Source: Halorubrum salinum
GTDB lineage: Archaea; Halobacteriota; Halobacteria; Halobacteriales; Haloferacaceae
Length of the DNA stretch: 64,000 nt
Direction: 5' to 3'
Assembly: GCF_024494575.1 (NCBI RefSeq)
Contig: NZ_JANHDO010000004.1
Span: 62,001-126,000 of the forward strand
Of the stretch, positions 1-64,000 are shown one piece after another. The notes under the pieces are model-generated. The model was given only the letters and a program-made list of their open reading frames with translations, did no database searches and was not told the DNA's origin. Every line of letters begins with the position of its first letter. Within the stretch, counting starts at the first letter, position 1. A program made the position numbers and the translations under genes.

Positions 1-143
1 CACTCCCGAACGCGCGCGAGGCGGTCGACGATCAGCTCCGACTGGCTCGCCGGGCTCGCCGTCAGGACCACGACACTACCGCTCGGGAGCCCCCCGCCGA
101 ACTCCCTGTCCAGCACCGAGATCCCGGTCGGAAGCGTCTCCAT
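1..143 (-). CDS. RAD55/KaiC-like RecA-fold protein, N-terminal part only
   Basis: The frame is open from the ATG at 143 to the window edge, so only 47 residues are visible. The opening GISVLDREFGGGLPSGSV (residues 7-24) is the usual entry to RecA-fold ATPases of the RAD55/KaiC group, which in haloarchaea are often signalling or DNA-repair accessory proteins. Where a Walker A lysine is expected the sequence reads ASPASQSE, so the P-loop looks degenerate and the protein may not bind ATP in the usual way. The rest of the protein lies outside the window, so the function cannot be assigned. Confidence 0.6.
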   Translation of the reverse strand, partial: METLPTGISVLDREFGGGLPSGSVVVLTASPASQSELIVDRLARVRE

Positions 144-211
144 ACGATCGCTGCCCGCTCCGAGGGTTTGGCTCTGTCGGTGACCCGCAGTCTCAGGCCC
201 CGTGCCGGTGC

Positions 212-904
212 TCACGCGACGCGCCAGTCCGAGGCGACGTCACGCCGAACGAGCCGCCGCGCGAGGTCGTCGTACGCCGACCGCACCGTCGGGTCCGAGA
301 GCGGCTCCGCGTCCGCCTCGGGAACGCGTCCGAGGACCGAACAGCCGAACAGGTCGCGGACGCCGTCGGGGACCGACCCGGTCCGCACCGCGACGACGCC
401 GATCGGCGGGCAGTCGAGCCGCCGCGCGATCGCCACCGTCTTGACCGCGTCGCGGAGGGCGGGCCGACGCAGCGGCGTCACCAGCAGACACCGGTCGGCC
501 GCGCGGAGCGGCGCGGCGACGTCGGGCGACGCGCCGGCCGGACAGTCGAGAAGCGTCGGACGCTCCGAGGACGTCGCACCGGCGAGCGACGCGAACACGG
601 CGTCGGCGTCGACGTCGTCGGACGCCCGAGGCGGCGCGAGCACGAGCGGCAGCGAGCGGCTCGGGCGGACCGTTTCTCCTCCGCGAACCGCCTCCGGGAT
701 CGTCGGGGGTGCGCCCGTCGACGCGGTGAGCGACGGCGTCGGAGCGGCCACTCCCGCCTCTGTCGCGAGCCCGTTCAGGTTCGGGAGATCCCAGTCGGCG
801 TCGGCGGCGACGACGGACGCGCCGCGGCGGGACAGCGCGCTCGCGAGCCCGACGGTCGTGGTGGTCTTTCCGCTTCCGCCCTTTCCGCCGGCCACGGCTA
901 TCAC
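212..904 (-). CDS. MinD/ParA family ATPase
   Basis: A 230-residue deviant-Walker ATPase. The P-loop GGKGGSGKTTTT (residues 6-17) carries the signature lysine of the MinD/ParA group, ADADWDLPNL (35-44) is the switch I region with the conserved aspartates, and LLDCPAG (118-124) is the Walker B strand. Haloarchaea have several MinD paralogues that position archaella, chemosensory arrays or plasmids; which role applies here is not visible. The start is the GTG at 904 because a TATA box is centred 26 nt upstream, giving a leaderless mRNA. No partner such as ParB is next to it. Confidence 0.85.
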   Translation of the reverse strand: MIAVAGGKGGSGKTTTTVGLASALSRRGASVVAADADWDLPNLNGLATEAGVAAPTPSLTASTGAPPTIPEAVRGGETVRPSRSLPLVLAPPRASDDVDADAVFASLAGATSSERPTLLDCPAGASPDVAAPLRAADRCLLVTPLRRPALRDAVKTVAIARRLDCPPIGVVAVRTGSVPDGVRDLFGCSVLGRVPEADAEPLSDPTVRSAYDDLARRLVRRDVASDWRVA

Positions 905-926
905 TGGCGGACGTGCGTCGGCATCC

Positions 927-933
927 GATATAA
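927..933 (-). promoter_or_regulatory. TATA box of the MinD-like gene
   Basis: On the minus strand TTATATC is centred about 26-27 nt before the GTG at 904. That spacing places the transcription start at the start codon and supports both the GTG choice and leaderless translation. Confidence 0.5.
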
Positions 934-969
934 GGAGGTGCGCGCGCGGTCGACCCCGGCCGGCGGCGA

Positions 970-1362
970 TCAGTCCTGACAGCAGCCGCCCGCCTCGCCG
1001 CCGAAGTCGACGGCCAGCGGGTCGGAGATGGCCTCGTTGACCGCTTCGAGCGTGTCGGTCAGTTCCTCCTGTGCGTCAAGGAACTCGCTCATGACGGGCA
1101 TCGAGTGGAGCTCGTCTTGCGCCTCCTGAACGCGCTGGAGGTCGCTGTTCGACGCCTGTCCGGTCTGTCGGGCGTGCATGAACTCCGAGCGGATCTGCTC
1201 GAACTCGTCGATCTTCGCTTGGACTGCCTCGTCGCGTTGTACCGCCGCTCGGGCCTCTTCGAAGCGCTCGTACTCGGGCGTCTGTGCGATCCGTTCGCCC
1301 AGTTCGCGACCGAGCTGCTCGACCGAGTCCCCTTCGTCGACAGCCGCCTGTTCGACGCTCAT
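970..1362 (-). CDS. YlbF/YmcA family protein
   Basis: A 130-residue, mainly helical acidic protein with the YlbF-family core (residues 15-115: EYERFEEARAAVQRDEAV followed by an EFEQIRSEF helix). In bacteria YlbF and YmcA form a complex that affects RNase Y and sporulation or competence; the archaeal role is not known. The C terminus ends GGCCQD, a cysteine pair that could bind a metal or an Fe-S cofactor as in the bacterial Y-complex, although this is inference. It is transcribed in the same direction as the MinD-like gene, 65 bp upstream of it. Confidence 0.75.
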   Translation of the reverse strand: MSVEQAAVDEGDSVEQLGRELGERIAQTPEYERFEEARAAVQRDEAVQAKIDEFEQIRSEFMHARQTGQASNSDLQRVQEAQDELHSMPVMSEFLDAQEELTDTLEAVNEAISDPLAVDFGGEAGGCCQD

Positions 1363-1494
1363 GTATGGCAGTTGGCGCGGAGCTAGTTCAACCTGCCGGC
1401 GTCGGGAGTCGTCGAGCGACGCCGGTGGCCAGACACCCCGGCCAGAACTGCCGCCCTTCGCGGGTTCAAGTGCCCGGAGGTGTTGTCACCGCCA

Positions 1495-1695
1495 ATGGTA
1501 GATCCGACTTCGGACCTCGGGGAGGACGTCGACGAGGAGTCCGCGCCGCGGTGCGTCTCGTGTGGGGGACCGGCGCTCGGCGTCGGCCGGCGAACCGTGA
1601 CGTGGGTCGACGGCGTCGACGTGACGCACAGACACTTCTGTTCGCAATCGTGTCGCGACGACTGGACGGACGAGCGACCGTCTGCTGTGAGCTGA
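1495..1695 (+). CDS. Small zinc-finger protein, function unknown
   Basis: A 66-residue protein from the ATG at 1495 (an in-frame GTG lies at 1480). The sequence GGAGGTG about 12 nt upstream could serve as a ribosome binding site. It has two cysteine pairs, CVSCGG and FCSQSC, separated by about 25 residues in a C-x2-C ... C-x3-C pattern that resembles TRASH/MYM-type treble-clef zinc fingers. No enzyme motif is visible. It stands alone between the YlbF gene and the SBDS gene. Confidence 0.6.
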   Translation: MVDPTSDLGEDVDEESAPRCVSCGGPALGVGRRTVTWVDGVDVTHRHFCSQSCRDDWTDERPSAVS

Positions 1696-1811
1696 TCGGC
1701 TCGGTCCGCCTTACTGGGTGGCGTCACGCGGCGGCGCGAACCCGATCGCCGTCAGCCGCGGCGTCGGAGCGCCGCGGGAGGATTTTTCACGACGGGGGTG
1801 GTAGTACCGAT

Positions 1812-2537
1812 ATGATATCGCTCGACGAGGCCGTGACGGCTCGACTGGAGTCACACGGTGAACGATTCGAGGTGCTTATCGATCCGGACGCCGCGCTGGC
1901 GATGAAACGCGGCGAGTTCGACGGCGACCTCGAAGACGTCATCGCAGCCGAAGACGTCTTCGAGAACGCTTCTCGCGGCGACCGACCGGCCGAAGAGGAC
2001 TTAGAGACGGTCTTCGGAACGACGGACCCCCTCGAAATCATTCCCGAGGTCGTCGAGCGCGGGGAGATACAGATCACGGCGGAACAGCGCGAGGAGATGG
2101 TCGAACGGAAGCACAACCAGCTCGTCACCACCATCACGCGCAACGCCGTCAACCCGCAGATGGACGACTCCCCGCATCCGCCGGACCGGATCGAGCGGGC
2201 GTTAGAGGAGGCCGGGTTCCAAGTCGACCCGATGGAACCGGTCGAAAATCAGGTCGACGACGCGCTCGACGCGCTGCGTCCGGTGATCCCGATCCGATTC
2301 GAGGAGGTGACGATGGCGGTCCAGCTCCCGGCCGACTATGCGGGCTCCGGACAGGCACAGATCCGCGAGTTCGGCGACCTCGAACGCGAAGAGTGGCAGA
2401 ACGACGGCTCGTGGGTCGGCGTGCTCACGTTCCCGGCGGGGCTACAAAACGACCTGTACGACCTCGTCAACGAGGTCACCTCCGGCGAGGGCGACGCCCG
2501 AGTGATCAAGGACAAAGACGAGATTCGGACGCGCTGA
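1812..2537 (+). CDS. Ribosome maturation protein SBDS homologue
   Basis: A 241-residue protein of the Shwachman-Bodian-Diamond family, which in eukaryotes helps release the anti-association factor eIF6 from the new large subunit; the archaeal aIF6 gene is also in this window at 44227. The N-terminal FYSH domain (1-90) includes the FEVLIDPDAALAMKRGE region; the helical middle domain has ITAEQREEMVERKHNQLVTT (around 99-118), and the C-terminal ferredoxin-like domain begins near residue 160. The length is normal for archaeal SBDS. The start is the ATG at 1812 in a context that follows the AGGATTTTTCACG promoter-like stretch. Confidence 0.9.
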   Translation: MISLDEAVTARLESHGERFEVLIDPDAALAMKRGEFDGDLEDVIAAEDVFENASRGDRPAEEDLETVFGTTDPLEIIPEVVERGEIQITAEQREEMVERKHNQLVTTITRNAVNPQMDDSPHPPDRIERALEEAGFQVDPMEPVENQVDDALDALRPVIPIRFEEVTMAVQLPADYAGSGQAQIREFGDLEREEWQNDGSWVGVLTFPAGLQNDLYDLVNEVTSGEGDARVIKDKDEIRTR

Positions 2538-2659
2538 CGGACGGAGCGCGGACGCCCGACGCCCTGCGTCGTGGCGGCGATCGCTCGGTCGACTTTCGAC
2601 CGGCCCGCATACGTACCGCATCCGGGGAGTTGATACCGACGCCCGTTCCGTCGTGTGGT

Positions 2660-3145
2660 ATGCACGAACGCGCGGCGGAGTTTTCCGAGGGCGTACACGA
2701 GCGGTACGGTATCGACGTCGACGTGCTGGAGTTCGACGCGGGAACGAAGACCGCGGCCGCCGCGGCCGACGCCGTCGGGTGTGACGCGGCGGCGATCGCT
2801 TCTACCATCGTGGTGTCGCTCGCCGATGAGGGGAACGGAGGCGGGTTGGGTGCCGCCATCACGAGCGGCGCGAATCGCATCGATCTCGACGCGGTCGCCG
2901 ACCACTTCGACGCGTCGGCGGCGGCGATGGCGGACCCCGATCGGATCCGCGAGACGATCGGCTGGAGCATCGGCGGCGTCCCGCCGCTCAGTCACGACGC
3001 GACGATACCGACGGTCTTCGACCCGACGCTCACGGAGTACGACACCGTCTACGCCGCGGCGGGAACCCCGAGCGCGCTGTTTGCGATCGACCCGAGACGG
3101 CTCGCCGACCTCGCCGACGCGACCGTCATCGATCTGACGGAGTGA
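2660..3145 (+). CDS. YbaK/EbsC family aminoacyl-tRNA deacylase
   Basis: A 161-residue YbaK/ProX fold protein. The family hydrolyses mischarged tRNAs such as Cys-tRNA(Pro) in trans. It carries the conserved AAIASTIVVSLAD strand (residues 45-57, holding the position usually occupied by the family lysine region) and the SIGGVPPLSH loop (101-110) that holds the glycine-rich substrate pocket. The start ATG at 2660 is 122 bp after the SBDS stop. The exact tRNA substrate cannot be read from the sequence. Confidence 0.8.
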   Translation: MHERAAEFSEGVHERYGIDVDVLEFDAGTKTAAAAADAVGCDAAAIASTIVVSLADEGNGGGLGAAITSGANRIDLDAVADHFDASAAAMADPDRIRETIGWSIGGVPPLSHDATIPTVFDPTLTEYDTVYAAAGTPSALFAIDPRRLADLADATVIDLTE

Positions 3146-3170
3146 ACCACGCGAGGCCAGAAGCCCAGTT

Positions 3171-3214
3171 TTGTTAACTCCGACTTATGAAATAACAATA
3201 CTTTTCTGTTAACA
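3171..3214 (+). promoter_or_regulatory. Palindromic operator pair and AT-rich promoter of the zinc operon
   Basis: TTGTTAAC starts at 3171 and the perfect 8-bp palindrome TGTTAACA lies at 3207-3214, 35 bp apart. Between them is AT-rich promoter sequence (TTATGAAATAAC at 3185-3196, and a TACTTTTC stretch about 27 nt before the znuA ATG). One repeat lies upstream of the likely TATA element and the other downstream of it, which is a typical way for a metal-dependent repressor to block assembly of the initiation complex. The repressor is not identified. Confidence 0.45.
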
Positions 3215-3230
3215 CGTTCTTCGATCCGGT

Positions 3231-4295
3231 ATGGACCAGTCACGACGGTCGGTGCTGAAGCAGGGAGCGGGGTTGGTAGGTACCGGTGTGACCGCGTCGC
3301 TCGCCGGCTGTTCGGGCACTGGTGGGAGTGTCGACGGCGGGGAAGGTGCGGGAGACGACTCCGGATCGTTCGGGGGCGGCTACACCGCCTTCTTCACGCT
3401 CACCGACTGGACGAACCGGGTCGCCGGCGACCGTGCGACCTTCGAAGATCCGGTCGAGGTCGGTCGGCTCGGGCACGGGTGGGAGCCCAGCGGGACGCTC
3501 GCCGCCGACGTCGCCGCCACCGACGCGTTCGTCTACCTCGACCACCCCGAGTTCGCGTGGACGCAAGACCTCGCGTCGACGCTGGAGGCCGACTACGACT
3601 CCGTGGCGGTGATAGACGGGCTGTCCAGGCTGGAGGGGGACCTGCTCGCGTGGGATCACGGGCACGGAGACGGCGACCCCGACGGAAGCGGAACCACGGA
3701 GACGGAGGACGGTCACGGCGAGGACGGCGACGGTGAAGACGGGCACGACGGCGGCCGGCAGACCGACCCGCACGTCTGGGTCGATCCGGTCCGATCGGCG
3801 GAGGTCGTCGAGACGATCGCCGCCGGGCTCGGGGACGCCGACCCCGACAACGCCGAGGCCTACGCCGACAACGCCGAGGCCTACGCCGCGGAACTCGACG
3901 AGATCGACGCCGCCTTCGCGGCGCTCACCGAGAGGGCCACGCGCGACGTGGCGGTCATCGCCGGCCACAACTCGTTTCAGTATCTGGAGGACCGGTACGG
4001 GTTCCGACTCCACTCGCCGGTCGGCGTCTCGCCGCAGAACGAGCCGACCCAGACCGAGATCGCGGACACCATCGAGATCGTCGACCGAGAGGGAATCGAC
4101 ACGATCCTCTATGATCGGTTCGGCTCGACCACGCTCGCGGAGGCGATACTCGAGAACAGCGACGCGACGGAGATGGCCGCCGTCTCGCCGGCCGGCGGCA
4201 CGACCCGGGAGTGGAACGAGGCCGGCTACGGCTATCTCGAACAGATGACGGAGATCAACCTCCCCGCCTTTCGGCGGGCGTTCGGCGCGCAGTGA
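3231..4295 (+). CDS. znuA: Zinc ABC transporter substrate-binding lipoprotein
   Basis: A 354-residue ZnuA/ZinT-type cluster A-I binding protein. It starts with a Tat signal (SRRSVLKQG) and a lipobox LAGC with Cys27, so it is probably exported folded and lipid-anchored. Likely metal ligands are His82 (GHGWEPSG), His181 in DPHVWVDP and His246 in AGHNSF. A His- and acid-rich loop at about 142-176 (GHGDGD ... GHGEDGDGEDGH) is the usual mark of zinc rather than manganese binding proteins. Residues 206-219 contain a DNAEAYA unit repeated twice. It is followed by the ATPase and permease genes in the same direction. Confidence 0.93.
   Translation: MDQSRRSVLKQGAGLVGTGVTASLAGCSGTGGSVDGGEGAGDDSGSFGGGYTAFFTLTDWTNRVAGDRATFEDPVEVGRLGHGWEPSGTLAADVAATDAFVYLDHPEFAWTQDLASTLEADYDSVAVIDGLSRLEGDLLAWDHGHGDGDPDGSGTTETEDGHGEDGDGEDGHDGGRQTDPHVWVDPVRSAEVVETIAAGLGDADPDNAEAYADNAEAYAAELDEIDAAFAALTERATRDVAVIAGHNSFQYLEDRYGFRLHSPVGVSPQNEPTQTEIADTIEIVDREGIDTILYDRFGSTTLAEAILENSDATEMAAVSPAGGTTREWNEAGYGYLEQMTEINLPAFRRAFGAQ
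3846..3887 (+). repeat. 21-bp exact tandem duplication inside znuA
   Basis: The unit GACAACGCCGAGGCCTACGC plus one C occurs at 3846-3866 and again at 3867-3887 with no mismatch. It keeps the frame and doubles the heptapeptide DNAEAYA in the linker helix of ZnuA, so it looks like a recent slippage duplication without loss of function. Confidence 0.8.
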
Positions 4296-4434
4296 GCCGA
4301 CTCCGTGTGCCCCCCTCGCGGTGCGGTGCGTCGCCTGTTGCGCGGGGGTGTCTGGCGACTGCTCCGCGTTTGGGACCGATCGCTCGCAGACTAAAAGAGC
4401 TAAACGTCCGGCCGACGCAGGGACGACACACGCA

Positions 4435-5175
4435 GTGACCGCAATCGTCGACCTCGACGGCGTGACGTTCTCCTACGGCGACACCGTCGCCGTGAGAGAC
4501 GTCTCGCTGACGGTCGATCGGGGTGATTTCCTCGGGCTCGTGGGGCCGAACGGCTCCGGAAAGACCACGCTGTTGCACCTCATGTTGGGACTTCATACTC
4601 CCGACGAGGGCTCGGTCGCGCTGTTCGGCCGCCCGATCGACCAGTTCGACGACGGCGGGCGCATCGGCTACGTCTCACAGAAGGCGACGAGCCGCGGCGG
4701 GGCCATGCCGGTCACGGTCCGCGAGTGCGTCACGATGGGGCGGTTCGCACACGCCGGGTTCGGTCGTCTCACCGACGCCGACCGCGCCGCCGTCGACGAC
4801 GCGATCTCGACGGTCGGAATCGGCGATCTCTCTGACCGACTGCTCACGGAGCTGTCCGGCGGACAGAAACAGCGGGCGTACATCGCGCGTGCGCTCGCGA
4901 GCGACGCCGACCTCCTCGCGCTCGACGAACCGACCGTCGGCGTCGACGCGGAGTCGCGCGACGCCTTCTACGCCCTGCTCGCCGACCTCAACGACGACGG
5001 GATCACCATCATCCTCATCGAACACGACATCGGCGTCGTCACCGACCGCGCGAGCCGTATCGCCTGTATCAACACGGAACTGTACCACCACGGGGACACG
5101 GAGTCGTTCGTCGAGAGCGACGCCCTCGCCGAGGCGTACGGCGCGACCGGACAGGTCGTCCACCACCACCACTGA
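4435..5175 (+). CDS. znuC: Zinc ABC transporter ATP-binding protein
   Basis: A 246-residue ABC ATPase. Walker A GPNGSGKTT is at 37-45, the Q-loop glutamine is Gln82, the signature LSGGQKQR is at 140-147, Walker B LLALDEP is at 160-166 and the H-loop histidine is His197 (IEHD). The GTG at 4435 is preferred because homology begins right after it; an upstream in-frame ATG at 4321 would add 38 unlikely residues. The protein ends in four histidines, which could act as a regulatory metal site (inference). The stop overlaps the permease start by one base. Confidence 0.92.
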   Translation: MTAIVDLDGVTFSYGDTVAVRDVSLTVDRGDFLGLVGPNGSGKTTLLHLMLGLHTPDEGSVALFGRPIDQFDDGGRIGYVSQKATSRGGAMPVTVRECVTMGRFAHAGFGRLTDADRAAVDDAISTVGIGDLSDRLLTELSGGQKQRAYIARALASDADLLALDEPTVGVDAESRDAFYALLADLNDDGITIILIEHDIGVVTDRASRIACINTELYHHGDTESFVESDALAEAYGATGQVVHHHH

Positions 5176-6320
5176 TGGCCGACGACACCGCGGGAACCGA
5201 CGACGGAAGCGACGCGGGCGGAGGCGGCCGGGCCGAAGGCGGCGGCGCGGGCGGTGACGGCAGACCCGCAGACGGCGACGCGTCCGTCCCGAGCGATGCG
5301 ACGCGAACCCGGGACAGGCGTCGGACCGTCGAGCTCGTCGGCGTCGGCTGCACCGCGGCGCTCGCGGCCGTGATGCTCGGGTTCGTGTTTCTCTACTGGG
5401 CGCAGGACCTCCCGATCGCGAGCGGGCTGTACGCGGCGTTCCGGTCGACCGGGCGAGGAATGGACGCGGCGCTCGGCACGAACGTGTTCCGGCACCCGGT
5501 CATGTGGCAGTCGATGGCGACGGGCGTCCTCGTCGGGGTCGTCGCGCCGCTCGTCGGCTCGTTCCTCGTTCACCGGGAGATGGCGCTGATCGGCGAGACG
5601 CTCGCGCACACGGCGTTCGCGGGCGTCGCGATCGGCATCCTCGTCAACGCGTCGACGGGCTGGGACGGGTCGCTCCTCCTCGTCGCGCTCGTCGTCGCCG
5701 TCTGCGGCGCGGTCGCGGTCCAGTGGCTCACGGCGCACACGGACGCGTACGGCGACGTGCCGATCGCGATCATGTTGAGCGGGAGCTTCGCCGTCGGGAC
5801 GCTGATCGTGAGCTACGGTCGCGGCCTCACCGCGATCAACATCGAGGGGTACCTGTTCGGCAACCTCGCGGTGGTCACCGTCGAGGGAGCGCGGCTCATG
5901 AGTGTGCTGTCCGTCCTCGTCGTCGTCGGCGTCGCGCTGACGTACAAACAGCTGCTCTTCATCACCTTCGACGAACAGGCGGCGCGGGTCGCCCAGCTGA
6001 ACGTCACCGGCTACAACACGCTGCTCGTGGTGTTGACGGCGGTCGTCGTCGTCGGCGCGATGCAGGTGCTCGGCGTCATCCTCGTCGCGGCGATGCTCGT
6101 CGTCCCCGTCGCCGCCGCCTCGCAGGTGGCTCGGAGCTTCCGGGAAACGGTGTACCTCTCCGTTATCGTCGGGCAGCTGTCGGTCGTCGGCGGGTTCGCC
6201 CTCTCCCTCGGCCTCGGGCTTCCCTCCGGCGGGTCGATCGTCGTCACGGCGATCGGCATCTACCTGGTGAGCATCGCCGCGTCCGGCTTCTCCGTGACGG
6301 CGATCTCCGCGCACGGCTGA
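5175..6320 (+). CDS. znuB: Zinc ABC transporter permease
   Basis: A 381-residue ABC-3 family membrane protein with about eight hydrophobic segments, starting near residue 55. The loop MALIGETLAHTAFAGVAIG (about 136-154) is the conserved region that contacts the ATPase. The first 50 residues are a Gly/Asp-rich soluble extension (GGGGRAEGGGAGGDGR) not found in bacterial ZnuB and best explained by haloarchaeal low-complexity drift. The ATG overlaps the znuC TGA (TGATG), so the two are translationally coupled. Confidence 0.92.
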   Translation: MADDTAGTDDGSDAGGGGRAEGGGAGGDGRPADGDASVPSDATRTRDRRRTVELVGVGCTAALAAVMLGFVFLYWAQDLPIASGLYAAFRSTGRGMDAALGTNVFRHPVMWQSMATGVLVGVVAPLVGSFLVHREMALIGETLAHTAFAGVAIGILVNASTGWDGSLLLVALVVAVCGAVAVQWLTAHTDAYGDVPIAIMLSGSFAVGTLIVSYGRGLTAINIEGYLFGNLAVVTVEGARLMSVLSVLVVVGVALTYKQLLFITFDEQAARVAQLNVTGYNTLLVVLTAVVVVGAMQVLGVILVAAMLVVPVAAASQVARSFRETVYLSVIVGQLSVVGGFALSLGLGLPSGGSIVVTAIGIYLVSIAASGFSVTAISAHG

Positions 6321-6371
6321 CCGCTCGACCCCTTTCCACAGACCCTTATGTCCCCGCCGCGAGTGAGGCGT

Positions 6372-6656
6372 ATGGGAGAGACGGAAACCTACACGCTCAC
6401 CGGTCCCGACGGCAACGAAGAGTCGTTCGAACTGCCCGCGGGCCTCGTCGACGTCCTCAGCGAGCAGGGCGAGGAGTCGACGCGGGTCGTAAGCGACGTC
6501 GTCGTACAGGCGATGGCCCAGCAGGCGCACGTCATCGTCCACCACAGCGAGGGCGAGGTCCCGGAGGACATCGCGGAGATGGAGGAGACCGCGGCGGAGT
6601 TGTTCGAGGAGCGGTTCGGCCAGTCGCTCGAAGACGCGCTCGGCCACTCGCACTGA
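6372..6656 (+). CDS. Haloarchaeal protein of unknown function (DUF7545-like)
   Basis: A 94-residue acidic protein with a predicted beta-hairpin start (ETYTLTGPDGNEESFELP), then helices and a His-containing end (GHSH). It resembles a small family widespread in Halobacteria that I associate with DUF7545; that label is from memory. CTTATG centred about 25 nt before the ATG supports a leaderless start. It lies 51 bp after the zinc permease in the same direction. HVIVHHSEG and the terminal HSH make metal binding conceivable, but there is no direct evidence. Confidence 0.6.
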   Translation: MGETETYTLTGPDGNEESFELPAGLVDVLSEQGEESTRVVSDVVVQAMAQQAHVIVHHSEGEVPEDIAEMEETAAELFEERFGQSLEDALGHSH

Positions 6657-6723
6657 GTTCGTTCACACAATTTTAATCCGCTCCGACCGGCCGCTTAAGC
6701 CGGTTCGACCCGTACGTTTTCGC

Positions 6724-7158
6724 ATGACCACCGACTCGGACGCGCCGGTGTTGATCTTCGACGGGGACTGTCCCTACTGCTCCGTCGCGGCCCTCGCGCT
6801 CCGTCGGCTCGACGGGGTCGTCGCGGTGCCGTGGGCGGCCGATCCGGTCGGCCCGTTCCTCGACGCGCAGTTCGGGTCGCGCCCCTTCGCGATGGTGCTC
6901 GTCGACCCGACGGAGCGGCTGGTGTACGCCGGCCGCTCCGCGGCCGAGGAACTCGCCGACCGCGCGGGAACGCCCGGGATCGTCGGCGGGCTCGTCCGCG
7001 ACAACTACGACCGGATCGCCGACGTGGTCGGTACCCTCTCGGGCCGCGGCCGCGACCCCGACGACGTCCACGACGTCTATCCCCTCACCGACGAGGCGAG
7101 CGACCGCGTCGACGACCTCCGGCCGGCGGCGAGCGAGCCGCCGGGGGCGCTGTCGTGA
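6724..7158 (+). CDS. DCC family thiol-disulfide oxidoreductase (DUF393)
   Basis: A 144-residue thioredoxin-fold protein. The family signature DGDCPYC (residues 13-19) holds both redox cysteines, Cys16 and Cys19. DUF393 proteins are thought to reduce or isomerise disulfides, but the partner is usually unknown. CTTAAG lies about 29 nt before the ATG. Its stop overlaps the GTG of the next gene (GTGA), so the two form a coupled pair. Confidence 0.85.
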   Translation: MTTDSDAPVLIFDGDCPYCSVAALALRRLDGVVAVPWAADPVGPFLDAQFGSRPFAMVLVDPTERLVYAGRSAAEELADRAGTPGIVGGLVRDNYDRIADVVGTLSGRGRDPDDVHDVYPLTDEASDRVDDLRPAASEPPGALS

Positions 7159-7670
7159 GCGGAGGAGCGGGCGGCGATCGCGGCGATCCCGACGGCGGCG
7201 GGACGTACACGCTCCTCGTCGAGCTGTCGGAGCCGACGACTATCGAGGTCGGCGCGCTCGGCGAGCACCGACTCCCGCCCGGCGCGTACGCGTACACCGG
7301 GAGCGCGCTCGGCGCGGGCGGGTTCGCCCGCGTCGACCGCCACCGCCGGACCGCACGCGGGGAGCACGACGTGCGCCACTGGCACGTCGACTACCTGCTC
7401 GGCCGCGACGAGGCTCGGATCGACCGAGTCGTTCGCAGCGTCGGCGTCGACGCCGAGTGCGCGATCGCAGGGGGGCTGCCCGCGGGACCGGTCGACGGGT
7501 TCGGGGCGTCCGACTGCGGCTGCGCGAGCCACCTCGCCGCGCTCGATGAGGACCCCGAGGCGGGGGCGGACCCCGCGTCGCAGGTCCGGGACGCGCACGC
7601 GTCGGTCACGCCGGCGCGCGGCGGTCGCGTCGACGTCGTCGCCGGCGACGAGCCGGCGCGAGAGGAGTGA
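7155..7670 (+). CDS. DUF123 (Uri/GIY-YIG-like) protein
   Basis: A 171-residue protein starting at a GTG that overlaps the stop of the DCC gene. The core GTYTLLVELSEPTTIEVG followed by PGAYAYTGSALG (about residues 15-55) matches DUF123, a family related to the Uri/GIY-YIG nuclease fold that is found alone or fused to Nth endonuclease III in archaea. A conserved HWHVDYLL motif sits near residue 76, and an ASDCGCASHL cysteine pair near residue 117 may bind metal. A role in DNA processing is inferred from the family, not shown. Confidence 0.75.
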   Translation: MSGGAGGDRGDPDGGGTYTLLVELSEPTTIEVGALGEHRLPPGAYAYTGSALGAGGFARVDRHRRTARGEHDVRHWHVDYLLGRDEARIDRVVRSVGVDAECAIAGGLPAGPVDGFGASDCGCASHLAALDEDPEAGADPASQVRDAHASVTPARGGRVDVVAGDEPAREE

Positions 7671-7692
7671 GCGTGGCCTCGTCGCGGCCGAC

Positions 7693-8193
7693 TCACAGAT
7701 CGTAGCGTTCGGTCACCGCGCGCAGCTGCTCGCGTCGTCCCTCTATCGCGTCGTCGCGAAGCGCCTGCTCTTCGGGCGTCGGCGCGGTCACGTCGGGCAC
7801 CCGCGTCGGGGTCCCGTCGTCGCCGAGCGCGACGAACGTGAAAAACGAGGACGTCGTCGGTCGCTCTTCACCTTTGAGAGGGTCCTCGGCGTGGACGTCG
7901 ACTTTCACGTCGAGGCTGGTCCGGCCGGTGTTGAACACGTATCCCTCGATCACGGCGACCTCGCCCGTCTCGATCGGGCTGATGAAGTCCACGTGTTCCA
8001 TCGAGGCGGTGACGACCTCTCGGCTCGAAAAGCGCATCCCCGCTATCCCTCCGCAGATATCCATCCAGTGGAGGACCGCGCCGCCGAGCGCGCGCCCGAG
8101 GTTGTTCGTGTCGTTCGGGAGCAGCATCTCCGTCATCTCGGTGTACGACTCGGCGACCGTCGCGGTCCCGGGGTCCGTTCCCGTCTCGTCCAT
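7693..8193 (-). CDS. Acyl-CoA thioesterase, hotdog fold
   Basis: A 166-residue single-hotdog thioesterase of the YciA/BACH type. The motif NNLGRALGGAVLHWMDICGG (about residues 29-48) contains the catalytic aspartate at the start of the hotdog helix, and TSLDVKVDV is a core strand. It would release free fatty acid or another acyl group from CoA. It is convergent with the preceding DUF123 gene; the stops are about 20 bp apart. The CoA substrate cannot be told from the sequence. Confidence 0.85.
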   Translation of the reverse strand: MDETGTDPGTATVAESYTEMTEMLLPNDTNNLGRALGGAVLHWMDICGGIAGMRFSSREVVTASMEHVDFISPIETGEVAVIEGYVFNTGRTSLDVKVDVHAEDPLKGEERPTTSSFFTFVALGDDGTPTRVPDVTAPTPEEQALRDDAIEGRREQLRAVTERYDL

Positions 8194-8242
8194 GCGTCGG
8201 GTCCGTCTGGCGACGACTTGAACCTCCGGACTCCGTCGCCGG

Positions 8243-8695
8243 TCAGCGTCCCTCCCGAGAGCCGTCGTCGAACCGAACCGAGTCGGACGGGCGACCCGCC
8301 TCGTCGATCACCGGGTCGGAGACGACGATCGGGCAGTCGATCCGGACGGCGAGCGCGAGCGCGTCGGACGGTCGGGCGTCGAAGACGAATCGCTCCGGCT
8401 CGCCGTCCTCGTATCGCTCGGCGTCGACCTTGGCGTAGAAGGTCCCGTCGCGGAGGTCGTCGATCCGGACGCGGTCGATCGCGCCGCCGAACTCGGTGAG
8501 GATGTCCACGAGGAGGTCGTGGGTGAGCGGCCGGTCGAACGGCTCGCCTTCGAGCGCGGTCCCGATCGACTGGGCCTGGTCGGCACTGACGAATATCGGG
8601 AGGTAGTCGCCGCGAACGGAGAGGATGACCGCCGGTACGTCGCCGCCCGGGGCGGACCCGGTCCCGACGCCGACGACATCGGCTTCGTGTGCCAT
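8243..8695 (-). CDS. DUF151 bifunctional nuclease family protein
   Basis: A 150-residue member of the BFN/DUF151 family (related to plant bifunctional nuclease and Thermotoga TM0160). The sequence VPAVILSVRGDYLPIFVSAD gives the first strands, and the conserved ARPSDALALAVRIDCPI block (about 108-124) is the family hallmark. Nuclease activity was reported for some members, but the physiological role in archaea is unknown. It is transcribed in the same direction as the thioesterase, 49 bp upstream of it. Confidence 0.85.
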   Translation of the reverse strand: MAHEADVVGVGTGSAPGGDVPAVILSVRGDYLPIFVSADQAQSIGTALEGEPFDRPLTHDLLVDILTEFGGAIDRVRIDDLRDGTFYAKVDAERYEDGEPERFVFDARPSDALALAVRIDCPIVVSDPVIDEAGRPSDSVRFDDGSREGR

Positions 8696-8786
8696 ACCGG
8701 ATCATCGGGGCGACGGCATGAATAGCTGTCCCACGGCGACACCGGGTCGCGGTCGCCGGTCTGGGGTGACCCGTCCCCAGCGCGCC

Positions 8787-9464
8787 TCAACGCCCCGCGC
8801 CCCAGTACCAGTACGCCCACGCGACGGTGAACACGAGCGCGGCGCCGGCGAAGAAGACGACGCCGGGCTCCAGGAGCGAGACGGCGTAGTCCGCGAGCGG
8901 GTCAGTGACGTACTCGACCGTCCCGTCGATACCGGACTCAGTGCCGCCGGCGTCGCTTTCGATCGCGGGGCCGCCCGCGGTTCCACCGCCGTCTCCGGTC
9001 GTCTGTGAGACCCGCACGGTCGGCCCGGCCACGGAGAGGACTCGCTGGGCCGCGAACGCGGCCAGTCCGATGATTCCGTAGCCGCCGAGCAGACGCATCA
9101 GCGCGGTCTTGATCCCGCTCTTCGACTCGCTGCCACCGGCGAACAGCACGAGGGGTTCGTCCGCTGCGGCGTACACGTCCATCTCGCGGCCCTTCTCCGA
9201 GTACGTCGTGTCGATCACGTCGACGAGCTCCGCGTCGTCGAGCTTCCCGAGGTGGTACTGGACGTTCTGGAGCGAGGTGTCGACGGCGGCCGCGACCTCC
9301 GATTTGGTCGCCGGCTCGTCGTGAAGCCGCGTGAGGATCTCGCGGGCGGTCTCGGAGCCGAGCGCGGCGATGAGGTCGTCCGCGTCCTCGTCGTCGACGC
9401 CCACCACGCGCGGCTCCCGGTCGTCCGGAGTTCGGTCCGGAAGAGAGGGCAACAGCCGGGACAT
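8787..9464 (-). CDS. ArsR-type winged-helix regulator with C-terminal membrane segments
   Basis: A 225-residue protein from the ATG at 9464. Residues 35-110 are an ArsR-like winged helix (ETAREILTRLHDEPATKSEV, then DTSLQNVQYHLGKL as recognition helix region). Two hydrophobic segments follow, near 140-160 and at 198-222, the last just before the C terminus (FTVAWAYWYWGAGR). This layout, a DNA-binding domain tied to the membrane, recurs in haloarchaea and may sense the membrane or an extracellular signal; the ligand is unknown. No cysteine metal site is seen. Confidence 0.8.
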   Translation of the reverse strand: MSRLLPSLPDRTPDDREPRVVGVDDEDADDLIAALGSETAREILTRLHDEPATKSEVAAAVDTSLQNVQYHLGKLDDAELVDVIDTTYSEKGREMDVYAAADEPLVLFAGGSESKSGIKTALMRLLGGYGIIGLAAFAAQRVLSVAGPTVRVSQTTGDGGGTAGGPAIESDAGGTESGIDGTVEYVTDPLADYAVSLLEPGVVFFAGAALVFTVAWAYWYWGAGR

Positions 9465-9605
9465 GCGCCTATCTCTACCCCGTGAGAATACAAGCCTGTT
9501 GGATCGATGACCGGACGGCCGCGCCGGCGGCCACGCGCCGCCGAGCCGCGGGCACACATCATCGACTCACAAACCCTAAACGCGGTGACGGAGTAAGGCG
9601 TGGCA

Positions 9606-11372
9606 ATGACAGAGACGCCAGGGGACGCCGAGGACCGGTCCGCGTCCCCGATGGCGAACGATCCTCCGACAGACGCGCCGCCGGACTCGTCCGGAACGTC
9701 GCAGACGGGCTCCGTGACGGTCGTCGGGACCGCACACGTCTCCGAGCGCTCCGTCGACGAGGTCGAAGAGGCGATAGAGCGGGAGCGGCCCGACGTCGTC
9801 GCCGTCGAACTCGACGAGGGACGGTACCGCCAGATGCAGGGCGAGACGCCCGACGATCTGGACGCCGGCGACCTGCTGAAGGGGAACACCGTCTTCCAGT
9901 TTCTCGCGTACTGGATGCTCTCGTACGTGCAGACGCAGCTCGGCGACCGCTTCGACATCGAGCCGGGAGCCGACATGCGCGCCGCGATCGACGTCGCGGA
10001 GGGGCTCGGCATCGACGTCGCGCTCGTCGACCGCGACATCCAAACGACGATCCAGCGGTTCTGGGCACGGATGTCGATCACGGAGAAGCTCCGGATGGTC
10101 GGGGGACTGGCGTTCGGAGTCACCGATCCCCGGATCGCGGGAGTCGTCGTCGGGTTGTTCGTCGGAATCCTCGCCGGACCGGTCATCGGCCTGTTCGGCG
10201 GTGCGCTCGGGATCTCCGACGCGCTGTTGACGAGCGTCACCGGCGGCGTGCTCGCCGCCGTAGCGGTCGGCGTCGTCGTCGATCAGGTCGGGAAGGTCGG
10301 GCTCTCGCCCGACGGCCGGCTCTACGCGGCGAGCGGGCTCGGCGTCGCGTCCGGCCTCGCGGTCGCGGCGCTCGGGCTCACGGATGGGTTCGTCACGGCG
10401 TACCTCGGCGGGTTCACCGTTACCGCCATCGGGAGCCTCGGCCTCGGCATCTCGTTCGGGCTCACGCTCGGCGTCGTCGCGGCCGGACTGCTCGGCCTCG
10501 CCGGTCGCGGCGGGAGCGACCCGGAGCACGGCGGAATCGAAGGACTCGACGTCGATGACCTCACCGACGCCGACGTGGTAACCATGATGATGGAGGAGTT
10601 CCGCCAGTTCTCGCCGGGCGGCGCGGAGGCGCTCATCGACGAGCGCGACGCGTTCATCGCCCACCGGCTCGTCGCGCTCCGCGAGGCCGGACACGACGTC
10701 GTCGCGGTCGTCGGTGCCGGCCACCGGGCCGGCATCGAGGAGTACCTCGCAGACCCGTCCGCGCTCCCGCCGATGGCGGACCTCGTCGGACGCGAAGGCG
10801 GCCGAGGGTTCCCCTGGAAGAAGCTGATCGGCTACGGGATCACGGTCGGGTTCGTGGCCTTCTTCGTCCTGCTCGCGCTCGCCGGCGTCGAGAACGCCTT
10901 CCTCTTCCGGCTGTTCGGCGCGTGGTTCCTGATCAACGGCGTCTTCGCGTTCGCGTTCGCCAAGATCGCGGGCGCGCGCTGGCTGTCCGCCGGCGTCGGC
11001 GGTGCCGTCGCGTGGATGACCTCGATAAACCCGATGCTCGCGCCCGGGTGGTTCACCGGGTACGTCGAGCTCCGGTCGCTGACGGTGAACGTTGGCGACA
11101 TCGGGACGCTCAACGACCTGCTCTCGGACGAGACGCTCTCGCCCGGCGACCTCGTCTCGGCGATGCTCGACGTCCCGCTGTTCCGACTCATCGTCGTCGT
11201 CGCGATGACGAACGTCGGCAGCATCGTCGCGAGCTTCCTCTTCGCCGTCTACGTCATCCCCGCGATGTTCGGCGCGGAAGTGGGGGGCGTCGACGAGGTG
11301 AGCCGGCTGATGATTGAGGGTGCCAGACGCGGTGCCGAGCTGATCGGGAACGCGGTCGCGGGGGGACGATGA
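9606..11372 (+). CDS. TraB/PrgY-GumN family membrane protein
   Basis: A 588-residue protein. The N-terminal TraB domain (about 35-235) holds the conserved GTAHVSERSVDEV and VVAVELDEGRY motifs and a later VVAVVGAGHRAGI motif near 370 that closes the domain. About eight hydrophobic segments follow or interrupt it. TraB proteins of enterococci shut down pheromone production, and the fold is related to the tiki/EreA putative metalloprotease group. The ATG at 9606 is preferred over a GTG two codons upstream. Its end overlaps the next gene, a site-2 protease, by ATGA, suggesting joint function in membrane proteolysis. Confidence 0.85.
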   Translation: MTETPGDAEDRSASPMANDPPTDAPPDSSGTSQTGSVTVVGTAHVSERSVDEVEEAIERERPDVVAVELDEGRYRQMQGETPDDLDAGDLLKGNTVFQFLAYWMLSYVQTQLGDRFDIEPGADMRAAIDVAEGLGIDVALVDRDIQTTIQRFWARMSITEKLRMVGGLAFGVTDPRIAGVVVGLFVGILAGPVIGLFGGALGISDALLTSVTGGVLAAVAVGVVVDQVGKVGLSPDGRLYAASGLGVASGLAVAALGLTDGFVTAYLGGFTVTAIGSLGLGISFGLTLGVVAAGLLGLAGRGGSDPEHGGIEGLDVDDLTDADVVTMMMEEFRQFSPGGAEALIDERDAFIAHRLVALREAGHDVVAVVGAGHRAGIEEYLADPSALPPMADLVGREGGRGFPWKKLIGYGITVGFVAFFVLLALAGVENAFLFRLFGAWFLINGVFAFAFAKIAGARWLSAGVGGAVAWMTSINPMLAPGWFTGYVELRSLTVNVGDIGTLNDLLSDETLSPGDLVSAMLDVPLFRLIVVVAMTNVGSIVASFLFAVYVIPAMFGAEVGGVDEVSRLMIEGARRGAELIGNAVAGGR

Positions 11373-12037
11373 GCACGACGCCGCAGGGGCGGCGGATCGC
11401 CGGCCTGTACTTCAGCGGAACCGAGCTTCGCGACCTGCTCGTGGCGTGGCTCGCGCTCGGCGTCGCGTTCATGTTCTTCTTCGTGGGCGGATCGGCGGGG
11501 ATCGGTCGAATCGTGGACGCGGGCGTGGTCCCGCCGCTGGCGGTCGCGCTCTCGACCGCGGGGGTGGCGTTCCTCCTCCACGAGCTGGCACACAAGGTCG
11601 TCGCGGTCCGCTACGATCAGGTAGCCGAGTTCCGCGCCGACACGAGCATGCTGTTTCTCGCCGTGATGAGCTCGCTCTTGGGGTTCATCTTCGCCGCCCC
11701 CGGCGCGGTCCACCACCGGGGACGGCTGACGCCCCGAGAGCACGGCCACATCGCGCTCGCGGGCCCGGTCGTGAACCTCGTGCTGGCGGTCGTCTTCCTT
11801 CCGGCGATGGTGGCGGGGGGTCTCATCGGGAGTCCGATCCTCTCGCTCGTCGGCGCACGCGGGGTGGCTATCAACGTCTTCCTCGCCGCGTTCAACCTGA
11901 TCCCCTACGGCCCCCTCGACGGGAAGACCGTCATGGGGTGGAGCAAGCCGGTGTGGGCCGTCGCGTTCGTCCCCTCAGTGCTTCTCGCCGTCGGCCTCGT
12001 GTTCGTCGGCGGACTCGGATTCGGCGGGCCGTTCTGA
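11369..12037 (+). CDS. Site-2 protease family (M50) intramembrane metalloprotease
   Basis: A 222-residue membrane protein with the M50 zinc motif HELAHK at 71-76 and the second motif NLIPYGPLDGK (176-186) whose Asp184 is the third zinc ligand. It has five to six hydrophobic helices and lacks a PDZ domain, like compact archaeal S2P enzymes. Such enzymes cut transmembrane anchors of regulators. It is coupled to the TraB-family gene by a 4-base overlap. The substrate is unknown; the membrane-tethered regulator at 8787 is a speculative candidate. Confidence 0.9.
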   Translation: MSTTPQGRRIAGLYFSGTELRDLLVAWLALGVAFMFFFVGGSAGIGRIVDAGVVPPLAVALSTAGVAFLLHELAHKVVAVRYDQVAEFRADTSMLFLAVMSSLLGFIFAAPGAVHHRGRLTPREHGHIALAGPVVNLVLAVVFLPAMVAGGLIGSPILSLVGARGVAINVFLAAFNLIPYGPLDGKTVMGWSKPVWAVAFVPSVLLAVGLVFVGGLGFGGPF

Positions 12038-12174
12038 GTCCTCCGATCTCGGTTCCGCTCCCGGCGGGTTCGACCCGCGTGTCGTGAGCGGCGTCCGCGT
12101 CGTGAGCGGAGGCGTCCACGGTCGCTCCCGTCGGGAACGGTGCGCTTTTGCTCCGCGGGCGTCCCTCGACACAC

Positions 12175-13197
12175 ATGACAGAGGGCGACGACACGGACCG
12201 GGACGGCACCGCGGCCGACGACGAGCTCACATACGCCGACGCCGGCGTCGACATCGACGCGAGCGAGGCCGCGACCGCGGCGCTCATTGGCGCGGTCGGC
12301 GGCGACGTGGAAGGCGAAGGAACCGACAGCGACTACGCCGGACTGATCGACATCGGCGACCGCTACCTCGCGCTCGCGACCGACGGCGTCGGGACGAAGC
12401 TGCTCGTCGCCGAGGCGCTCGGCGACTACTCGACGATCGGGATCGACTGCGTCGCGATGAACGTCAACGACCTCGTCGCCGCCGGCGTTCGACCGGTCGC
12501 CTTCGTCGACTACCTCGCGGTCGAGGAGCCCGACGAGCGCTTCTCCGAACAGGTCGGCGAGGGGCTCTCTCGCGGCGCGGAGCTTGCGGACATGGCGCTC
12601 GTCGGCGGCGAGACCGCGGTGATGCCGGACGTGATCAAGGGGCTCGATCTGGCGGGCACCTGTGCCGGACTCGCGCCGAAAGACGGGGTGTTCGACGGTT
12701 CTGCGCGCCCCGGCGACGCCCTCGTCGGCTGGCGCTCCTCCGGGATCCACTCGAACGGGCTCACGCTCGCCCGCGAGGCGACGACGCGAGAGCACGCCTA
12801 CGACGACCCCTGTCCGTTCGACGGATACGAGACGATCGGTGAGGCGCTTCTCGAACCCACCAGAATCTACGCCGACCTGCTCGGTCCCCTTCGCGATCAC
12901 GACGTTCACGGCGCGGCCCACGTCACCGGCGGCGGCTGGACGAACCTCGAGCGGCTGGGCGACAACGGATACGTCGTCGACGACCCGTTCGACTCACAGC
13001 CCGTCTTCGAGTTCGTCCAGTCGGAAGGAAAAGTCTCGGACGAGGAGATGCATCGCACGTTCAACATGGGGACCGGCTTCGTCGCCGCCGTCGACCCGGC
13101 CGACGCCGACGCGCTCGCGGAGGCGACCGACGGGCGCGTTATCGGCCGCGTCGACGACGGCGACGCGAGCGTGTCGATCCGCGGCCTGACGCTGTAA
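12175..13197 (+). CDS. purM: Phosphoribosylformylglycinamidine cyclo-ligase
   Basis: A 340-residue AIR synthetase, the fifth step of de novo purine synthesis, converting FGAM to AIR with ATP. Key signs are LTYADAGVDIDASEAA near the start, ATDGVGTKLLVAEAL (about 63-77), VAMNVNDLVAAGV and GGETAVMPD (about 143-151), all family hallmarks. The ATG at 12175 is chosen because homology starts just after it and a CTTTTGC element lies 27 nt upstream. The other purine genes seen here, guaB and guaAa, are far away. Confidence 0.95.
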   Translation: MTEGDDTDRDGTAADDELTYADAGVDIDASEAATAALIGAVGGDVEGEGTDSDYAGLIDIGDRYLALATDGVGTKLLVAEALGDYSTIGIDCVAMNVNDLVAAGVRPVAFVDYLAVEEPDERFSEQVGEGLSRGAELADMALVGGETAVMPDVIKGLDLAGTCAGLAPKDGVFDGSARPGDALVGWRSSGIHSNGLTLAREATTREHAYDDPCPFDGYETIGEALLEPTRIYADLLGPLRDHDVHGAAHVTGGGWTNLERLGDNGYVVDDPFDSQPVFEFVQSEGKVSDEEMHRTFNMGTGFVAAVDPADADALAEATDGRVIGRVDDGDASVSIRGLTL

Positions 13198-13241
13198 GTC
13201 AGCCGTCGGCCACCTCGCTCGCTTTCGCCCGTCTCCCACCG

Positions 13242-14267
13242 CTACGTCGCTTCCGCGTCGGCGTCCGCCGTCGACGCATCCGCCTCACGGGCGTCGCCGC
13301 TGTCGTCGCTGTCGTCGCCGCTGTTCTCGCCGTCGCTGTCGTCTCTGGACTCACCGCCGTCGTCTGTCTCCGCGTCGTCCGTCTCCGCGTCGTCTCTCTC
13401 GTTCGACGGGCCGTCCGGCCCGTCTCGGTCGATTTCCTGAACGAGCTTCATCTCGCCGCGAGCGCGGAGCGTGCCGTCTACCTCGGCGTCCTCGTGTACG
13501 ACCAGGTCGCCGGCGGAGACGTCACCGAGCACCCGAGCGCCGGCCTCGACGGTGACCGTCCCGCTACGGGTGGTGACGTCGCCGTGGATTACCGTGTCCG
13601 TCCCGACCCCGATGTCGTCGCGGGCGCGCAGGGAGCCGAACACCTCGTTGCGCTCGCCGACGCGGATCGACTCTGCGCGGATGTTTCCGTGGAGTCGGCA
13701 GTCGTCGCCGACGGTCGCCGGGGTGGAGACGCGCCACGCGTCGTCCGATATCTCGGCACCGCGCGGTACCAAGAGGGGGTCGCGGACGTCGTCGCCGTCG
13801 GCGAGCGCCGTCGCCAGCTCGTCCGCCGCGTCGGTCTCGCCGATCCGCAGGAGCTGTGAGAGGACGATGAAGTAGAAGACGAGGGTTGGGACGGGGTTCC
13901 GGATGACGATCCACCCGTTCGCCTCGAACCCCTCCTCGATCGTCACGTCGTCGCCGATGTCGAGGTCGCCGGAGACCATCAGCTGGCCGCTGACGGTCAC
14001 CCGCTCGCCGATGTAGGCGTCCTCGCCGACGAGCACGTTGCCGTCGACGGAACACCAGGTGTCGAGTCGACAGTCGCCTTCGGCCTCGATGTCACTCCCG
14101 ACGCTCACGCGCTCGCCGATGGCGACGTTGCGTCCGCGGAGTCCGAACTCCACGGTCGACTGGCTCCCGACGAGCACGTCGCCGTCGGTGACGAGGTCGT
14201 GTTCCTCGACAGTCGTCTCGGACGGGACCGTGAGTTCGTCTACCGGACCGCCTCCTCGCAGCGACAC
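13242..14267 (-). CDS. Bactofilin/polymer-forming cytoskeletal-like protein
   Basis: A 341-residue protein made of repeated short beta-strand turns (GDVLVGSQSTVEFGLRGRNV, SDIEAEGDCRLDTW, GERVTVSGQLMVSGDLDIGD), the pattern of a right-handed beta-helix as in bactofilins and acyltransferase-like proteins. A hydrophobic stretch PTLVFYFIVLSQLLRIG (about residues 120-137) interrupts the helix and could bind membrane. The last 65 residues are an acidic, disordered tail. The GTG at 14267 is preferred because a TATA box lies 27 nt upstream; the frame upstream of it contains no convincing start. Function is inferred only. Confidence 0.7.
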   Translation of the reverse strand: MSLRGGGPVDELTVPSETTVEEHDLVTDGDVLVGSQSTVEFGLRGRNVAIGERVSVGSDIEAEGDCRLDTWCSVDGNVLVGEDAYIGERVTVSGQLMVSGDLDIGDDVTIEEGFEANGWIVIRNPVPTLVFYFIVLSQLLRIGETDAADELATALADGDDVRDPLLVPRGAEISDDAWRVSTPATVGDDCRLHGNIRAESIRVGERNEVFGSLRARDDIGVGTDTVIHGDVTTRSGTVTVEAGARVLGDVSAGDLVVHEDAEVDGTLRARGEMKLVQEIDRDGPDGPSNERDDAETDDAETDDGGESRDDSDGENSGDDSDDSGDAREADASTADADAEAT

Positions 14268-14290
14268 ACCGAGAGAACTCCCTCCGGCCG

Positions 14291-14296
14291 TATAAA
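14291..14296 (-). promoter_or_regulatory. TATA box of the bactofilin-like gene
   Basis: TTTATA on the minus strand is centred 27 nt before the GTG at 14267. This fits a leaderless transcript and fixes the start codon. Confidence 0.55.
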
Positions 14297-14408
14297 CCGT
14301 GGGGGCCGTCAGACGAAAGTCGGACGCGCGGAACAGTCGACCGTGTGAGTTCCTGTCGAGGCGTTGCGGGGTCACCATCCTTATCACTCCGGACGGGAAC
14401 GTTCGAGT

Positions 14409-14591
14409 ATGGGATTCGGATCGTACGACGAGAGCGAACAGAAGGATCAGGACGTAGACACCGACGACGACAGCGCGGTCAACGTCCACGAGAACGACCA
14501 CGACGGGGAGGTCTCCATCGAGGGGGGTGCGTCCACGGACGATCTCGTCGGTCGCCTCTCGGAGATGAAAGACGACGAGGACGACGAATAG
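14409..14591 (+). CDS. DUF5786 family small acidic protein
   Basis: A 60-residue protein beginning MGFGSYDESEQ, the recognisable start of the haloarchaeal DUF5786 family, with a very acidic middle and a DDLVGRLSEMKDD C-terminal helix. CCTTATCAC is centred about 27 nt upstream of the ATG, consistent with a leaderless mRNA. The function is unknown. It is divergently arranged with the bactofilin-like gene. Confidence 0.75.
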   Translation: MGFGSYDESEQKDQDVDTDDDSAVNVHENDHDGEVSIEGGASTDDLVGRLSEMKDDEDDE

Positions 14592-14711
14592 TTCGTCGAA
14601 CTGCGTTCACAAACGCGTCGGAGCCGAACTGAGTTACGGCGACAGACCGACTCCGAAGCGCCGCACCACCGTGTCACGCCCCTTTTATCCGGTCGAGGAA
14701 TACACCACGCT

Positions 14712-14909
14712 ATGAGCACTGACCTCACGTTCACCAGAGACGGCGTCGACGTCGTTTACGAGGGGACCGAGTTCGAACTGGAAAAAGACCTGATCGAAGA
14801 GGCGACCGGCAAGGGATACCGCGATGTCACCGACCACGAAGTCTTACAGATCGTCGCCGAAAGCCCCGAACTCGACGGAGAGCCCGTGCGAATCGGCGAC
14901 GTGTTGTAG
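14712..14909 (+). CDS. DUF5800 family small protein
   Basis: A 65-residue protein, TFTRDGVDVVYEGTEFELEK at the start and TDHEVLQIVAESPELDGEP near the end, matching the haloarchaeal DUF5800 family. TTTTAT lies about 27 nt before the ATG. No function is known; the conserved alternation of acidic surface and a short helix suggests a small stable domain. Confidence 0.75.
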   Translation: MSTDLTFTRDGVDVVYEGTEFELEKDLIEEATGKGYRDVTDHEVLQIVAESPELDGEPVRIGDVL

Positions 14910-14954
14910 CCTCTTGTAACAGATGTGACACTAGACGGTCCACAGCGGTACGAC

Positions 14955-14960
14955 TTTATC
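14955..14960 (+). promoter_or_regulatory. TATA box of the LEA14-like gene
   Basis: TTTATC is centred about 25 nt before the ATG at 14982 and supports that start over the in-frame ATG at 14925, which lies upstream of the promoter. Confidence 0.45.
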
Positions 14961-14981
14961 ACTCGGCCGATTCGGACCGGT

Positions 14982-16172
14982 ATGAATCCGCGGAAGGCAC
15001 TCTCCGCGCTCGGCGGGTCGAAGATCAGACTCGTGTTTCTCGCTGTCCTCGTCCTCGGCGGAGCCGTCGGCGGGGGGTTCGCGCTCGGCCTGTTCGGCGT
15101 CCCGAGCGTCGCGGCCGTCGACAACTCCTTCGGCGAGGTGACGAACGAGACCAGCGAGATCGAGACGAACCTGACGGTGTCGAACCCGAATCCCGTGGGG
15201 ATCAGCCTCGACAGCCTCGCGGTCGACTACACCGTCTCGATGAACGATATCGAGATGGCACGGGGCGGTCGCGAGGGGGTCCGGGTGGGAACCGGCAACT
15301 CGACGATGGCGTTCGACACCAGCCTCCAGAACGACGACATCCCGGCGTGGTGGGTCGCTCACGTTCGCGACGGCGAACGGACGACGGTTCGGATCGACGC
15401 GACCGCGACGTCCGGGATCCTCGGCCGCGGCGTGGACTTCTCACAGACAAGAGAGGTTGAGACCGACCTCCTCGGCGCGTTCAATTCCGAGGAGACGCGG
15501 CCGGTGAACGCCGACAGCGCGCTCGTCGACGATCCCGTGCTGTACGTCAACGAGACGCAGGCTGAGTGGGGCGCAGTGAGCGAGTCGGAGACGCCGATCG
15601 ACATGGCGTTCACCGTCTACAACCCGAACCTCGAGCCGTACGCGATCACGGAGGTCGGCTACACCGTCACGATGAACGACGTCGAGATGGCGACGGGCCG
15701 GACCGAAGAGGGATACGTCATTCCCTCGCGTAGCACCGAGACGATCGATCTCACGACCGGGTTGCAGAACGAACGACTCGACGAGTGGTGGGTCACCCAC
15801 CTCGACGAGGAGGTAAACGGCCACCAAGTGAGCGATCTCCGGATCGAGTTTTACGCCGTGATCGAACTCCCGTCGGGCCAAGCGATCACGGTTCCCCTCG
15901 ACGAGCTCACCTACGAGGAGACGGTCGAGACAGACATCTTCGGCGAAGGCGACGACGTGCGCGACCGCGAAGAGAGCGATGACGGCGACACAGACGGCGG
16001 GTCAGACGACGAAAGTACGGACGGCGGTAGCACCGAAGGCGGATCAGACGACGGATCTGGCGGCGAAGACTCGACGAACGAGACGGACGGAAGCGACAGC
16101 GTGATCGACGACGAGAACACGACCGACGACGGAAATCAATCTGACGACGGTAGCGACGTGCTACCGCTCTGA
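14982..16172 (+). CDS. LEA14/WHy-domain membrane-anchored protein
   Basis: A 396-residue protein. A hydrophobic helix (about 13-38, LVFLAVLVLGGAVGGGFALG) anchors it, followed by two WHy/LEA_2 beta-sandwich domains at about 45-165 and 200-320; each contains the family pattern of conserved NPNP (VSNPNPVGISL, VYNPNLEPYAI) and a WWVxH motif. The last 75 residues are an Asp/Ser/Gly tail. WHy proteins are linked to desiccation and osmotic stress in plants and archaea. Two tandem copies within one protein point to internal duplication. Confidence 0.8.
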   Translation: MNPRKALSALGGSKIRLVFLAVLVLGGAVGGGFALGLFGVPSVAAVDNSFGEVTNETSEIETNLTVSNPNPVGISLDSLAVDYTVSMNDIEMARGGREGVRVGTGNSTMAFDTSLQNDDIPAWWVAHVRDGERTTVRIDATATSGILGRGVDFSQTREVETDLLGAFNSEETRPVNADSALVDDPVLYVNETQAEWGAVSESETPIDMAFTVYNPNLEPYAITEVGYTVTMNDVEMATGRTEEGYVIPSRSTETIDLTTGLQNERLDEWWVTHLDEEVNGHQVSDLRIEFYAVIELPSGQAITVPLDELTYEETVETDIFGEGDDVRDREESDDGDTDGGSDDESTDGGSTEGGSDDGSGGEDSTNETDGSDSVIDDENTTDDGNQSDDGSDVLPL

Positions 16173-16276
16173 CGGGGCGGAGATGCCGTCGTTCTGTAGT
16201 CAGATAGACACCTTCGAGTAGGACGGAAGCGTCGCGCGGTTCCGTCGATATTCGGTGATGTAGCACCCGCAAAACT

Positions 16277-16296
16277 CGCAGATCGTCGGATCTGCG
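16277..16296 (-). terminator. Hairpin downstream of tRNA-Trp
   Basis: CGCAGATC and GATCTGCG form a perfect 8-bp stem with a 4-nt loop, 35 bp past the tRNA-Trp 3' end. On the minus strand it is followed by AGTTTTGCGG. The position and the short T run suggest a transcription terminator or processing signal. Confidence 0.4.
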
Positions 16297-16330
16297 TTTA
16301 CCTGGGGTTCACAAAGGTTTAAGACCGCTA

Positions 16331-16505
16331 TGGGGCCGGAGGGATTTGAACCCCCGATCGACTGATATCTCCGGTGCGCCTCGGAACTCCAGAGGGTCGT
16401 CAACGCGACCGATGATCAGTCGGCCGCTCGGTATATCAGTCTGGAGTGTCGTCCCGGGCGCGAGCCTCTGGAGTCAGTCGCCATGCCTGGCTTGGCCACA
16501 GCCCC
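16331..16505 (-). tRNA. tRNA-Trp (CCA), intron-containing
   Basis: On the minus strand the gene begins GGGGCTG at 16505 and ends CGGCCCCA at 16331; the seven acceptor pairs match with one G-U. The D arm (GGCC/TGGC region), the T arm GGGGG-TTCAAAT-CCCTC and the anticodon stem ACTGA/TCAGT are all present. The anticodon CCA follows ACTGACT. About 100 nt interrupt the anticodon loop after the base that follows the anticodon, the known site of the haloarchaeal tRNA-Trp intron. CCA is not encoded at the 3' end. Confidence 0.95.
16367..16467 (-). ncRNA. tRNA-Trp intron, likely box C/D guide RNA
   Basis: The intron is about 101 nt; the exact ends are inferred from making a 7-nt anticodon loop. It contains TCTGGAGT, complementary to the ACTCCAGA exon segment around the anticodon, and CGACTGATC, complementary to the GATCAGTCG 3' anticodon stem. 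The first is followed by TTCCGA: counting five bases from that box-D-like CCGA reaches the G that pairs with C34. This matches the intron of other haloarchaea, which guides 2'-O-methylation at C34 and U39 of its own pre-tRNA. Confidence 0.75.
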
Positions 16506-16617
16506 GCGCGTGATCTCGCATCAGTTGCTTGCCGAAACGCGGATAAAGGGGTTTCGATCGCAGGTGATCGGGAGACGCGAGAGCGACGAGCGAACGCGTC
16601 AGTGCAGAGCGAGCCGC

Positions 16618-16842
16618 TCACTCGCGGTCGTCGTCGCTCCAGTCACACTCCTGGCATTTGTACCCGGTGACGAACTCGGTCACGCTCGGCATGTAGCCGA
16701 CGGCGATGACGTCGCCGCCGCACTCCGGGCAGTCGCGGTCGGCGTCGGTGATAGATTCGGCCTCCAGCACCGACTCGCCTTCGACTAGTTCCGCGAGCTT
16801 CTCGGGCGTCACCATCCGTCCCTGCACGACGCGGTTTGACAT
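16618..16842 (-). CDS. DUF5795 family zinc-ribbon protein
   Basis: A 74-residue protein starting MSNRVVQGRMVTPEKLAELV, the recognisable opening of haloarchaeal DUF5795. CPECGG (about 38-43) and CQECDW (63-68) form a C-x2-C/C-x2-C zinc ribbon. TTTAGG is found upstream. The function is unknown; it could act in transcription or RNA binding as many small ribbons do, but this is not shown. Confidence 0.8.
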   Translation of the reverse strand: MSNRVVQGRMVTPEKLAELVEGESVLEAESITDADRDCPECGGDVIAVGYMPSVTEFVTGYKCQECDWSDDDRE

Positions 16843-16930
16843 ACCCGGGATACACGACGGAGCACCTAAACACCGGCGACACGCGCAGACCACGCCGGCG
16901 AGTGTTGATTCTCGGCTTCGGTCTCCCGAC

Positions 16931-17956
16931 CTACAGCCACGGCGCCCGCGAGTCGTCCTCCGCGAACGGGTCCGTTCCGTCCGACTCCTCTCCGGCCCCC
17001 GAGGGCTCGCCGCCGTTCGCGAGCACCGACACGTCGTCGTCGACGAGGTGTCCGGGGTCGACCGGCGGTGCGTCAAGAGGCGGGTCCGTCGGATCCAGCT
17101 CGCCGTCGTGCTCGACATCCGAAGTCTCGTCGTCGTAGGACGAACCGGCGTCAGTCGGCACGCCGTCCGAGGGTGCATCGCTCGGCTGGTCGGGATCACC
17201 GTCGGCGTTTACAGACGGGCCGGCGTTGGGGTCGTACGCGAACAGGGTGGTCACGGCGAGCACCGCGAGCGCGATGGGTGCCTCGGTCTGCATGAGGTCG
17301 AACGGTCCGAGCAGGATCGGCAACGCGAGCACGCCGAGTGCGACCGCGGAGCCGAACCGAAACCGGTCGATGTCGACGCGGCCGCGGAGGTGCGGCGACA
17401 ACACTGCGACCGCCAGCGCGAACGCCACGCCGACGCCCGCCGCGGCGGCCCCGTTGACAACGTACTCCGGGGACGTCTCGATAGCGAAGCCGGCGGGCTC
17501 GAAGCTCGCGACGAGCCCGAGAGCGATGATGACGCCGGGGCTCGGGAGGTGTTCGCCGATCTCGGAGCTGGCCGTCTTCGCGGCGATCGTGAGGATCACG
17601 AGCCCAGCGAACCGCTCGAAGACGGGGAGGTTCAGGAATCCTCGGAACGTCGGCGCGAACGCCGCCTCGATAGCCGCGAGCGGAACGATGACCGCGCCGA
17701 TCAGGAGCACAGACGAGACCATCTGCTTGCGGTCGCCGTCCATCTCGGCGAGGATCACGGCTGCGGTCGCCGATCCGCCGAAGATCAGGATCCCGGTCTC
17801 GACGACGCCGGTCGCCGTCCCCATGACGCCGGCGACGACGAGGGCAGGGAAGATCCCGTCGACGAGCGGGAGCACCATCACGGTCGCGAGCAGCTTCGTC
17901 GCGCTGCCGACTTTCCGCTCTAAGCGGAGGGCGACGGGATGACGTGAGACGCTCAT
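16931..17956 (-). CDS. DUF5794 family multi-pass membrane protein
   Basis: A 341-residue protein with about seven hydrophobic helices in the first 245 residues (starting LLATVMVLPLVDGIFPALVV) and an acidic, unstructured C-terminal tail of about 95 residues. The opening MSVSRHPVALRLERKVG and the GGSATAAVILAEMDGD motif match the haloarchaeal DUF5794 family as I recall it. The fold loosely resembles small-solute transport proteins, but no substrate can be named. Confidence 0.75.
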   Translation of the reverse strand: MSVSRHPVALRLERKVGSATKLLATVMVLPLVDGIFPALVVAGVMGTATGVVETGILIFGGSATAAVILAEMDGDRKQMVSSVLLIGAVIVPLAAIEAAFAPTFRGFLNLPVFERFAGLVILTIAAKTASSEIGEHLPSPGVIIALGLVASFEPAGFAIETSPEYVVNGAAAAGVGVAFALAVAVLSPHLRGRVDIDRFRFGSAVALGVLALPILLGPFDLMQTEAPIALAVLAVTTLFAYDPNAGPSVNADGDPDQPSDAPSDGVPTDAGSSYDDETSDVEHDGELDPTDPPLDAPPVDPGHLVDDDVSVLANGGEPSGAGEESDGTDPFAEDDSRAPWL

Positions 17957-18163
17957 TCAGGGGCGATATCCCTGACCGAGTGGGAGACGGTAGGAGGCGG
18001 ACGACCCGCGATAGCCGAGGGGTCGGCGAGCGGAGTCGAACCCGCAGGCGGCCCGACGAGCCCCTGTAAACCGTTTGCGCGTATTGCCGGCTGTAAAGGC
18101 GGTGCCGAGGTCACAGGTCGGCTGGCCGGCGATGCGCATGGTCACGGGACTGTCGGAGTCCAT
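17957..18163 (-). CDS. Short reading frame of uncertain status
   Basis: A 68-codon frame directly upstream of the DUF5794 gene. The first 23 codons (MDSDSPVTMRIAGQPTCDLG...) have the G/C third-position bias of local genes, but the bias fades afterwards. A TTTAAC box centred 28 nt before the ATG would give a leaderless transcript, so expression is plausible. I do not recognise the product. It may be a real small protein, a leader peptide, or the start of a decayed gene. Confidence 0.3.
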   Translation of the reverse strand: MDSDSPVTMRIAGQPTCDLGTAFTAGNTRKRFTGARRAACGFDSARRPLGYRGSSASYRLPLGQGYRP

Positions 18164-18187
18164 ACACAGTATACGTGTTTCGGTCGC

Positions 18188-18193
18188 GTTAAA
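18188..18193 (-). promoter_or_regulatory. TATA-like box before the short frame at 18163
   Basis: TTTAAC on the minus strand is centred 28 nt before the ATG at 18163, the spacing seen for leaderless genes elsewhere in the window. It could equally drive a longer mRNA covering the DUF5794 gene. Confidence 0.35.
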
Positions 18194-18240
18194 GGTTGTG
18201 TGAGATGCGACCGCACACTTGTGTAGATGCGTCGGAGAAA

Positions 18241-18425
18241 TTTATATACTGTACGCAGATCCGGACACAGCACACCACGTACAGCGATGATATCACACAG
18301 GAGACGCGACAGGCCGACAGATAGCTGATTCGTCTAACGCCCCGGGTGGCGACGTCACGGCCGAAACTCGACGAACGAGTCCCGACGCCTCGTTGATCCA
18401 TGTCTATGGATCGTTTGTGATTTTG
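18241..18425 (+). ncRNA. Candidate small RNA or long leader upstream of guaB
   Basis: This lies in the only gene-free stretch above 300 bases (18164-18492). A strong TTTATATA box at 18241 predicts a start near 18268. No convincing reading frame follows (only a 13-codon one from the ATG at 18287). At 18395-18412, GATCCAT and ATGGATC form a perfect 7-bp stem with a 4-nt loop, followed by GTTTGTGATTTTGG, which looks like a terminator. guaB has a separate TATA element at about 18465. A transcript of about 150 nt is therefore plausible. Confidence 0.35.
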
Positions 18426-18492
18426 GATGACAACGACGTGCACGTCTGTGCTGACTCGCAACGCTTTTTATCGGGGGCTCACGACGGTTTAT

Positions 18493-19980
18493 ATGGCGAC
18501 AGATTCTGGTCAGTTCTCCGCGAAGCTGGACGTTCCAGAGGCGTTGACGTTCGACGACGTGCTCCTCCGTCCGAAGGAGAGCCGGGTCGAGCCCGACGAT
18601 GCCGACCTCTCCGCGCGCGTCTCGAAGAACGTCGAACTCACCGTACCGGTCCTCTCGGCGGCGATGGACACCGTCACCGAGAGTGACCTCGCGATCGCGA
18701 TGGCCCGCGAGGGCGGTCTCGGCGTCCTCCACCGCAACATGACCGTCGAGGAGACGGCGACGGAAGTCGAGCGCGTCAAGCGCGCGCACGAACTCGTCAT
18801 CCGCCGCGAGAACGTCGTGACCGTCTCGCCGGACGACACGGTTCGCGACGCCGACACCCTGATGGAACGAGAGGGCGTCTCGGGCGCGCCCGTCGTCGAC
18901 GGTGACGACACCGTACTCGGGATCATCTCCGGGACCGACATCCGGCCGTACCTCGAGGTCGGCGAAGACGACGCCGTGAGCGAGGCCATGACCGACGAGG
19001 TCATCACCGCGCCCGAGGACGTCGACGCCCGCGAGGCGCTCGAACTTATGTACGACCACAAGATCGAACGGGTTCCGATCGTCGACGACGACGAGGGCCT
19101 CGTCGGGCTCGTCACGATGCAGGGGATCTTACAGCGACGCGAGCACGAGGAGGCGGCACGCGACGAGCGGGGCCGTCTGATCGCCGGCGTCGCCGTCGGT
19201 CCGTTCGAGGAGGAGCGCGCGATCGCGGCCGACGAGGCGGACGTCGACGTGATATTCATCGACTGCGCGCACGCCCACAACCTCAACGTGCTCGACTCGG
19301 CGAGGGCGATCAAAGAGACGGTCGACGCCGACGTCGTCGTCGGCAACGTCGGAACGCGCGAGGCCGCCGAGGCCGCCGTCGACTTCGCAGACGGACTGAA
19401 AGTCGGTATCGGCCCCGGCTCGATCTGTACGACTCGCGTGGTGAGCGGTGCGGGGATGCCGCAGATGACCGCGGTCTCCGAGGTCGCAGACGTGGCCGCC
19501 GAACACGGCGTCCCCGTGATCGCCGACGGGGGGATCCGATACTCCGGTGACGCGATCAAGGCGCTCGCCGCCGGCGCGAACGCGGTCATGCTCGGGTCGT
19601 ACTTCGCCGGTACCGACGAGGCGCCGGGACGCGTCATCACGATGCAGGGGAAAAAGTACAAGCAGTACCGCGGGATGGGCTCCGTCGGCGCGATGAAGTC
19701 CGGCGGCGGCGACCGGTACCTGAAAGAGGAGAGCGAAGACGAAGAGTTCGTTCCGGAGGGCGTCGAGGCCGCGACGCCGTACAAGGGTAGCCTCGCCTCG
19801 GAACTCCACCAGCTCACGGGCGGGATGCGGTCCGGAATGGGGTACGTGGGCGCAGAGACGATCCCCGGGCTCCACGAGCGGGCCGAGTTCGTCCGCGTCT
19901 CGAGCGCCGGCCAGACGGAGGGCCACCCGCACGACGTGATGATCACCGACGAAGCCCCGAACTACAGCCCGAACGAGTAA
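18493..19980 (+). CDS. guaB: Inosine-5'-monophosphate dehydrogenase
   Basis: A 495-residue IMPDH, which oxidises IMP to XMP with NAD, the first committed step of GMP synthesis. The barrel motif PVLSAAMDTVTESDLAIAMA is at about 52-71, two CBS domains span about 95-215, and the catalytic cysteine is Cys312 in GIGPGSICTTRVV. The flap with its RGMGSVGAM motif is near residue 395. The ATG at 18493 is 23-25 nt after TTTTTATC, so the mRNA is nearly leaderless; an upstream in-frame ATG at 18427 precedes the promoter. guaAa lies at 53318. Confidence 0.95.
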   Translation: MATDSGQFSAKLDVPEALTFDDVLLRPKESRVEPDDADLSARVSKNVELTVPVLSAAMDTVTESDLAIAMAREGGLGVLHRNMTVEETATEVERVKRAHELVIRRENVVTVSPDDTVRDADTLMEREGVSGAPVVDGDDTVLGIISGTDIRPYLEVGEDDAVSEAMTDEVITAPEDVDAREALELMYDHKIERVPIVDDDEGLVGLVTMQGILQRREHEEAARDERGRLIAGVAVGPFEEERAIAADEADVDVIFIDCAHAHNLNVLDSARAIKETVDADVVVGNVGTREAAEAAVDFADGLKVGIGPGSICTTRVVSGAGMPQMTAVSEVADVAAEHGVPVIADGGIRYSGDAIKALAAGANAVMLGSYFAGTDEAPGRVITMQGKKYKQYRGMGSVGAMKSGGGDRYLKEESEDEEFVPEGVEAATPYKGSLASELHQLTGGMRSGMGYVGAETIPGLHERAEFVRVSSAGQTEGHPHDVMITDEAPNYSPNE

Positions 19981-20068
19981 TCCGAACGGGTGATTCGAAC
20001 GGTGACTCGAGCGCGAGTCGTCCCGTCGGACGCCGAGGGGAAAGCGGCGACGCGGGCCAGAAAAGGTA

Positions 20069-20078
20069 TTTTAATATA
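20069..20078 (+). promoter_or_regulatory. TATA box of the HalX regulator gene
   Basis: TTTTAATATA stands out in GC-rich surroundings. Transcription would start near 20101, giving a leader of about 30 nt before the ATG at 20131. This is one of the few genes here with a clear untranslated leader. Confidence 0.5.
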
Positions 20079-20130
20079 GGCCGCGCAGAGACCGATCGTG
20101 TGAGCGAACACCTCGTCGCTCCGGTCATTC

Positions 20131-20715
20131 ATGAGTGAGCAATCGCCGCTCGTCCTCGTGGTCGAGGACGAGCCCGACCTGGCCGACCTGTACGCCGCGT
20201 GGCTCAGCGACGAGTATAGCGTCTTGACCGCGTACGGTGGTCAGGAAGCGCTCGATCAGATCGACGAGGCCGACGACGACGTGGACGCCATTCTTCTCGA
20301 CAGGCGAATGCCCGGCCTCTCCGGGGACGAAGTGCTTGCGGCCGTCAGAGAGCGCGGGATCGACTGTCGCGTGGCGATGGTCACCGCGGTCGAGCCGGAC
20401 TTCGACATCCTGAAGATGGGATTCGACGATTACCTCGTGAAACCGGTCACGAGCGACACCCTCCGCGAAACGGTAGACGGCCTGTTGCGCCGCGGCGAGT
20501 ACGACACGGACGTACAGGAGTTGTTCTCGTTGACCTCGAAGAAGGCGATACTGGAAACCGAAAAGAGCGCCACGGAGCTGGCGGACAATCAAGAGTACCA
20601 GGACCTGACGGAGCGTATCGAGGAACTCCGGTCGAAGGCGGACAATTCGCTGGAAGCGGTGACCGAGGACGACGACTTCGAGCGGCTGTTCTCCGAGTTC
20701 GACGTCGAGGAGTGA
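20131..20715 (+). CDS. Response regulator with HalX domain
   Basis: A 194-residue two-component protein. The receiver domain (5-118) has the acidic pocket VVEDEPD (10-16), the phosphoacceptor Asp57 in LLDRRMPG, a switch Thr85 and Lys104 in YLVKPV. The C-terminal HalX domain (about 125-190), a haloarchaea-specific helical coiled-coil module, replaces a usual DNA-binding output. No histidine kinase is nearby, so it is probably an orphan that takes signals from a distant kinase. Confidence 0.9.
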   Translation: MSEQSPLVLVVEDEPDLADLYAAWLSDEYSVLTAYGGQEALDQIDEADDDVDAILLDRRMPGLSGDEVLAAVRERGIDCRVAMVTAVEPDFDILKMGFDDYLVKPVTSDTLRETVDGLLRRGEYDTDVQELFSLTSKKAILETEKSATELADNQEYQDLTERIEELRSKADNSLEAVTEDDDFERLFSEFDVEE

Positions 20716-20843
20716 CCGGCGACAACCGATAATCTGGCGACGACCGGCAATCTGGCGACGACCGACACCGTCGGTACATCGGTCGCTAACGCCCGGGTTC
20801 CGCGGCGACTCTTTAAATACCACCACGCCGAACCGACGGTCGA

Positions 20844-22862
20844 ATGCGCGTTCGGGACCTTCCGCTTTCCGCGTCGCACGTCGATCACTTCGCCGACCGC
20901 GGGGTCCGAGAGCTGTACCCACCGCAGGCCGCCGCGGTCGACGCAGGTGTCTGTGAGGGCTCTAACGTCGTCGCGGCCATCCCGACCGCCTCCGGCAAGA
21001 CGTTCATCGCACAGTTGGGCCTGCTGACTGCAGACGGCCCGGGGTTGTACGTCTGCCCGCTCCGGGCGCTCGCCCGTGAAAAGTACGAGTCGTTCGCGTC
21101 GCTTCCCGGTCTCGATGTGGGGATATCAACGGGCGACTTCGACGCGTCGGGAGAGGACCTCGCGGGCAACGACGTCATCGTCGCCACCTCGGAGAAGGTC
21201 GATTCGGCGATCCGAAACGGCGCGTCGTGGGTCGACGAGCTGGCGTGTGTCGTCGTCGACGAAGTGCATCTCCTCGACGCGGAGCGTCGCGGCCCGACCC
21301 TCGAAGTGACTATCGCGACGCTCCGCCGACAGAACCCCGACGTGCAGGTCGTCGCGCTCTCGGCGACCGTCGACAACCCGGAGGCGATCGCGGGGTGGCT
21401 GGACGCGACGCTCATCGAGTCCGACTGGCGGCCGGTCGATCTCCGCACCGGCGTCGCAGTCGGCGGGTCGATCGCGTTCGACGACGGGACGACCCGCGAG
21501 ATCCCGCTCGACGAGACGGCTCGGAACGGACGCGGCGGCGGTGGCAGTGGCGGGGGCGGTGACGCCGGCGACGCTGGCGGACCCGACGACGGCGATGCGG
21601 GACCCGACGACACCGAGGTCACGGCCGCGCTCGTCGCCGACACGGTCGCCGAGGGGGGCCAGTGCCTCGCGTTCGTGCGGTCGCGGGCGGAGGCGGTGTC
21701 GCTGGCGGAGCGGCTCGCCGCCGACGGCCTCGCAGAGCGGATGGGGATCGAGACCGCCGCGGCCGCGGCCGCCGACGAGGCCGCGGCGGTCGACGGGACG
21801 GTGACCGGACGCCAGCTCGCCGACTGTCTTCGGTCAGGCGTCGCGTTCCACCACGCCGGGCTCCGCTCCGGCCACCGGGCCGTGGTCGAGTCGGCGTTTC
21901 GCGGCCGCGACGTCGCCTGCATCTGTGCCACGCCGACGCTCGCGGCGGGCGTCAACGTCCCGGCGCGTCGGGTCGTCGTCCGCGATCAGAAGCGCTACTC
22001 CGGGTCGCGGATGGAGTGGCTCCCGACCCTCGAAGTACACCAGATGTGCGGACGAGCCGGTCGCCCCGGCCTCGACCCGCACGGGGAGGCCGTTCTCGTC
22101 GGCGCGGCAGACACCAGGGACGAGCTCGTCGAGCGGTACGTCGAGGGCGAGCCGGAGTCCGTCGAGTCGACGCTCGCCGACCCGGCCTCGCTGCGGACGC
22201 ACGTCCTCTCTGCTGTCGCCACCGGCTTCGCCGAGACCGAATCGGAGATCCTCGACGTGTTCGAGGGCACCTTCTACGCCCGCGAGGCGGGTGCCGGTGG
22301 ACTGGCCGACGCGGTCGGCGTCGCGGTGGGTGCCCTCGTCTCAGCCGACATGGTCCGGAGGGAGACGGCGGGGGGAGTCGACGACTACCGGCTCGCCGCG
22401 ACGCAGGTCGGCGAGACGACCTCGCGACAGTACGTCCGACCGGAGACGGGCGAGCGAATCGTCGGCGGCCTGCGGACCGCCGCGGCCATGTCGAACGCGA
22501 CGACGCTCACCGCCTTCGAACTGATATGTGACACGCCCGATATGCAGGACACCTACCTCGGCAACGAGGAACGCGCCGAGATGTACCGGTTTGCGCGGAG
22601 ACACGCCGGCGTGTTGACGACCGAGATGCACGAGACGGACGACTTCGAACAGTGGCTGGAGTCGGTGAAGACGGCTCGCATCCTCGACGAGTGGATCGAC
22701 GGGGCGACCGTCGAGGAGCTCGTCGAGGCCTACCGGATCGGACCGGGGGATCTCGACTCCCGGATCGAGCGCGCGGAGTGGCTGTTGAGTGCGGCCGAAG
22801 CACTCGCGGACACGATCGGCGTCGGCGTCCCGTCGGTTCCCCGGGCACGCTCTCGGCTGTGA
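20844..22862 (+). CDS. Hel308-like Ski2-family helicase, short C terminus
   Basis: A 672-residue superfamily 2 helicase. Motif I is AIPTASGKT (about 44-52), motif II is VVVDEVHLLD (about 138-147), motif III is LSATVDNPEAI, and motif VI is QMCGRAGRPG (about 401-410). The winged-helix and ratchet-helix domains are recognisable (NEERAEMYRFARRHAG through EWLLSAAEALADTIG). Hel308 proteins unwind lagging strands at stalled forks. The protein stops about 15 residues past the ratchet region, so the usual C-terminal helix-hairpin-helix domain V is missing. A Gly-rich insert (about 228-258) separates the two RecA domains. Confidence 0.85.
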   Translation: MRVRDLPLSASHVDHFADRGVRELYPPQAAAVDAGVCEGSNVVAAIPTASGKTFIAQLGLLTADGPGLYVCPLRALAREKYESFASLPGLDVGISTGDFDASGEDLAGNDVIVATSEKVDSAIRNGASWVDELACVVVDEVHLLDAERRGPTLEVTIATLRRQNPDVQVVALSATVDNPEAIAGWLDATLIESDWRPVDLRTGVAVGGSIAFDDGTTREIPLDETARNGRGGGGSGGGGDAGDAGGPDDGDAGPDDTEVTAALVADTVAEGGQCLAFVRSRAEAVSLAERLAADGLAERMGIETAAAAAADEAAAVDGTVTGRQLADCLRSGVAFHHAGLRSGHRAVVESAFRGRDVACICATPTLAAGVNVPARRVVVRDQKRYSGSRMEWLPTLEVHQMCGRAGRPGLDPHGEAVLVGAADTRDELVERYVEGEPESVESTLADPASLRTHVLSAVATGFAETESEILDVFEGTFYAREAGAGGLADAVGVAVGALVSADMVRRETAGGVDDYRLAATQVGETTSRQYVRPETGERIVGGLRTAAAMSNATTLTAFELICDTPDMQDTYLGNEERAEMYRFARRHAGVLTTEMHETDDFEQWLESVKTARILDEWIDGATVEELVEAYRIGPGDLDSRIERAEWLLSAAEALADTIGVGVPSVPRARSRL

Positions 22863-22899
22863 GTGTGGATCGAGAGGGCCTAACCGGGCGTCGAACCGG

Positions 22900-23967
22900 T
22901 CAGTCCGCCGGTTCGACGGCCCTGTGGAACGGCGTTCGGGAGATGGTCTTCCGGAGGTCCGCGAGCGAGTCACGCCCCGCTTCGCCGGCGACCGACATCA
23001 CGGCGAACACCTCTTTTCTGGATATCTTCACGCCGGTCTCGGTGAGCGCGTCTTCCGGACGCGAGCTGAGTTCGCGGAGCGTTCCGACGGCAAGCAGGTA
23101 CGGGACCGTCCACGCCTCCATCGTGTTCCCGTTCGAGAGCGGCATCGTCTCGAGGTACGCCTGCGCGTCGTCGAGGAACGAGCGCGCGAAATCGGCGGTG
23201 CGGTCGACCACGCGGGCCGACGATTCGCGGTTCGCCGGGTGGACGACGCGCTCTTGGTCGACGCCCTCGTCCGCGAGCCACTCCGCCGGGAGGTAGACGT
23301 TGTTCTCTTCGGTGTAGTCGTCGTACACGTCCTTCGAGACGTTCACGAGCTGCAAGAGGAGACCGAACTCTTCCGCGGTGTCGCGGAGCCGCCGGGCGCG
23401 GTCCTCGGTGACGTCGCCGCGGGTGAGGAGGTTCGTGATGAGGTTACCGACAGTACCGGCGGCGTAGTAGCAGTACTGTTCTAACTCCTCGCGGTCGTCT
23501 ATCCGGAGGCCGCCCTCTGTCGCGTGGCGGTCGACGAACATCGCCATCCCGTCGACCATCTCGACGACGGGCGGAACGATCGCGGCGCGGGCCTCGGGGT
23601 CGAGCTCTTCGAAGGTCGCCACGATCGTCGGGGCCTCGGCGACGACCTCCCAGTCGTCGTCGCGTTGGTCGGGGGCCGGTAGCCACTCGTCGACCGCCTC
23701 GCGGAACGCCGCGATGTCGACGTCGCTGTCGGGGTCTATCGCGCGGCGGTACGTCCGCAACACGTCGCTCTGGGCGGCGGGCGGGATATGCCCCGCGTCC
23801 TCGACGGTGTCGGCGACCCGACAGAGGAGATACCCCACGCAGATCTGCGAGGCCATCGGCTCCTCTAACACGTCGACGGTCAGCGCAAAAGTTCGGGAGA
23901 CGCCCTGCACCGCCTCGTGGCACCACGAGAGATCGGGTTCGACGGGGCCGTGTGATCGTCCGCTCAT
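22900..23967 (-). CDS. Squalene synthase family protein
   Basis: A 355-residue head-to-head prenyl synthase. The first Asp-rich motif is DTVED (about 53-57) and the second is NVSKDVYDDY (about 208-217); the intervening EQYCYYAAGTVG is conserved. The opening SRTFALTVDVLEEP and overall similarity favour squalene synthase (two farnesyl diphosphates to squalene, for membrane squalene in haloarchaea) over phytoene synthase, but the two can be confused. The ATG at 23967 follows TTTTTA at 23997-24002. It is convergent with the helicase gene with 37 bp between stops. Confidence 0.85.
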   Translation of the reverse strand: MSGRSHGPVEPDLSWCHEAVQGVSRTFALTVDVLEEPMASQICVGYLLCRVADTVEDAGHIPPAAQSDVLRTYRRAIDPDSDVDIAAFREAVDEWLPAPDQRDDDWEVVAEAPTIVATFEELDPEARAAIVPPVVEMVDGMAMFVDRHATEGGLRIDDREELEQYCYYAAGTVGNLITNLLTRGDVTEDRARRLRDTAEEFGLLLQLVNVSKDVYDDYTEENNVYLPAEWLADEGVDQERVVHPANRESSARVVDRTADFARSFLDDAQAYLETMPLSNGNTMEAWTVPYLLAVGTLRELSSRPEDALTETGVKISRKEVFAVMSVAGEAGRDSLADLRKTISRTPFHRAVEPAD

Positions 23968-24123
23968 TCGGGTATCGGCTCTTACGTCACAACGCATAAA
24001 AAGCCTCGTGGAACGGCAGAGGGTGGCGGCCGCACCGAAGCGATACGCGGCGCAGCGTCCGGAACGAACCCGCGCGAGCGATCGCGTGGCAACGGCTAAG
24101 TCACCGTGGGGGAAGCGATCGCC

Positions 24124-25269
24124 ATGGAGCTCACGCTCTCACCGGAGCAGCGACAGATCCGAGACGCCGTCGCGTCGTTCGTCGACGAGGAGGTCGTCCC
24201 GCGTGCCGCCGAAATCGACGAGACGGACGAGTTCCCCGCGGATCTGATAGACGAAATGGCCGATCTGGGATTCATGGGAATGCCGTTCCCCGCGGAGTAC
24301 GGCGGCTCCGGACTCGATTACCACAGCTACGTGCTCGGACTCGCGGAGATCGCGCGGGGGTCGGGCGGGCTCGGCACGATCGTCGCGGCCCACACCTCCC
24401 TCGCCGGAACCATGGTGTACGAGTTCGGCGACGAAGCCCAGAAGTCGGAGTACCTCACGCCGCTCGCCGCGGGCGACGACGTCGGCGCGTTCGCGCTCTC
24501 TGAGGCGGAGGCCGGCTCGGACGTGCCCGCCATGTCCACCGTCGCTGCGCGCGACGGGGACGGCTACGTCGTGAACGGCGGGAAGCTGTGGATCTCGAAC
24601 GGGTCCGTCGCCGACACGGTCGTCCTCTTCGCGAAGACGGACCCGGACGCCGGCCGAGACGGGATCTCCGCGTTCGTCGTCCGCCCCGACGAGGACGAGG
24701 GGTTCGTCGTCGAGGGGACGGAAGAGAAGCTCGGCGACAAGGGGTGTCCCACGGCGGAACTGCGCTTCGACGACATGTGGCTGCCCGAGAGTCGGCTCCT
24801 CGGGGACGAGGGCGAGGGGTTCGTGCAGGCGCTGAAGACCCTGAACGGTGGCCGGATCACCATCGCGGCACGCTCCGTCGGCATCGCTCGCGCCGCGCTC
24901 GACGAAGCGACGTCGTACGCGCAAGAGCGCGAGCAGTTCGACCGCCCCATCGCCGACTTCCAGGCCATCCAGCACAAGCTCGCGGACATGGACACCAAGA
25001 CCCGGGCCGCGGAGCTTTTGATGCACGAGGCGGCCGACCTGAAGATGCGCGGCGAGCCGTTCGTGAAGGAGGCCGCACAGGCGAAGCTGTACGCCTCCGA
25101 GATCGCCCGAGAGGTCGCCAACGAAGGGATTCAGATCCACGGCGGCTACGGCTACACGAAGGACTTCCCGGCCGAGCGGTTTTACCGGGACGCGAAGCTC
25201 TCCGAGATATACGAGGGCACGAGCGAGGTGCTCCGGAACACCATCGCTCAGCAGTTGCTCGACGAGTAG
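24124..25269 (+). CDS. Acyl-CoA dehydrogenase
   Basis: A 381-residue FAD enzyme that forms the alpha-beta double bond in acyl-CoA. LSEAEAGSDVPAMST (about 126-140) is the first family signature, WISNGS follows, and the C-terminal signature holds the catalytic base Glu364 in IYEGTSEVLRN. Length and motifs are complete. The ATG at 24124 is preferred over an in-frame start six codons earlier. The position of the catalytic Glu fits short- or branched-chain type enzymes; the chain length is not certain. Confidence 0.93.
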   Translation: MELTLSPEQRQIRDAVASFVDEEVVPRAAEIDETDEFPADLIDEMADLGFMGMPFPAEYGGSGLDYHSYVLGLAEIARGSGGLGTIVAAHTSLAGTMVYEFGDEAQKSEYLTPLAAGDDVGAFALSEAEAGSDVPAMSTVAARDGDGYVVNGGKLWISNGSVADTVVLFAKTDPDAGRDGISAFVVRPDEDEGFVVEGTEEKLGDKGCPTAELRFDDMWLPESRLLGDEGEGFVQALKTLNGGRITIAARSVGIARAALDEATSYAQEREQFDRPIADFQAIQHKLADMDTKTRAAELLMHEAADLKMRGEPFVKEAAQAKLYASEIAREVANEGIQIHGGYGYTKDFPAERFYRDAKLSEIYEGTSEVLRNTIAQQLLDE

Positions 25270-25317
25270 GGCGCCGCCGGTCCCTTTCGGGGACTGCTTA
25301 CTGACGGTCCCGGCGCG

Positions 25318-27282
25318 TCAGCCGTGGTCGTCGCCGCCGTCGCCGTCACTGCCGGCGCTGTCGTCGTCATCGTCGCTGTCGTCGCTGTCGCTGCCGCCAC
25401 TGCCGGCGCCGGAGACACCGCCAGCGTGGTCAGCACTCGCAGCGTCGCGGGCGATATCGCCGTCGTCACCCTCGTTCCGATGCGCCACGTCGGCGTCGGA
25501 CGGGAACCGATCGACCGCGTAGTCGCCCGTGTCGACGCGCTCTGCGGGCTCGGAGTAATCGCGGTCGCTCCCCGCGAAGTCGGGTCGGATCACGCCGTCG
25601 TCCGGAGGCTCTTCGGCGTTCGCCTCGACCGTTGCCGCGTCCGCGTCGCTGTCCGTCTCGCCGTCCCGCGACGCGTCGGCCTCCGTGACGGCGTCGGTGG
25701 TCGCGGCGCTTCGAGCGGTCGCGCCCGCGTCGTCATCGGGAGTTCCGTCTCCGGCCTCGGGTGCCTCGCCGCCGCGGTCGCCTTCGACCCACTCGAATCC
25801 GCTCCGTTGCCGTCGCCGCGCCGACACGGCCTCGTGGAGTCGCTCGCGAAGGGCCTCGCGGAGCGTGACGGCCTCGTCGACCGCGATATCGACGGCGGCC
25901 GCCTCGTTGCCGGTGAGCGAACCCGATCCGGCGGTGTCTGCGACGATCGTCGCCACCCCCCACCGACGCTGGAACACGGTGCGGCTGTCGATGACGTTTT
26001 GCACCCGATAGTACGGGACGACGGTCACCGTTCGGCTCCAGAACCCGTTCCGCGTGAGCAGGTGGTCCTCGCCGAGCCAGTAGCCGCGGTGTGTCCACTT
26101 GAGATGGGCGGCCGGCGGCACGGCGAGGAGGAGCACGAGAGGACCGAACCGCGGCAGGTCGGCGGCGAGGTACCAGTCGATCGCGAACGCGATCCCCGTG
26201 AAGACGGCGACCGCGAGTGCGTACCGGAACGCGTACCGCCACCGGATCCGTTTCGGGGGGCGCTCAAAGCTCGGATCGCCGAACGACTCCACCTCGCGGG
26301 CGAGTCCGTAGACGCGGTCGGCGGCGGCGATCGGGACCGCTGACTGACTTCCCTGATCGCCGTTCTGTCCCGGGGCGTAGCCGGCGGTCTCGATGGCAAG
26401 GCTCGCGTAGCCGAGCGCGCGCTTCGCCGGGTTGTCCGTGATCGTGAGCGTCTGGACCTTCTCGGTCGGGATCGACCCGCTGTATCGACGGAAGAGGCCG
26501 CGCTCGTACCGCAACTCGTCGCCGGCGCGCGAGAGTCGGAACCCGTAGTAGTTCGAGAACGCGACGCCCGCACCGAGCACCCACGACACGAGGAACAGCC
26601 CGCCGACGGCGACGAGCGCCGTCGCGGTGAGCGCGGCGGCGTCCGCGTCCGGAAGGAATCCAGAGAGCACGGGGAACGACCCGGAGCTCAGGAACGCCAA
26701 CAGGCCGATCAGGCGGCCGTCGAACGACAGCGCGCCGACGAGCGCAAGCTCTTTCGGCGAGATGGCGAACAGCTCCGTCTCAGCGGCGGCGGATCCGCCC
26801 GACGCGCCGGCCGTCGCTGGGTCGTCGGTGTCGCTCCCCGTTCCGCTCTCGCCGCCCGCACCGCTCTTTCGACGCTGGACCTCGCGTCGAATCCGCGTCG
26901 CCTCGGTCGGCGAGACGAACCGGATCGACCCCTCGGTGCTCGACCCGCCGGCCGTCTCCAGGTCGACGGCCGCGATCCCGATCGCCCGCTGGATCACGCT
27001 CTGGCTCACGTCGACGTTCTGTATCCGTCTGTAGGGTATCTCCCGCTCGCGACGCGATATCACGCCCGACGCGATGTCGAGGGTGTCGGCGGTGAGTTCG
27101 TAGTCGAACCGCCGGTAGTACGCCGTCTCGTAGCCGAAGGCGGCGAGAAGCATCGCACCGGCGACGCCGACCGCGAGCGGAAGCCCCCAGTCGTTGCTGT
27201 TCACGACGAAGAAGGCGACGACGACGAACCCCGAGACCTTCTGAAGCGCGCGGTACGGGATCGACTGGGGCGCGAGTCTCAC
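25318..27282 (-). CDS. Membrane protein with three bacterial PH-like (bPH_2) domains
   Basis: A 654-residue YdbT-type protein. Three units each pair a transmembrane hairpin with a bPH_2 domain: about 50-125 (YRRFDYELTADTLDIASGVI), 250-330 (YGFRLSRAGDELRYERGLF) and 425-505 (YWLGEDHLLTRNGFWSRTVT); each contains an IPYRRIQNVDVSQSV-like segment. The final 135 residues are Asp/Glu-rich and disordered. The GTG at 27282 overlaps the upstream gene's stop (GTGA), so the pair is coupled. In Bacillus such proteins affect sensitivity to antimicrobial peptides; the archaeal role is unknown. Confidence 0.85.
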   Translation of the reverse strand: MRLAPQSIPYRALQKVSGFVVVAFFVVNSNDWGLPLAVGVAGAMLLAAFGYETAYYRRFDYELTADTLDIASGVISRREREIPYRRIQNVDVSQSVIQRAIGIAAVDLETAGGSSTEGSIRFVSPTEATRIRREVQRRKSGAGGESGTGSDTDDPATAGASGGSAAAETELFAISPKELALVGALSFDGRLIGLLAFLSSGSFPVLSGFLPDADAAALTATALVAVGGLFLVSWVLGAGVAFSNYYGFRLSRAGDELRYERGLFRRYSGSIPTEKVQTLTITDNPAKRALGYASLAIETAGYAPGQNGDQGSQSAVPIAAADRVYGLAREVESFGDPSFERPPKRIRWRYAFRYALAVAVFTGIAFAIDWYLAADLPRFGPLVLLLAVPPAAHLKWTHRGYWLGEDHLLTRNGFWSRTVTVVPYYRVQNVIDSRTVFQRRWGVATIVADTAGSGSLTGNEAAAVDIAVDEAVTLREALRERLHEAVSARRRQRSGFEWVEGDRGGEAPEAGDGTPDDDAGATARSAATTDAVTEADASRDGETDSDADAATVEANAEEPPDDGVIRPDFAGSDRDYSEPAERVDTGDYAVDRFPSDADVAHRNEGDDGDIARDAASADHAGGVSGAGSGGSDSDDSDDDDDSAGSDGDGGDDHG

Positions 27283-27743
27283 ACCGCGTCCTCCCCGTCG
27301 GCGCGGATGGCCAGTCGTTTCAGTTCTTCTCGGAGGTCGCTCGCCCCGCTCGGCGTCAACCCCGGGATCTGTACGTCTGCGCCCCGAGACCCGGCCGTGT
27401 ACACCACACAGGAGGCGAGGCCGACGGCGCGCTCGACCGGCCCGCGGCGCGAGTCGACGTGCTGAATCCGCACCAGCGGGACGGTCGTCCGGACCTGCGT
27501 GATCACGCCGCGGTCGAGGTAGAGCGCGTCCTCGCGGATCTCGTAGCTCCAGCGTCGGTACTTCAACACGGCGTGTGCGACGCCGACGACGAGCGCGACG
27601 CCGCCGGCCGCGACCGCCGACCACCGCGGCGCGTATCCCAGGTAGGCCGCGGCGGCGAACGGGAGGGAGACGAGCGCGGCGACGAGCGCCGCACGGAGGA
27701 TCCACACGACCCGTACGCGGGGATGAAGCGACTGGGCGGTCAT
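27279..27743 (-). CDS. PH domain-containing membrane protein, YdbS-like
   Basis: A 154-residue protein with two hydrophobic helices (about 13-62) followed by one bPH_2 domain (YEIREDALYLDRGVITQVRT then VPLVRIQHVDSRRGPVERAVG). It is the natural partner of the three-domain protein that follows it, as YdbS and YdbT in Bacillus. The ATG at 27743 overlaps the stop of a 12-codon upstream frame, and its end overlaps the next start, so three frames are chained. Confidence 0.85.
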   Translation of the reverse strand: MTAQSLHPRVRVVWILRAALVAALVSLPFAAAAYLGYAPRWSAVAAGGVALVVGVAHAVLKYRRWSYEIREDALYLDRGVITQVRTTVPLVRIQHVDSRRGPVERAVGLASCVVYTAGSRGADVQIPGLTPSGASDLREELKRLAIRADGEDAV

Positions 27744-27775
27744 CGGTCCGCCCCCGTCGCGCGTCCGAGAGTCAT
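27740..27775 (-). CDS. Possible leaderless 11-residue leader frame
   Basis: MTLGRATGADR is encoded from an ATG at 27775. A TTATAC box is centred 27-28 nt before it, so the mRNA would begin at this codon. Its TGA overlaps the ATG of the following PH-domain gene (ATGA). Ribosomes loading on the leaderless ATG could thus reach the downstream gene by termination-reinitiation. It may be a leader peptide or simply the means of starting translation. Confidence 0.4.
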   Translation of the reverse strand: MTLGRATGADR

Positions 27776-27799
27776 ACGCGGTGGTTGTCCGCGATGACG

Positions 27800-27805
27800 T
27801 ATAAG
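27800..27805 (-). promoter_or_regulatory. TATA box of the PH-domain operon
   Basis: TTATAC on the minus strand places the transcription start at or next to the ATG at 27775, not at the operon's first large gene. Confidence 0.5.
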
Positions 27806-27889
27806 TCCCGGCCGTCGGTCCACGGCGTCGCGGTCCGTGGCGCGTTCCCACGGGGACGTCTCGCGCCGATCAGAGCGGGCGACGAGGTG

Positions 27890-28573
27890 TCAGACCCGAC
27901 GGATTCGGTCCGCCGTCACGTCGATCGGGTCGGCGACGTGCGCGGTCGGCTCGCCGTCCGGTCGCTCGAACCCGTTCGCCTCGAACAGCGTGTTCGCCCG
28001 AAGGTCGACCCGAGCCTCGCGAAGCGTCCACGGCTCGTGTGCGATCTCCCCGACGTAGAGCTCCCGACCGGACGTGTAAAACCGGTAGTTCTCGACGAAG
28101 AAGGCGTCGCGCGAGTCCGGATCCGGAACGAAGGGGTCCCCGTCGGGCGCGTAGGTCGCGTCGAATCGGGCGTGCGGGGCGTCGCGGTGCACCCGGCGGC
28201 TGGTGAATCGAACCGCGTCGCCGTCACGGCGCGCCGTCATCTCGGCGCGGTAGTACGGCAGGGCGAACAGCCGGCGCGCGACCGCGACGCCGAACCGGTC
28301 TGCGGCGTCGAGATTGTAGAAGTAGACGCCCGGACCGCTCGGTCCCTCGACGTACGTGCGGAGGTTCAACTCCGGGAACGAGAGCCCGACCGGCGACCCG
28401 CGCGGACGGATGTCGTCCATCACGAACGCGACGACGCCGAGATAGGCGTCGCCGCCGTGCGTGGCGACCGAGAGACGCGCGGGCAGCGTCTCTGCGACGA
28501 CGGCGGGGTCGACCGCCCAGTGACAGAACAGGCCGTCGCGCCACGTCATCTCCAGCCAGCGAGGAGCGGACAT
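27890..28573 (-). CDS. DUF2071 (YqjF) family protein
   Basis: A 227-residue protein of the YqjF/DUF2071 family, whose fold resembles acetoacetate decarboxylase-like lipocalin barrels. Typical blocks are EMTWRDGLFCHWAVDP (8-23), YLGVVAFVMDDIRP, LNLRTYVEGPSGPGVYF (about 70-86) and the C-terminal FFVENYRFYT. No catalytic activity is established. It is transcribed in the same direction as the CDF transporter gene upstream, with about 80 bp between them. Confidence 0.85.
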   Translation of the reverse strand: MSAPRWLEMTWRDGLFCHWAVDPAVVAETLPARLSVATHGGDAYLGVVAFVMDDIRPRGSPVGLSFPELNLRTYVEGPSGPGVYFYNLDAADRFGVAVARRLFALPYYRAEMTARRDGDAVRFTSRRVHRDAPHARFDATYAPDGDPFVPDPDSRDAFFVENYRFYTSGRELYVGEIAHEPWTLREARVDLRANTLFEANGFERPDGEPTAHVADPIDVTADRIRRV

Positions 28574-28651
28574 ACCGATCGTCGGGGCTCGATGAACAAA
28601 GGCGGTGCGGCGGGCGGAGCGACCCGTGAGGATCGAAGCGGTCGCCGAGTC

Positions 28652-29602
28652 TCAAAACGGGCCGCCGCCGGACGGTCCGCGCGCCGAGCCGGTCGTCGAC
28701 TCCTCTGCGTCTTTCCACTCGCCGAGCCCGGACGGGTCGAGGTGGACGTGGACGTCGCCCACGTCGTCGAGCGCGCGCAGACCCGTGACGAGTTCCGTCT
28801 CGATGTCGTGAGCGTCGTGCAGCGTCATGCTGCCGTCGACCTCGACGTGGACTTCGACCTCCAGATCGGTCCCGTCGTAGTACACGGTGAGATCGTGAAC
28901 GCCTTCGACGGCGGGGTGATCGCGCAGCGCCGCGACGACCCGGTCGCGGTCGGCGTCGGGTGGCGCGGCACCGACCAGGTAGGTCACGTTCTCGCGGCCG
29001 ATCTCGATCCCCTGATACACGACGAGGACGCTGACCAGCGCCCCGGCCAACGGATCGAGGACGGGGAATTCGAGGAAGACGCCGAAGATGCCGACAAGCG
29101 CCGCGATCGTCGTGTAGATGTCGTTGAGGCAGTCGGCCGACAGCGCGGTGAGCGCCGTGGACCCGAGCGACTCGTTCACCCGCTCCGTGTACCAGTAGAG
29201 GAGGTACATGTCGGCCACCGCGAAAAGCAGCGCGACGACCAAGATCGGGCTCGCCGAGACCTCCGTCGGACCGATAAGCCCCGCGTACGACTCGCGCAAC
29301 AGGAGGAGCCCGAGGATCACGATCGTCGCGCCGACGAAAAGCGCCGTCAGCGGTTCGATCCGCTGGTGACCGTGCGGGTGCGTCGAGTCCGGGTCGTCGT
29401 ACCGCGCACCGCCCCAGATCAGGACGACGGCGCTCGCGACCAGATCCGCGACCGAGTGGGCCGCGTCGGCGACGAGCGCGACGCTCCCGAAGGCGATCCC
29501 GGCCGCGCCCTCGACGAGGATCTTGGCCAGGTTCCCGAGGACGTTCACCGCCGCGGCCCGCTGGAACCGCCCTTTCTCGCTTCGAGAGCCGGGGACCCAC
29601 AT
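28652..29602 (-). CDS. Cation diffusion facilitator (zinc/cobalt/iron efflux)
   Basis: A 316-residue CDF antiporter with six transmembrane helices. The metal-site motifs are DAAHSVADL in helix II (about 45-53) and SADCLNDIYTT in helix V (about 164-174). The cytosolic ferredoxin-like domain begins near 215. The D..HxxxD pattern with His in helix II favours zinc. It would oppose the zinc importer at 3231. TTTAAG at 29627-29632 is 27 nt before the ATG, so the mRNA is leaderless. Confidence 0.92.
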   Translation of the reverse strand: MWVPGSRSEKGRFQRAAAVNVLGNLAKILVEGAAGIAFGSVALVADAAHSVADLVASAVVLIWGGARYDDPDSTHPHGHQRIEPLTALFVGATIVILGLLLLRESYAGLIGPTEVSASPILVVALLFAVADMYLLYWYTERVNESLGSTALTALSADCLNDIYTTIAALVGIFGVFLEFPVLDPLAGALVSVLVVYQGIEIGRENVTYLVGAAPPDADRDRVVAALRDHPAVEGVHDLTVYYDGTDLEVEVHVEVDGSMTLHDAHDIETELVTGLRALDDVGDVHVHLDPSGLGEWKDAEESTTGSARGPSGGGPF

Positions 29603-29626
29603 TCGTCCGAACCGTCGGCGGCCGCG

Positions 29627-29632
29627 TTTAAG
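29627..29632 (-). promoter_or_regulatory. TATA box of the CDF transporter gene
   Basis: The minus-strand box CTTAAA is centred 27 nt before the ATG at 29602. It is arranged divergently to the promoter at 29726. Confidence 0.45.
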
Positions 29633-29725
29633 AACCTCGTGGCTGGCGCGTCCCGACGCAAATTCGCCCGGGTGCGAACCGGACGCCGCTCCCGGGTATC
29701 AGTTCTGATGACTGACGGTCGGGTG

Positions 29726-29733
29726 TTAAATAC
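29726..29733 (+). promoter_or_regulatory. TATA box of the pilin-like gene
   Basis: TTAAATAC is centred about 26 nt before the ATG at 29755 and predicts a leaderless mRNA. Confidence 0.45.
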
Positions 29734-29754
29734 GGTGGCGACGTACGTTCCGGC

Positions 29755-31176
29755 ATGAGGGTCGGCGAGCGCGGCCAGAGCGAGGTGATCGGCGTCGTGC
29801 TCCTGTTAGGGATCACTATCGCGGCCGTGACGGCCACGGTGGCGACGGGGAGCGTCGCGCTCGGGCTGATCACCGACGAGGCCCAGTCTGCGAGCGTCGA
29901 GAACGGCATGTCTCAGCTCTCCTCGCAGTCCAGTCTCGTCGCGCTCGGCGAGACGGACGCGCGCCGGTTCGACCTCGGGAGCGTCGACGGCGGACAGCTT
30001 CGCCTCGACGAGGACGCCGGGCACGTCACGGTGCGGGTCGAAAACGGGACCGACGGCGATACGACCGTCTACGACGGGCCGATAGGCACGCTGGAGTACG
30101 TCGGGTCGGACCGTACCGTCGCGCTTCAGGGCGGCGGCGTCTGGACCGTCTCGAACGGCTACGGGCGGATGGTCTCGCCGCCGGAGTATCATTACCGGGG
30201 GACCACGCTCACGTTCCCGATCGTGCGGCTGAACGGGACGGAGCAGACCCCGCAGTCGGGGACCGGCGTCGTCCGCCGAGTCCCCGGCGACTCGGACAAC
30301 GTGACTGAGACGGCGAACCCCCTCGAAAACGGGACGGTCGTCGTGGAGGTACAGAGCGACTACTACGAGGGGTGGTACGAGTTCTTCACCCAGCGCGCCG
30401 ACGGCTCGGTGACGAAGTACGACGGCAACCGGACGACGGTCGCGCGCTTGGTCGTGCCGGACGACGTGGCGTTCGACCGGGCGATATCGCTCGGAGGCGA
30501 ATACACGCACAACAGCGGAAACAACGGCCTCGACGAGTCGCTCTACGAGGAGGACGAGGTGCACCCGTCGCCGGGGCCGATGATCGACTCCGCGCTACGA
30601 GAGGGCGCGGATTCCGGCGAGCCGCTGTCGAACTGTTTCGACGCCGACACCTGTACGGGCGGCACCTACTACGCGTCCGGCGACGTCGACGTCGGCCAGC
30701 GGGTGGAGTTCGACACGAGCGGCGACGACGTCACGATCGCGGTCGACGGAGACCTCGACCTCGGCGGAAACGAGCTCGAGATCACGAACGATGGCGACGG
30801 CGTCGTCCGGTACTACGTCAACGGCTCCGTGTTCGCGAACGGCGACGCGACGGTGGGGACGACGAGCGACGCCGTCGAGGCGCAACGAAATCGGTTCTAC
30901 GTGCGAGACGGGTTCCTCGAAGACGGTCCGGGACAGGGAAGCGTCGACGTCGACGCCGTCGTCTACGCCCCGAACTCGGACACGAACCTCGCCGGGAGCG
31001 TCACCCTCCGTGGGGGCTTCATCTTCGACACCCTGACCACGAAGAGCAACGCGTTCACCGTCGAACACGACGACACGCTCGACGACATCGAGATCCGTAT
31101 CGGGGGCGGCAGCGGCCGGAACTCGATCACGTACCTCCACGTGAGCGAGAACGTGGTCGAGGTCGACTTCGACTAG
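29755..31176 (+). CDS. Pilin-like surface protein (DUF7289 type)
   Basis: A 473-residue protein whose N terminus GERGQSEVIGVVLLLGITI is a class III signal: a short basic leader, a QSEVIG-like prepilin site and a hydrophobic helix. The remainder is a secreted beta-rich domain with many N-x-S/T sequons (for example ENGT, NGTE, DNVT), so it is likely glycosylated. A DADTC/CTGGTYY cysteine pair and repeated beta strands occur after residue 290. It probably sits in a pilus-like structure or at the S-layer; no other pilus gene is adjacent. Confidence 0.75.
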   Translation: MRVGERGQSEVIGVVLLLGITIAAVTATVATGSVALGLITDEAQSASVENGMSQLSSQSSLVALGETDARRFDLGSVDGGQLRLDEDAGHVTVRVENGTDGDTTVYDGPIGTLEYVGSDRTVALQGGGVWTVSNGYGRMVSPPEYHYRGTTLTFPIVRLNGTEQTPQSGTGVVRRVPGDSDNVTETANPLENGTVVVEVQSDYYEGWYEFFTQRADGSVTKYDGNRTTVARLVVPDDVAFDRAISLGGEYTHNSGNNGLDESLYEEDEVHPSPGPMIDSALREGADSGEPLSNCFDADTCTGGTYYASGDVDVGQRVEFDTSGDDVTIAVDGDLDLGGNELEITNDGDGVVRYYVNGSVFANGDATVGTTSDAVEAQRNRFYVRDGFLEDGPGQGSVDVDAVVYAPNSDTNLAGSVTLRGGFIFDTLTTKSNAFTVEHDDTLDDIEIRIGGGSGRNSITYLHVSENVVEVDFD

Positions 31177-31263
31177 AGCGGTCGGACACCGGCGGTCGAA
31201 CCGCCGCCGTGGCACCGTCGTAACGCCTAAGAACGAAACGCTCCTCGGTCACGGTAATGAATC

Positions 31264-31983
31264 ATGAGTTTTTCGTCCGAGGTGGTCCCCGTGGGCGTCG
31301 AGATTAAGGAGACGGAGGTGAGCGACGAGGAGTTCGCCGAGATGAAGGCGTTCGTGAGAGATTACCTCTCAGCCAGCGTCGAGAGCGAGGAAGACGGCGG
31401 TCGGATGCGGTGGTACCCGTGGCACTCGGCCGACTACCGGTTCAACCACATCCTCAACGTCGTCGACCTCGCGACCGAGATCGCGGAGTCGGAGGGCGCG
31501 GACCTCGACGTGGTCCGCGTCGCGGCGGTGTTCCACGACGTGGCGAAGCTGGAGGCCGAACAGGACGTACACGCCGAGGCCGGCGCGCGCGTCGCCCGCG
31601 AGTACCTGACGAGCCGCGGCGGCTACCCCGAGTGGTTCGTCGACGAGGTGTGCGGCGCGGTCGTCGACCACTCGTACACCGGCGACCTCGACGACGTGCC
31701 CCTGGAGAGCCGGTGTCTGATCGAGGCCGACGTGCTCGACAAGGTCGGGGCGAACGGTGCCGTCCTCATGTTGCTGCGGATGGGATACGAGTCTCGCACG
31801 CACATGGACGCCGCGAAGATGGTCGACCGCGTCCTACAGCGCGCACACGACCACACGGAGCGCGTCGTCTCCGACAGCGCCGAGAGCATCGCTCACCAGC
31901 GCATTAAACGCGTGAAGTGGCTGCGCGAGTGGCTCGAAGAGGAGGTGTCGCGGATGGACGCCGACGGCGTCACAGACCGCTGA
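31264..31983 (+). CDS. HD-domain phosphohydrolase
   Basis: A 239-residue HD superfamily protein. Metal ligands are His62 (RFNHILNVV), His91-Asp92 (VFHDVAKLE) and Asp156 or Asp159 in EADVLDKVGA. The pattern resembles small HD hydrolases acting on nucleotides or cyclic nucleotides, but the substrate is unknown. The last 25 residues are Arg/Glu-rich. The ATG at 31264 is preferred; the ATG at 31258 is in another frame. Confidence 0.85.
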   Translation: MSFSSEVVPVGVEIKETEVSDEEFAEMKAFVRDYLSASVESEEDGGRMRWYPWHSADYRFNHILNVVDLATEIAESEGADLDVVRVAAVFHDVAKLEAEQDVHAEAGARVAREYLTSRGGYPEWFVDEVCGAVVDHSYTGDLDDVPLESRCLIEADVLDKVGANGAVLMLLRMGYESRTHMDAAKMVDRVLQRAHDHTERVVSDSAESIAHQRIKRVKWLREWLEEEVSRMDADGVTDR

Positions 31984-32088
31984 GGCGAACCGGAGCGCGA
32001 ACCGCGCTCGGACCGCGCCCGGACCGGCGAGTCGTACCTCCGACCGCCGAACCTCAAGCTTCAATGGTCACGGGCGTGTTGCGTCCGT

Positions 32089-32334
32089 ATGAGCGACCAA
32101 CAGCTTCGCAAGGAGGCACACGACCTCGACGTCACCGTCTGGGTCGGGAAACACGGTATCGACGCGGTCGTCGACGAGCTCGGAGATCAGCTCGACGACC
32201 GCAAGCTCGTCAAGGTGAAGTTCCTGCGTGCCGCTCGCGGCGGGACGACCACCGACGAGCTCGCCGCTGAACTCGCAGACGCGGTCGACGCCGAACTGAT
32301 CGAGACGCGCGGGAACACGGCGGTGCTCCACTGA
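32089..32334 (+). CDS. YhbY-type CRM domain RNA-binding protein
   Basis: An 81-residue CRM (CRS1-YhbY) protein. The VWVGKHGID loop (about 17-25) is the GxxG-like RNA contact and LVKVKFLRAARG (about 40-51) is the conserved basic strand. YhbY binds the large ribosomal subunit precursor in bacteria. Its stop overlaps the MscS start (TGATG), which is an unexpected partner for a ribosome factor and may only reflect compact packing. Confidence 0.85.
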   Translation: MSDQQLRKEAHDLDVTVWVGKHGIDAVVDELGDQLDDRKLVKVKFLRAARGGTTTDELAAELADAVDAELIETRGNTAVLH

Positions 32335-33224
32335 TGGCCGTCGCGGTCCCGGCGGGAAGCGTCGTCGCGGTCCGCGGCGCGTTGAATCCGTACTTCGGCC
32401 CGTTCACGGCGGCGGCCGTCGACGCGGCGACGTTCCTCATCGTGCTCGCGGCGGTGTACGTGGCGTTCAAGATCGCCGTCGTACCGCTGTCCGTGCGGGT
32501 GTTCGACCGCCGCGGGCTCGACGACCACGCGCGGAAGCCGATCCGGAAGCTGTTGGCGTTCGTCGTGTTCTTCGTCGGGATCACGGTCGCGTTCGGCGCG
32601 GCCGGCTACGGCGACTTCCTGCAGTCGCTGGCGACGATCGGGGCCGCGGCGACGCTCGCCATCGGGTTCGCGCTCCAGGACGTGCTCAAGAACTTCGTCG
32701 CGGGCGTGTTCATCTTCACCGACAAGCCGTTCCGGATCGGCGACTGGATCGAGTGGCAGGGGAACTCCGGCGTCGTCGAGGACATCTCGCTGCGGGTCAC
32801 TCGCGTCCGAACGTTCGATAACGAACTGCTCACGGTTCCGAACAACGTGCTCACGGGCGACGTGATCAAAAACCCCGTCGCGAAGAAGACGCTCCGCCTG
32901 AAGTTCGTCTTCGGGATCGACTACGAGGACGACATCGACAAGGCGACGGAGATCATCGTGGAGGAGGCGGAGCGGAGCGAGGCCATTCTGGACGACCCCG
33001 CCCCGTCGGTGCGGCTGACGGAACTCGCGGACTCGTACGTCGGGCTGCAGTCGCGGATCTGGATCGACGACCCCTCGCGCGCGGACTTCGTGAAGGCCCG
33101 AGCCGACTACGTGAAGGCGGTCAAAGAGCGGTTCGACGAGGAGGGGATCTCGATCCCGTTCCCGCAGCGCACCGTCTCGGGACGGAACTCGTGGGAGGAG
33201 CCGAGCGCGTTCGGCGGGGACTGA
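32334..33224 (+). CDS. Small-conductance mechanosensitive channel, MscS family
   Basis: A 296-residue channel. Hydrophobic helices span about 18-45 and 66-90, and the pore helix near 96-120 (SLATIGAAATLAIGFALQDV) has the Gly/Ala pattern of TM3. The beta domain begins at KPFRIGDWIEWQG and VVEDISLRVTRVRTFDNE. It would release solutes on hypo-osmotic shock, an obvious need for a salt-in haloarchaeon and consistent with the neighbouring potassium genes. Confidence 0.92.
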   Translation: MAVAVPAGSVVAVRGALNPYFGPFTAAAVDAATFLIVLAAVYVAFKIAVVPLSVRVFDRRGLDDHARKPIRKLLAFVVFFVGITVAFGAAGYGDFLQSLATIGAAATLAIGFALQDVLKNFVAGVFIFTDKPFRIGDWIEWQGNSGVVEDISLRVTRVRTFDNELLTVPNNVLTGDVIKNPVAKKTLRLKFVFGIDYEDDIDKATEIIVEEAERSEAILDDPAPSVRLTELADSYVGLQSRIWIDDPSRADFVKARADYVKAVKERFDEEGISIPFPQRTVSGRNSWEEPSAFGGD

Positions 33225-33317
33225 TCGCCGAGCCGTCTCTTCTCCGGGCCGGTTCGGTCTCGGTCCGAGGTAGCACCGATAGTAACGAACTTCAGTCTCG
33301 GGTAACTCGTCTCCTGC

Positions 33318-34655
33318 ATGCACGTGGTCATCATCGGGGCCGGCGAGGTCGGGACGAGCACCGCGGCCAGCCTGGCGTCGGACCACGACGTCGTCGTCAT
33401 CGACTGCGACGCCGACCGCACTGAGGACCTCAAGTACCAGTACGACGTACTCACTATCACCGGCGACGGGACCGACTCGTCGGTCCAGGAGCGGGCCGAC
33501 GTCGCGGGCGCCGACATGCTCATCGCCTGCACTGACGACGACCGGACGAACCTCGTCGCCTGCGGGACCGCGAAGACGTTCGGCGACCCGTTCACGATCG
33601 CTCGGGTGAAGAGCACGTCGTACCTGAAGACGTGGGAGCGCGACGAGACCGCCTTCGGCGTCGACTTCCTCGTCTGCACGGATCTGCTCACCGCGGAGAA
33701 CATCGTCCGCGTCATCGGTCTGCCGGCCGCGGTCGACGTCGACCCGTTCGCCGGCGACTTGGTACAGATGGCCGAGTTCGAGATCGGCGCAGAGAGCCCG
33801 GTGGCCGACCAGACGGTCGCGGAGGCCGACCGCTTCGAGTCGCTCACGTTCGTCGGTATCTTCCGCGACGGCGAGGTGGAGATCCCCCGCGGCGACACGC
33901 GCATCTGTCCGGGCGACCGGGCGGTCGTCGTCGGGAGTCCCGAGAGCGTTCAGGCGTTCGCGAACGACATCGCGCCGGACACCACGCCGAACGACGCCGA
34001 CGAGATCGTGATCGTCGGCGGCAGCGAGATCGGCTACCAGACCGCCCGCATCCTCGAAGAGCGCGGGCTCCGCTCGCGGCTCATCGAGCAGGACGGCGAG
34101 CGCGCGCGGTGGCTCGCGGAACAGCTACCCGACACCGTCGTGATGGAACACGACGCGACGGACACGGAGTTCCTGTCGCGCGAACACGTCGACGAGGCCG
34201 ACATCGTCGTCACCGCGCTCGACTCCGACGAGCGGAATCTGCTGGCCGCGGTGTTGGCGAAGCGGCTCGGCGTCGACCGCGTCGTGAGCGTCGTCGACAG
34301 CGCCGACTACGTCACCGTCTTCGAGGAGATCGGCATCGACGTGGCGATCAACCCGCGGACGGTGACCGCGGAGGAGATCATCCGGTTCACCTTCGAGAGC
34401 GTCGCCGAGAACATCGCGGTCCTCGAAAACGACCGTGCCGAGGTCCTCGAACTGGAACTCGACGAGGGGTGTGCCCTGGTCGGCCGGCCGATCCGCGAAC
34501 TCGTCGAGGAGATCGACGCCAAGTTCGTCATCGGCGCTATCGTCCGCGACGGCGAACACGTCACTCCCCGCGGTGACACCGTCCTCCGGCCGGGCGACCA
34601 CGTGATCGTGCTCGTCGAGACCGCGTTCACCTCCGAGCTGGCCTCGATGGCCTGA
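33318..34655 (+). CDS. trkA: Trk potassium uptake regulatory protein TrkA
   Basis: A 445-residue cytosolic subunit with two RCK modules. Each N lobe has a nucleotide-binding motif: VVIIGAGEVGTSTAASL (3-19) and IVIVGGSEIGYQTARIL (about 232-248). Each is followed by an RCK-C lobe (EIPRGDTRICPGDRAVV, HVTPRGDTVLRPGDHVIVLV). It gates TrkH in response to NAD(H) or ATP. Its stop lies three bases before the first TrkH start, so they form an operon. Confidence 0.93.
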   Translation: MHVVIIGAGEVGTSTAASLASDHDVVVIDCDADRTEDLKYQYDVLTITGDGTDSSVQERADVAGADMLIACTDDDRTNLVACGTAKTFGDPFTIARVKSTSYLKTWERDETAFGVDFLVCTDLLTAENIVRVIGLPAAVDVDPFAGDLVQMAEFEIGAESPVADQTVAEADRFESLTFVGIFRDGEVEIPRGDTRICPGDRAVVVGSPESVQAFANDIAPDTTPNDADEIVIVGGSEIGYQTARILEERGLRSRLIEQDGERARWLAEQLPDTVVMEHDATDTEFLSREHVDEADIVVTALDSDERNLLAAVLAKRLGVDRVVSVVDSADYVTVFEEIGIDVAINPRTVTAEEIIRFTFESVAENIAVLENDRAEVLELELDEGCALVGRPIRELVEEIDAKFVIGAIVRDGEHVTPRGDTVLRPGDHVIVLVETAFTSELASMA

Positions 34656-34658
34656 CCG

Positions 34659-36167
34659 ATGACGGGACGCACGCGGATCAGGGTGCGATGGCGCGCGAGC
34701 GCGGAACTCACCGGCGACGTGCTCGCGTACCTGACCGTACCGCTCGCGTTCCCCCTCCTGGTCGCGCTCTACTACCGGGAGTCGCCGGTCCCGTTCCTCG
34801 CCGCCATCGCCGTCGCGCTCGCGCTGGGTGCCGGGTTCCGATCGCTCCGCGACCCCGACGCCGACCTCGGGCCGCGCGAGGCGTTCCTCGCGGTCGCGTC
34901 GATCTGGTTTCTGGTCGCCGCGGTCGGCGCGATCCCCTTCGTCGTCGCCGGCACGGGCGTCCTCTCGAACCCCGTGAACGCCATGTTCGAGTCGATGAGC
35001 GGGCTGACGACGACGGGCGCGACGGTGCTCGTCGACTTCGGCGTCCACCCCCGAGGCGTGATGATGTGGCGGCAGGTGCTCCAGTGGCTCGGCGGGCTCG
35101 GCATCCTGATCTTGGCGACCGCCGTGCTCTCCGAGATCGGCGTCGGCGGGGCACAGCTGATGGAGTCCGAGACGCAGACGCGGGACGTGAGCAAGCTCAC
35201 GCCGAAGATAAGCCAGACCGCGCGGCTCATCTGGAGCCTCTACGTCGGGCTGACGATACTGGCGGCCGCGACGTACTTCGCGCTCGGGCTCGCCGTCGAC
35301 CCGCAGATGGACCTGTACAACGCGGTCGCCCACGCGTTCACGTCGGTGTCGACCGCGGGGTTCTCGCCGGAGCCGCTCTCGATCGGGGCGTTTCACCCCG
35401 CTATCCAGTGGGCCGTGATCCCCTTCATGGTCGTCGGGTCGACGAGCTTCGTGCTTCTGTACTTCGCGATCAACGGCGAGCCGATGCGCCTGTTGAAAAA
35501 CGACGAGTTCCACTTCTATCTCGGGTCGATGGGGGTGTTCGCGGCGATCGTCGCGCTCGTGCTCGGGCTCGACCCCGGCACCCCTTTCGGCCCCGAGGCG
35601 ACGGTCCGTCACGCCGTGTTCAACGTCGTCTCGATGGTGACGACGACCGGGTACGCGAGCGCAGACTTCGAGCTGTGGGCACCGGGCGCGAAACACCTGC
35701 TCTTCATGGGGATGTTCCTCGGCGGGATGGTGGGGTCGACGACGTGTTCGATCAAGTCGCTGCGGTGGATGGTCGCGCTGAAGGCGTTCAAACGCGACCT
35801 GTACACGAGCATCCACCCCGAGTCGGTCCGACCGGTCCGCAACTCCGGCGCGCCGATCGACGAGGAGACGATCCGCGACATCTACGCGTACATCCTGTTG
35901 AGCGTCGTGATATTCTTCTTTTTCACCGTGTTCGTCGTCGTCGACGCCGAGCGGGGCGACGCCCGGGTCACGGAGTTCGAGGCGATGGGCGCGGCGGCGT
36001 CGACGTTCCTCAACATCGGCCCCGCGTTCGGCGACGCCGGCCCCTACGGAACCTACGCCTCGTTCCCGCTGTCGACGCGGGCGGTCATGATCGTCCTGAT
36101 GTGGATCGGGAGAATCGAGATCATTCCGGTGTTGGTGCTGTTCACGAAGTCGTTCTGGACGTCGTGA
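34659..36167 (+). CDS. trkH: TrkH family potassium transporter, divergent paralogue
   Basis: A 502-residue membrane protein with the four pore loops of the SKT family: MSGLTTTGATVL, FTSVSTAGFSPE, VSMVTTTGYASAD and TFLNIGPAFGDAG, each with the selectivity-filter glycine. The intramembrane gate loop, usually Gly-rich (GGSAGSTGGGIK in the next gene), reads GGMVGSTTCSIK, with bulky or polar residues replacing glycines. It should import potassium with TrkA, but gating may differ from the neighbour. Confidence 0.9.
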   Translation: MTGRTRIRVRWRASAELTGDVLAYLTVPLAFPLLVALYYRESPVPFLAAIAVALALGAGFRSLRDPDADLGPREAFLAVASIWFLVAAVGAIPFVVAGTGVLSNPVNAMFESMSGLTTTGATVLVDFGVHPRGVMMWRQVLQWLGGLGILILATAVLSEIGVGGAQLMESETQTRDVSKLTPKISQTARLIWSLYVGLTILAAATYFALGLAVDPQMDLYNAVAHAFTSVSTAGFSPEPLSIGAFHPAIQWAVIPFMVVGSTSFVLLYFAINGEPMRLLKNDEFHFYLGSMGVFAAIVALVLGLDPGTPFGPEATVRHAVFNVVSMVTTTGYASADFELWAPGAKHLLFMGMFLGGMVGSTTCSIKSLRWMVALKAFKRDLYTSIHPESVRPVRNSGAPIDEETIRDIYAYILLSVVIFFFFTVFVVVDAERGDARVTEFEAMGAAASTFLNIGPAFGDAGPYGTYASFPLSTRAVMIVLMWIGRIEIIPVLVLFTKSFWTS

Positions 36168-36200
36168 CGCCGCCGGCGGCGGTATCGACGGGTTCTTGCC

Positions 36201-37781
36201 GTGCCGGGAAGCTACCACGGATATCGACGCGAGGCCGACCCACACGTGAGACGAACTGTCGACGCGCGGGCGACGCTCAGCTACACCGGGAGCATCGTGA
36301 AGTACCTCTCGGCATCGATGAGCGTGCCGCTCGTCGTCGCGCTGATCTACCGGGAAGACGTCGTCGCGTTCGCCGTCTCCATCGCGATCGCCGTCGCGGT
36401 CGGCGCGGGGCTCGAACGGCTCGACGACGAGCCGGACCTCGGTCCGCGCGACGCGCTCGCGGTCGTCTCGCTCGCGTGGTTCATGGCGGCGGTCGTCGGC
36501 GCGATCCCGTACGTCGTCGCGGGGTACGGGACGGAGTCTGCGCTCGCGCACCCGGTCAACGCCTTATTCGAGTCGATGAGCGGCTTCACGACGACGGGCG
36601 CGACGGCGACCGCCGAGATCAGCTTCGAGCAGCACTCGCACGCGCTGTTGCTGTGGCGACAGCTCACGCAGTGGCTCGGCGGCATGGGGATCATCGTGCT
36701 GATGGTCGCGATCTTACCGCAGCTCGCGGTCAACGGCGCACAGCTGATGAAATCGGAGGCTCCGGGGCCGGGTCTCCAGAAGCTCACGCCGCGGATCGCC
36801 GAGACGGCCCGGGCGCTGTGGCTCATCTACGTCGGGTTCACCGCCGCGCTGATCGCGATTCTGTTCGTGCTGGGGCTCACGCCGCTCGCGCCGGAGATGA
36901 ACCTGTACAACGCGGTCGCCCACGGCCTCTCGACGCTGCCGACCGGCGGCTTCTCGCCGCAGGCCGAGAGCATCGCGGCCTTCTCGCCGGTCGTCCAGTG
37001 GGTCTTCGTCCCGTTCATGGTGATCGCGGGCGTGAACTTCGCGCTGTTCTGGTACCTCTTGCGCGGCGAGCCGCGCCGGATGCTGGAGAACACCGAGTTC
37101 CGGACGTACCTCGGGCTGGTGACCGCGTTCGCGGGCGTGCTCGCGGTCGGGCTGTTCGCCGGCGGCGCGCCGGCCACGCTGATCGGCGGGATAACTGAGG
37201 GGGCGGCCGAGAACGCCCTCAGACAGGGCGTCTTCCAGGTCGCCTCGCTTTTGAACTCCACGGGGTACGCCACCGCGGACTTCGCCCAGTGGGACCGACA
37301 GACCCGGTTTTTCCTGCTCTTCGTGATGTTCGTCGGCGGGTCGGCCGGGTCGACCGGCGGGGGTATCAAGGTGATCCGCTGGCTGATCGTGGCGAAGGCG
37401 CTGTACCGCGAGCTGTACACGACGGCGAACCCGGACGTGGTCAAGCCGGTCCGGCTCGGCGGCGAGGTCGTCGACGAGGACGTGATCCGCGGCATCTTGG
37501 TGTTCACGCTCCTCTACTTCCTCATCTTCGCGCTCGCCGCCGTGTTCATCGAACTCGACACGGCGCGGATGGGCGAGGCGCTCACCGGGACGGAGGCGTT
37601 CGCGGCCTCGCTCGCGACGATCGGGAACATCGGACCGGGACTCGGACCGCTCGGCCCCTTCGGGAGCTACGAGTTCCTGCCGAACACGACGAAGGTCGTG
37701 ATGATCGGGCTAATGTGGATCGGCCGGTTGGAGATCGTGCCGGTCCTCGCGCTGTTCGTCGCCGGGATCGACGACCGGTGA
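36201..37781 (+). CDS. trkH: TrkH family potassium transporter, canonical gate loop
   Basis: A 526-residue SKT protein. The pore loops are SGFTTTGATAT, LSTLPTGGFSPQ, LLNSTGYATADF and TIGNIGPGLG. The gate loop GGSAGSTGGGIKVIRW is canonical. The start may be the GTG at 36201 or a GTG at 36246, which would trim 15 residues; neither has a clear leader. It lies 33 bp after the first TrkH and shares one upstream TrkA, an unusual one-to-two arrangement. Confidence 0.9.
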   Translation: MPGSYHGYRREADPHVRRTVDARATLSYTGSIVKYLSASMSVPLVVALIYREDVVAFAVSIAIAVAVGAGLERLDDEPDLGPRDALAVVSLAWFMAAVVGAIPYVVAGYGTESALAHPVNALFESMSGFTTTGATATAEISFEQHSHALLLWRQLTQWLGGMGIIVLMVAILPQLAVNGAQLMKSEAPGPGLQKLTPRIAETARALWLIYVGFTAALIAILFVLGLTPLAPEMNLYNAVAHGLSTLPTGGFSPQAESIAAFSPVVQWVFVPFMVIAGVNFALFWYLLRGEPRRMLENTEFRTYLGLVTAFAGVLAVGLFAGGAPATLIGGITEGAAENALRQGVFQVASLLNSTGYATADFAQWDRQTRFFLLFVMFVGGSAGSTGGGIKVIRWLIVAKALYRELYTTANPDVVKPVRLGGEVVDEDVIRGILVFTLLYFLIFALAAVFIELDTARMGEALTGTEAFAASLATIGNIGPGLGPLGPFGSYEFLPNTTKVVMIGLMWIGRLEIVPVLALFVAGIDDR

Positions 37782-37843
37782 GGGACGCCGGCGCTCGGCG
37801 CCGCTCCGACCACCTTCTTAAGTCGCGGCGTCGAAGTCGCGGT

Positions 37844-38332
37844 ATGGCCGATCTGGACGATGCCGGCGATACGGCGGATCGCGACGACACCGACGATCGC
37901 GGCGACGCGCCCCACACCGGCAACGCGGACCTGCTCGGTCACGTCCTGTTGCCGGTCGCAAACGAGGACGACGCGCTTTCGACCGCGCGGGCGCTCGAAC
38001 CGTACGACCCGGCTCGCGTGACCGCGCTCCACGTCGTCGAGAAGGGCGAGGGCGTCCCCGACAAGACGCCCGTCGAGCAGTCGGAGGAACTGGCCGAGGA
38101 GGCGTACGCCGCCGTCCGGACGGTGTTCCCGGACGCCGGCGACCACACGGCGTACGGCCGCGACGTGGCCGGAGAGATATTCTCGGCCGCGGAGGCGGTC
38201 GACGCGAGCGCGATCGTCTACCGCTCGCGCGGCGGTAACCGGATCATGCAGATGCTCTCCGGGGACCTGTCGATCAAACTCGTGACGGACGCCGACGTGC
38301 CGGTCGTCGCGCTTCCGCGCACGGAGTCCTGA
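37844..38332 (+). CDS. Universal stress protein
   Basis: A 162-residue UspA-fold protein after an acidic N-terminal extension of about 30 residues. LLGHVLLPVANEDDALSTAR opens the fold and the ATP-binding region reads YRSRGGNRIMQMLSGDLSIK, a weak form of the G-x2-G-x9-G pattern, so ATP binding is uncertain. It follows the potassium genes by 62 bp and CTTAAG lies 26 nt before the ATG. Usp domains often tune Trk-type or antiport channels, which makes regulation of the neighbours plausible (inference). Confidence 0.85.
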   Translation: MADLDDAGDTADRDDTDDRGDAPHTGNADLLGHVLLPVANEDDALSTARALEPYDPARVTALHVVEKGEGVPDKTPVEQSEELAEEAYAAVRTVFPDAGDHTAYGRDVAGEIFSAAEAVDASAIVYRSRGGNRIMQMLSGDLSIKLVTDADVPVVALPRTES

Positions 38333-38381
38333 TCCGCTTCGCCGATCGGCCGTCTCGGCGACGGCGTTTCCTGGGGCCCGG

Positions 38382-38627
38382 TCAGGCGGGGTCCGCGCTC
38401 ACCGGCTGCGCCGTCTCGGCGCGCCACGCGTTCCCGCGGCGACCCTCGCGTTCGAGTTCGACCCTGACGACCGTGCCGGCGTCGAGGTCGGAGAGCGCGG
38501 ACTCAACCTCCGAGTCGCCGTATTCGACGACGTGAACGGTGCTGTTCCGCGGGTGCTCGCGGAGCGTCGTCGTTCCGTGGTCGTTGCACGGTTCCACCAC
38601 CGTGTACGTGCCGGAACGGTCGGTCAT
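38382..38627 (-). CDS. Small haloarchaeal protein, function unknown
   Basis: An 81-residue protein with a beta-rich appearance (GTYTVVEPCNDHGTTTL, NSTVHVVEYGDSE, AGTVVRVELEREGRR), as in small OB- or SH3-like folds. A TTAAT element lies about 27 nt before the ATG at 38627, which is immediately preceded by an in-frame GTG. I do not recognise a characterised family. It is convergent with the Usp gene and divergent from the pantothenate gene. Confidence 0.6.
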   Translation of the reverse strand: MTDRSGTYTVVEPCNDHGTTTLREHPRNSTVHVVEYGDSEVESALSDLDAGTVVRVELEREGRRGNAWRAETAQPVSADPA

Positions 38628-38729
38628 CACCGGACGTTCGTGTCGTATCCCATTAACGTTTGCTGCGGTGGCACCATCCGCGTCGAACTGGAACGGGGCG
38701 CTTTACTCGTCGCGCCGACAACGGCGGAC

Positions 38730-39494
38730 ATGACCGAGACGGACGTCCCCGACGACCACCCGCGATACGCGTCGCTCGTGACGCGCCACCGTATCGAGGC
38801 GGGCGTCGAGGCGGGGATCACTTCGAAGCAGGGGCTCATCGCGCAGGGGCGCGGCGAGGCGTTCGATTACCTCCTCGGCGAGCGGACGCTTCAGAGTGCT
38901 GACGACGCCGCCCGCGCCGCCGCCGCCGCGCTCCTCGCGGCGGATCGGCCGGTGATATCGGTGAACGGGAACGTCGCGGCGCTCGCGCCGGGAGAGACCG
39001 TCGAACTCGCCGAGGCGGTCGACGCGGACCTGGAAGTGAACCTGTTCAACCACACCGACGAGCGCGTGCGCCGGATCGCGGACCACCTCCGCGATCACGG
39101 CGCGGACGAGGTGAAGGGACTGGCCGCGGACGGCGAAATTCCCGGGCTGTCACACGCTCGCGGGACCGTCGACGCCGACGGCATCGAGGCGGCGGACGTG
39201 GTCGTGGTCCCCTTGGAAGACGGCGACCGCGCGGCGGCGCTCGACGACATGGGGAAAACCGAGATCGTGATCGACCTCAACCCGGGAAGCCGGTCGCCGC
39301 AGACCGCGAGCGTGCCGGTCATCGACAACCTGATCCGGGCCGTGCCGAACGTCACGGCGCACGCCCGCGACCTCGCCGACGCCGCCGACGCGGAACTGGA
39401 GGCGATAGTCGATCGCTTCGACGCCGACGCCGCGCTCGCCGACGCGGAGGCCGCGATCCGCGACGGGAGCTTCGGCGCGGGCGAGGGTGCGTGA
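38730..39494 (+). CDS. 4-phosphopantoate--beta-alanine ligase
   Basis: A 254-residue archaeal phosphopantothenate synthetase (COG1701). It joins 4-phosphopantoate with beta-alanine using ATP, replacing bacterial PanC in coenzyme A synthesis. Family motifs include RYASLVTRHRIEAGVEAGIT (about 11-30), QGLIAQGRGEAFDYLLGE, SVNGNVAALAP and the C-terminal DLNPGSRSPQTASVPVIDNL. CTTTACTC lies 27 nt before the ATG. Pantoate kinase, the partner enzyme, is not in the window. Confidence 0.92.
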   Translation: MTETDVPDDHPRYASLVTRHRIEAGVEAGITSKQGLIAQGRGEAFDYLLGERTLQSADDAARAAAAALLAADRPVISVNGNVAALAPGETVELAEAVDADLEVNLFNHTDERVRRIADHLRDHGADEVKGLAADGEIPGLSHARGTVDADGIEAADVVVVPLEDGDRAAALDDMGKTEIVIDLNPGSRSPQTASVPVIDNLIRAVPNVTAHARDLADAADAELEAIVDRFDADAALADAEAAIRDGSFGAGEGA

Positions 39495-39600
39495 CGGGCG
39501 GCGTCGGTCGCGGTGACCCCGGCCGCAGTATGTCACGAACGTTCACTCGGAGCCGACTCAACCGTGTGGCTTTTTCCGGCCCTGCGTCGAACCGAGCGGT

Positions 39601-41358
39601 ATGCGAAACGCCAAGATCGTCTGTACGATCGGTCCCGCCTCGGACGACCGGGACACGATCCGCGACCTCGCCGCGGCGGGGATGTCCGTCGTCCGATTGA
39701 ACGCCAGCCACGGGACGACGGACCACCGGGAGACCGTGATCGAGCGCGCCCGCGCCGTGGACGCCGAGATCGACGAGCCGCTCGCGGTGATGGTCGATCT
39801 GAAAGGGCCTGAGGTCCGAACCGCCGAGATCGACGAGCCGATCGCGATCGCCGAGGGCTCGACGGTGACGTTCGCCGAGGCCGACGACGCCACGCCCGAG
39901 CGGATCGGTCTCACTCACTCGATCGCGGCCGCGGGGCCGGGAGACACCGTGCTCCTCGACGACGGCCGAATCGAGTGTCGCGTCGACGGCGTCGACGGCG
40001 ATTCGGTGACCGCGACCGTCGTGTCCGGCGGGGAACTCGGCTCTAGAAAGGGCGTGAACCTCCCGGGCGTCGCCATCGACGTCGACCTGATCACGCCCGA
40101 AGACGAGGCGGAACTCGACTTGGCGGCGCGGACCGACGCCGACTTCGTCGCGGCCTCGTTCGTGCGCGACGCCGACGACGTCTACACGATCGCCGACGAG
40201 CTCGAGGCCCGCGGCGGCGACGACATCCCGATCGTCGCCAAGATCGAACGCGCGGGGGCGGTCGAAAACTTGGAGGGGATAGTCGACGCCGCAGACGGCG
40301 TGATGGTCGCGCGCGGCGACCTCGGCGTGGAGTGCCCGCTCGAAGACGTCCCCGTGATCCAAAAGCGGATCATCCGGACGTGCGTCAACGAGGGGGTTCC
40401 CGTGATCACCGCGACCGAGATGCTGGACTCGATGGTCGCCTCGCGGCGGCCGACCCGCGCCGAGGCGTCCGACGTCGCGAACGCGGTCCTCGACGGGACG
40501 GACGCGGTGATGCTCTCCGGTGAGACCGCGATCGGCGACGATCCCGTCAACGTCGTCGAGACGATGGACCGGATCGTCCGGCAGGTCGAGGGCAGCGACG
40601 AGTACGCGGAGACGCGTGAGCAGCGCGTGCCGACCGCGGACGAGGGCTCTCGAACCGAGGCGTTGGCGCGCTCCGCGCGCTACCTCGCCCGCGACATCGG
40701 CGCGTCGACGATCGTGGCCGTCTCCGAGTCCGGATTCACGGCGCGCAAGACCGCGATGTTCCGTCCGGGGGTTCCAGTGGTCGCGACGACGCCGGACGAC
40801 CGCGTCCGCCGCCAGCTCGCGCTCTCGTGGGGGGTCCGTCCCGTGTTGAGCGAGTACGCGCACGACATGGAGACGATCCTCGACAACGCGGTCGACGCCG
40901 CGCTCGACACGGGGGGTGCCGAGTCGGGCGACACGCTCGTCGTCCTCTCCGGGATGTTGACCGAGTTCGAGGGGACGAACACGACGAACACGCTCAAGGT
41001 CCACGTGGCGGCCGAGACGCTGGTGACCGGGAAGGCGGTCGTCACCGGACACACGGCGGCTCCCGTGTACCGCCTCACGGACGGTGCGCTCGACGAGGTT
41101 CCCAGCGGGTCGATCGTCGCGCTCGGCCCCGGGTTCGAGGGGGAGTTCACGGGAGACCTCGACGCTATCGCCGGCATCATCGACGCCCGCGAAGGGATGA
41201 CCGGGTACCCGGCCGTGGTCGCCCGCGAACTCGGCGTCCCGATGGTCTCCGGGGCGACGCTGCCGGAACGCGTCGCCGACGGCGAGACGGTCACCGTCGA
41301 CGGCGAGCGCGGTATCGTCTACGACGGCGACGTGATCGCGGCGGCGCGGAGCCGGTAG
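39601..41358 (+). CDS. pyk: Pyruvate kinase with C-terminal PEP-utiliser domain
   Basis: A 585-residue enzyme, ADP + PEP to ATP + pyruvate. KIVCTIGPASDD opens the barrel; the active-site strand reads VVRLNASHGT, where most enzymes have NFSHG; VAKIERAGAVENL holds the catalytic lysine and MVARGDLGVE the metal-binding region. The extra C-terminal module (about 480-585, with TGHTAAPVYRL) resembles the swivelling phosphohistidine domain of PEP synthase, as in Bacillus-type long pyruvate kinases; TGHTAA supplies a histidine at the expected place. Confidence 0.95.
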   Translation: MRNAKIVCTIGPASDDRDTIRDLAAAGMSVVRLNASHGTTDHRETVIERARAVDAEIDEPLAVMVDLKGPEVRTAEIDEPIAIAEGSTVTFAEADDATPERIGLTHSIAAAGPGDTVLLDDGRIECRVDGVDGDSVTATVVSGGELGSRKGVNLPGVAIDVDLITPEDEAELDLAARTDADFVAASFVRDADDVYTIADELEARGGDDIPIVAKIERAGAVENLEGIVDAADGVMVARGDLGVECPLEDVPVIQKRIIRTCVNEGVPVITATEMLDSMVASRRPTRAEASDVANAVLDGTDAVMLSGETAIGDDPVNVVETMDRIVRQVEGSDEYAETREQRVPTADEGSRTEALARSARYLARDIGASTIVAVSESGFTARKTAMFRPGVPVVATTPDDRVRRQLALSWGVRPVLSEYAHDMETILDNAVDAALDTGGAESGDTLVVLSGMLTEFEGTNTTNTLKVHVAAETLVTGKAVVTGHTAAPVYRLTDGALDEVPSGSIVALGPGFEGEFTGDLDAIAGIIDAREGMTGYPAVVARELGVPMVSGATLPERVADGETVTVDGERGIVYDGDVIAAARSR

Positions 41359-41439
41359 ACCGAGCCGGGTCACAGACGCGGCCGTGAGGCGGCTTCCGTC
41401 GCCCGCCAGTCCTTTACTGTCGCCTCGCGTAGCGCGGGT

Positions 41440-41679
41440 ATGAGCCGCGAGGACCGCGACGACGACGTTCGGAGCCGGGCGAACGAGCCCCGCGAGGGCG
41501 ACGGAGACGAGAGCCAGTGGCGGTTCTCCGTCGACGAGGTCGGACCGAACGGCGTCACGGAAGACACCCACACGCCCGCGGACGAGCCGATAGAGCCCGG
41601 AACGATCGACCTCGAACACGCCGTCTTCGTCGGGCTCGGCGTGGCGCTCACCGTCGGCGTCTTCGTGCTCGGCTTCTGA
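41440..41679 (+). CDS. Small C-terminally anchored protein (DUF7312-like)
   Basis: A 79-residue protein: an acidic soluble part containing WRFSVDEVG (about 27-35) and one C-terminal hydrophobic helix (AVFVGLGVALTVGVFVLGF). The layout matches a haloarchaeal family I recall as DUF7312. CTTTACTG lies 26 nt before the ATG, so it is probably leaderless. Function is unknown. Confidence 0.65.
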   Translation: MSREDRDDDVRSRANEPREGDGDESQWRFSVDEVGPNGVTEDTHTPADEPIEPGTIDLEHAVFVGLGVALTVGVFVLGF

Positions 41680-41802
41680 CGGTCGCGGCCGGCCCCTGAG
41701 GTCGCACTCGCCGTCCCGTTCGACGCCGGTCGCGGCGGTCGGGCGGAGACGCCCTCGGCGTCCCGCACCACCACTTATGCCGACGCAGCCGTACGTCCGA
41801 AC

Positions 41803-42462
41803 ATGGACGCGCTCGCGCAGTCGGGACTTTTGGCCCCCGAGACCCTCCCGCTCCTGTTGTTGACGGCCGGGCTGTTGCTCTCGATGGCGGAGGCGATCGC
41901 GCCGGGAGCGAACTTCATCGTCGTGGGCATCGCGCTCATCGGAGCCGGCCTCGGCGGCCTCCTCCTGGCGAGCCTCGGCGTCGCGGGCGCGGGACTCGCG
42001 CTCGTCATGGCGCTCCTGACGCTCGGGTTCGGCGCGGCCGCCTTCTACGGCTACCGCGAGTTCGACCTGTACGGCGGGAAGGGCCAACAGCAGACGAGCG
42101 ACAGCGATTCGCTGAAGGGGAAGACCGGCACCGTCACGGAGGAGGTCACGACCGCGGGCGGCGAGGTGAAGCTCTCCGGCGGCGGGTTCAACCCCTACTA
42201 CTCCGCGCGGGCCATCGAGGGGACGATCGCGGAGGGCGAGGAGGTGATGGTCGTCGACCCCGGCGGCGGCAACGTGGTCACCGTGGAGTCGATGGGGTAC
42301 GTGGAAGACGACATCGACAGGGAGCTTGCGGCCGACCGCGCCCGGAAGGAGGCGGAGGGTGACGTCGACAGCGAGACGGGAGCCGACAGCGAGACGGGAG
42401 CCGACAGCGAGACGAGAGCGGAGACCGGCCGCGAAACGGAAACCGAGACCGACCGCGAATGA
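41803..42462 (+). CDS. NfeD-like membrane protein
   Basis: A 219-residue protein with two to three hydrophobic helices (about 14-85), then an OB-fold NfeD domain (about 105-170, SLKGKTGTVTEEVTTAGG and EGEEVMVVDPGG). NfeD proteins usually pair with stomatin/SPFH proteins in membrane microdomains, but none is next to it here; it is instead coupled by a 4-base overlap to an M20 peptidase. The tail carries a six-residue repeat DSETGA. CTTATG lies 27 nt before the ATG. Confidence 0.85.
   Translation: MDALAQSGLLAPETLPLLLLTAGLLLSMAEAIAPGANFIVVGIALIGAGLGGLLLASLGVAGAGLALVMALLTLGFGAAAFYGYREFDLYGGKGQQQTSDSDSLKGKTGTVTEEVTTAGGEVKLSGGGFNPYYSARAIEGTIAEGEEVMVVDPGGGNVVTVESMGYVEDDIDRELAADRARKEAEGDVDSETGADSETGADSETRAETGRETETETDRE
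42367..42420 (+). repeat. 18-bp tandem repeat in the NfeD tail
   Basis: GACAGCGAGACGGGAGCC occurs at 42367-42384 and 42385-42402, and a third copy with two changes at 42403-42420. It encodes DSETGA-DSETGA-DSETRA in a disordered acidic tail and probably varies in copy number between strains. Confidence 0.8.
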
Positions 42463-43616
42463 CCGAACTCGTCGACCTGACGGAGCGACTGGTCGCGATA
42501 CCGTCACACGAGGACGCGACCGCCGCCGGCGACGCGGTCGAGTCGTGGCTCCGCGCGGAGACGGACGCCCGCGTCGAGCGCGACGCCGTCGGCAACGTGC
42601 TCGCGTACAGGGAGCCGCCGGGAGGGTCCGGTCGCGTCGGGGGCGACGAGACGCTCGCGCTGGTCGGCCACCACGACGTGGTCCCGCCTGCCGAGCAGCA
42701 GACGGTCGGCGAGGGGACAGACGGCGAGTACGTCGTCGAGCATCGCGACGGTCGGCTCCGCGGCCGTGGCACGGCGGACATGAAGGGGTCGCTCGCGGCC
42801 TGCCTGCTCGCCTTCCGGGACGCGACCCCGCCGGCGGACAGGACGCTCGCGTTCGCCTCGTTCGTCGGCGAAGAGGAGGGCGGAACCGGAGCGAGACACG
42901 CGATATCGGAGGGGTTCACACCGGACCGCGCGGTCGTCGCCGAGGGGTCGACCGGCTACTCCGCACCCGGCGTCACGGACGTCGCCGTCGCACACAAGGG
43001 CCGGCGCGCGTCGACGCTTGTCGCCCGCGGGACCGCGGCACACGCCTCGGAGCCCGAGGCGGGCGAGAACGCGATCTATCGGGCGAGCGACGCGATAGAC
43101 GTCGTCCGCGACCTGGACGCGCCGAGCGCGACCGTCTTCGGCGAGTCGGTCACGGGGTCGCTCGCGGTGACGATCGTCGAGGGCGGCGAGACCTGGAACG
43201 TGATCCCGGAACGGTGTGCGGTGACGATCGACGAGCGGACCGTGCCGGGCGACCGGGCCGACCTCGGTCGGGTCGAGGAAGCCGTGACGGGCGTGGAGTG
43301 GAGCGTCGATCAGGACCTCCCGCCGATGGCCTGCGAGGAGGCCGAGTTCGCGGACGCGGCGCTCTCGGTCGCCCGCGAGGTGCACGACGCCGGCGGCCGC
43401 GAGAGCGCCGATCACGACCCCGGTGCGCCGGAACCGGAACACGTCTCGAAGCCGCACGCGACCGACGCCGGGTGGCTCGCAGAGGCGGGCGCCGCCTGTC
43501 TCGTCTGCGGGGCCGCAGAGCCCGGCGAGGCGCACACCGACACGGAGAGCGTGGGGATCGACGTGTTAGAACGATGCCGGCGGATCTACCGCGGGATCTG
43601 CGAGCGAGAGGCGTGA
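42459..43616 (+). CDS. M20 family metallopeptidase (ArgE/DapE type)
   Basis: A 385-residue zinc-dependent amidohydrolase. GHHDVV (about 69-74), RGRGTADMKG (about 101-110), FVGEEEGGTGA (about 130-140) and the late HTDTESVGID are the metal and catalytic motifs. The pattern suits N-acyl amino acid deacylases such as succinyl-diaminopimelate desuccinylase or acetylornithine deacetylase, but the exact substrate is not visible and no arginine or lysine gene is adjacent. The start overlaps the NfeD stop. Confidence 0.88.
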   Translation: MTELVDLTERLVAIPSHEDATAAGDAVESWLRAETDARVERDAVGNVLAYREPPGGSGRVGGDETLALVGHHDVVPPAEQQTVGEGTDGEYVVEHRDGRLRGRGTADMKGSLAACLLAFRDATPPADRTLAFASFVGEEEGGTGARHAISEGFTPDRAVVAEGSTGYSAPGVTDVAVAHKGRRASTLVARGTAAHASEPEAGENAIYRASDAIDVVRDLDAPSATVFGESVTGSLAVTIVEGGETWNVIPERCAVTIDERTVPGDRADLGRVEEAVTGVEWSVDQDLPPMACEEAEFADAALSVAREVHDAGGRESADHDPGAPEPEHVSKPHATDAGWLAEAGAACLVCGAAEPGEAHTDTESVGIDVLERCRRIYRGICEREA

Positions 43617-43761
43617 GCCGTCTCCGGCGCGAGTGAAAGCCGCGAGCGTCGGTGTTCGGAGCGGCGGGTGCAGTGATCGGCGATGTCCGCGGGAGCGGCG
43701 ACCGGAGGTGTCCGATTGGAGCGGCGACGTGACACCCCCGAACGACGCGGTATGGAAGGGG

Positions 43762-43767
43762 TTTTAT
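43762..43767 (+). promoter_or_regulatory. TATA box of the rpl39e-rpl31e-eif6 cluster
   Basis: TTTTAT is centred 29 nt before the ATG of rpl39e at 43794, giving a nearly leaderless mRNA for the ribosomal cluster. Confidence 0.45.
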
Positions 43768-43793
43768 GCGCCCCGGGGAAACTGGGGACCACT

Positions 43794-43946
43794 ATGGGAG
43801 ACAAATCGAAGGCTCAAAAGAAGCGTCTGGCGAAAGCGGAGCGCCAGAACACCCGCGTCCCCGCGTGGGTCATGATGAAGACCGACATGAACGTCACGCG
43901 AAACCCCAAGCGGCGCAACTGGCGTCGGAACGACCTGGACGAGTAA
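43794..43946 (+). CDS. rpl39e: 50S ribosomal protein L39e
   Basis: A 50-residue basic protein, [20 protein letters not shown] followed by [14 protein letters not shown], the full length and hallmark end of L39e, which lines the peptide exit tunnel. The next gene starts at the base after its stop. The order L39e-L31e-aIF6-LX-prefoldin alpha-FtsY is strongly conserved in Euryarchaeota. Confidence 0.97.
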
Positions 43947-44225
43947 ATGTCGACGAGTGATTTCGAGGAGCGCGTCGTCACCGTCCCGCTCCGCGACGCC
44001 AACGACAAGCCCGTACAGGAGCGCGCCGACTTCGCCATGAAGATCGTTCGCGAGCACCTCGCACAGCACTTCTCCGTCGACGAGGCGGACGTCGTGCTCG
44101 ACACCTCCGTCAACGAGGCGGTCTGGGCGAACGGCCGGCAGAACCCGCCGAGCAAGGTCCGCGTCCGCGCGGCCCGCTTCGTCGAGGACGGCGACCCCGT
44201 CGTCGAAGCCGAGTACGCCGAGTAG
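43947..44225 (+). CDS. rpl31e: 50S ribosomal protein L31e
   Basis: A 92-residue protein. [20 protein letters not shown] (about 9-28) and the [20 protein letters not shown] block (about 55-74) are family hallmarks. It sits on the large subunit near the tunnel exit. Start follows the L39e TAA directly, so the two are co-translated. An acidic insert near the end is typical of haloarchaea. Confidence 0.97.
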
Positions 44226-44226
44226 C

Positions 44227-44892
44227 GTGTTACGGGCGACTTTCACCGGCTCGTCGTACGTCGGGGTGTTCGCCCGCGTCGTCGACGACCTCCTCTTGGT
44301 CAGACCGGACGCCGACGAGGAGCTCGCGGAAGCGCTCGGCGAGGAACTCTCCGCGACTCCCCTCCAGACGACCGTCGGCGGCTCCAACACCGTCGGCGCG
44401 CTGGCCGTCGGCAACGAGAACGGGATCCTCGTCTCGCCGCGCGCGACGGACCGCGAGCGGTCGCGGATCGCGGAGGTCGCGGACCGGGCGGTCAGCGAAC
44501 TCCCCGGAGAGATCAACGCCGCAGGGAACGTCGTCCTCGCGAACGACTACGGCGCGTACGTCCATCCCGACCTCGCGCGCGAGTCGGTTACCGCGATCAG
44601 AGACACGCTCGACGTGCCCGTCGTCCGCGGTGATCTCGGCGACGTTCGGACCGTCGGCACCGCCGCGGTCGCGAACAACACCGGCGTGCTCTGTCACCCG
44701 AAGTCGACCGAATCGGAGCTACAAGCCGTCGAGGACGCGCTCGACGTCCGCGCCGATCTCGGCACGGTCAACTACGGCGCGCCGCTCGTCGGCTCGGGGC
44801 TCGTCGCCAACGACCACGGATACGTGGTCGGCGAGGAGACGACAGGCCCGGAGCTCGGTCGGATCGAAGAGACGCTCGGGTTCATCGACTGA
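44227..44892 (+). CDS. eif6: Translation initiation factor 6 (aIF6)
   Basis: A 221-residue anti-association factor with five quasi-repeats (for example [51 protein letters not shown]). It binds the 50S subunit and stops premature joining with the 30S subunit. The GTG at 44227 lies two bases after the L31e stop. SBDS, which helps remove eIF6 in eukaryotes, is at 1812, so both parts of that pathway are in the window. Confidence 0.96.
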
Positions 44893-45037
44893 CCGTTCCG
44901 GTCCGATCTCGGCATCGCGGTTCTCCCGTCATCCGTCTCGTCACAGCCTGCTGCGCACCTATACGCCGGTTTCGGGGTGCTCTCACTGGCTCTGTTTTTT
45001 AGGAAGATACTTCCCTGTCCCCGCCGGAACGGGGAAC

Positions 45038-45214
45038 ATGAGTACCTACACGGTGAGTGGACAGTTCCAGAGTCGAGACGGCGACCAGCCGTTTACCAAA
45101 GAGATCGAAGCCGAAAACGAGTCGCTCGCCCGCGAGCGCACCTACACGACGATCGGGAGCCAGCACAACCGGAAGCGTACCCAGATCGAGATCGAGGAGG
45201 TGTCCGCGGCATGA
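45038..45214 (+). CDS. rplX: 50S ribosomal protein L18Ae/LX
   Basis: A 58-residue protein (YTVSGQFQSRDGDQPFTKEI then NRKRTQIEIEEV), the LX family. TTTTTT at 44994-44999 suggests a start near 45023. CCCCG and CGGGG at 45019-45034 form a possible hairpin just before the ATG. The stop overlaps the prefoldin start by ATGA. Confidence 0.93.
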   Translation: MSTYTVSGQFQSRDGDQPFTKEIEAENESLARERTYTTIGSQHNRKRTQIEIEEVSAA

Positions 45215-45678
45215 TGGGCGGCGGACAACAGCAGCTCCAGCAGCTCTCACAGGAACTGCAGGCGCTCGACGAGGAGATCGAGGCGCTCGAAGCCGAGATC
45301 GACGACTACCGCGAGGAGAAGAGCGACATCGACGACGCGGTAGAGGCGATCGAGACGCTCGATACGGGCTCGACGGTGCAGGTTCCGCTCGGCGGCGGCG
45401 CGTACGTCCGCGCCGAGGTGCAGGACATCGACGAGATCATCGTCTCGCTCGGCGGGAACTACTCCGCAGAGCAGGAGCAGGGCGACGCGATCGACGTGCT
45501 CCGGCGTAAACAGGAGTCGCTCGACGACCGGATCGAGGAGACGCAGGCGGAGATCGACGAGCTCGAATCCGAGAGCGACGAGCTCGAACAGCAGGCCCAG
45601 CAGATGCAACAGCAGATGCAACAACAGCAGCAACAGCAGATGGAGCAGCTGCAGCAGGCGGCAGACGACGAGGAGTAG
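45211..45678 (+). CDS. pfdA: Prefoldin subunit alpha
   Basis: A 155-residue chaperone subunit, two long coiled-coil helices flanking a beta hairpin pair. The middle part TGSTVQVPLGGGAYVRAEV (about 51-69) forms the beta platform. The C-terminal helix ends in a Gln/Met-rich run (QQMQQQQQQQMEQLQQ). Two alpha and four beta subunits (pfdB at 51813) form the jellyfish-shaped complex that hands unfolded proteins to thermosomes. The start may be ATG 45211 or 45214. Confidence 0.95.
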   Translation: MMGGGQQQLQQLSQELQALDEEIEALEAEIDDYREEKSDIDDAVEAIETLDTGSTVQVPLGGGAYVRAEVQDIDEIIVSLGGNYSAEQEQGDAIDVLRRKQESLDDRIEETQAEIDELESESDELEQQAQQMQQQMQQQQQQQMEQLQQAADDEE

Positions 45679-45687
45679 CGACGAACC

Positions 45688-46782
45688 GTGTTCGACGGAC
45701 TGAAAGACAAGCTCTCCGGGTTCCGAAAAGACGTCGAGGAGAGTGCCGGCGGCGAAGAACCCGAGGCGAGCGACGAGACAGCCGCGGACGAGAGCGCGGC
45801 TGCTTCGGACAACTCGACCGACGCCGGATCGCCAACCGGTGAGGACGCGGACGCGAGCGACGCGGCCGAATCCGACGAGACGGGAGACGCCGATCCCAGC
45901 ACGTTCCAGCGCGCGAAGGCGTTCGCGACCGGGCGGATCATCATCGAGGAGGAGGACCTCGAGGAGCCGCTGTGGGACCTCGAGATGGCGCTCTTGGAGA
46001 GTGACGTGGAGATGAGCGTCGCGGAGCAGATCCTCGATACCGTCCGCGAGAAGATGCTCGGCGAGTCGCGAAAGCAGGTGGAGACGACGGGCGAACTCGT
46101 CGAGTCGGCGCTTCACGACGCCTTGCTCGACGTGATCGCCGTCGGCCAGTTCGACTTCGAAGAGCGGATCGCCGAGGCCGAAAAGCCCGTGACCATCGTC
46201 TTCACCGGCGTCAACGGCGTCGGGAAGACGACGAGCATCGCGAAGCTCTCCGAGTGGCTCGACGAGCGGGGGTATTCTTCGGTGCTCGCCAACGGCGACA
46301 CCTACCGGGCGGGCGCGAACGAGCAGATCGCGGAACACGCCGACAGACTGGACCGCGAGCTGATCGCGCACGACCAGGGCGGCGACCCCGCGGCCGTCAT
46401 CTACGACGGCGTGGAGTACGCCGAGGCCAACGACGTCGACGTCGTCCTCGGCGACACGGCCGGCCGGCTCCACACGAGCGACGACCTGATGGCGCAACTG
46501 GAGAAGATCGACCGCGTCGTCGACCCCGACATGACGCTTTTCGTCGACGAAGCGGTCGCCGGACAGGACGCGGTCAACCGCGCGAAGGAGTTCAACGACG
46601 CCGCCGAGATCGACGGCGCGATCCTCACGAAGGCCGACGCCGACTCCTCCGGCGGCGCCGCGATCTCCGTGGCGTACGTCACCGGCAAGCCGATCCTCTT
46701 TCTCGGCACCGGTCAGGGGTACGACGACATCACGCTGTTCGATCCCGAGGAACTCGTCGACAGCCTGCTCGGCGAGGAGTAG
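45688..46782 (+). CDS. ftsY: Signal recognition particle receptor FtsY
   Basis: A 364-residue GTPase. An acidic N-terminal region (about 15-70) is followed by the N domain and the G domain with GVNGVGKTT (174-182), DTAGR (256-260) and TKAD (about 310). It docks SRP-ribosome complexes at the membrane. The start is the GTG at 45688, nine bases after pfdA. The gene ends against a convergent acyl-CoA ligase with no gap. Confidence 0.96.
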   Translation: MFDGLKDKLSGFRKDVEESAGGEEPEASDETAADESAAASDNSTDAGSPTGEDADASDAAESDETGDADPSTFQRAKAFATGRIIIEEEDLEEPLWDLEMALLESDVEMSVAEQILDTVREKMLGESRKQVETTGELVESALHDALLDVIAVGQFDFEERIAEAEKPVTIVFTGVNGVGKTTSIAKLSEWLDERGYSSVLANGDTYRAGANEQIAEHADRLDRELIAHDQGGDPAAVIYDGVEYAEANDVDVVLGDTAGRLHTSDDLMAQLEKIDRVVDPDMTLFVDEAVAGQDAVNRAKEFNDAAEIDGAILTKADADSSGGAAISVAYVTGKPILFLGTGQGYDDITLFDPEELVDSLLGEE

Positions 46783-48399
46783 CTACCCCTCTCCGACCAT
46801 CCGGTCCTCGTCGTCCCACTCCCGCTCGCGAAGCTCGTACTTCTGTATCTTCCCCGTCGCGGTCGTCGGCAGTTCCGCGACGAACTCGACCTCGCCGGGC
46901 GTCTTGTAGTCGGCGACGCGCTCGCGCACGAACGCCGTGAGTTCCTCGGTCGTCGCGCCCGGATCGTCGGGGTCGCCGCCCTCGGGGACGACGAATGCCT
47001 TCGGGGTCTCACCCCACCGTTCGTCGGGCGCGGGGATGACGGCGACGTCGCCGACGACCTCGTGTTCGAAGAGGGTGTCTTCAAGCTCGATAGAGGAGAT
47101 GTTCTCGCCGCCGGAGATGATGATGTCCTTTTTTCGATCCTGAATGGAGATGAAGCCGTCCTCGTCGACGACGGCCAGATCGCCCATGTGGTAGTATCCG
47201 TCCAGCCGCTCCGAGAACGCCTGCTCCGTGGCCTCGGGCTTCTCCCAGTAGCGGTCCATCACTTGGTTTCCACGGACGACGACCTCGCCTATCGTTTCGC
47301 CGTCGGGGGCCACGTCGTCGCCGTCCTCGTCGACGACACGGACGTCGGTCCCCAGATAGCCGATCCCCTGCGTCTTTTTCACGGCGAACCGGTCGTCGGA
47401 GTCGAGGTCGTAGTGCCGCTTGGCGTCGGACGTTGTCACGAGCGGTCCGGTCTCGGTCGCGCCGTACACGTGTTTCAGCTCCCAGCCGAACTCCTCCTCG
47501 ACCGTGCGGATCGTCGCCTCCGGCGGCGCGGCACCGGCGGTCGCGACCCGCACCGGGTTCTCTCCGGTCGTCGCTCCGCCGTGATCGGCGTGGTGGTCGC
47601 CGAGCATGTTGAGGACGGTGGGTGCCGCACAGAAGTACGAGACGTCTTCGGTGCGGATCCGGTCGAACGCGTCGGCGACGTCGACGCCGCGGGTGCAGAT
47701 GTGTCGCGCGCCCATTCCCGTGATCGCGTAGATGTGCCCCCAGCCGTTGACGTGGAACATCGGGAGCGTCCAGAGGTAGACGTCGTCGTCCGTGATCTCC
47801 TGGTGGACGGTGATGAGGTACGCGTGCAGCGTCTCGGCGCGGTGGGTGCGACAGACGCCCTTCGGGTCGCCGGTCGTCCCGGAGGTGTAGTTTATCGTGA
47901 TCACGTCGTCTTCGTCCATCTCCGGGCGCTCGTAGGCGGCGGGGTCCGCGTCTTCGAGCGCGCCGTCGAACGACTCCCAGTCGCCGTCGACCGCGTCGGC
48001 GTCGTTCGTGAGGAAGACGTCCGTGGGGACCTCCTCGCGGACGGCCTCGACGTTCGCCGCGTACTCGGCGTCGGCGTATATCGCGTCGACGCCCGCGTCG
48101 GAGAGCATGTACGCGAAGTCGTCGGGCGTGAGCCGGTAGTTGAGCGGCGTGTGGACCGCGCCGACCTGCATCGCCCCGTAGGCGGCTTCGAGGTGGTAGT
48201 GCGTGTTCGGGTCCAACACCGCGACGCGGTCGCCCTTCTCGATCCCCCTGTCCTGGAGCGCGGCCGAGAACCGGTCCGCGCGGTCGCCGAGTTCGGCGTA
48301 GGTGTATCGCGTGCCATCGACCGCGAGCACGGCCTCCTCGTCTGCGTAGTGACGCCTCGCCCGATCGAGAAAGTCCGTCGTGAGTAACGGTTTTCGCAT
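46783..48399 (-). CDS. AMP-forming acyl-CoA ligase
   Basis: A 538-residue ANL-superfamily enzyme. The P-loop NYTSGTTGDPKGVCRTHR is near residues 171-188, VYGATETGPLV (about 315-325) is the second core motif, GYYHMGDLA the hinge region and the late PTTATGKIQKYELR holds the catalytic lysine. It activates carboxylic acids to CoA esters; the sequence resembles medium- or long-chain fatty acid ligases of the type often named by similarity to DmdB/FadD. The pocket cannot be predicted here. Confidence 0.9.
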   Translation of the reverse strand: MRKPLLTTDFLDRARRHYADEEAVLAVDGTRYTYAELGDRADRFSAALQDRGIEKGDRVAVLDPNTHYHLEAAYGAMQVGAVHTPLNYRLTPDDFAYMLSDAGVDAIYADAEYAANVEAVREEVPTDVFLTNDADAVDGDWESFDGALEDADPAAYERPEMDEDDVITINYTSGTTGDPKGVCRTHRAETLHAYLITVHQEITDDDVYLWTLPMFHVNGWGHIYAITGMGARHICTRGVDVADAFDRIRTEDVSYFCAAPTVLNMLGDHHADHGGATTGENPVRVATAGAAPPEATIRTVEEEFGWELKHVYGATETGPLVTTSDAKRHYDLDSDDRFAVKKTQGIGYLGTDVRVVDEDGDDVAPDGETIGEVVVRGNQVMDRYWEKPEATEQAFSERLDGYYHMGDLAVVDEDGFISIQDRKKDIIISGGENISSIELEDTLFEHEVVGDVAVIPAPDERWGETPKAFVVPEGGDPDDPGATTEELTAFVRERVADYKTPGEVEFVAELPTTATGKIQKYELREREWDDEDRMVGEG

Positions 48400-48400
48400 C

Positions 48401-48431
48401 GATCTATCACTATTTATGATCTATGATAGTG
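48401..48431 (-). promoter_or_regulatory. AT-rich imperfect palindrome at the acyl-CoA ligase promoter
   Basis: CACTAT (48408-48413) and ATAGTG (48426-48431) are inverted repeats around TTATGATCTATG, and GATCTAT occurs twice, at 48401 and 48418. The ligase ATG is at 48399, so this block overlaps the expected TATA region (TATCATAG centred about 25 nt upstream). It could be an operator for an acyl-CoA- or fatty-acid-responsive repressor. Confidence 0.4.
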
Positions 48432-48569
48432 TTTGCGGCCGCTGCAAGCTGGCGAGGGGAGTCGTCGTCGAGCGTGCGGGTAGTCGTCGGCGAGCCGGTG
48501 GGGGATTGTCGAGGAGGTCGAGCGCGCGTCGTCGTGGGGTTTTATCGGACCGGCGACGAGGAGAGGAGT

Positions 48570-48791
48570 ATGAGCGACGAATCCGGCCGGACGGCGGCCA
48601 CCGGTGGGTACATAGAGCCGATCGCGGGGCTTTTCGGCCTGCTGTTCGCGCTGATGGCGGGGATAACGGCACCGCGACTGCTCTCCGGCGACCCCGCCGA
48701 GGCCGTCCTTCCGATCACGTTCGCCGTCGGAAGCCTCGCGACGATCTGGGTCCGTCGCCGGTACGCGACCGCCGAACCCGACGGGGAGTGA
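48570..48791 (+). CDS. Small two-helix membrane protein, function unknown
   Basis: A 73-residue protein with two hydrophobic segments (PIAGLFGLLFALMAGITA and AVLPITFAVGSLATIWV) and charged ends. TTTATC at 48541-48546 is 26-27 nt before the ATG, a clear leaderless promoter. No family is recognised. The gene is divergent to the acyl-CoA ligase and upstream of the initiator tRNA. Confidence 0.6.
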   Translation: MSDESGRTAATGGYIEPIAGLFGLLFALMAGITAPRLLSGDPAEAVLPITFAVGSLATIWVRRRYATAEPDGE

Positions 48792-48893
48792 GGTGCCGTC
48801 GCGAACGGATTGATATATAAACGTATCGTGGACGAATCGCACACGGGCGACGGGATCAGAACCCTTAACAGTCGCACGCGAGTTTGCTACGAT

Positions 48894-48968
48894 AGCGGGA
48901 TGGGATAGCCAGGAGATTCCGCCGGGCTCATAACCCGGAGATCGGTAGTTCAAATCTACCTCCCGCTA
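48894..48968 (+). tRNA. Initiator tRNA-Met (CAU)
   Basis: The 75-nt gene starts AGCGGGA and ends TCCCGCTA, giving an A-U first pair. The anticodon arm CCGGGCTCATAACCCGG has the three G-C pairs that mark initiator tRNAs, and the T arm is GGTAG-TTCAAAT-CTACC. CCA is not encoded. CCTTAACA about 25 nt upstream may be its promoter. The 3' end is duplicated 130 bp downstream. Confidence 0.96.
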
Positions 48969-48975
48969 TCTCCTG
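48948..48975 (+). repeat. Direct repeat copy 1: tRNA 3' end plus flank
   Basis: The 28-bp segment GTTCAAATCTACCTCCCGCT followed by ATCTCCTG covers the T loop to seven bases past the tRNA. It matches 49078-49105 with one mismatch. This is the classic composition of an att core. Confidence 0.7.
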
Positions 48976-49077
48976 TCGACGACAGTAAACGCCGAGCGCA
49001 GCGAGGCGTGAACCGTCGTCGACGAGATAGCTCTGAACGGTTTGAACCAGAGAGCGGGGAGACGCGGAGCGACCGTG

Positions 49078-49105
49078 GTTCAAATCTACCTCCCGCTATC
49101 TTCTG
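49078..49105 (+). repeat. Direct repeat copy 2: duplicated tRNA-Met 3' end
   Basis: It repeats the T loop, T stem and acceptor 3' strand of the initiator tRNA (24 identical bases, then one change and three more matches), 130 bp downstream, but has no upstream tRNA body. It looks like the distal att site left by an integrated element that has since been lost. The 100 bp between the copies hold an inverted repeat (GTCGACGAC at 48975, GTCGTCGAC at 49015) and no gene. Confidence 0.65.
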
Positions 49106-49234
49106 GACGAACGCCACACCGAAAGCGGTGCATCGGCGTCCCGCCAGTCCGCGGCTCGGTTCGGTCTCTGCACGGGTTTCTTCGGCCGTTCCGAACCCGG
49201 AAGCGATTTCCGTCGCGCGGTCGTCCGCTCGCGT

Positions 49235-49846
49235 ATGGACTACGAATCGAGCCTCGACCGCGCGATGGAGGAAGTGCCCGATCTCGGCGGTTCCGACGAG
49301 CGACTGTCGGTGCCGGATCCGGAGACGCAGAAAGACGGCGCGTTCACGCGCCTGACGAACCTCTCCGCCATCGCGGACGCGTTGAGCCGCGACCCGGAGC
49401 ACGTCCACTCGAAGATCCAGCAGGAACTCGGTACCGCCGGCCAGTACGAGGACGGTCGCGCCCGTTACAGCGGGAACTTCCGCGAGCGCGACTTCCAGGC
49501 CGCGATCGACTCGTACATCGAGTCGTTCGTCACCTGTTCCGAGTGTGGCCTTCCCGACACGCGGTTAGAGACCGAAAACCGCACGCCCATGCTCCGGTGT
49601 GAGGCCTGCGGGGCGTTCCGACCGGTCGCGAAACAGAACACGCAGAACACAGAGCGGCAGGAGGAGGCCATCGAGTCGGGCAAGACGTACGAACTCGAGA
49701 TCGTCGGCACCGGCCGCAAGGGCGACGGGGTCGCAGAACGCGGCGAGTACACCGTCTTCGTCCCCGGCGCACAGGAGGGCGAGACGGTCAAAGCCTACAT
49801 CAAGAACGTCTCCGGAAACCTCGCGTTCGCCCGCCGCGAGAACTGA
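49235..49846 (+). CDS. Translation initiation factor IF-2 subunit beta with TRAM domain
   Basis: A 203-residue protein. The aIF2-beta core spans about 1-135, with the NLSAIADALSRDPEHV helix (about 42-57) and the zinc ribbon FVTCSECGLP ... LRCEACGAF. A TRAM domain follows (about 145-203, KTYELEIVGTGRKGDGVAER and FVPGAQEGETVKAYIKNV), an RNA-binding fusion common in haloarchaea. With the alpha and gamma subunits it brings initiator tRNA to the ribosome; the initiator tRNA gene lies only 267 bp upstream. Confidence 0.93.
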   Translation: MDYESSLDRAMEEVPDLGGSDERLSVPDPETQKDGAFTRLTNLSAIADALSRDPEHVHSKIQQELGTAGQYEDGRARYSGNFRERDFQAAIDSYIESFVTCSECGLPDTRLETENRTPMLRCEACGAFRPVAKQNTQNTERQEEAIESGKTYELEIVGTGRKGDGVAERGEYTVFVPGAQEGETVKAYIKNVSGNLAFARREN

Positions 49847-49870
49847 GCCAGCGGGCACAGCGTTTCTCAG

Positions 49871-50806
49871 TCAGTCGTCGGCGGGAGCCGGTTCGCCGCC
49901 CGCAGAGAGCCTGACTTCGGGCTCGTCGACGCCGAGTTCGTCGAGGGCGGACTGTGCGGCGCGCTTGCCGGAGACCAGCATCGCGCCGAACGTCGGTCCC
50001 ATCCGCGGGAGCCCGTGAGCGGTCGCGACCGCCATCCCCGAGGCGATCAGCCCGTCGTGGACGACGCCCGTGTTCTCGACGACGGCGTCCTCGCTCTCGC
50101 CGACCCACATCGAGTCGTGACCGGGCGAGTCGTGGCCGGGCGCGCCGTACTGACCGTCGTCGGTCTGGTCCATCCCGGTGTTGTGTTCTTTCGCGTGCTC
50201 GATCCCCGGAGCCGAGAGCACGCCCCGCTCGTCGAGCTTGCTGATCGCGACCGCGTCGTGGCCGGTCGCGTCGATCACGAGGTCGGACTCGACCGCGATC
50301 GGGTCGACGCAGGTGATCTCGCGCGGGAGCGCGTGCACCGGCGTCCAGTTCATCACGATCCCGCCGACCTCGTGGTCCTCGCGGATCACGAGGTCGGTGA
50401 ACTCCGTCATGTTCTGGACGCGCGCACCGGCGTCACACGCCGCCTTGATGAGTCCCGAACAGGCCTCCGGTCCGGCGGCGGTGTAGAGGCCGTCGACGTC
50501 CTCGACCGGCTCGTAGTCGACGTCGAGGTCGGCGAGGATCTCCTGAGCCGGATCACGGACTGTCACCGTGTTCATCAGGAAGCCGCCGAGCCAGAACCCG
50601 CCGCCGAGGTAGTTGTTCTTCTCGACAATCATCACCTTCACGCCGCGCTCTGCGAGCTCCTTGGCGGCCATCAGCCCGGAGGGGCCACCGCCGAGGATAA
50701 TGACTTCCGAATCCGTGAAATCGAGGAACCCGTCGGTCCACTCGGTGCCGATAGCTTGCGTTACGTCCGTCTCGCTCACGTCTGCGAAGCCGTCGTATCC
50801 GTGCAT
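49871..50806 (-). CDS. thi4: Thiazole synthase Thi4
   Basis: A 311-residue FAD/NAD-binding-fold enzyme that makes the adenylated thiazole of thiamine from NAD and glycine. The dinucleotide motif [19 protein letters not shown] is at 37-55. Cys166 in [14 protein letters not shown] is the sulfur-donor position: yeast uses cysteine and is single-turnover, while many methanogens have His; Haloferax also has an essential Cys here. The ATG at 50806 is close to a palindrome likely to be regulatory. Confidence 0.92.
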
Positions 50807-50821
50807 ACAACCAAGTGATAT

Positions 50822-50833
50822 TACTAAGTAGTA
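50822..50833 (-). promoter_or_regulatory. Palindrome in the thi4 promoter
   Basis: TACTA-AG-TAGTA is a perfect 5-bp inverted repeat with a 2-base centre, 16 bp before the thi4 ATG and in an AT-rich stretch. In archaea thiamine genes are controlled by ThiR; this may be its operator. No TPP riboswitch is seen. Confidence 0.4.
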
Positions 50834-50942
50834 TTAGTCGTTACGGTCGCCGATGCGCCGCAGACGGCCGTCGCTTCGGCGTCGAGGTCGGCGTCCCCAA
50901 CTCGTAGCCTTTTTACCCGCGCTGGCGGTATTCGCACTCACT

Positions 50943-51209
50943 ATGGCTGAGGACAAGGCACGAAGCACCGGGAGTGCGGGCCGATTCGGCGCTCGCTACG
51001 GCCGCGTTTCCCGCAAGCGGGTTCAGGACATCGAAGAGGAGATGCGCAACGCGACCGTCGACGGCGACGACGTCAAACGCGTCGGGACGGGCATCTGGGT
51101 CAACGAGGAGACGGGCGAGACGTTCACCGGCGGAGCTTACCGCCCCGAGACGCCGGGTGGCCGCACCGTCCGCCGCTCCATCCGCGCTGCGCTCGCCGAC
51201 GAGGAGTAG
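50943..51209 (+). CDS. rpl37ae: 50S ribosomal protein L37Ae, without zinc cysteines
   Basis: An 88-residue protein with clear L37Ae ends: [20 protein letters not shown] at 11-30, then [20 protein letters not shown] (about 44-63) and [18 protein letters not shown]. The usual CPxC and CxxC zinc knuckles flank TGIW in most archaea and eukaryotes; here both are replaced by acidic and polar residues and no cysteine remains. The protein still has full length and normal gene order, followed by rpo12. Confidence 0.93.
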
Positions 51210-51213
51210 GTAG

Positions 51214-51348
51214 ATGAGCTACAAGTGCTCCCGCTGTAAGCGCGACGTCACCCTCGACGAGTACGGCGGCGTGCGCTGTCCGTACTGCGGCCACCGCGTT
51301 CTCCTGAAGGAGCGCGGCGGCGACGTGAAGGAAGTCAACGTCGAGTAG
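51214..51348 (+). CDS. rpoP: RNA polymerase subunit Rpo12 (RpoP)
   Basis: A 44-residue zinc ribbon subunit, the homologue of eukaryotic Rpb12. CSRC (residues 5-8) and CPYC (22-25) are the zinc knuckles and HRVLLKERG follows. It lies four bases after L37Ae. It is shorter than the usual gene-finding limit and easily missed. Confidence 0.95.
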
Positions 51349-51382
51349 GTCGGACGACGCGTCGACCGTGGCGACCTCTCCG

Positions 51383-51637
51383 ATGGCCCGCAGACACGAA
51401 ACGATTCTCTCGTTCACCTATCCCTCCGAGCGACGCGCCCGGCTCGTCGGCGACGCGCTCGCGCCCGAGGTCGACGAGATCGACGACGATCGCTCGGGCG
51501 CGACGGTCGAACGCGACGGTGAGGCGGTCCGCGTCCGCGTCGTCGCCGACGACCTCGTCGCGCTCCGCGCCGGGATCAACAGCTGGTCGCGTCTCGTCGC
51601 GGTCGCAGAGCAGGTCAGCGCCCCCGCCGGTCGGTGA
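51383..51637 (+). CDS. pcc1: KEOPS complex subunit Pcc1
   Basis: An 84-residue protein from the ATG at 51383; an in-frame GTG at 51368 would add five residues. The fold is a small alpha-beta dimer domain: HETILSFTYPSERRARLVGD opens it and ALRAGINSWSRLVAVAEQV ends it. KEOPS makes the t6A modification at position 37 of tRNAs reading ANN codons, including initiator tRNA. The context rpl37ae-rpo12-pcc1-pfdB is a conserved archaeal arrangement. Confidence 0.88.
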   Translation: MARRHETILSFTYPSERRARLVGDALAPEVDEIDDDRSGATVERDGEAVRVRVVADDLVALRAGINSWSRLVAVAEQVSAPAGR

Positions 51638-51727
51638 CGGGTCGTCCGGTCCGGTGGGACGGCGGATCGTCTGGTCCGACGAGACGGCGAATGCCGGTTT
51701 TCGTTTGAGCTGCTAATACACGGTATT

Positions 51728-51745
51728 CAGGCGCGTAAACGCCTG
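51728..51745 (+). terminator. Hairpin between pcc1 and pfdB
   Basis: CAGGCG-CGTAAA-CGCCTG is a perfect 6-bp stem with 6-nt loop, followed by CATATCGGTTTTCTC. It may terminate or attenuate the rpl37ae-pcc1 transcript before the separate pfdB promoter (TTTTT near 51784). Confidence 0.35.
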
Positions 51746-51812
51746 CATATCGGTTTTCTCTCGTCGTCGGAGAAGTCGGGGGTTTTTCCGTCCGGGTCGC
51801 CACGTTCCGCCC

Positions 51813-52208
51813 ATGCAAGGGAACATGCCGCCCGAGGCACAGGAGAAGATCGAGGAGCTGCAGGAACTCCAAGAGACCGCCCAACAGGTCGCAGAACAGA
51901 AAGAGCAGGCGAAGTCCGCGCTCAACGAGTCGAAGACCGCGCTCGACGCCCTCGAAGACGTCGACGAGGACGCCGGAATGTACCGCGAGATCGGCGAGGT
52001 TCTCGTCGAGACCGACTACGAGTCCGCCCGCGCGGACCTCGAGAACAAGGTCGACTCGCTCGAAGTGCGCGCCGAGCAGCTCGAAAAACAGGAGGAACGC
52101 GTCGAAGAGCAGTTCGACGACCTGCAGGGCGAGCTGCAGCAGATGCTCCAGGGCGGCGCCGGCGGCGGTCCGATGGGTCCGGGCGGTCCGGGCGCGGGCG
52201 GCGCGTAA
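51813..52208 (+). CDS. pfdB: Prefoldin subunit beta
   Basis: A 131-residue coiled-coil chaperone subunit. Two long helices (about 8-50 and 72-115) enclose a beta hairpin ([19 protein letters not shown], about 53-71). The end is Gly/Pro-rich ([18 protein letters not shown]). Works with pfdA at 45211. A TTTTT element precedes the ATG by about 29 nt. Confidence 0.94.
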
Positions 52209-52214
52209 GCCGCG

Positions 52215-52490
52215 ATGAGCGACGAATCGAGCGGTGAGCGTTCGTCCGACGGCCCGAGCGACGCCGCGGTGGTGGACGCCGCGGCCGAGGCGGCCGAGGG
52301 AGTCGTGTTCAAACACTACGACCAGTCGACGGTGACCGACCTCGACGTCACCGTCACGTTCGAGGACGGCGTCCTCGACGTCGACGTGTACCTCAACGTG
52401 CCCGACGACGCCGAGCCCGACCCCGACGCGGTCGCTCGCGAGGCGGCCGAGACGGCCGGTGAGGCAGTCGACGAACTCTTCGCGGAGTGA
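52215..52490 (+). CDS. DUF3194 family protein
   Basis: A 91-residue acidic protein, the usual downstream neighbour of prefoldin beta in archaea. The core DLDVTVTFEDGVLDVDVYLN (about 43-62) is two beta strands between helices. It starts six bases after the pfdB stop. The function is unknown; context suggests a role in folding or translation. Confidence 0.85.
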   Translation: MSDESSGERSSDGPSDAAVVDAAAEAAEGVVFKHYDQSTVTDLDVTVTFEDGVLDVDVYLNVPDDAEPDPDAVAREAAETAGEAVDELFAE

Positions 52491-52622
52491 CGCACCACCG
52501 GAACCGATCGGCCGTCACGGCCGGCGGTCCCGGGTGACTGCGCCCGAACTCAGACGATCGGGAGTGACTACCGTGCGGTGGCACCGGTACTTATTACTCG
52601 TCCCACCGTGACATGGTACCAC

Positions 52623-52817
52623 ATGTCATCGAGTTACGGCGGCACCTCGGCGTTCGACCGACTGCGCGCGCGGCTCGACGGGCGACCGCACGCCTGTGAG
52701 GAGTGCGGCTTCGTGAACGACGGCGAATGGGAGGCGGCGACCTCCGGCGCGACCGTCGAGTACCGCAGGGAGTGTCCGAGCTGCGGGACCGAGCAGACTC
52801 GACGCTACCGGCTGTGA
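52623..52817 (+). CDS. Small zinc-finger protein (HVO_0649-like)
   Basis: A 64-residue protein with CEECGF (about 25-30) and CPSCGT (51-56), a C-x2-C/C-x2-C ribbon separated by a beta hairpin (ATVEYRREC). It looks like the haloarchaeal family named after HVO_0649, located in the same neighbourhood in Haloferax as far as I recall. TTATTA lies 29 nt before the ATG at 52623. Function unknown. Confidence 0.7.
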   Translation: MSSSYGGTSAFDRLRARLDGRPHACEECGFVNDGEWEAATSGATVEYRRECPSCGTEQTRRYRL

Positions 52818-52873
52818 CGCCCGCGGGCCCCGACCGGTCGACACGGGCCGCCCGCTCGGCGCGGACCGCGTGA

Positions 52874-53317
52874 ATGTACGACGCGATCTGCTGTCCGACC
52901 GACGGCAGCCGCGGGAGCGACGCGGCCGTCGAGCACGCCTGCGAACTCGCCGCACTCGCCGACGCTCGGGTCCACGCGCTGTTCGTCGTCGACGAGTCGA
53001 TCGCGGGGGCGGCCGAGTGGGATATGGTCGTCGAACGCGAGGAGGCCCGCGGCGAGCGCGCGCTCGCTGCGGTGACCGACGCCGGCGAGCGCCGCGGCGT
53101 CCCCGTGGAGCGACACCTCCGGCGGGGACGGCCGCACGAGGAGATACTCGACGCCGCCGGGGACTACGGCGTCGACCTGATCGTGATGGGGACGGAGGGG
53201 CGGACCGGAATCGGTCGGTTCCTCTCCGCCGGCTCGGTCGCCGAGCGGGTCGTTCGTCACAGCGAGGTGCCGGTGTTGACGGTGCGGAGGAGAGACGCGG
53301 ACCGTGACGTCGCCTGA
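52874..53317 (+). CDS. Universal stress protein, ATP-binding type
   Basis: A 147-residue UspA protein. The canonical ATP motif is complete: VMGTEGRTGIGRFLSAGSVA (about 109-128) followed by ERVVRHSEVPVLTV. CCPTDGSRGSDAAVEHA opens the fold. Unlike the Usp at 37844, it should bind ATP. It is convergent with guaAa; the two stops are adjacent without a gap. Confidence 0.92.
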   Translation: MYDAICCPTDGSRGSDAAVEHACELAALADARVHALFVVDESIAGAAEWDMVVEREEARGERALAAVTDAGERRGVPVERHLRRGRPHEEILDAAGDYGVDLIVMGTEGRTGIGRFLSAGSVAERVVRHSEVPVLTVRRRDADRDVA

Positions 53318-53872
53318 CTACGCCGACTCGCAGATGGCAACGAAGTTCTCGAAGACCTCGTCGCCGCGCTCGGTGTGGGCGACCTCGGGGTGCCACTGGA
53401 CACCGTACAGGTCCTCGTCCGTGTCCGCCATCGCCTCGATACCGCAGACGTCGGAGGTGGCGGTCCGGACGAACCCCTCGGGCAGTTCCTTCACCTCGTC
53501 GGCGTGAGACGCCCAGACGCGGGTCTCGGGCGCGAGCGATCCCACGAGCGGATCCTCCTCGTCCACGATCTCCACGTCGACGTCGGCGTAGCCGCCGTAG
53601 TCGCCGCCGCCGACCGCGCCGCCGCGCTCGCGCGCGATCAGCTGCATCCCGAGACAGATGCCGAAGACGGGGACGTCGCCGTCGAGGTAGTCTGGCGCGT
53701 TGCCGACGCGGTCCATGTCGGGACCGCCGGAGAGGACGATCCCGTCCGCGTCCACCTCCTCGGCCGGTTCGTCAGCCGAGACGATCTCGGTGTCGACGCC
53801 GAGGTCGCGGAGCGCGCGCCGTTCGAGGTGCGTGAACTGGCCGTGGAGGTCGATGACGACGATTCGGGTCAT
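53318..53872 (-). CDS. guaAa: GMP synthase, glutaminase subunit A
   Basis: A 184-residue class I glutamine amidotransferase. The triad is Cys73 in FGICLGMQ, His161 and Glu163 in VQWHPEV. In archaea GMP synthase is split, with the ATP pyrophosphatase half (GuaAb) encoded elsewhere. The enzyme aminates XMP from guaB (18493) to GMP. The ATG at 53872 is chosen because homology starts there; an in-frame ATG eight codons earlier is less likely. Confidence 0.93.
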   Translation of the reverse strand: MTRIVVIDLHGQFTHLERRALRDLGVDTEIVSADEPAEEVDADGIVLSGGPDMDRVGNAPDYLDGDVPVFGICLGMQLIARERGGAVGGGDYGGYADVDVEIVDEEDPLVGSLAPETRVWASHADEVKELPEGFVRTATSDVCGIEAMADTDEDLYGVQWHPEVAHTERGDEVFENFVAICESA

Positions 53873-54061
53873 GCCCTCGATTGCGGACTCGCGCACAAAA
53901 ACGGCTCGGAACGGGACACAGTATCGTGGGTTTTTCCGGCCGAGAAACGCCGAGTAGATCCAGAGTTGTGGATCAGTCCGTCCCGAACCGCCGTCGCTCG
54001 CCGTTCTCAGACCGAGCGAATCGCCGGCATCGGTTTATCCACACAAACCTAACGATAAATC

Positions 54062-54274
54062 ATGATGATAAGAGCACTGCTCGCGGTCTTCGGTGTCGTC
54101 GAGTTCCTGTTCCCGAGGCGTCTCGCCGACGCGGCGATGTCGCTAGCGACGACTGACGACTCCGAGTACGAGCTTCGTTCGTGGGTGTATACCGTCGCGC
54201 GCGTCGAGGGACTGTGTATCGCCGCTCTCGCGCTGTGGAGCGGGCGGCGTGTGTCGAGTGGCGACGACGAGTAG
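54062..54274 (+). CDS. Small membrane-associated protein, function unknown
   Basis: A 70-residue protein. The hydrophobic start (MIRALLAVFGVVEFLFPRR) and a second weak hydrophobic region (ARVEGLCIAALALWSG) suggest a hairpin in the membrane. TTTATC at 54034-54039 is centred 26 nt before the ATG, so it is probably a real leaderless gene. It resembles small haloarchaeal DUF proteins with a PRRxxD loop but I cannot name the family. Confidence 0.6.
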   Translation: MMIRALLAVFGVVEFLFPRRLADAAMSLATTDDSEYELRSWVYTVARVEGLCIAALALWSGRRVSSGDDE

Positions 54275-54375
54275 CCACGGACGAGAGACTCGTCGTACCC
54301 GTCCGCCGGCGGCGTAACGCGGGTGATCCGAGCTGCCGGAGAATGATTATACCACCTCTTTTGTCCTTATATACC

Positions 54376-54419
54376 TATCAGGATTAATATTATTTGCGGC
54401 CGGCGCGAGGCTCCTGATA
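54376..54419 (+). promoter_or_regulatory. AT-rich promoter and inverted repeat at the rubrerythrin-like gene
   Basis: TATCAGGA (54376-54383) and TCCTGATA (54412-54419) are exact inverted repeats; the second ends at the A of the start codon. TTAATATTA in between is centred about 27 nt before the ATG and CTTATATAC lies further up. The inverted repeat may be a protein-binding site spanning the core promoter. Confidence 0.4.
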
Positions 54420-54574
54420 TGCCTCACAACCAAGACGTCGCAGCCGTCGACAGTACAGACGCCGAGTCCACGTACGAGTGCCTCCAGTGTGGACGGCTCG
54501 TCTCGTCGGAGACCCACCCCGGAACGTGTGAGTGCGGCGGCGAGTTCCAGAACCGGGAGAAATCGCTCGAGTGA
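54419..54574 (+). CDS. Rubrerythrin-like zinc-ribbon small protein
   Basis: A 51-residue protein: an N-terminal tail, then YECLQCGRLVSS (about 19-30) and CECGGEFQNR (about 37-46), a C-x2-C/C-x1-C rubredoxin-like knuckle. Haloarchaea have many such 'rubrerythrin-like domain' proteins (DUF7129 group, from memory). It may bind iron or zinc. It is too short for usual length cut-offs. Confidence 0.75.
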   Translation: MPHNQDVAAVDSTDAESTYECLQCGRLVSSETHPGTCECGGEFQNREKSLE

Positions 54575-54613
54575 GGGCCGGTCTGTCCGTCGTCTGTTCT
54601 GCCGCCCGGGCGA

Positions 54614-56176
54614 TCAGCCGTCGAGCGGACCCGATTTCGTGAACTCTCTGAGGAGAACGGTCGCGTACGAGCCGCTCGGGAGCGCGAACGCGAACCGCGG
54701 GTCGCCGCCGTCGACGGTCACGTCGAGATCGGAGCGGAGGAGGATCGCCCGCCGGGTCCCGGCCGAGTCGAACTCGTCGGGCAGCGCGAAGTCGCTCGGT
54801 GCGATCCCGGCGTCGTCGAGCACTTCACGCTCGATGTCGCCGGGTTCTCCGCCGCCGAGTTCGGTGTCGGTGCCGACGAGCGGCGCGGTGACGAACGCCC
54901 GACCGCGCTCGCAGTGGCGGGTGACGACCGAGACGCGGTCGGCGTCGACGCGCTGGAGCCGGTCCGCGTCGGGGGCGTACAGCTCGTCGGGCGCGTCGAC
55001 GTCGGCGAAACAGACCACGTCGCCGGCGACGGGGCGGTCGAAGGGGATCCCGCGTCGGAGACGCTCGCTCACGATCCGGTTGAACAGGGCCGACTGTGCG
55101 GCGTTGACGAACAGCCGCTGGAGGTTCGACGGGACGGCCTCCAGCGCGTGCCACCAGTCGTCGTGGTCGCGCGGCGCGTCGGGGGAGACGCCGCGGTCCG
55201 CGAGCCGGTGAATCATGGAGCGCTCGAACCGAAGCTTTCGCGGGATGTCGTCGAGACAGGCCGCCCAGTCGCCGTCGCCGGTGCCGTCGACGGCGAGGTC
55301 GGTCGCGCCCGTCGCTTCGCCGCTCGCCTCCCCCGCCGCGTCGCTCGCGTCGTCCGCTCCGCCGCTCACGCCGAACGCGGCGTCGACCCGCCCCCGGGCG
55401 GCCCGCGTGTCGTCCGGCTCAGCGGGAGCCGGATTGCCCGCGTACAGCCGGACCGCCTCCCGCGGGTCGTTCCGGACGATAGCGAGGCCGACGCGGTGGG
55501 TGACCGGCCGGCGGCTCCCGAACCGCTGCTGGCCGAAGTAGTTGGGGACGCCGACGGTCGCGCCGTCGACGACCGCCGCGTCAGCTTCGATCCCGTCGGC
55601 CCCGGTCCCGTCGGCTCCGTCCCCCCCGCCCGCGAACGCGGCGAGATCTCGAGTCACGTCGGCGATTCGGTCGGGAGCGTCCGCGGCCGCGTCTGCGACC
55701 CGGATATCGAAGGCGTTGCCGGCGAGGTCGCCGAAGGTGAGCCCGCGCCCGGCGCGTCCGAGAGGCTCGATTTCGGCCCCGCGGATCTCGGGGAGGTCGT
55801 CGGGGTCGACGCCCCGGAGGGTGAAAAGCTGGGTCGTGACCGCGCGCTTGTCCTTGGTCCCCGCCCACGAGACGCGCTCACGGCTGATTCCGAGCGCGTC
55901 GGAGATCCGCCGCGCGAAGTCGTTCGTGTCCCAGTCGCGCAGCGTGACGCGGACGACGAGTTCGGGGTAGCTCCCCGGGTCGACGTCCGTGGGCTCCGGC
56001 TCGAACGCCTCCAGTTCGCGCACGCGGAAGTCGTCCGGCGTCTCGCGGAGCCGTCCCCCGATTCCGTCCGCGTCGCTGACGTAGTAGTCCATGCCGACCG
56101 CGCGCTCGATCGGGTGGCCCTCTCGGAGCGGGATCGGCGAATCGGTACCGTCGCTGCCGGCGCTGTCGTCCGTCAT
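54614..56176 (-). CDS. truD: tRNA pseudouridine(13) synthase TruD
   Basis: A 520-residue enzyme, longer than bacterial TruD because of acidic inserts (about 190-215 and 270-310). The catalytic Asp109 lies in [13 protein letters not shown], and GNAFDIRV and [13 protein letters not shown] are further family motifs. It converts U13 of some tRNAs to pseudouridine. Its start lies three bases after the stop of the pth2 gene, so both tRNA-related genes are co-transcribed. Confidence 0.93.
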
Positions 56177-56179
56177 CGG

Positions 56180-56518
56180 TCAGTACAGCGAGAGGTCGCC
56201 GGTCACGCGGTCGACCAGTTCGTCGCGGGCGGGGCCGACCGCGAGCGCGGTGACGGTGCCCGGTTCGAGTTGGGTGTGGCCGGCGTCGCGGACGACCGCG
56301 TACGGGAGCCCCTCCGTCTCCGCCTTGTCGGCCAGCGCGAACAGCTGGCTCTCGGAGTCGCCCTTGAGCACGACCTTCTTTTGCCCCTCACCCTGCCACT
56401 TCTTGCGGGCGCGTCGACCGGCGTCCTGGTACGCCGACAGCGACGCGTGCGCGACTTGGGCGGCGAGTTTCCCCGTACCCATGCCGATGTCGGTCCGAGC
56501 GACGATGGCCTGTTTCAT
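56180..56518 (-). CDS. pth2: Peptidyl-tRNA hydrolase, Pth2 type
   Basis: A 112-residue enzyme that cleaves peptidyl-tRNA released by stalled ribosomes. [20 protein letters not shown] (2-21) has the catalytic region with Lys17, then VAHASLSAY, and the end carries [11 protein letters not shown] and LAVGPA. Full length for archaeal Pth2. It is the first gene of the pth2-truD pair. Confidence 0.94.
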
Positions 56519-56633
56519 ATTCCAGACACCGCCGCCGCGGATTTAGCGCTTGTCTCTCGGCGGCCGCGCGTTCGTCCCGACGGCGTCCCGAGTCACCGAT
56601 GTCGTCGATCAGTCGTCCGCATCCCGCCGTCGA

Positions 56634-57485
56634 TCAGTCGTCCGCGCCCGACGCACCGCGGGTCGCGGCCCCGAGTCCCGACGCCATGCCCGCGACGGTT
56701 CGCTCGTTCTCGACCACCCAGCGGAGCAGGAGGAACGCGAAGAGGTACTTCGCGACGATGTCCATGCCGCTGTAAGCCCACGAGGTGACGGCGACGTCGA
56801 TCAGCGCGAACCCCTCCGCGCCGAGCGCCCAGACGACCGGGTAGCCGAGCCAGAGGACGACCGTGAGGATCTTCAGCGTGTCGAATATCTCGGCCGTCCC
56901 GGCGATCTCGGCGTCTTCGGCCCACTCGACGAGGAGGACGTATAAGACGACGACGAAGAACGCACAGCTGATCGCGTACCACACCCACCGGAGGAGATAC
57001 GAGGAGGTGGTCAGCGCGGCCGCCAGCCCGGTGACGCACATCCCGATGTCCGCCGCGATGGCAGTGAACAGTTTCGTGGGGTTCGAGCCCGCGAGAAGCC
57101 CCAGAGCGAGCAGTATCATCGGCGTCGACAGCGCCCACGTGAGATACCGACCCCACATCGTCAGCACCGCCTCGCCGGCGAGCGCGTGGCCGGCCGGCAT
57201 CTCGAGGAAGCTTATCGTGAGCCCGGAGGCGAGCCCGACGTAACTGGAGATGGACACCAGCGGGACCATGAGCGTCGCCACGAAGATCAGTTGGGCGCGC
57301 GGGTCCTCGACCGTCCGTCCCATGAAGACGAAAAGGAGGATCGACAGCCCCGCGAGCGCGATGTTCACCCAGAACGACGCGTTCAACAGCTGATCGCTTT
57401 GCACCGCCTGATACGCCTCGGTCTGGGTCGTCCCGAGCGGGACGCCGCCCTGTACCAGCAGGTCGAACGCGGCAGTCTCGATCAT
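56634..57485 (-). CDS. hop: Halorhodopsin, light-driven chloride pump
   Basis: A 283-residue retinal protein with seven helices. Helix C reads WGRYLTWALSTPMILLALG (111-129): the bacteriorhodopsin positions Asp85, Thr89 and Asp96 are Thr116, Ser120 and Ala127, the TSA motif of chloride pumps, while Arg113 (Arg82) is kept. The Schiff-base lysine is Lys246 in MDIVAKYLF, with Asp242 nearby. Helix D-E sequence ALTTSSYLLRWVWYAISCA is typical. The ATG at 57485 follows a Bat-type upstream element. Confidence 0.96.
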   Translation of the reverse strand: MIETAAFDLLVQGGVPLGTTQTEAYQAVQSDQLLNASFWVNIALAGLSILLFVFMGRTVEDPRAQLIFVATLMVPLVSISSYVGLASGLTISFLEMPAGHALAGEAVLTMWGRYLTWALSTPMILLALGLLAGSNPTKLFTAIAADIGMCVTGLAAALTTSSYLLRWVWYAISCAFFVVVLYVLLVEWAEDAEIAGTAEIFDTLKILTVVLWLGYPVVWALGAEGFALIDVAVTSWAYSGMDIVAKYLFAFLLLRWVVENERTVAGMASGLGAATRGASGADD

Positions 57486-57527
57486 GTAGCGTCCGGAAGT
57501 TGGGTGCGACGCTGTGTAACAGTAGAG

Positions 57528-57542
57528 CCCAACTAGTTGGGT
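57528..57542 (-). promoter_or_regulatory. Bat-box upstream activating sequence of halorhodopsin
   Basis: On the minus strand ACCCAACTAGTTGGG matches every fixed position of the Halobacterium Bat motif as I recall it (ACC-c-n-actagtt-n-GG). It contains a perfect 14-bp palindrome and is centred about 50 bp before the hop ATG, just upstream of a weak TATA-like TGTTAC at about 57515. That is the layout of the bop promoter. GTTGGGT also occurs at 57499 and 57629 on the plus strand. Confidence 0.65.
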
Positions 57543-57635
57543 ACGCGAGTAATACGGGGTGGCGAACCGCCAACCCAGTTCCCGCTGAACGGGGGCGACC
57601 GCGATATTGAAACGACCGGAGCCCTCACGTTGGGT

Positions 57636-58055
57636 ATGCACCGCAGACGGTTCCTCCGGCGGGCCGGCGCGCTCGGGGCCGCGGGGGCCTCGGTCGGCCT
57701 CGCCGGCTGTGCCGGCGTCGGCGGCGACCCGGGGTACGACGTGGGAATGATGGCGTCTGCCTTCCGGCCGGCGGAGATGACCGTCTCCGTCGGCGACACC
57801 GTCGTCTGGGAGAACACGAGCGCGCGCACCCACACAGTCACCGCGAGTCGGCTCCCCGACGAGGCGGCGTACTTCGCGTCCGGCGGCTACGACGACTACG
57901 AGACCGCGCTGGCGGAGTGGGAGAGCGATTTCGGCGGCGGATTAGAGACCGGCGACCGCTTCTCGCACACGTTCACCGTTCCGGGCACGCACCACTACGT
58001 CTGTATCCCGCACCTCACCGGCGGGATGGTCGGGACGGTGACCGTGGAGGAGTAA
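57636..58055 (+). CDS. Halocyanin-like blue copper lipoprotein
   Basis: A 139-residue plastocyanin-fold protein. It begins with a Tat signal (RRRFLRRAG) and a lipobox LAGC with Cys25. Type 1 copper ligands are His66 in ARTHTV, Cys123, His126 and Met131 in YVCIPHLTGGM. It should carry electrons outside the membrane, probably to a terminal oxidase. ATATTG at about 57604 may be its TATA element. SafE and copper ATPase genes follow. Confidence 0.92.
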   Translation: MHRRRFLRRAGALGAAGASVGLAGCAGVGGDPGYDVGMMASAFRPAEMTVSVGDTVVWENTSARTHTVTASRLPDEAAYFASGGYDDYETALAEWESDFGGGLETGDRFSHTFTVPGTHHYVCIPHLTGGMVGTVTVEE

Positions 58056-58177
58056 CCCGTCGCCCCGCGGCGATCCCCGTGCCGACCGACCCGACCCGCC
58101 GCAGTCGCTTACCGAACCGACCCGCCCGTCGAAACCCATTACCGCACGCGACCCCAATCGAGACCGACTGAGTTCAC

Positions 58178-59035
58178 ATGGCCATCTCGACGCTCCTCGG
58201 AGTCGACGTCCTCCTGTTTCTCGCCATCGGCGTCCTCGGCGGAGCCCACTGCATCGGGATGTGCGGCCCGCTCGTCACCGTCTACGCCGGACGGATGCGC
58301 GAGGGGGCGGGCGAGCGGACGGACGGCGGCGCGACCGGCGGACGGACGCGCGGCGGTTCCGACACCGCGACCGACCGCCGCGGCAGCCACCTCACCACCT
58401 ACGAGGTCCGCCAGCACGCCCTGTTCAACCTCGGACGGGCGGCGAGTTACACCCTCATCGGCGCGGCGTTCGGCGCGCTCGGCGGAGCGGTGCTCGTCAC
58501 GACCGCGACGCTCACGGGCGCGGCGGCGACGGTCCGCGGCGTCGTCGGCCTCGGCGTCGGCGCGGCCGTCATCGTCGTCGGCGTCCGGTACGCGCTCGGC
58601 GGGGCGACGGGCGGCGTTCACCTTCCGGGGCTCGACCGCGTCACCGGCTGGCTCACGGGGTACGTCGACCGGCTGGCGAACGGTCCCGGGATCGTCGGTC
58701 TCGGCGGGCTCCACGGCCTGCTCCCGTGTCCGATCCTCTACCCGGCGTACCTCTACGCGTTCGCGAGCGGGTCGGCGACGAGCGGCGCGGTCGCGCTCGC
58801 CGCGCTCGGCGTGGGGACGATGCCCGCGGTGTTCCTCTACGGGACGCTGATCGAGAGCGTCGACGCGGTCCACCGCAGGCGGGTCCACCGGCTGCTCGGG
58901 CTGGCGTTCGTCGCGCTCGGCTACGTGCTGTTCGCGCACGGGCTGATGGCGGTGGGCGTCCACATTCCGCACCCACGCCTGCCGTTCTGGAACCCGCTCG
59001 ACGTCGCCGGCGCGTCCGGTCACGGAGGGATGTGA
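58178..59035 (+). CDS. SafE/UreH-domain membrane protein, copper-handling type
   Basis: A 285-residue protein with six to seven helices. GGAHCIGMCGPLVTVY (about 21-36) and GLHGLLPCPILYPAYLYAFA (about 181-200) are the two cysteine-bearing helices of the sulfite exporter TauE/SafE-like 'CcoH/UreH2' group. In bacteria relatives sit beside CcoI copper ATPases. A charged, Gly/Arg-rich loop (about 40-70) is inserted. Its stop is one base before the GTG of the copper ATPase. Confidence 0.85.
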   Translation: MAISTLLGVDVLLFLAIGVLGGAHCIGMCGPLVTVYAGRMREGAGERTDGGATGGRTRGGSDTATDRRGSHLTTYEVRQHALFNLGRAASYTLIGAAFGALGGAVLVTTATLTGAAATVRGVVGLGVGAAVIVVGVRYALGGATGGVHLPGLDRVTGWLTGYVDRLANGPGIVGLGGLHGLLPCPILYPAYLYAFASGSATSGAVALAALGVGTMPAVFLYGTLIESVDAVHRRRVHRLLGLAFVALGYVLFAHGLMAVGVHIPHPRLPFWNPLDVAGASGHGGM

Positions 59036-59036
59036 C

Positions 59037-61637
59037 GTGAGCGCGAGCCCGCCGAGCGAGACGGGAGACGCCGCCGACGGCTGTACCCTCTGTGACCTCC
59101 CGACCGAGGGCGTCGACGTCACAGACGACGAGGGGAACCGCTTCTGTTGTGCGGGCTGTCGGGACGTGTACGCGGCCCTCGGCGACGCCGACGTCGACGC
59201 CGACGACGTGCGCGAACGGCGGTCGGCGACCGCCTCCGAGTCCGGCGGTCCCGCGCGCGACGGCTCCGACGCCGAAAGCGACGCGTCGGCGGTTCCGGCC
59301 GACCACGAGGCGGCGTTCCTCGAAGTGGACGGGATGCACTGTGCGACCTGTGAGGCGTTCATCGAGACGGTCGCGACGGACACCGAGGGCGTGAGCGCCG
59401 CGAGCGCGAGCTACGTCACGGACACGGTTCGGATCGACCACGACCCCGACGCCGTCTCTACAGACGACCTCTCAGAGGCCGTGAGCGGGCTCGGATACAG
59501 CGCGTACGCCCGAGACGACGCCTTCGAGCGCCGCAGGGCCGACAACATGGCGACGGCGCGTCTGGCTGCCGGCGTGCTCGTCGGCATGGCGGTCATGCTC
59601 CAGTACATCGTCATCATCTACCCGACGTACTTCGCGTTCCCCTTCTACAACGAGCGGACGCTGGAGTACCTCAATCAGGCGATGTCCTCGACCTCCGGTA
59701 CCTACTTTTTCATCGTCATCGCGGTGTTGACGACGGTCGTGCTGTTCGTGACGGGCAAGCCGATCCTCAGGGGGGCGTACGTCAGCGCCAAGACGCGGTC
59801 GCCGAACATGGATCTCCTCGTCGCGCTCGCGGCCGTCAGCGCGTACGTCTACAGCACGCTCGCCGTGATCTTCGTCGAGTCTCCCTCCGTCTACTACGAC
59901 GTGACCGTCGCGATCATCGTGATCGTCACGGTCGGGAACCGCTACGAGGACGCGATCAAGTCGCGCGCGACGGAACTGCTCTCCGATCTCACCGCCGTGC
60001 AGGTCGACTCGGCGCGCCGGGTCGCGCGGGCGGGAGCCGACGGCGAAGACGGAGGGACCGAGGAGGTCGCCATCGACGCCCTCGCCCCCGACGACCGAGT
60101 GCTCGTGCGCGCCGGCGAGCGGGTTCCGGTCGACGGCGAGGTCGTCGACGGCGACGCCGCGGTCGACGAGTCGGTGGTCACCGGGGAGTCGATGCCCGTC
60201 CGGAAGACGCCCGGTGACGCGGTGGTCGGCGGGTCGGTCGTCGCCGACGGCTCCGTGACGGTCGCGGTCGGCCCGGACGCGAGTTCCAGCCTCGACCGCG
60301 TCTCGGAGCTGGTCTGGGACCTCCAGAGCGGGAACCACGGGGTCCAGAAGCTCGCGGACCGGCTCGCGACCATCTTCGTCCCCGCGGTACTCACGATCGC
60401 CGTCGTCGCCGCCGCGGTCAACCTCGCGCTCGGCAACGGCGTGACGCGGGCGATGCTCGTCGGGCTCACGGTGCTCATCGTCTCGTGCCCGTGCGCGCTC
60501 GGGCTCGCGACGCCGCTCGCTGTGGCCGCGGGGATCCGCGACGCCTTGGAGCGGAACATCGTGATCTTCGACGACACCGTCTTCGAGCGGGTCCGCGACG
60601 CCGACACCGTCGTCTTCGACAAGACGGGGACGCTGACGACGGGCGAGATGCGCGTGGTCGCACGCGAGATCGACGACGGTCTGCTCCGGCTCGCGGCCGC
60701 GCTCGAAGAGCGGTCTTCACACCCGGTCGGACAGGCGATCGCGGCGGCTCGGTCGGGCGGCGGCTCCGGAGACGTCGCCGAAACGGCGGGGTCCGGCGAC
60801 GGCGACGCGACCCCCGCGGTCGCGGACGGCGGGGCGGCGGCGGACGACCGGGCGGAGAGCGACAAGTCGCCTGTCGGCGGCTCGCCGTCGCCCGCAGTCA
60901 CCGACTTCGAGAGCCACGCCCGCGGCGTCTCCGGAACCGTCGACGGGACGCCGGTCGTCGTCGGCCACCCCGACCTCTTCGACGAGCGCGGGTGGACGGT
61001 GCCCGACCGGATTCGGGAGGCGGTCGCCGACGCCCGCGACGTTGGACGCGTCCCGGTCGCGGTCGGTCGCGACGGCGCGGCCGAGGGCGTGATCGTCGTC
61101 GGCGACGAGCTTCGCGAGGGGTGGGAGGAGACGGTGACCGCGCTCGACGGCCGCGGCGTCGACGTGGTCGTCCTCACGGGCGACGACGAGCGCGCGGCCA
61201 CGGTGTTCAGCGAACACGACGCGGTCTCCTCGGTGTTCGCGGGCGTTCCGCCCGAGGGGAAAGCCGAGACCGTCGAGCGGCTGAAGGCCAACGGCCTCAC
61301 CGTGATGGTCGGAGACGGGACCAACGACGCGCCCGCGCTGGCCGCGGCCGACCTCGGCATCGCGCTCGGGGGCGGCACGGCGATGGCGGCCGACGCCGCC
61401 GACGTCGCGATCGTCGACGACGATCTCGGCTCCGTGGCGACCGTCTTCGAACTCGCGCGCGCGGCCGGTCGGCGGGTGAAGGGGAACATCGGCTGGGCGT
61501 TCCTGTACAACGCGGTCGCCATCCCGCTCGCGGCGCTCGGGCTGCTCAACCCCCTCTTCGCCGCGGTCGCGATGGGGCTGTCGAGCCTGCTCGTCGTGAC
61601 GAACTCCTCGCGGGCGCTGCTGTCCGACGAGGCCTGA
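59037..61637 (+). CDS. Copper-translocating P-type ATPase, CcoI/CopA type
   Basis: An 866-residue P1B ATPase. N-terminal CTLC and CCAGC (16-41) form a TRASH-like metal site, then an HMA domain with MHCATCE (Cys102, Cys105). The actuator has TGES, the membrane metal site is CPC (484-486), the phosphorylated aspartate is Asp528 in FDKTGTLTTGE, and GDGTND is at 759-764. The double N-terminal domain and the SafE neighbour suggest copper delivery for oxidase or halocyanin assembly rather than simple efflux. A Gly/Asp-rich insert lies near residue 580. Confidence 0.93.
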   Translation: MSASPPSETGDAADGCTLCDLPTEGVDVTDDEGNRFCCAGCRDVYAALGDADVDADDVRERRSATASESGGPARDGSDAESDASAVPADHEAAFLEVDGMHCATCEAFIETVATDTEGVSAASASYVTDTVRIDHDPDAVSTDDLSEAVSGLGYSAYARDDAFERRRADNMATARLAAGVLVGMAVMLQYIVIIYPTYFAFPFYNERTLEYLNQAMSSTSGTYFFIVIAVLTTVVLFVTGKPILRGAYVSAKTRSPNMDLLVALAAVSAYVYSTLAVIFVESPSVYYDVTVAIIVIVTVGNRYEDAIKSRATELLSDLTAVQVDSARRVARAGADGEDGGTEEVAIDALAPDDRVLVRAGERVPVDGEVVDGDAAVDESVVTGESMPVRKTPGDAVVGGSVVADGSVTVAVGPDASSSLDRVSELVWDLQSGNHGVQKLADRLATIFVPAVLTIAVVAAAVNLALGNGVTRAMLVGLTVLIVSCPCALGLATPLAVAAGIRDALERNIVIFDDTVFERVRDADTVVFDKTGTLTTGEMRVVAREIDDGLLRLAAALEERSSHPVGQAIAAARSGGGSGDVAETAGSGDGDATPAVADGGAAADDRAESDKSPVGGSPSPAVTDFESHARGVSGTVDGTPVVVGHPDLFDERGWTVPDRIREAVADARDVGRVPVAVGRDGAAEGVIVVGDELREGWEETVTALDGRGVDVVVLTGDDERAATVFSEHDAVSSVFAGVPPEGKAETVERLKANGLTVMVGDGTNDAPALAAADLGIALGGGTAMAADAADVAIVDDDLGSVATVFELARAAGRRVKGNIGWAFLYNAVAIPLAALGLLNPLFAAVAMGLSSLLVVTNSSRALLSDEA

Positions 61638-61774
61638 CGGCGCGCGGAGGCCGTCGCGGCGCGGGCGACGGCGGCTCGCCGACCACGCGTGCGCCCGCCG
61701 GACTCGCGGCCGAGTCCCGGTCGCACCCGCCCGTACCGCAAGCGATTTTCGGCTCACGCGAGTACACGTGCCCG

Positions 61775-62608
61775 ATGACAGACCAACAGCAACAGCCCGC
61801 GGCACCGCTCCGGAACGGGATGCCGGTACTCGGCATCGGTACGTGGCAGAACGAGGACCCCGCGCAGTGTACCGACTCGGTGGCGACCGCACTGGAGATG
61901 GGATACCGCCACGTCGACACCGCGCAGGCGTACGGCAACGAGGCGGCCGTCGGCGAGGGGATCGCGACCGCAGACGTCGACCGCGAGGACGTCTTCCTCG
62001 CCACGAAGGTCTGGATCGACCAGCTCGCGCCAGAGGACGTCGCCGCCTCGACGCGCGAGAGCCTCCAGAAGCTCGCGGTCGACACGGTCGACCTCCTGTA
62101 CGTCCACTGGCCGGCCGGCGCGTACGACCCCGAGGAGACGCTGTCCGCGTTCGCCGAGCTTCGCGACGACGGCCTGATCGACCGGATCGGCGTCTCGAAC
62201 TTCGAGCCCGAACACCTCGACACCGCGGCCGACGTGCTCGGCGAGGCCCCGTTCGCGAACCAGGTCGAGATGCACCCGCTCCTCCAGCAGGAGGAACTCC
62301 GCGAGTACGCGGACGACGGCGACGTCGAACTCGTCGCGTACTCGCCGCTGGCCCGCGGCGCGGTCTTCGAGAATCCGACGCTCACGGAGATCGCCGAGGA
62401 CCACGGCGTCAGCGCGGCACAGGTCAGCCTCGCGTGGCTCCGCGAGAAGGGCGTGACCGCGATCCCCAAGGCGACGAGCGAGGCCCACATCCGCGACAAC
62501 TTCGCGAGCCTCGACGTCGACCTCACTGACGAGGACGTCGCCGCGATCGACGCGATCGAAGAGCGTGACCGTCGCGTCGACCCCGACTTCGGTCCCGACT
62601 GGGAGTAA
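61775..62608 (+). CDS. Aldo/keto reductase
   Basis: A 277-residue TIM-barrel NADPH oxidoreductase. The tetrad is Asp48, Tyr53 (HVDTAQAYGNE), Lys78 (ATKVW) and His111 (LLYVHWP). GVSNFEPEHL (about 144-153) and IPKATSEAHIRDNF (about 230-243, cofactor phosphate site) are also present. It most resembles 2,5-diketo-gluconate or methylglyoxal reductases, but the substrate is unknown. The ATG at 61775 begins just before homology. Confidence 0.92.
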   Translation: MTDQQQQPAAPLRNGMPVLGIGTWQNEDPAQCTDSVATALEMGYRHVDTAQAYGNEAAVGEGIATADVDREDVFLATKVWIDQLAPEDVAASTRESLQKLAVDTVDLLYVHWPAGAYDPEETLSAFAELRDDGLIDRIGVSNFEPEHLDTAADVLGEAPFANQVEMHPLLQQEELREYADDGDVELVAYSPLARGAVFENPTLTEIAEDHGVSAAQVSLAWLREKGVTAIPKATSEAHIRDNFASLDVDLTDEDVAAIDAIEERDRRVDPDFGPDWE

Positions 62609-62672
62609 ACCCGATCCACGCGAGCGACGGCGGACTGTCGCTCGCCGGGCACCGAGCAACACGCCGCCGCGC

Positions 62673-64000
62673 CTACACGTGCTCGCCGAGGAACTCCACT
62701 ATCGCGCGGTACGCCTCGACCCGGTTCTCCAGCTTCGAGAAGCCGTGGCCCTCGTCGTCGAAGACCAGCTTTCGGACGGGGACGCCCTGCTCACCGGCCC
62801 GCTCTGCTATCTGTTCGGCCTCGTCGACGGGCACTCGCGGGTCGTTCGCGCCGTGGAGAACGAAGAGCGGCGACTGGATTCGGTCGATCCTGTTGACCGG
62901 CGAGATCGACTCCAAGAACTCGCGGTCGTCCGCGAGCGAGCCGTACTCGGCCTCGCGAAGCTCGCGCCGCCAGTCGCCGGTGTTTTCGAGGAACGTCACG
63001 AAGTTCGCGATGCCGACGACGTCGACGCCGGCGGCCCACAGGTCCGGGTACTCGGTGAGCGCCGCGAGCACCATGAACCCGCCGTAGGAGCCGCCCATCG
63101 CGACGACGCGGTCGGGGTCGATCTCGGGGTGGTCGTGGAGCCACTCGACGCCGGCGCGGAGGTCTTTCACCGAGTCCATCCGCTTTCTCACGTCGTCTAG
63201 GGCCGCATACGCCTTCCCGTAGCCGGACGATCCGCGGACGTTGGGTTCGAAGACGGCGTACCCGCTGTTCAGCAGGTACTGCGTGACCGACGAAAACGAG
63301 GGGCGACGCTGGGACTCCGGCCCGCCGTGGACGTCGACGACGACGGGGTAGCCGGCCTCCGGCGGCTCCGTCTCCGGCACCGAGAGGTACGCCGGTATCT
63401 CCCGCTCATCGAAGGTGGGATACCGGACCAGTTCGCGCTCGACGAACGTCTCCGGCGGGATACCCGCCGTCGCGGCCGCGGTCCACCGCTCCGTCTCCCC
63501 CGTCGTCGTCTCGACCACGTGAACGTTCGCGTTGTGCGTGCTCCCGGTCGCGGTGACCGCGAACCGGTCGCCGTCCGGGCCGAAGCTCACGCCGCCGGCG
63601 ACGCCGTCCGGGAGGTCCGGCGCGGGCAGTTCGTCGATCCGATCGGACGCGACCAGCTCGCCGACGGTAAGCTCCGTGTAGCCGTCGACGTTGCGCGAGT
63701 AGACTAGCCGTCGGGATTCCTCGTGAAGCGCGACGCCGTCGACGTTCCACTCGCCGCCGGAGACGACGACGGTGAACTCGCCGGTCGCGAGGTCGAGCCG
63801 TTCCAAGCGGAGCGTGTCGCTGTCGCGGTCAGTGACCAGATAGATCGCGTCGCCGTCCGGTCCCCACTGGGGGCTGCCGTAGCGGACGTCGCCGTCGTGC
63901 GGCGTGTGGTGTGTCAGTTCACCGCTCTCGACGTCGAGGGTATACAGGTCGTGGTCGAAGGAGGCGTGCGCCTCGTGGACGACGAGGCGGTCGTCGCTCG
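62673..64000 (-). CDS. S9 family serine peptidase, 5' end outside the window
   Basis: The frame is open from the stop at 62673 to the window edge (over 440 residues). The visible upstream part is a beta-propeller (for example GDVRYGSPQWGPDGDAIYLV near the edge). The alpha/beta-hydrolase domain has catalytic Ser in GGSYGGFMVLA, Asp in LHGANDPRVPVDE and His in DEGHGFSKLEN. The family cleaves dipeptides or acylated peptides. A TTG at 63806 is not the true start because the propeller continues upstream of it. Confidence 0.9.
   Translation of the reverse strand, partial: SDDRLVVHEAHASFDHDLYTLDVESGELTHHTPHDGDVRYGSPQWGPDGDAIYLVTDRDSDTLRLERLDLATGEFTVVVSGGEWNVDGVALHEESRRLVYSRNVDGYTELTVGELVASDRIDELPAPDLPDGVAGGVSFGPDGDRFAVTATGSTHNANVHVVETTTGETERWTAAATAGIPPETFVERELVRYPTFDEREIPAYLSVPETEPPEAGYPVVVDVHGGPESQRRPSFSSVTQYLLNSGYAVFEPNVRGSSGYGKAYAALDDVRKRMDSVKDLRAGVEWLHDHPEIDPDRVVAMGGSYGGFMVLAALTEYPDLWAAGVDVVGIANFVTFLENTGDWRRELREAEYGSLADDREFLESISPVNRIDRIQSPLFVLHGANDPRVPVDEAEQIAERAGEQGVPVRKLVFDDEGHGFSKLENRVEAYRAIVEFLGEHV

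Follow-up and report, generated by a model that had tools for sequence, protein, structure and literature searches.

The region between hop and the divergent halocyanin-like gene of Halorubrum salinum contains a palindromic box, which raises the question of which of the two genes it serves and which activator it binds. In the H. salinarum Bat-bop regulon, a UAS is found at bop, brp and crtB1, and bat is linked to bop (PMC1447603, PMC1885257, PMC2121645). A preliminary description of the locus had proposed control of a similar kind for hop, and perhaps also for the copper genes on the other side. In this study, we analysed a stretch of 64,000 nucleotides around the locus (the window), together with the rest of the 2.73 Mb genome and related genomes. 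The features of the locus are as follows.

56634-57485, minus strand: hop, halorhodopsin of 283 aa, a light-driven chloride pump (PF01036, E 5.5e-54)
57499-57505: GTTGGGT copy, considered non-functional (downstream of the hop TATA element and absent from related hop promoters)
57515-57520, minus strand: TATA-type element GTTACA, 7 nt downstream of the box
57528-57542, minus strand: predicted Bat-type upstream activator box ACCCAACTAGTTGGG (from the sequence, its uniqueness in the genome and a box at the same position in 43/44 hop promoters of the genus)
57598-57613, plus strand: core promoter of the halocyanin-like gene, ACCGCGATATTGAAAC, without a Bat box (genus-wide conservation)
57629-57635: GTTGGGT copy immediately upstream of the halocyanin ATG, considered non-functional (not conserved in about 40 relatives)
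57636-58055, plus strand: halocyanin-like blue copper protein gene, divergent from hop (PF00127), first gene of the copper module
58178-59035: DsbD_2 family protein of the copper module
59037-61637: copper P-type ATPase of the copper module (TIGR01511/TIGR01525)

The best PDB matches of the hop product were all halorhodopsins (E 3.4e-109 to 6e-104).

The box in the hop promoter

The box had been described as a minus-strand match to all fixed bases of the Bat motif, with a 14-bp palindromic core. We found an exact pattern match there, an ACC..AC...TT.GG-like box of the type known from the bop UAS, and its core at 57528-57541 is a perfect palindrome. The gap between the box and the hop ATG, at 57485 on the minus strand, was 42 nt, where about 43 had been given. 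The Bat consensus quoted in the preliminary description was checked against the DNA of H. salinarum-type bop and brp promoters. It was about right when compared with the bop box ACCATACTGATTGGG and with ACCCCACTAGCTTGG, which precedes brp on the same contig, although it does not reproduce the bop sequence letter for letter. A search of the literature text for the exact consensus, using ACTAGTT, returned unrelated papers only.

The pattern ACCNNACTAGTTNGG had one exact match in the whole genome, the copy at hop, compared to 0.13 expected from base composition; within the 155-bp region at 57486-57640, 7.5e-6 matches are expected. When up to two mismatches were allowed, the window contained five matches against 2.0 expected. 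The loose matches therefore mean little, and the exact match alone stands out.

We then compared hop promoters across the genus, in a sample of 52 Halorubrum genomes of which 44 contain hop. In 43 of these 44 genomes, the frame.CCNNAC..GT..GG was conserved at -56 to -58 relative to the hop ATG, immediately upstream of the TATA element. A strict form of the pattern matched in place 42 times and had no match elsewhere in upstream sequence, of which about 20 kb was covered. The mean information in the hop promoters was 1.37 bits per column within the box and 0.27 in the 60 nt upstream of it. The form ACCCAACTAGTTGGG also occurs in H. salipaludis (L014/L101) and ACCACACTGGTTGGG in several other Halorubrum genomes, while most hop promoters of the genus carry ACCTTACCAGTCAGG or close variants. 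Outside the genus, Natronorubrum bangense and Halohasta have similar boxes at -57 of hop, and further genera have looser ones. As the position is fixed across the genus, the box is more than a chance match, and these comparisons indicate that the hop box is a real promoter element. A palindrome that arose by chance between divergent promoters and has no regulatory role might be suspected because short motifs are common and GTTGGGT, which is part of the box, occurs at chance level in the window. However, the single exactly placed match in the genome argues against this, and for the box it is refuted by the position-fixed conservation; we regard its probability as negligible. A role of the palindrome as an RNA hairpin was rejected by reasoning: it lies upstream of both TATA elements and is therefore in neither leader.

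The halocyanin-like gene and the GTTGGGT copies

A shared operator was considered, in which the palindrome would control hop and the halocyanin/copper genes in both directions. The box is palindromic and lies within a divergent intergenic region of 150 bp, and TACGC comes after it on the plus strand, a feature shared with bop promoters. Among relatives, however, the two start codons are between 150 and about 2,780 bp apart, and the box stays at -57 of hop. In the present genome, it is more than 90 bp from the halocyanin-like gene, and it is not kept near that gene in relatives. The halocyanin-like gene instead has a conserved, boxless core promoter of its own, and CCGCGRTATTSAAAC is conserved upstream of it across the genus. 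We found no conserved box of its own at activator distance for the halocyanin/copper module. Thus, the variable gap and the boxless promoter do not bear out the Bat control that had been suggested for the divergent copper module, and a bidirectional operator appears highly improbable.

The sub-motif GTTGGGT had been noted at 57499 and 57629. Both copies are present; a role for them is not supported, given their lack of conservation in relatives, which for the copy before the ATG also counts against the bidirectional operator. A third copy lies inside the box, at 57536. The two extra copies form a local cluster, and the whole window contains six copies on both strands, compared to 6.9 expected. 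The copies at 57499 and 57629 were therefore rejected as additional sites, and chance is the best reading of them.

The bop-linked bat gene and the box at bop

The preliminary description had made Bat control depend on a bat gene in the genome. We found one directly upstream of bop, with bat at 10574-12241 and bop at 9709-10458 of L041, both on the minus strand. The bop product matches PDB bacteriorhodopsins (best E 5.5e-111), and bat is thus linked to the bacteriorhodopsin gene. The bat product shows the domain order of Bat, namely PAS/LOV, GAF, BAT and HTH_10. ACCACACTGGTTGTG is found in the bop promoter, 57 nt upstream of the ATG; this box agrees with that of hop in type and distance. This bop box is common to ten bop promoters of the same type in the genus; an extra, more distant bop gene in G033 lacks it. 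With zero mismatches, the strict bop-box pattern occurred at exactly two places in the 2.73 Mb, bop and hop, where the hop match is the plus-strand reading of the palindrome. Read in that direction, 57528-57560 gives the box and then TACGCGAGTAATACG, like the bop promoters of the genus. A start codon at the matching distance is absent after the box on the plus strand, and this likeness is possibly due to chance. In the other bacteriorhodopsin type of Halorubrum (L050 and others), it is mainly the left half of the box, ACCTNACT, that is preserved in the promoters, at an unchanged distance; the right half differs.

Looser patterns gave 11 matches in the genome, compared to 4 for a reversed control pattern. 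Only those at bop and hop were placed in promoters, and the others were inside ORFs. A box was found neither upstream of the single brp/blh gene of this genome nor around its third rhodopsin. The lack of a box at brp/blh indicates that the regulon does not simply replicate that of Halobacterium but is composed differently.

The hop promoter resembles the Halobacterium bop promoter in its arrangement of a box, 7 nt and the non-canonical TATA element GTTACA. The H. salinarum-type bop promoter reads ACCATACTGATTGGG-TCGTAGA-GTTACA, and its box is identical to the hop box at 11 of 15 positions. It was taken from a genome whose bacteriorhodopsin is 100% identical to our query, the known H. salinarum sequence. 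The box stands at -57 from the ATG at hop here and at -54 at H. salinarum bop, and at hop it lies directly upstream of the TATA element with fixed spacing to the gene. In another observation, the bop gene of G063, a Halobacterium with a bacteriorhodopsin identical to the query, is interrupted within the first few codons; the two contigs, L214 (1-120) and L216 (at its start), both terminate at this point, as an insertion element would be expected to cause. GTTACA has been reported as the TATA element of the Halobacterium bop promoter (PMC2121645). In both systems, the target is an opsin gene and bat is linked to bop. In contrast to the Halobacterium regulon, the target here is the chloride pump gene hop, and the Halobacterium hop promoter showed no clear box.

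The bop-linked bat, the same box at bop and the fixed-position box throughout the genus support the Bat-type control that had been claimed for hop. These results suggest that 57528-57542 is likely the UAS of the hop promoter and the target of the bop-linked Bat, and that hop is most likely a member of the Bat regulon, as a new target of a known system. We propose that the bop-linked Bat would bind the hop palindrome via its HTH, probably as a dimer. Bound Bat would then recruit TBP/TFB to the weak, non-canonical TATA element 7 nt downstream, and hop would be induced along with bop in the light at low oxygen. Both light-driven pumps are thus probably controlled by one light- and oxygen-sensing activator, Bat.

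Bat classes and the form of the box

The LOV signature of the bop-linked Bat in this genome, GRNCRFLQ, contains the canonical cysteine. The same position is occupied by histidine in Halobacterium Bat and by proline in most of the sampled Halorubrum Bats. Identity to Halobacterium Bat was only about 34-36%, and the HTH helix also differs. These features set the Bat of this genome apart as a class of its own, with the canonical cysteine in its LOV domain. The low identity, the lack of a clear box at Halobacterium hop and the lack of one at brp/blh here weigh against the proposed assignment of hop. We refer to Bats with the helix RSTFHQHLRAA and the LOV motif GRNCRFLQ as class A. The LOV domain is like those of YtvA-type photoreceptors, which share this motif. 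The best NCBIfam hit was the YtvA family (E 6.7e-46, residues 37-167), with a score of 156.8 bits, which is below the whole-protein cut-off of 250 bits. Unlike in YtvA, the LOV domain here is coupled to GAF-BAT-HTH_10.

Most Halorubrum genomes encode a class B Bat with the same core domain order, and their hop box is at the same place. The sampled class B Bats differ in having proline for the LOV cysteine and the helix TRQTFHQHLRAAER, and the hop boxes of these genomes are mostly of the form ACCTTACCAGTCAGG. The class B Bat of G041, the one checked by Pfam, has an N-terminal receiver domain. The BAT-LOV* domain from H. hochstenium has been reported with proline at the LOV cysteine place (PMC4682037), and it probably belongs to a class B Bat.

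We investigated the relationship between the Bats and the boxes. A Bat homologue was present in 43 of the 44 hop genomes and absent from 7 of the 8 genomes without hop. The sole hop genome without a Bat match, G017, also carries the sole degraded box, ACCGCACGTGAATGG. Of the 11 genomes that encode a class A Bat, 9 have the GTTGGG form of the box, compared to none of the 33 others (Fisher p 8e-8, which takes genomes as independent and is uncorrected for relatedness). In this count, G029 was placed in class A because its second Bat has the cysteine and a helix of the A type. The hop tree provides six independent contrasts for Bat type; the box agrees with them in four to five and opposes them in none, and the sign test on these contrasts (p 0.06-0.125) is not significant by itself. 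Two class A genomes lack the GTTGGG form: G014 has an intermediate box, and G016 also encodes a class B Bat, a reading of the exceptions that was made after seeing the data. Taken together, the box variants appear to follow the type of Bat that each genome encodes, with lines of evidence of unequal strength.

A third line of evidence is the linkage of bat to hop in two genomes. In G041 (L190), hop at 2390-3250 on the minus strand and bat from 3463 on the plus strand are divergent and adjacent, and hop is the only rhodopsin match; bat is followed there by an overlapping reading frame of 278 aa without a Pfam match. In G116 (L218), from another genus, bat follows hop (1863-2720, plus strand) directly on the same strand. 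A class A Bat is also encoded at G036:C23:125058-126719 (L193), in a genome without a hop or bop match.

The activator site could be real and yet be bound by another HTH_10/BAT paralogue, or by a complex such as Bat with Brz/Brb-like proteins. The genome contains seven BAT-domain stretches, and light induction of bop in H. salinarum needs Bat together with the small proteins Brz and Brb (PMC3184054). The authors of that report suggested that Bat/Brz/Brb-like sets may act on other opsin genes. However, the form of the box follows the class of the Bat that was found by the bop-linked Bat query, and the bop box of the same genome is of the same type and adjoins bat. A binder other than the bop-linked Bat alone therefore seems unlikely, and we retain the bop-linked Bat as the predicted activator of hop. 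On these comparisons of sequence, it is conceivable, and we propose it tentatively, that in one Halorubrum lineage a single activator, which keeps the adduct-forming LOV cysteine, directly switches on both pumps, and that its helix and both boxes have changed together.

No description of hop as a Bat-box gene across Halorubrum was found in our partial coverage of the literature; among the papers found, a Bat-type switch for hop had been raised only as a possibility (PMC3184054). As a Bat-box gene, hop is ordinary in kind and new in target. With this assignment, the chloride pump gene would share the switch of the proton pump gene in a halophile genus that is widespread. Matched variants of Bat and box are available as a test set from dozens of genomes, including one hop genome without Bat and one with bat beside its sole rhodopsin gene. 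If a single cysteine-LOV activator with co-changed boxes does control both pumps, these Bat/box pairs would amount to a natural series in which archaeal photoreceptor-activators and their promoters have co-evolved.
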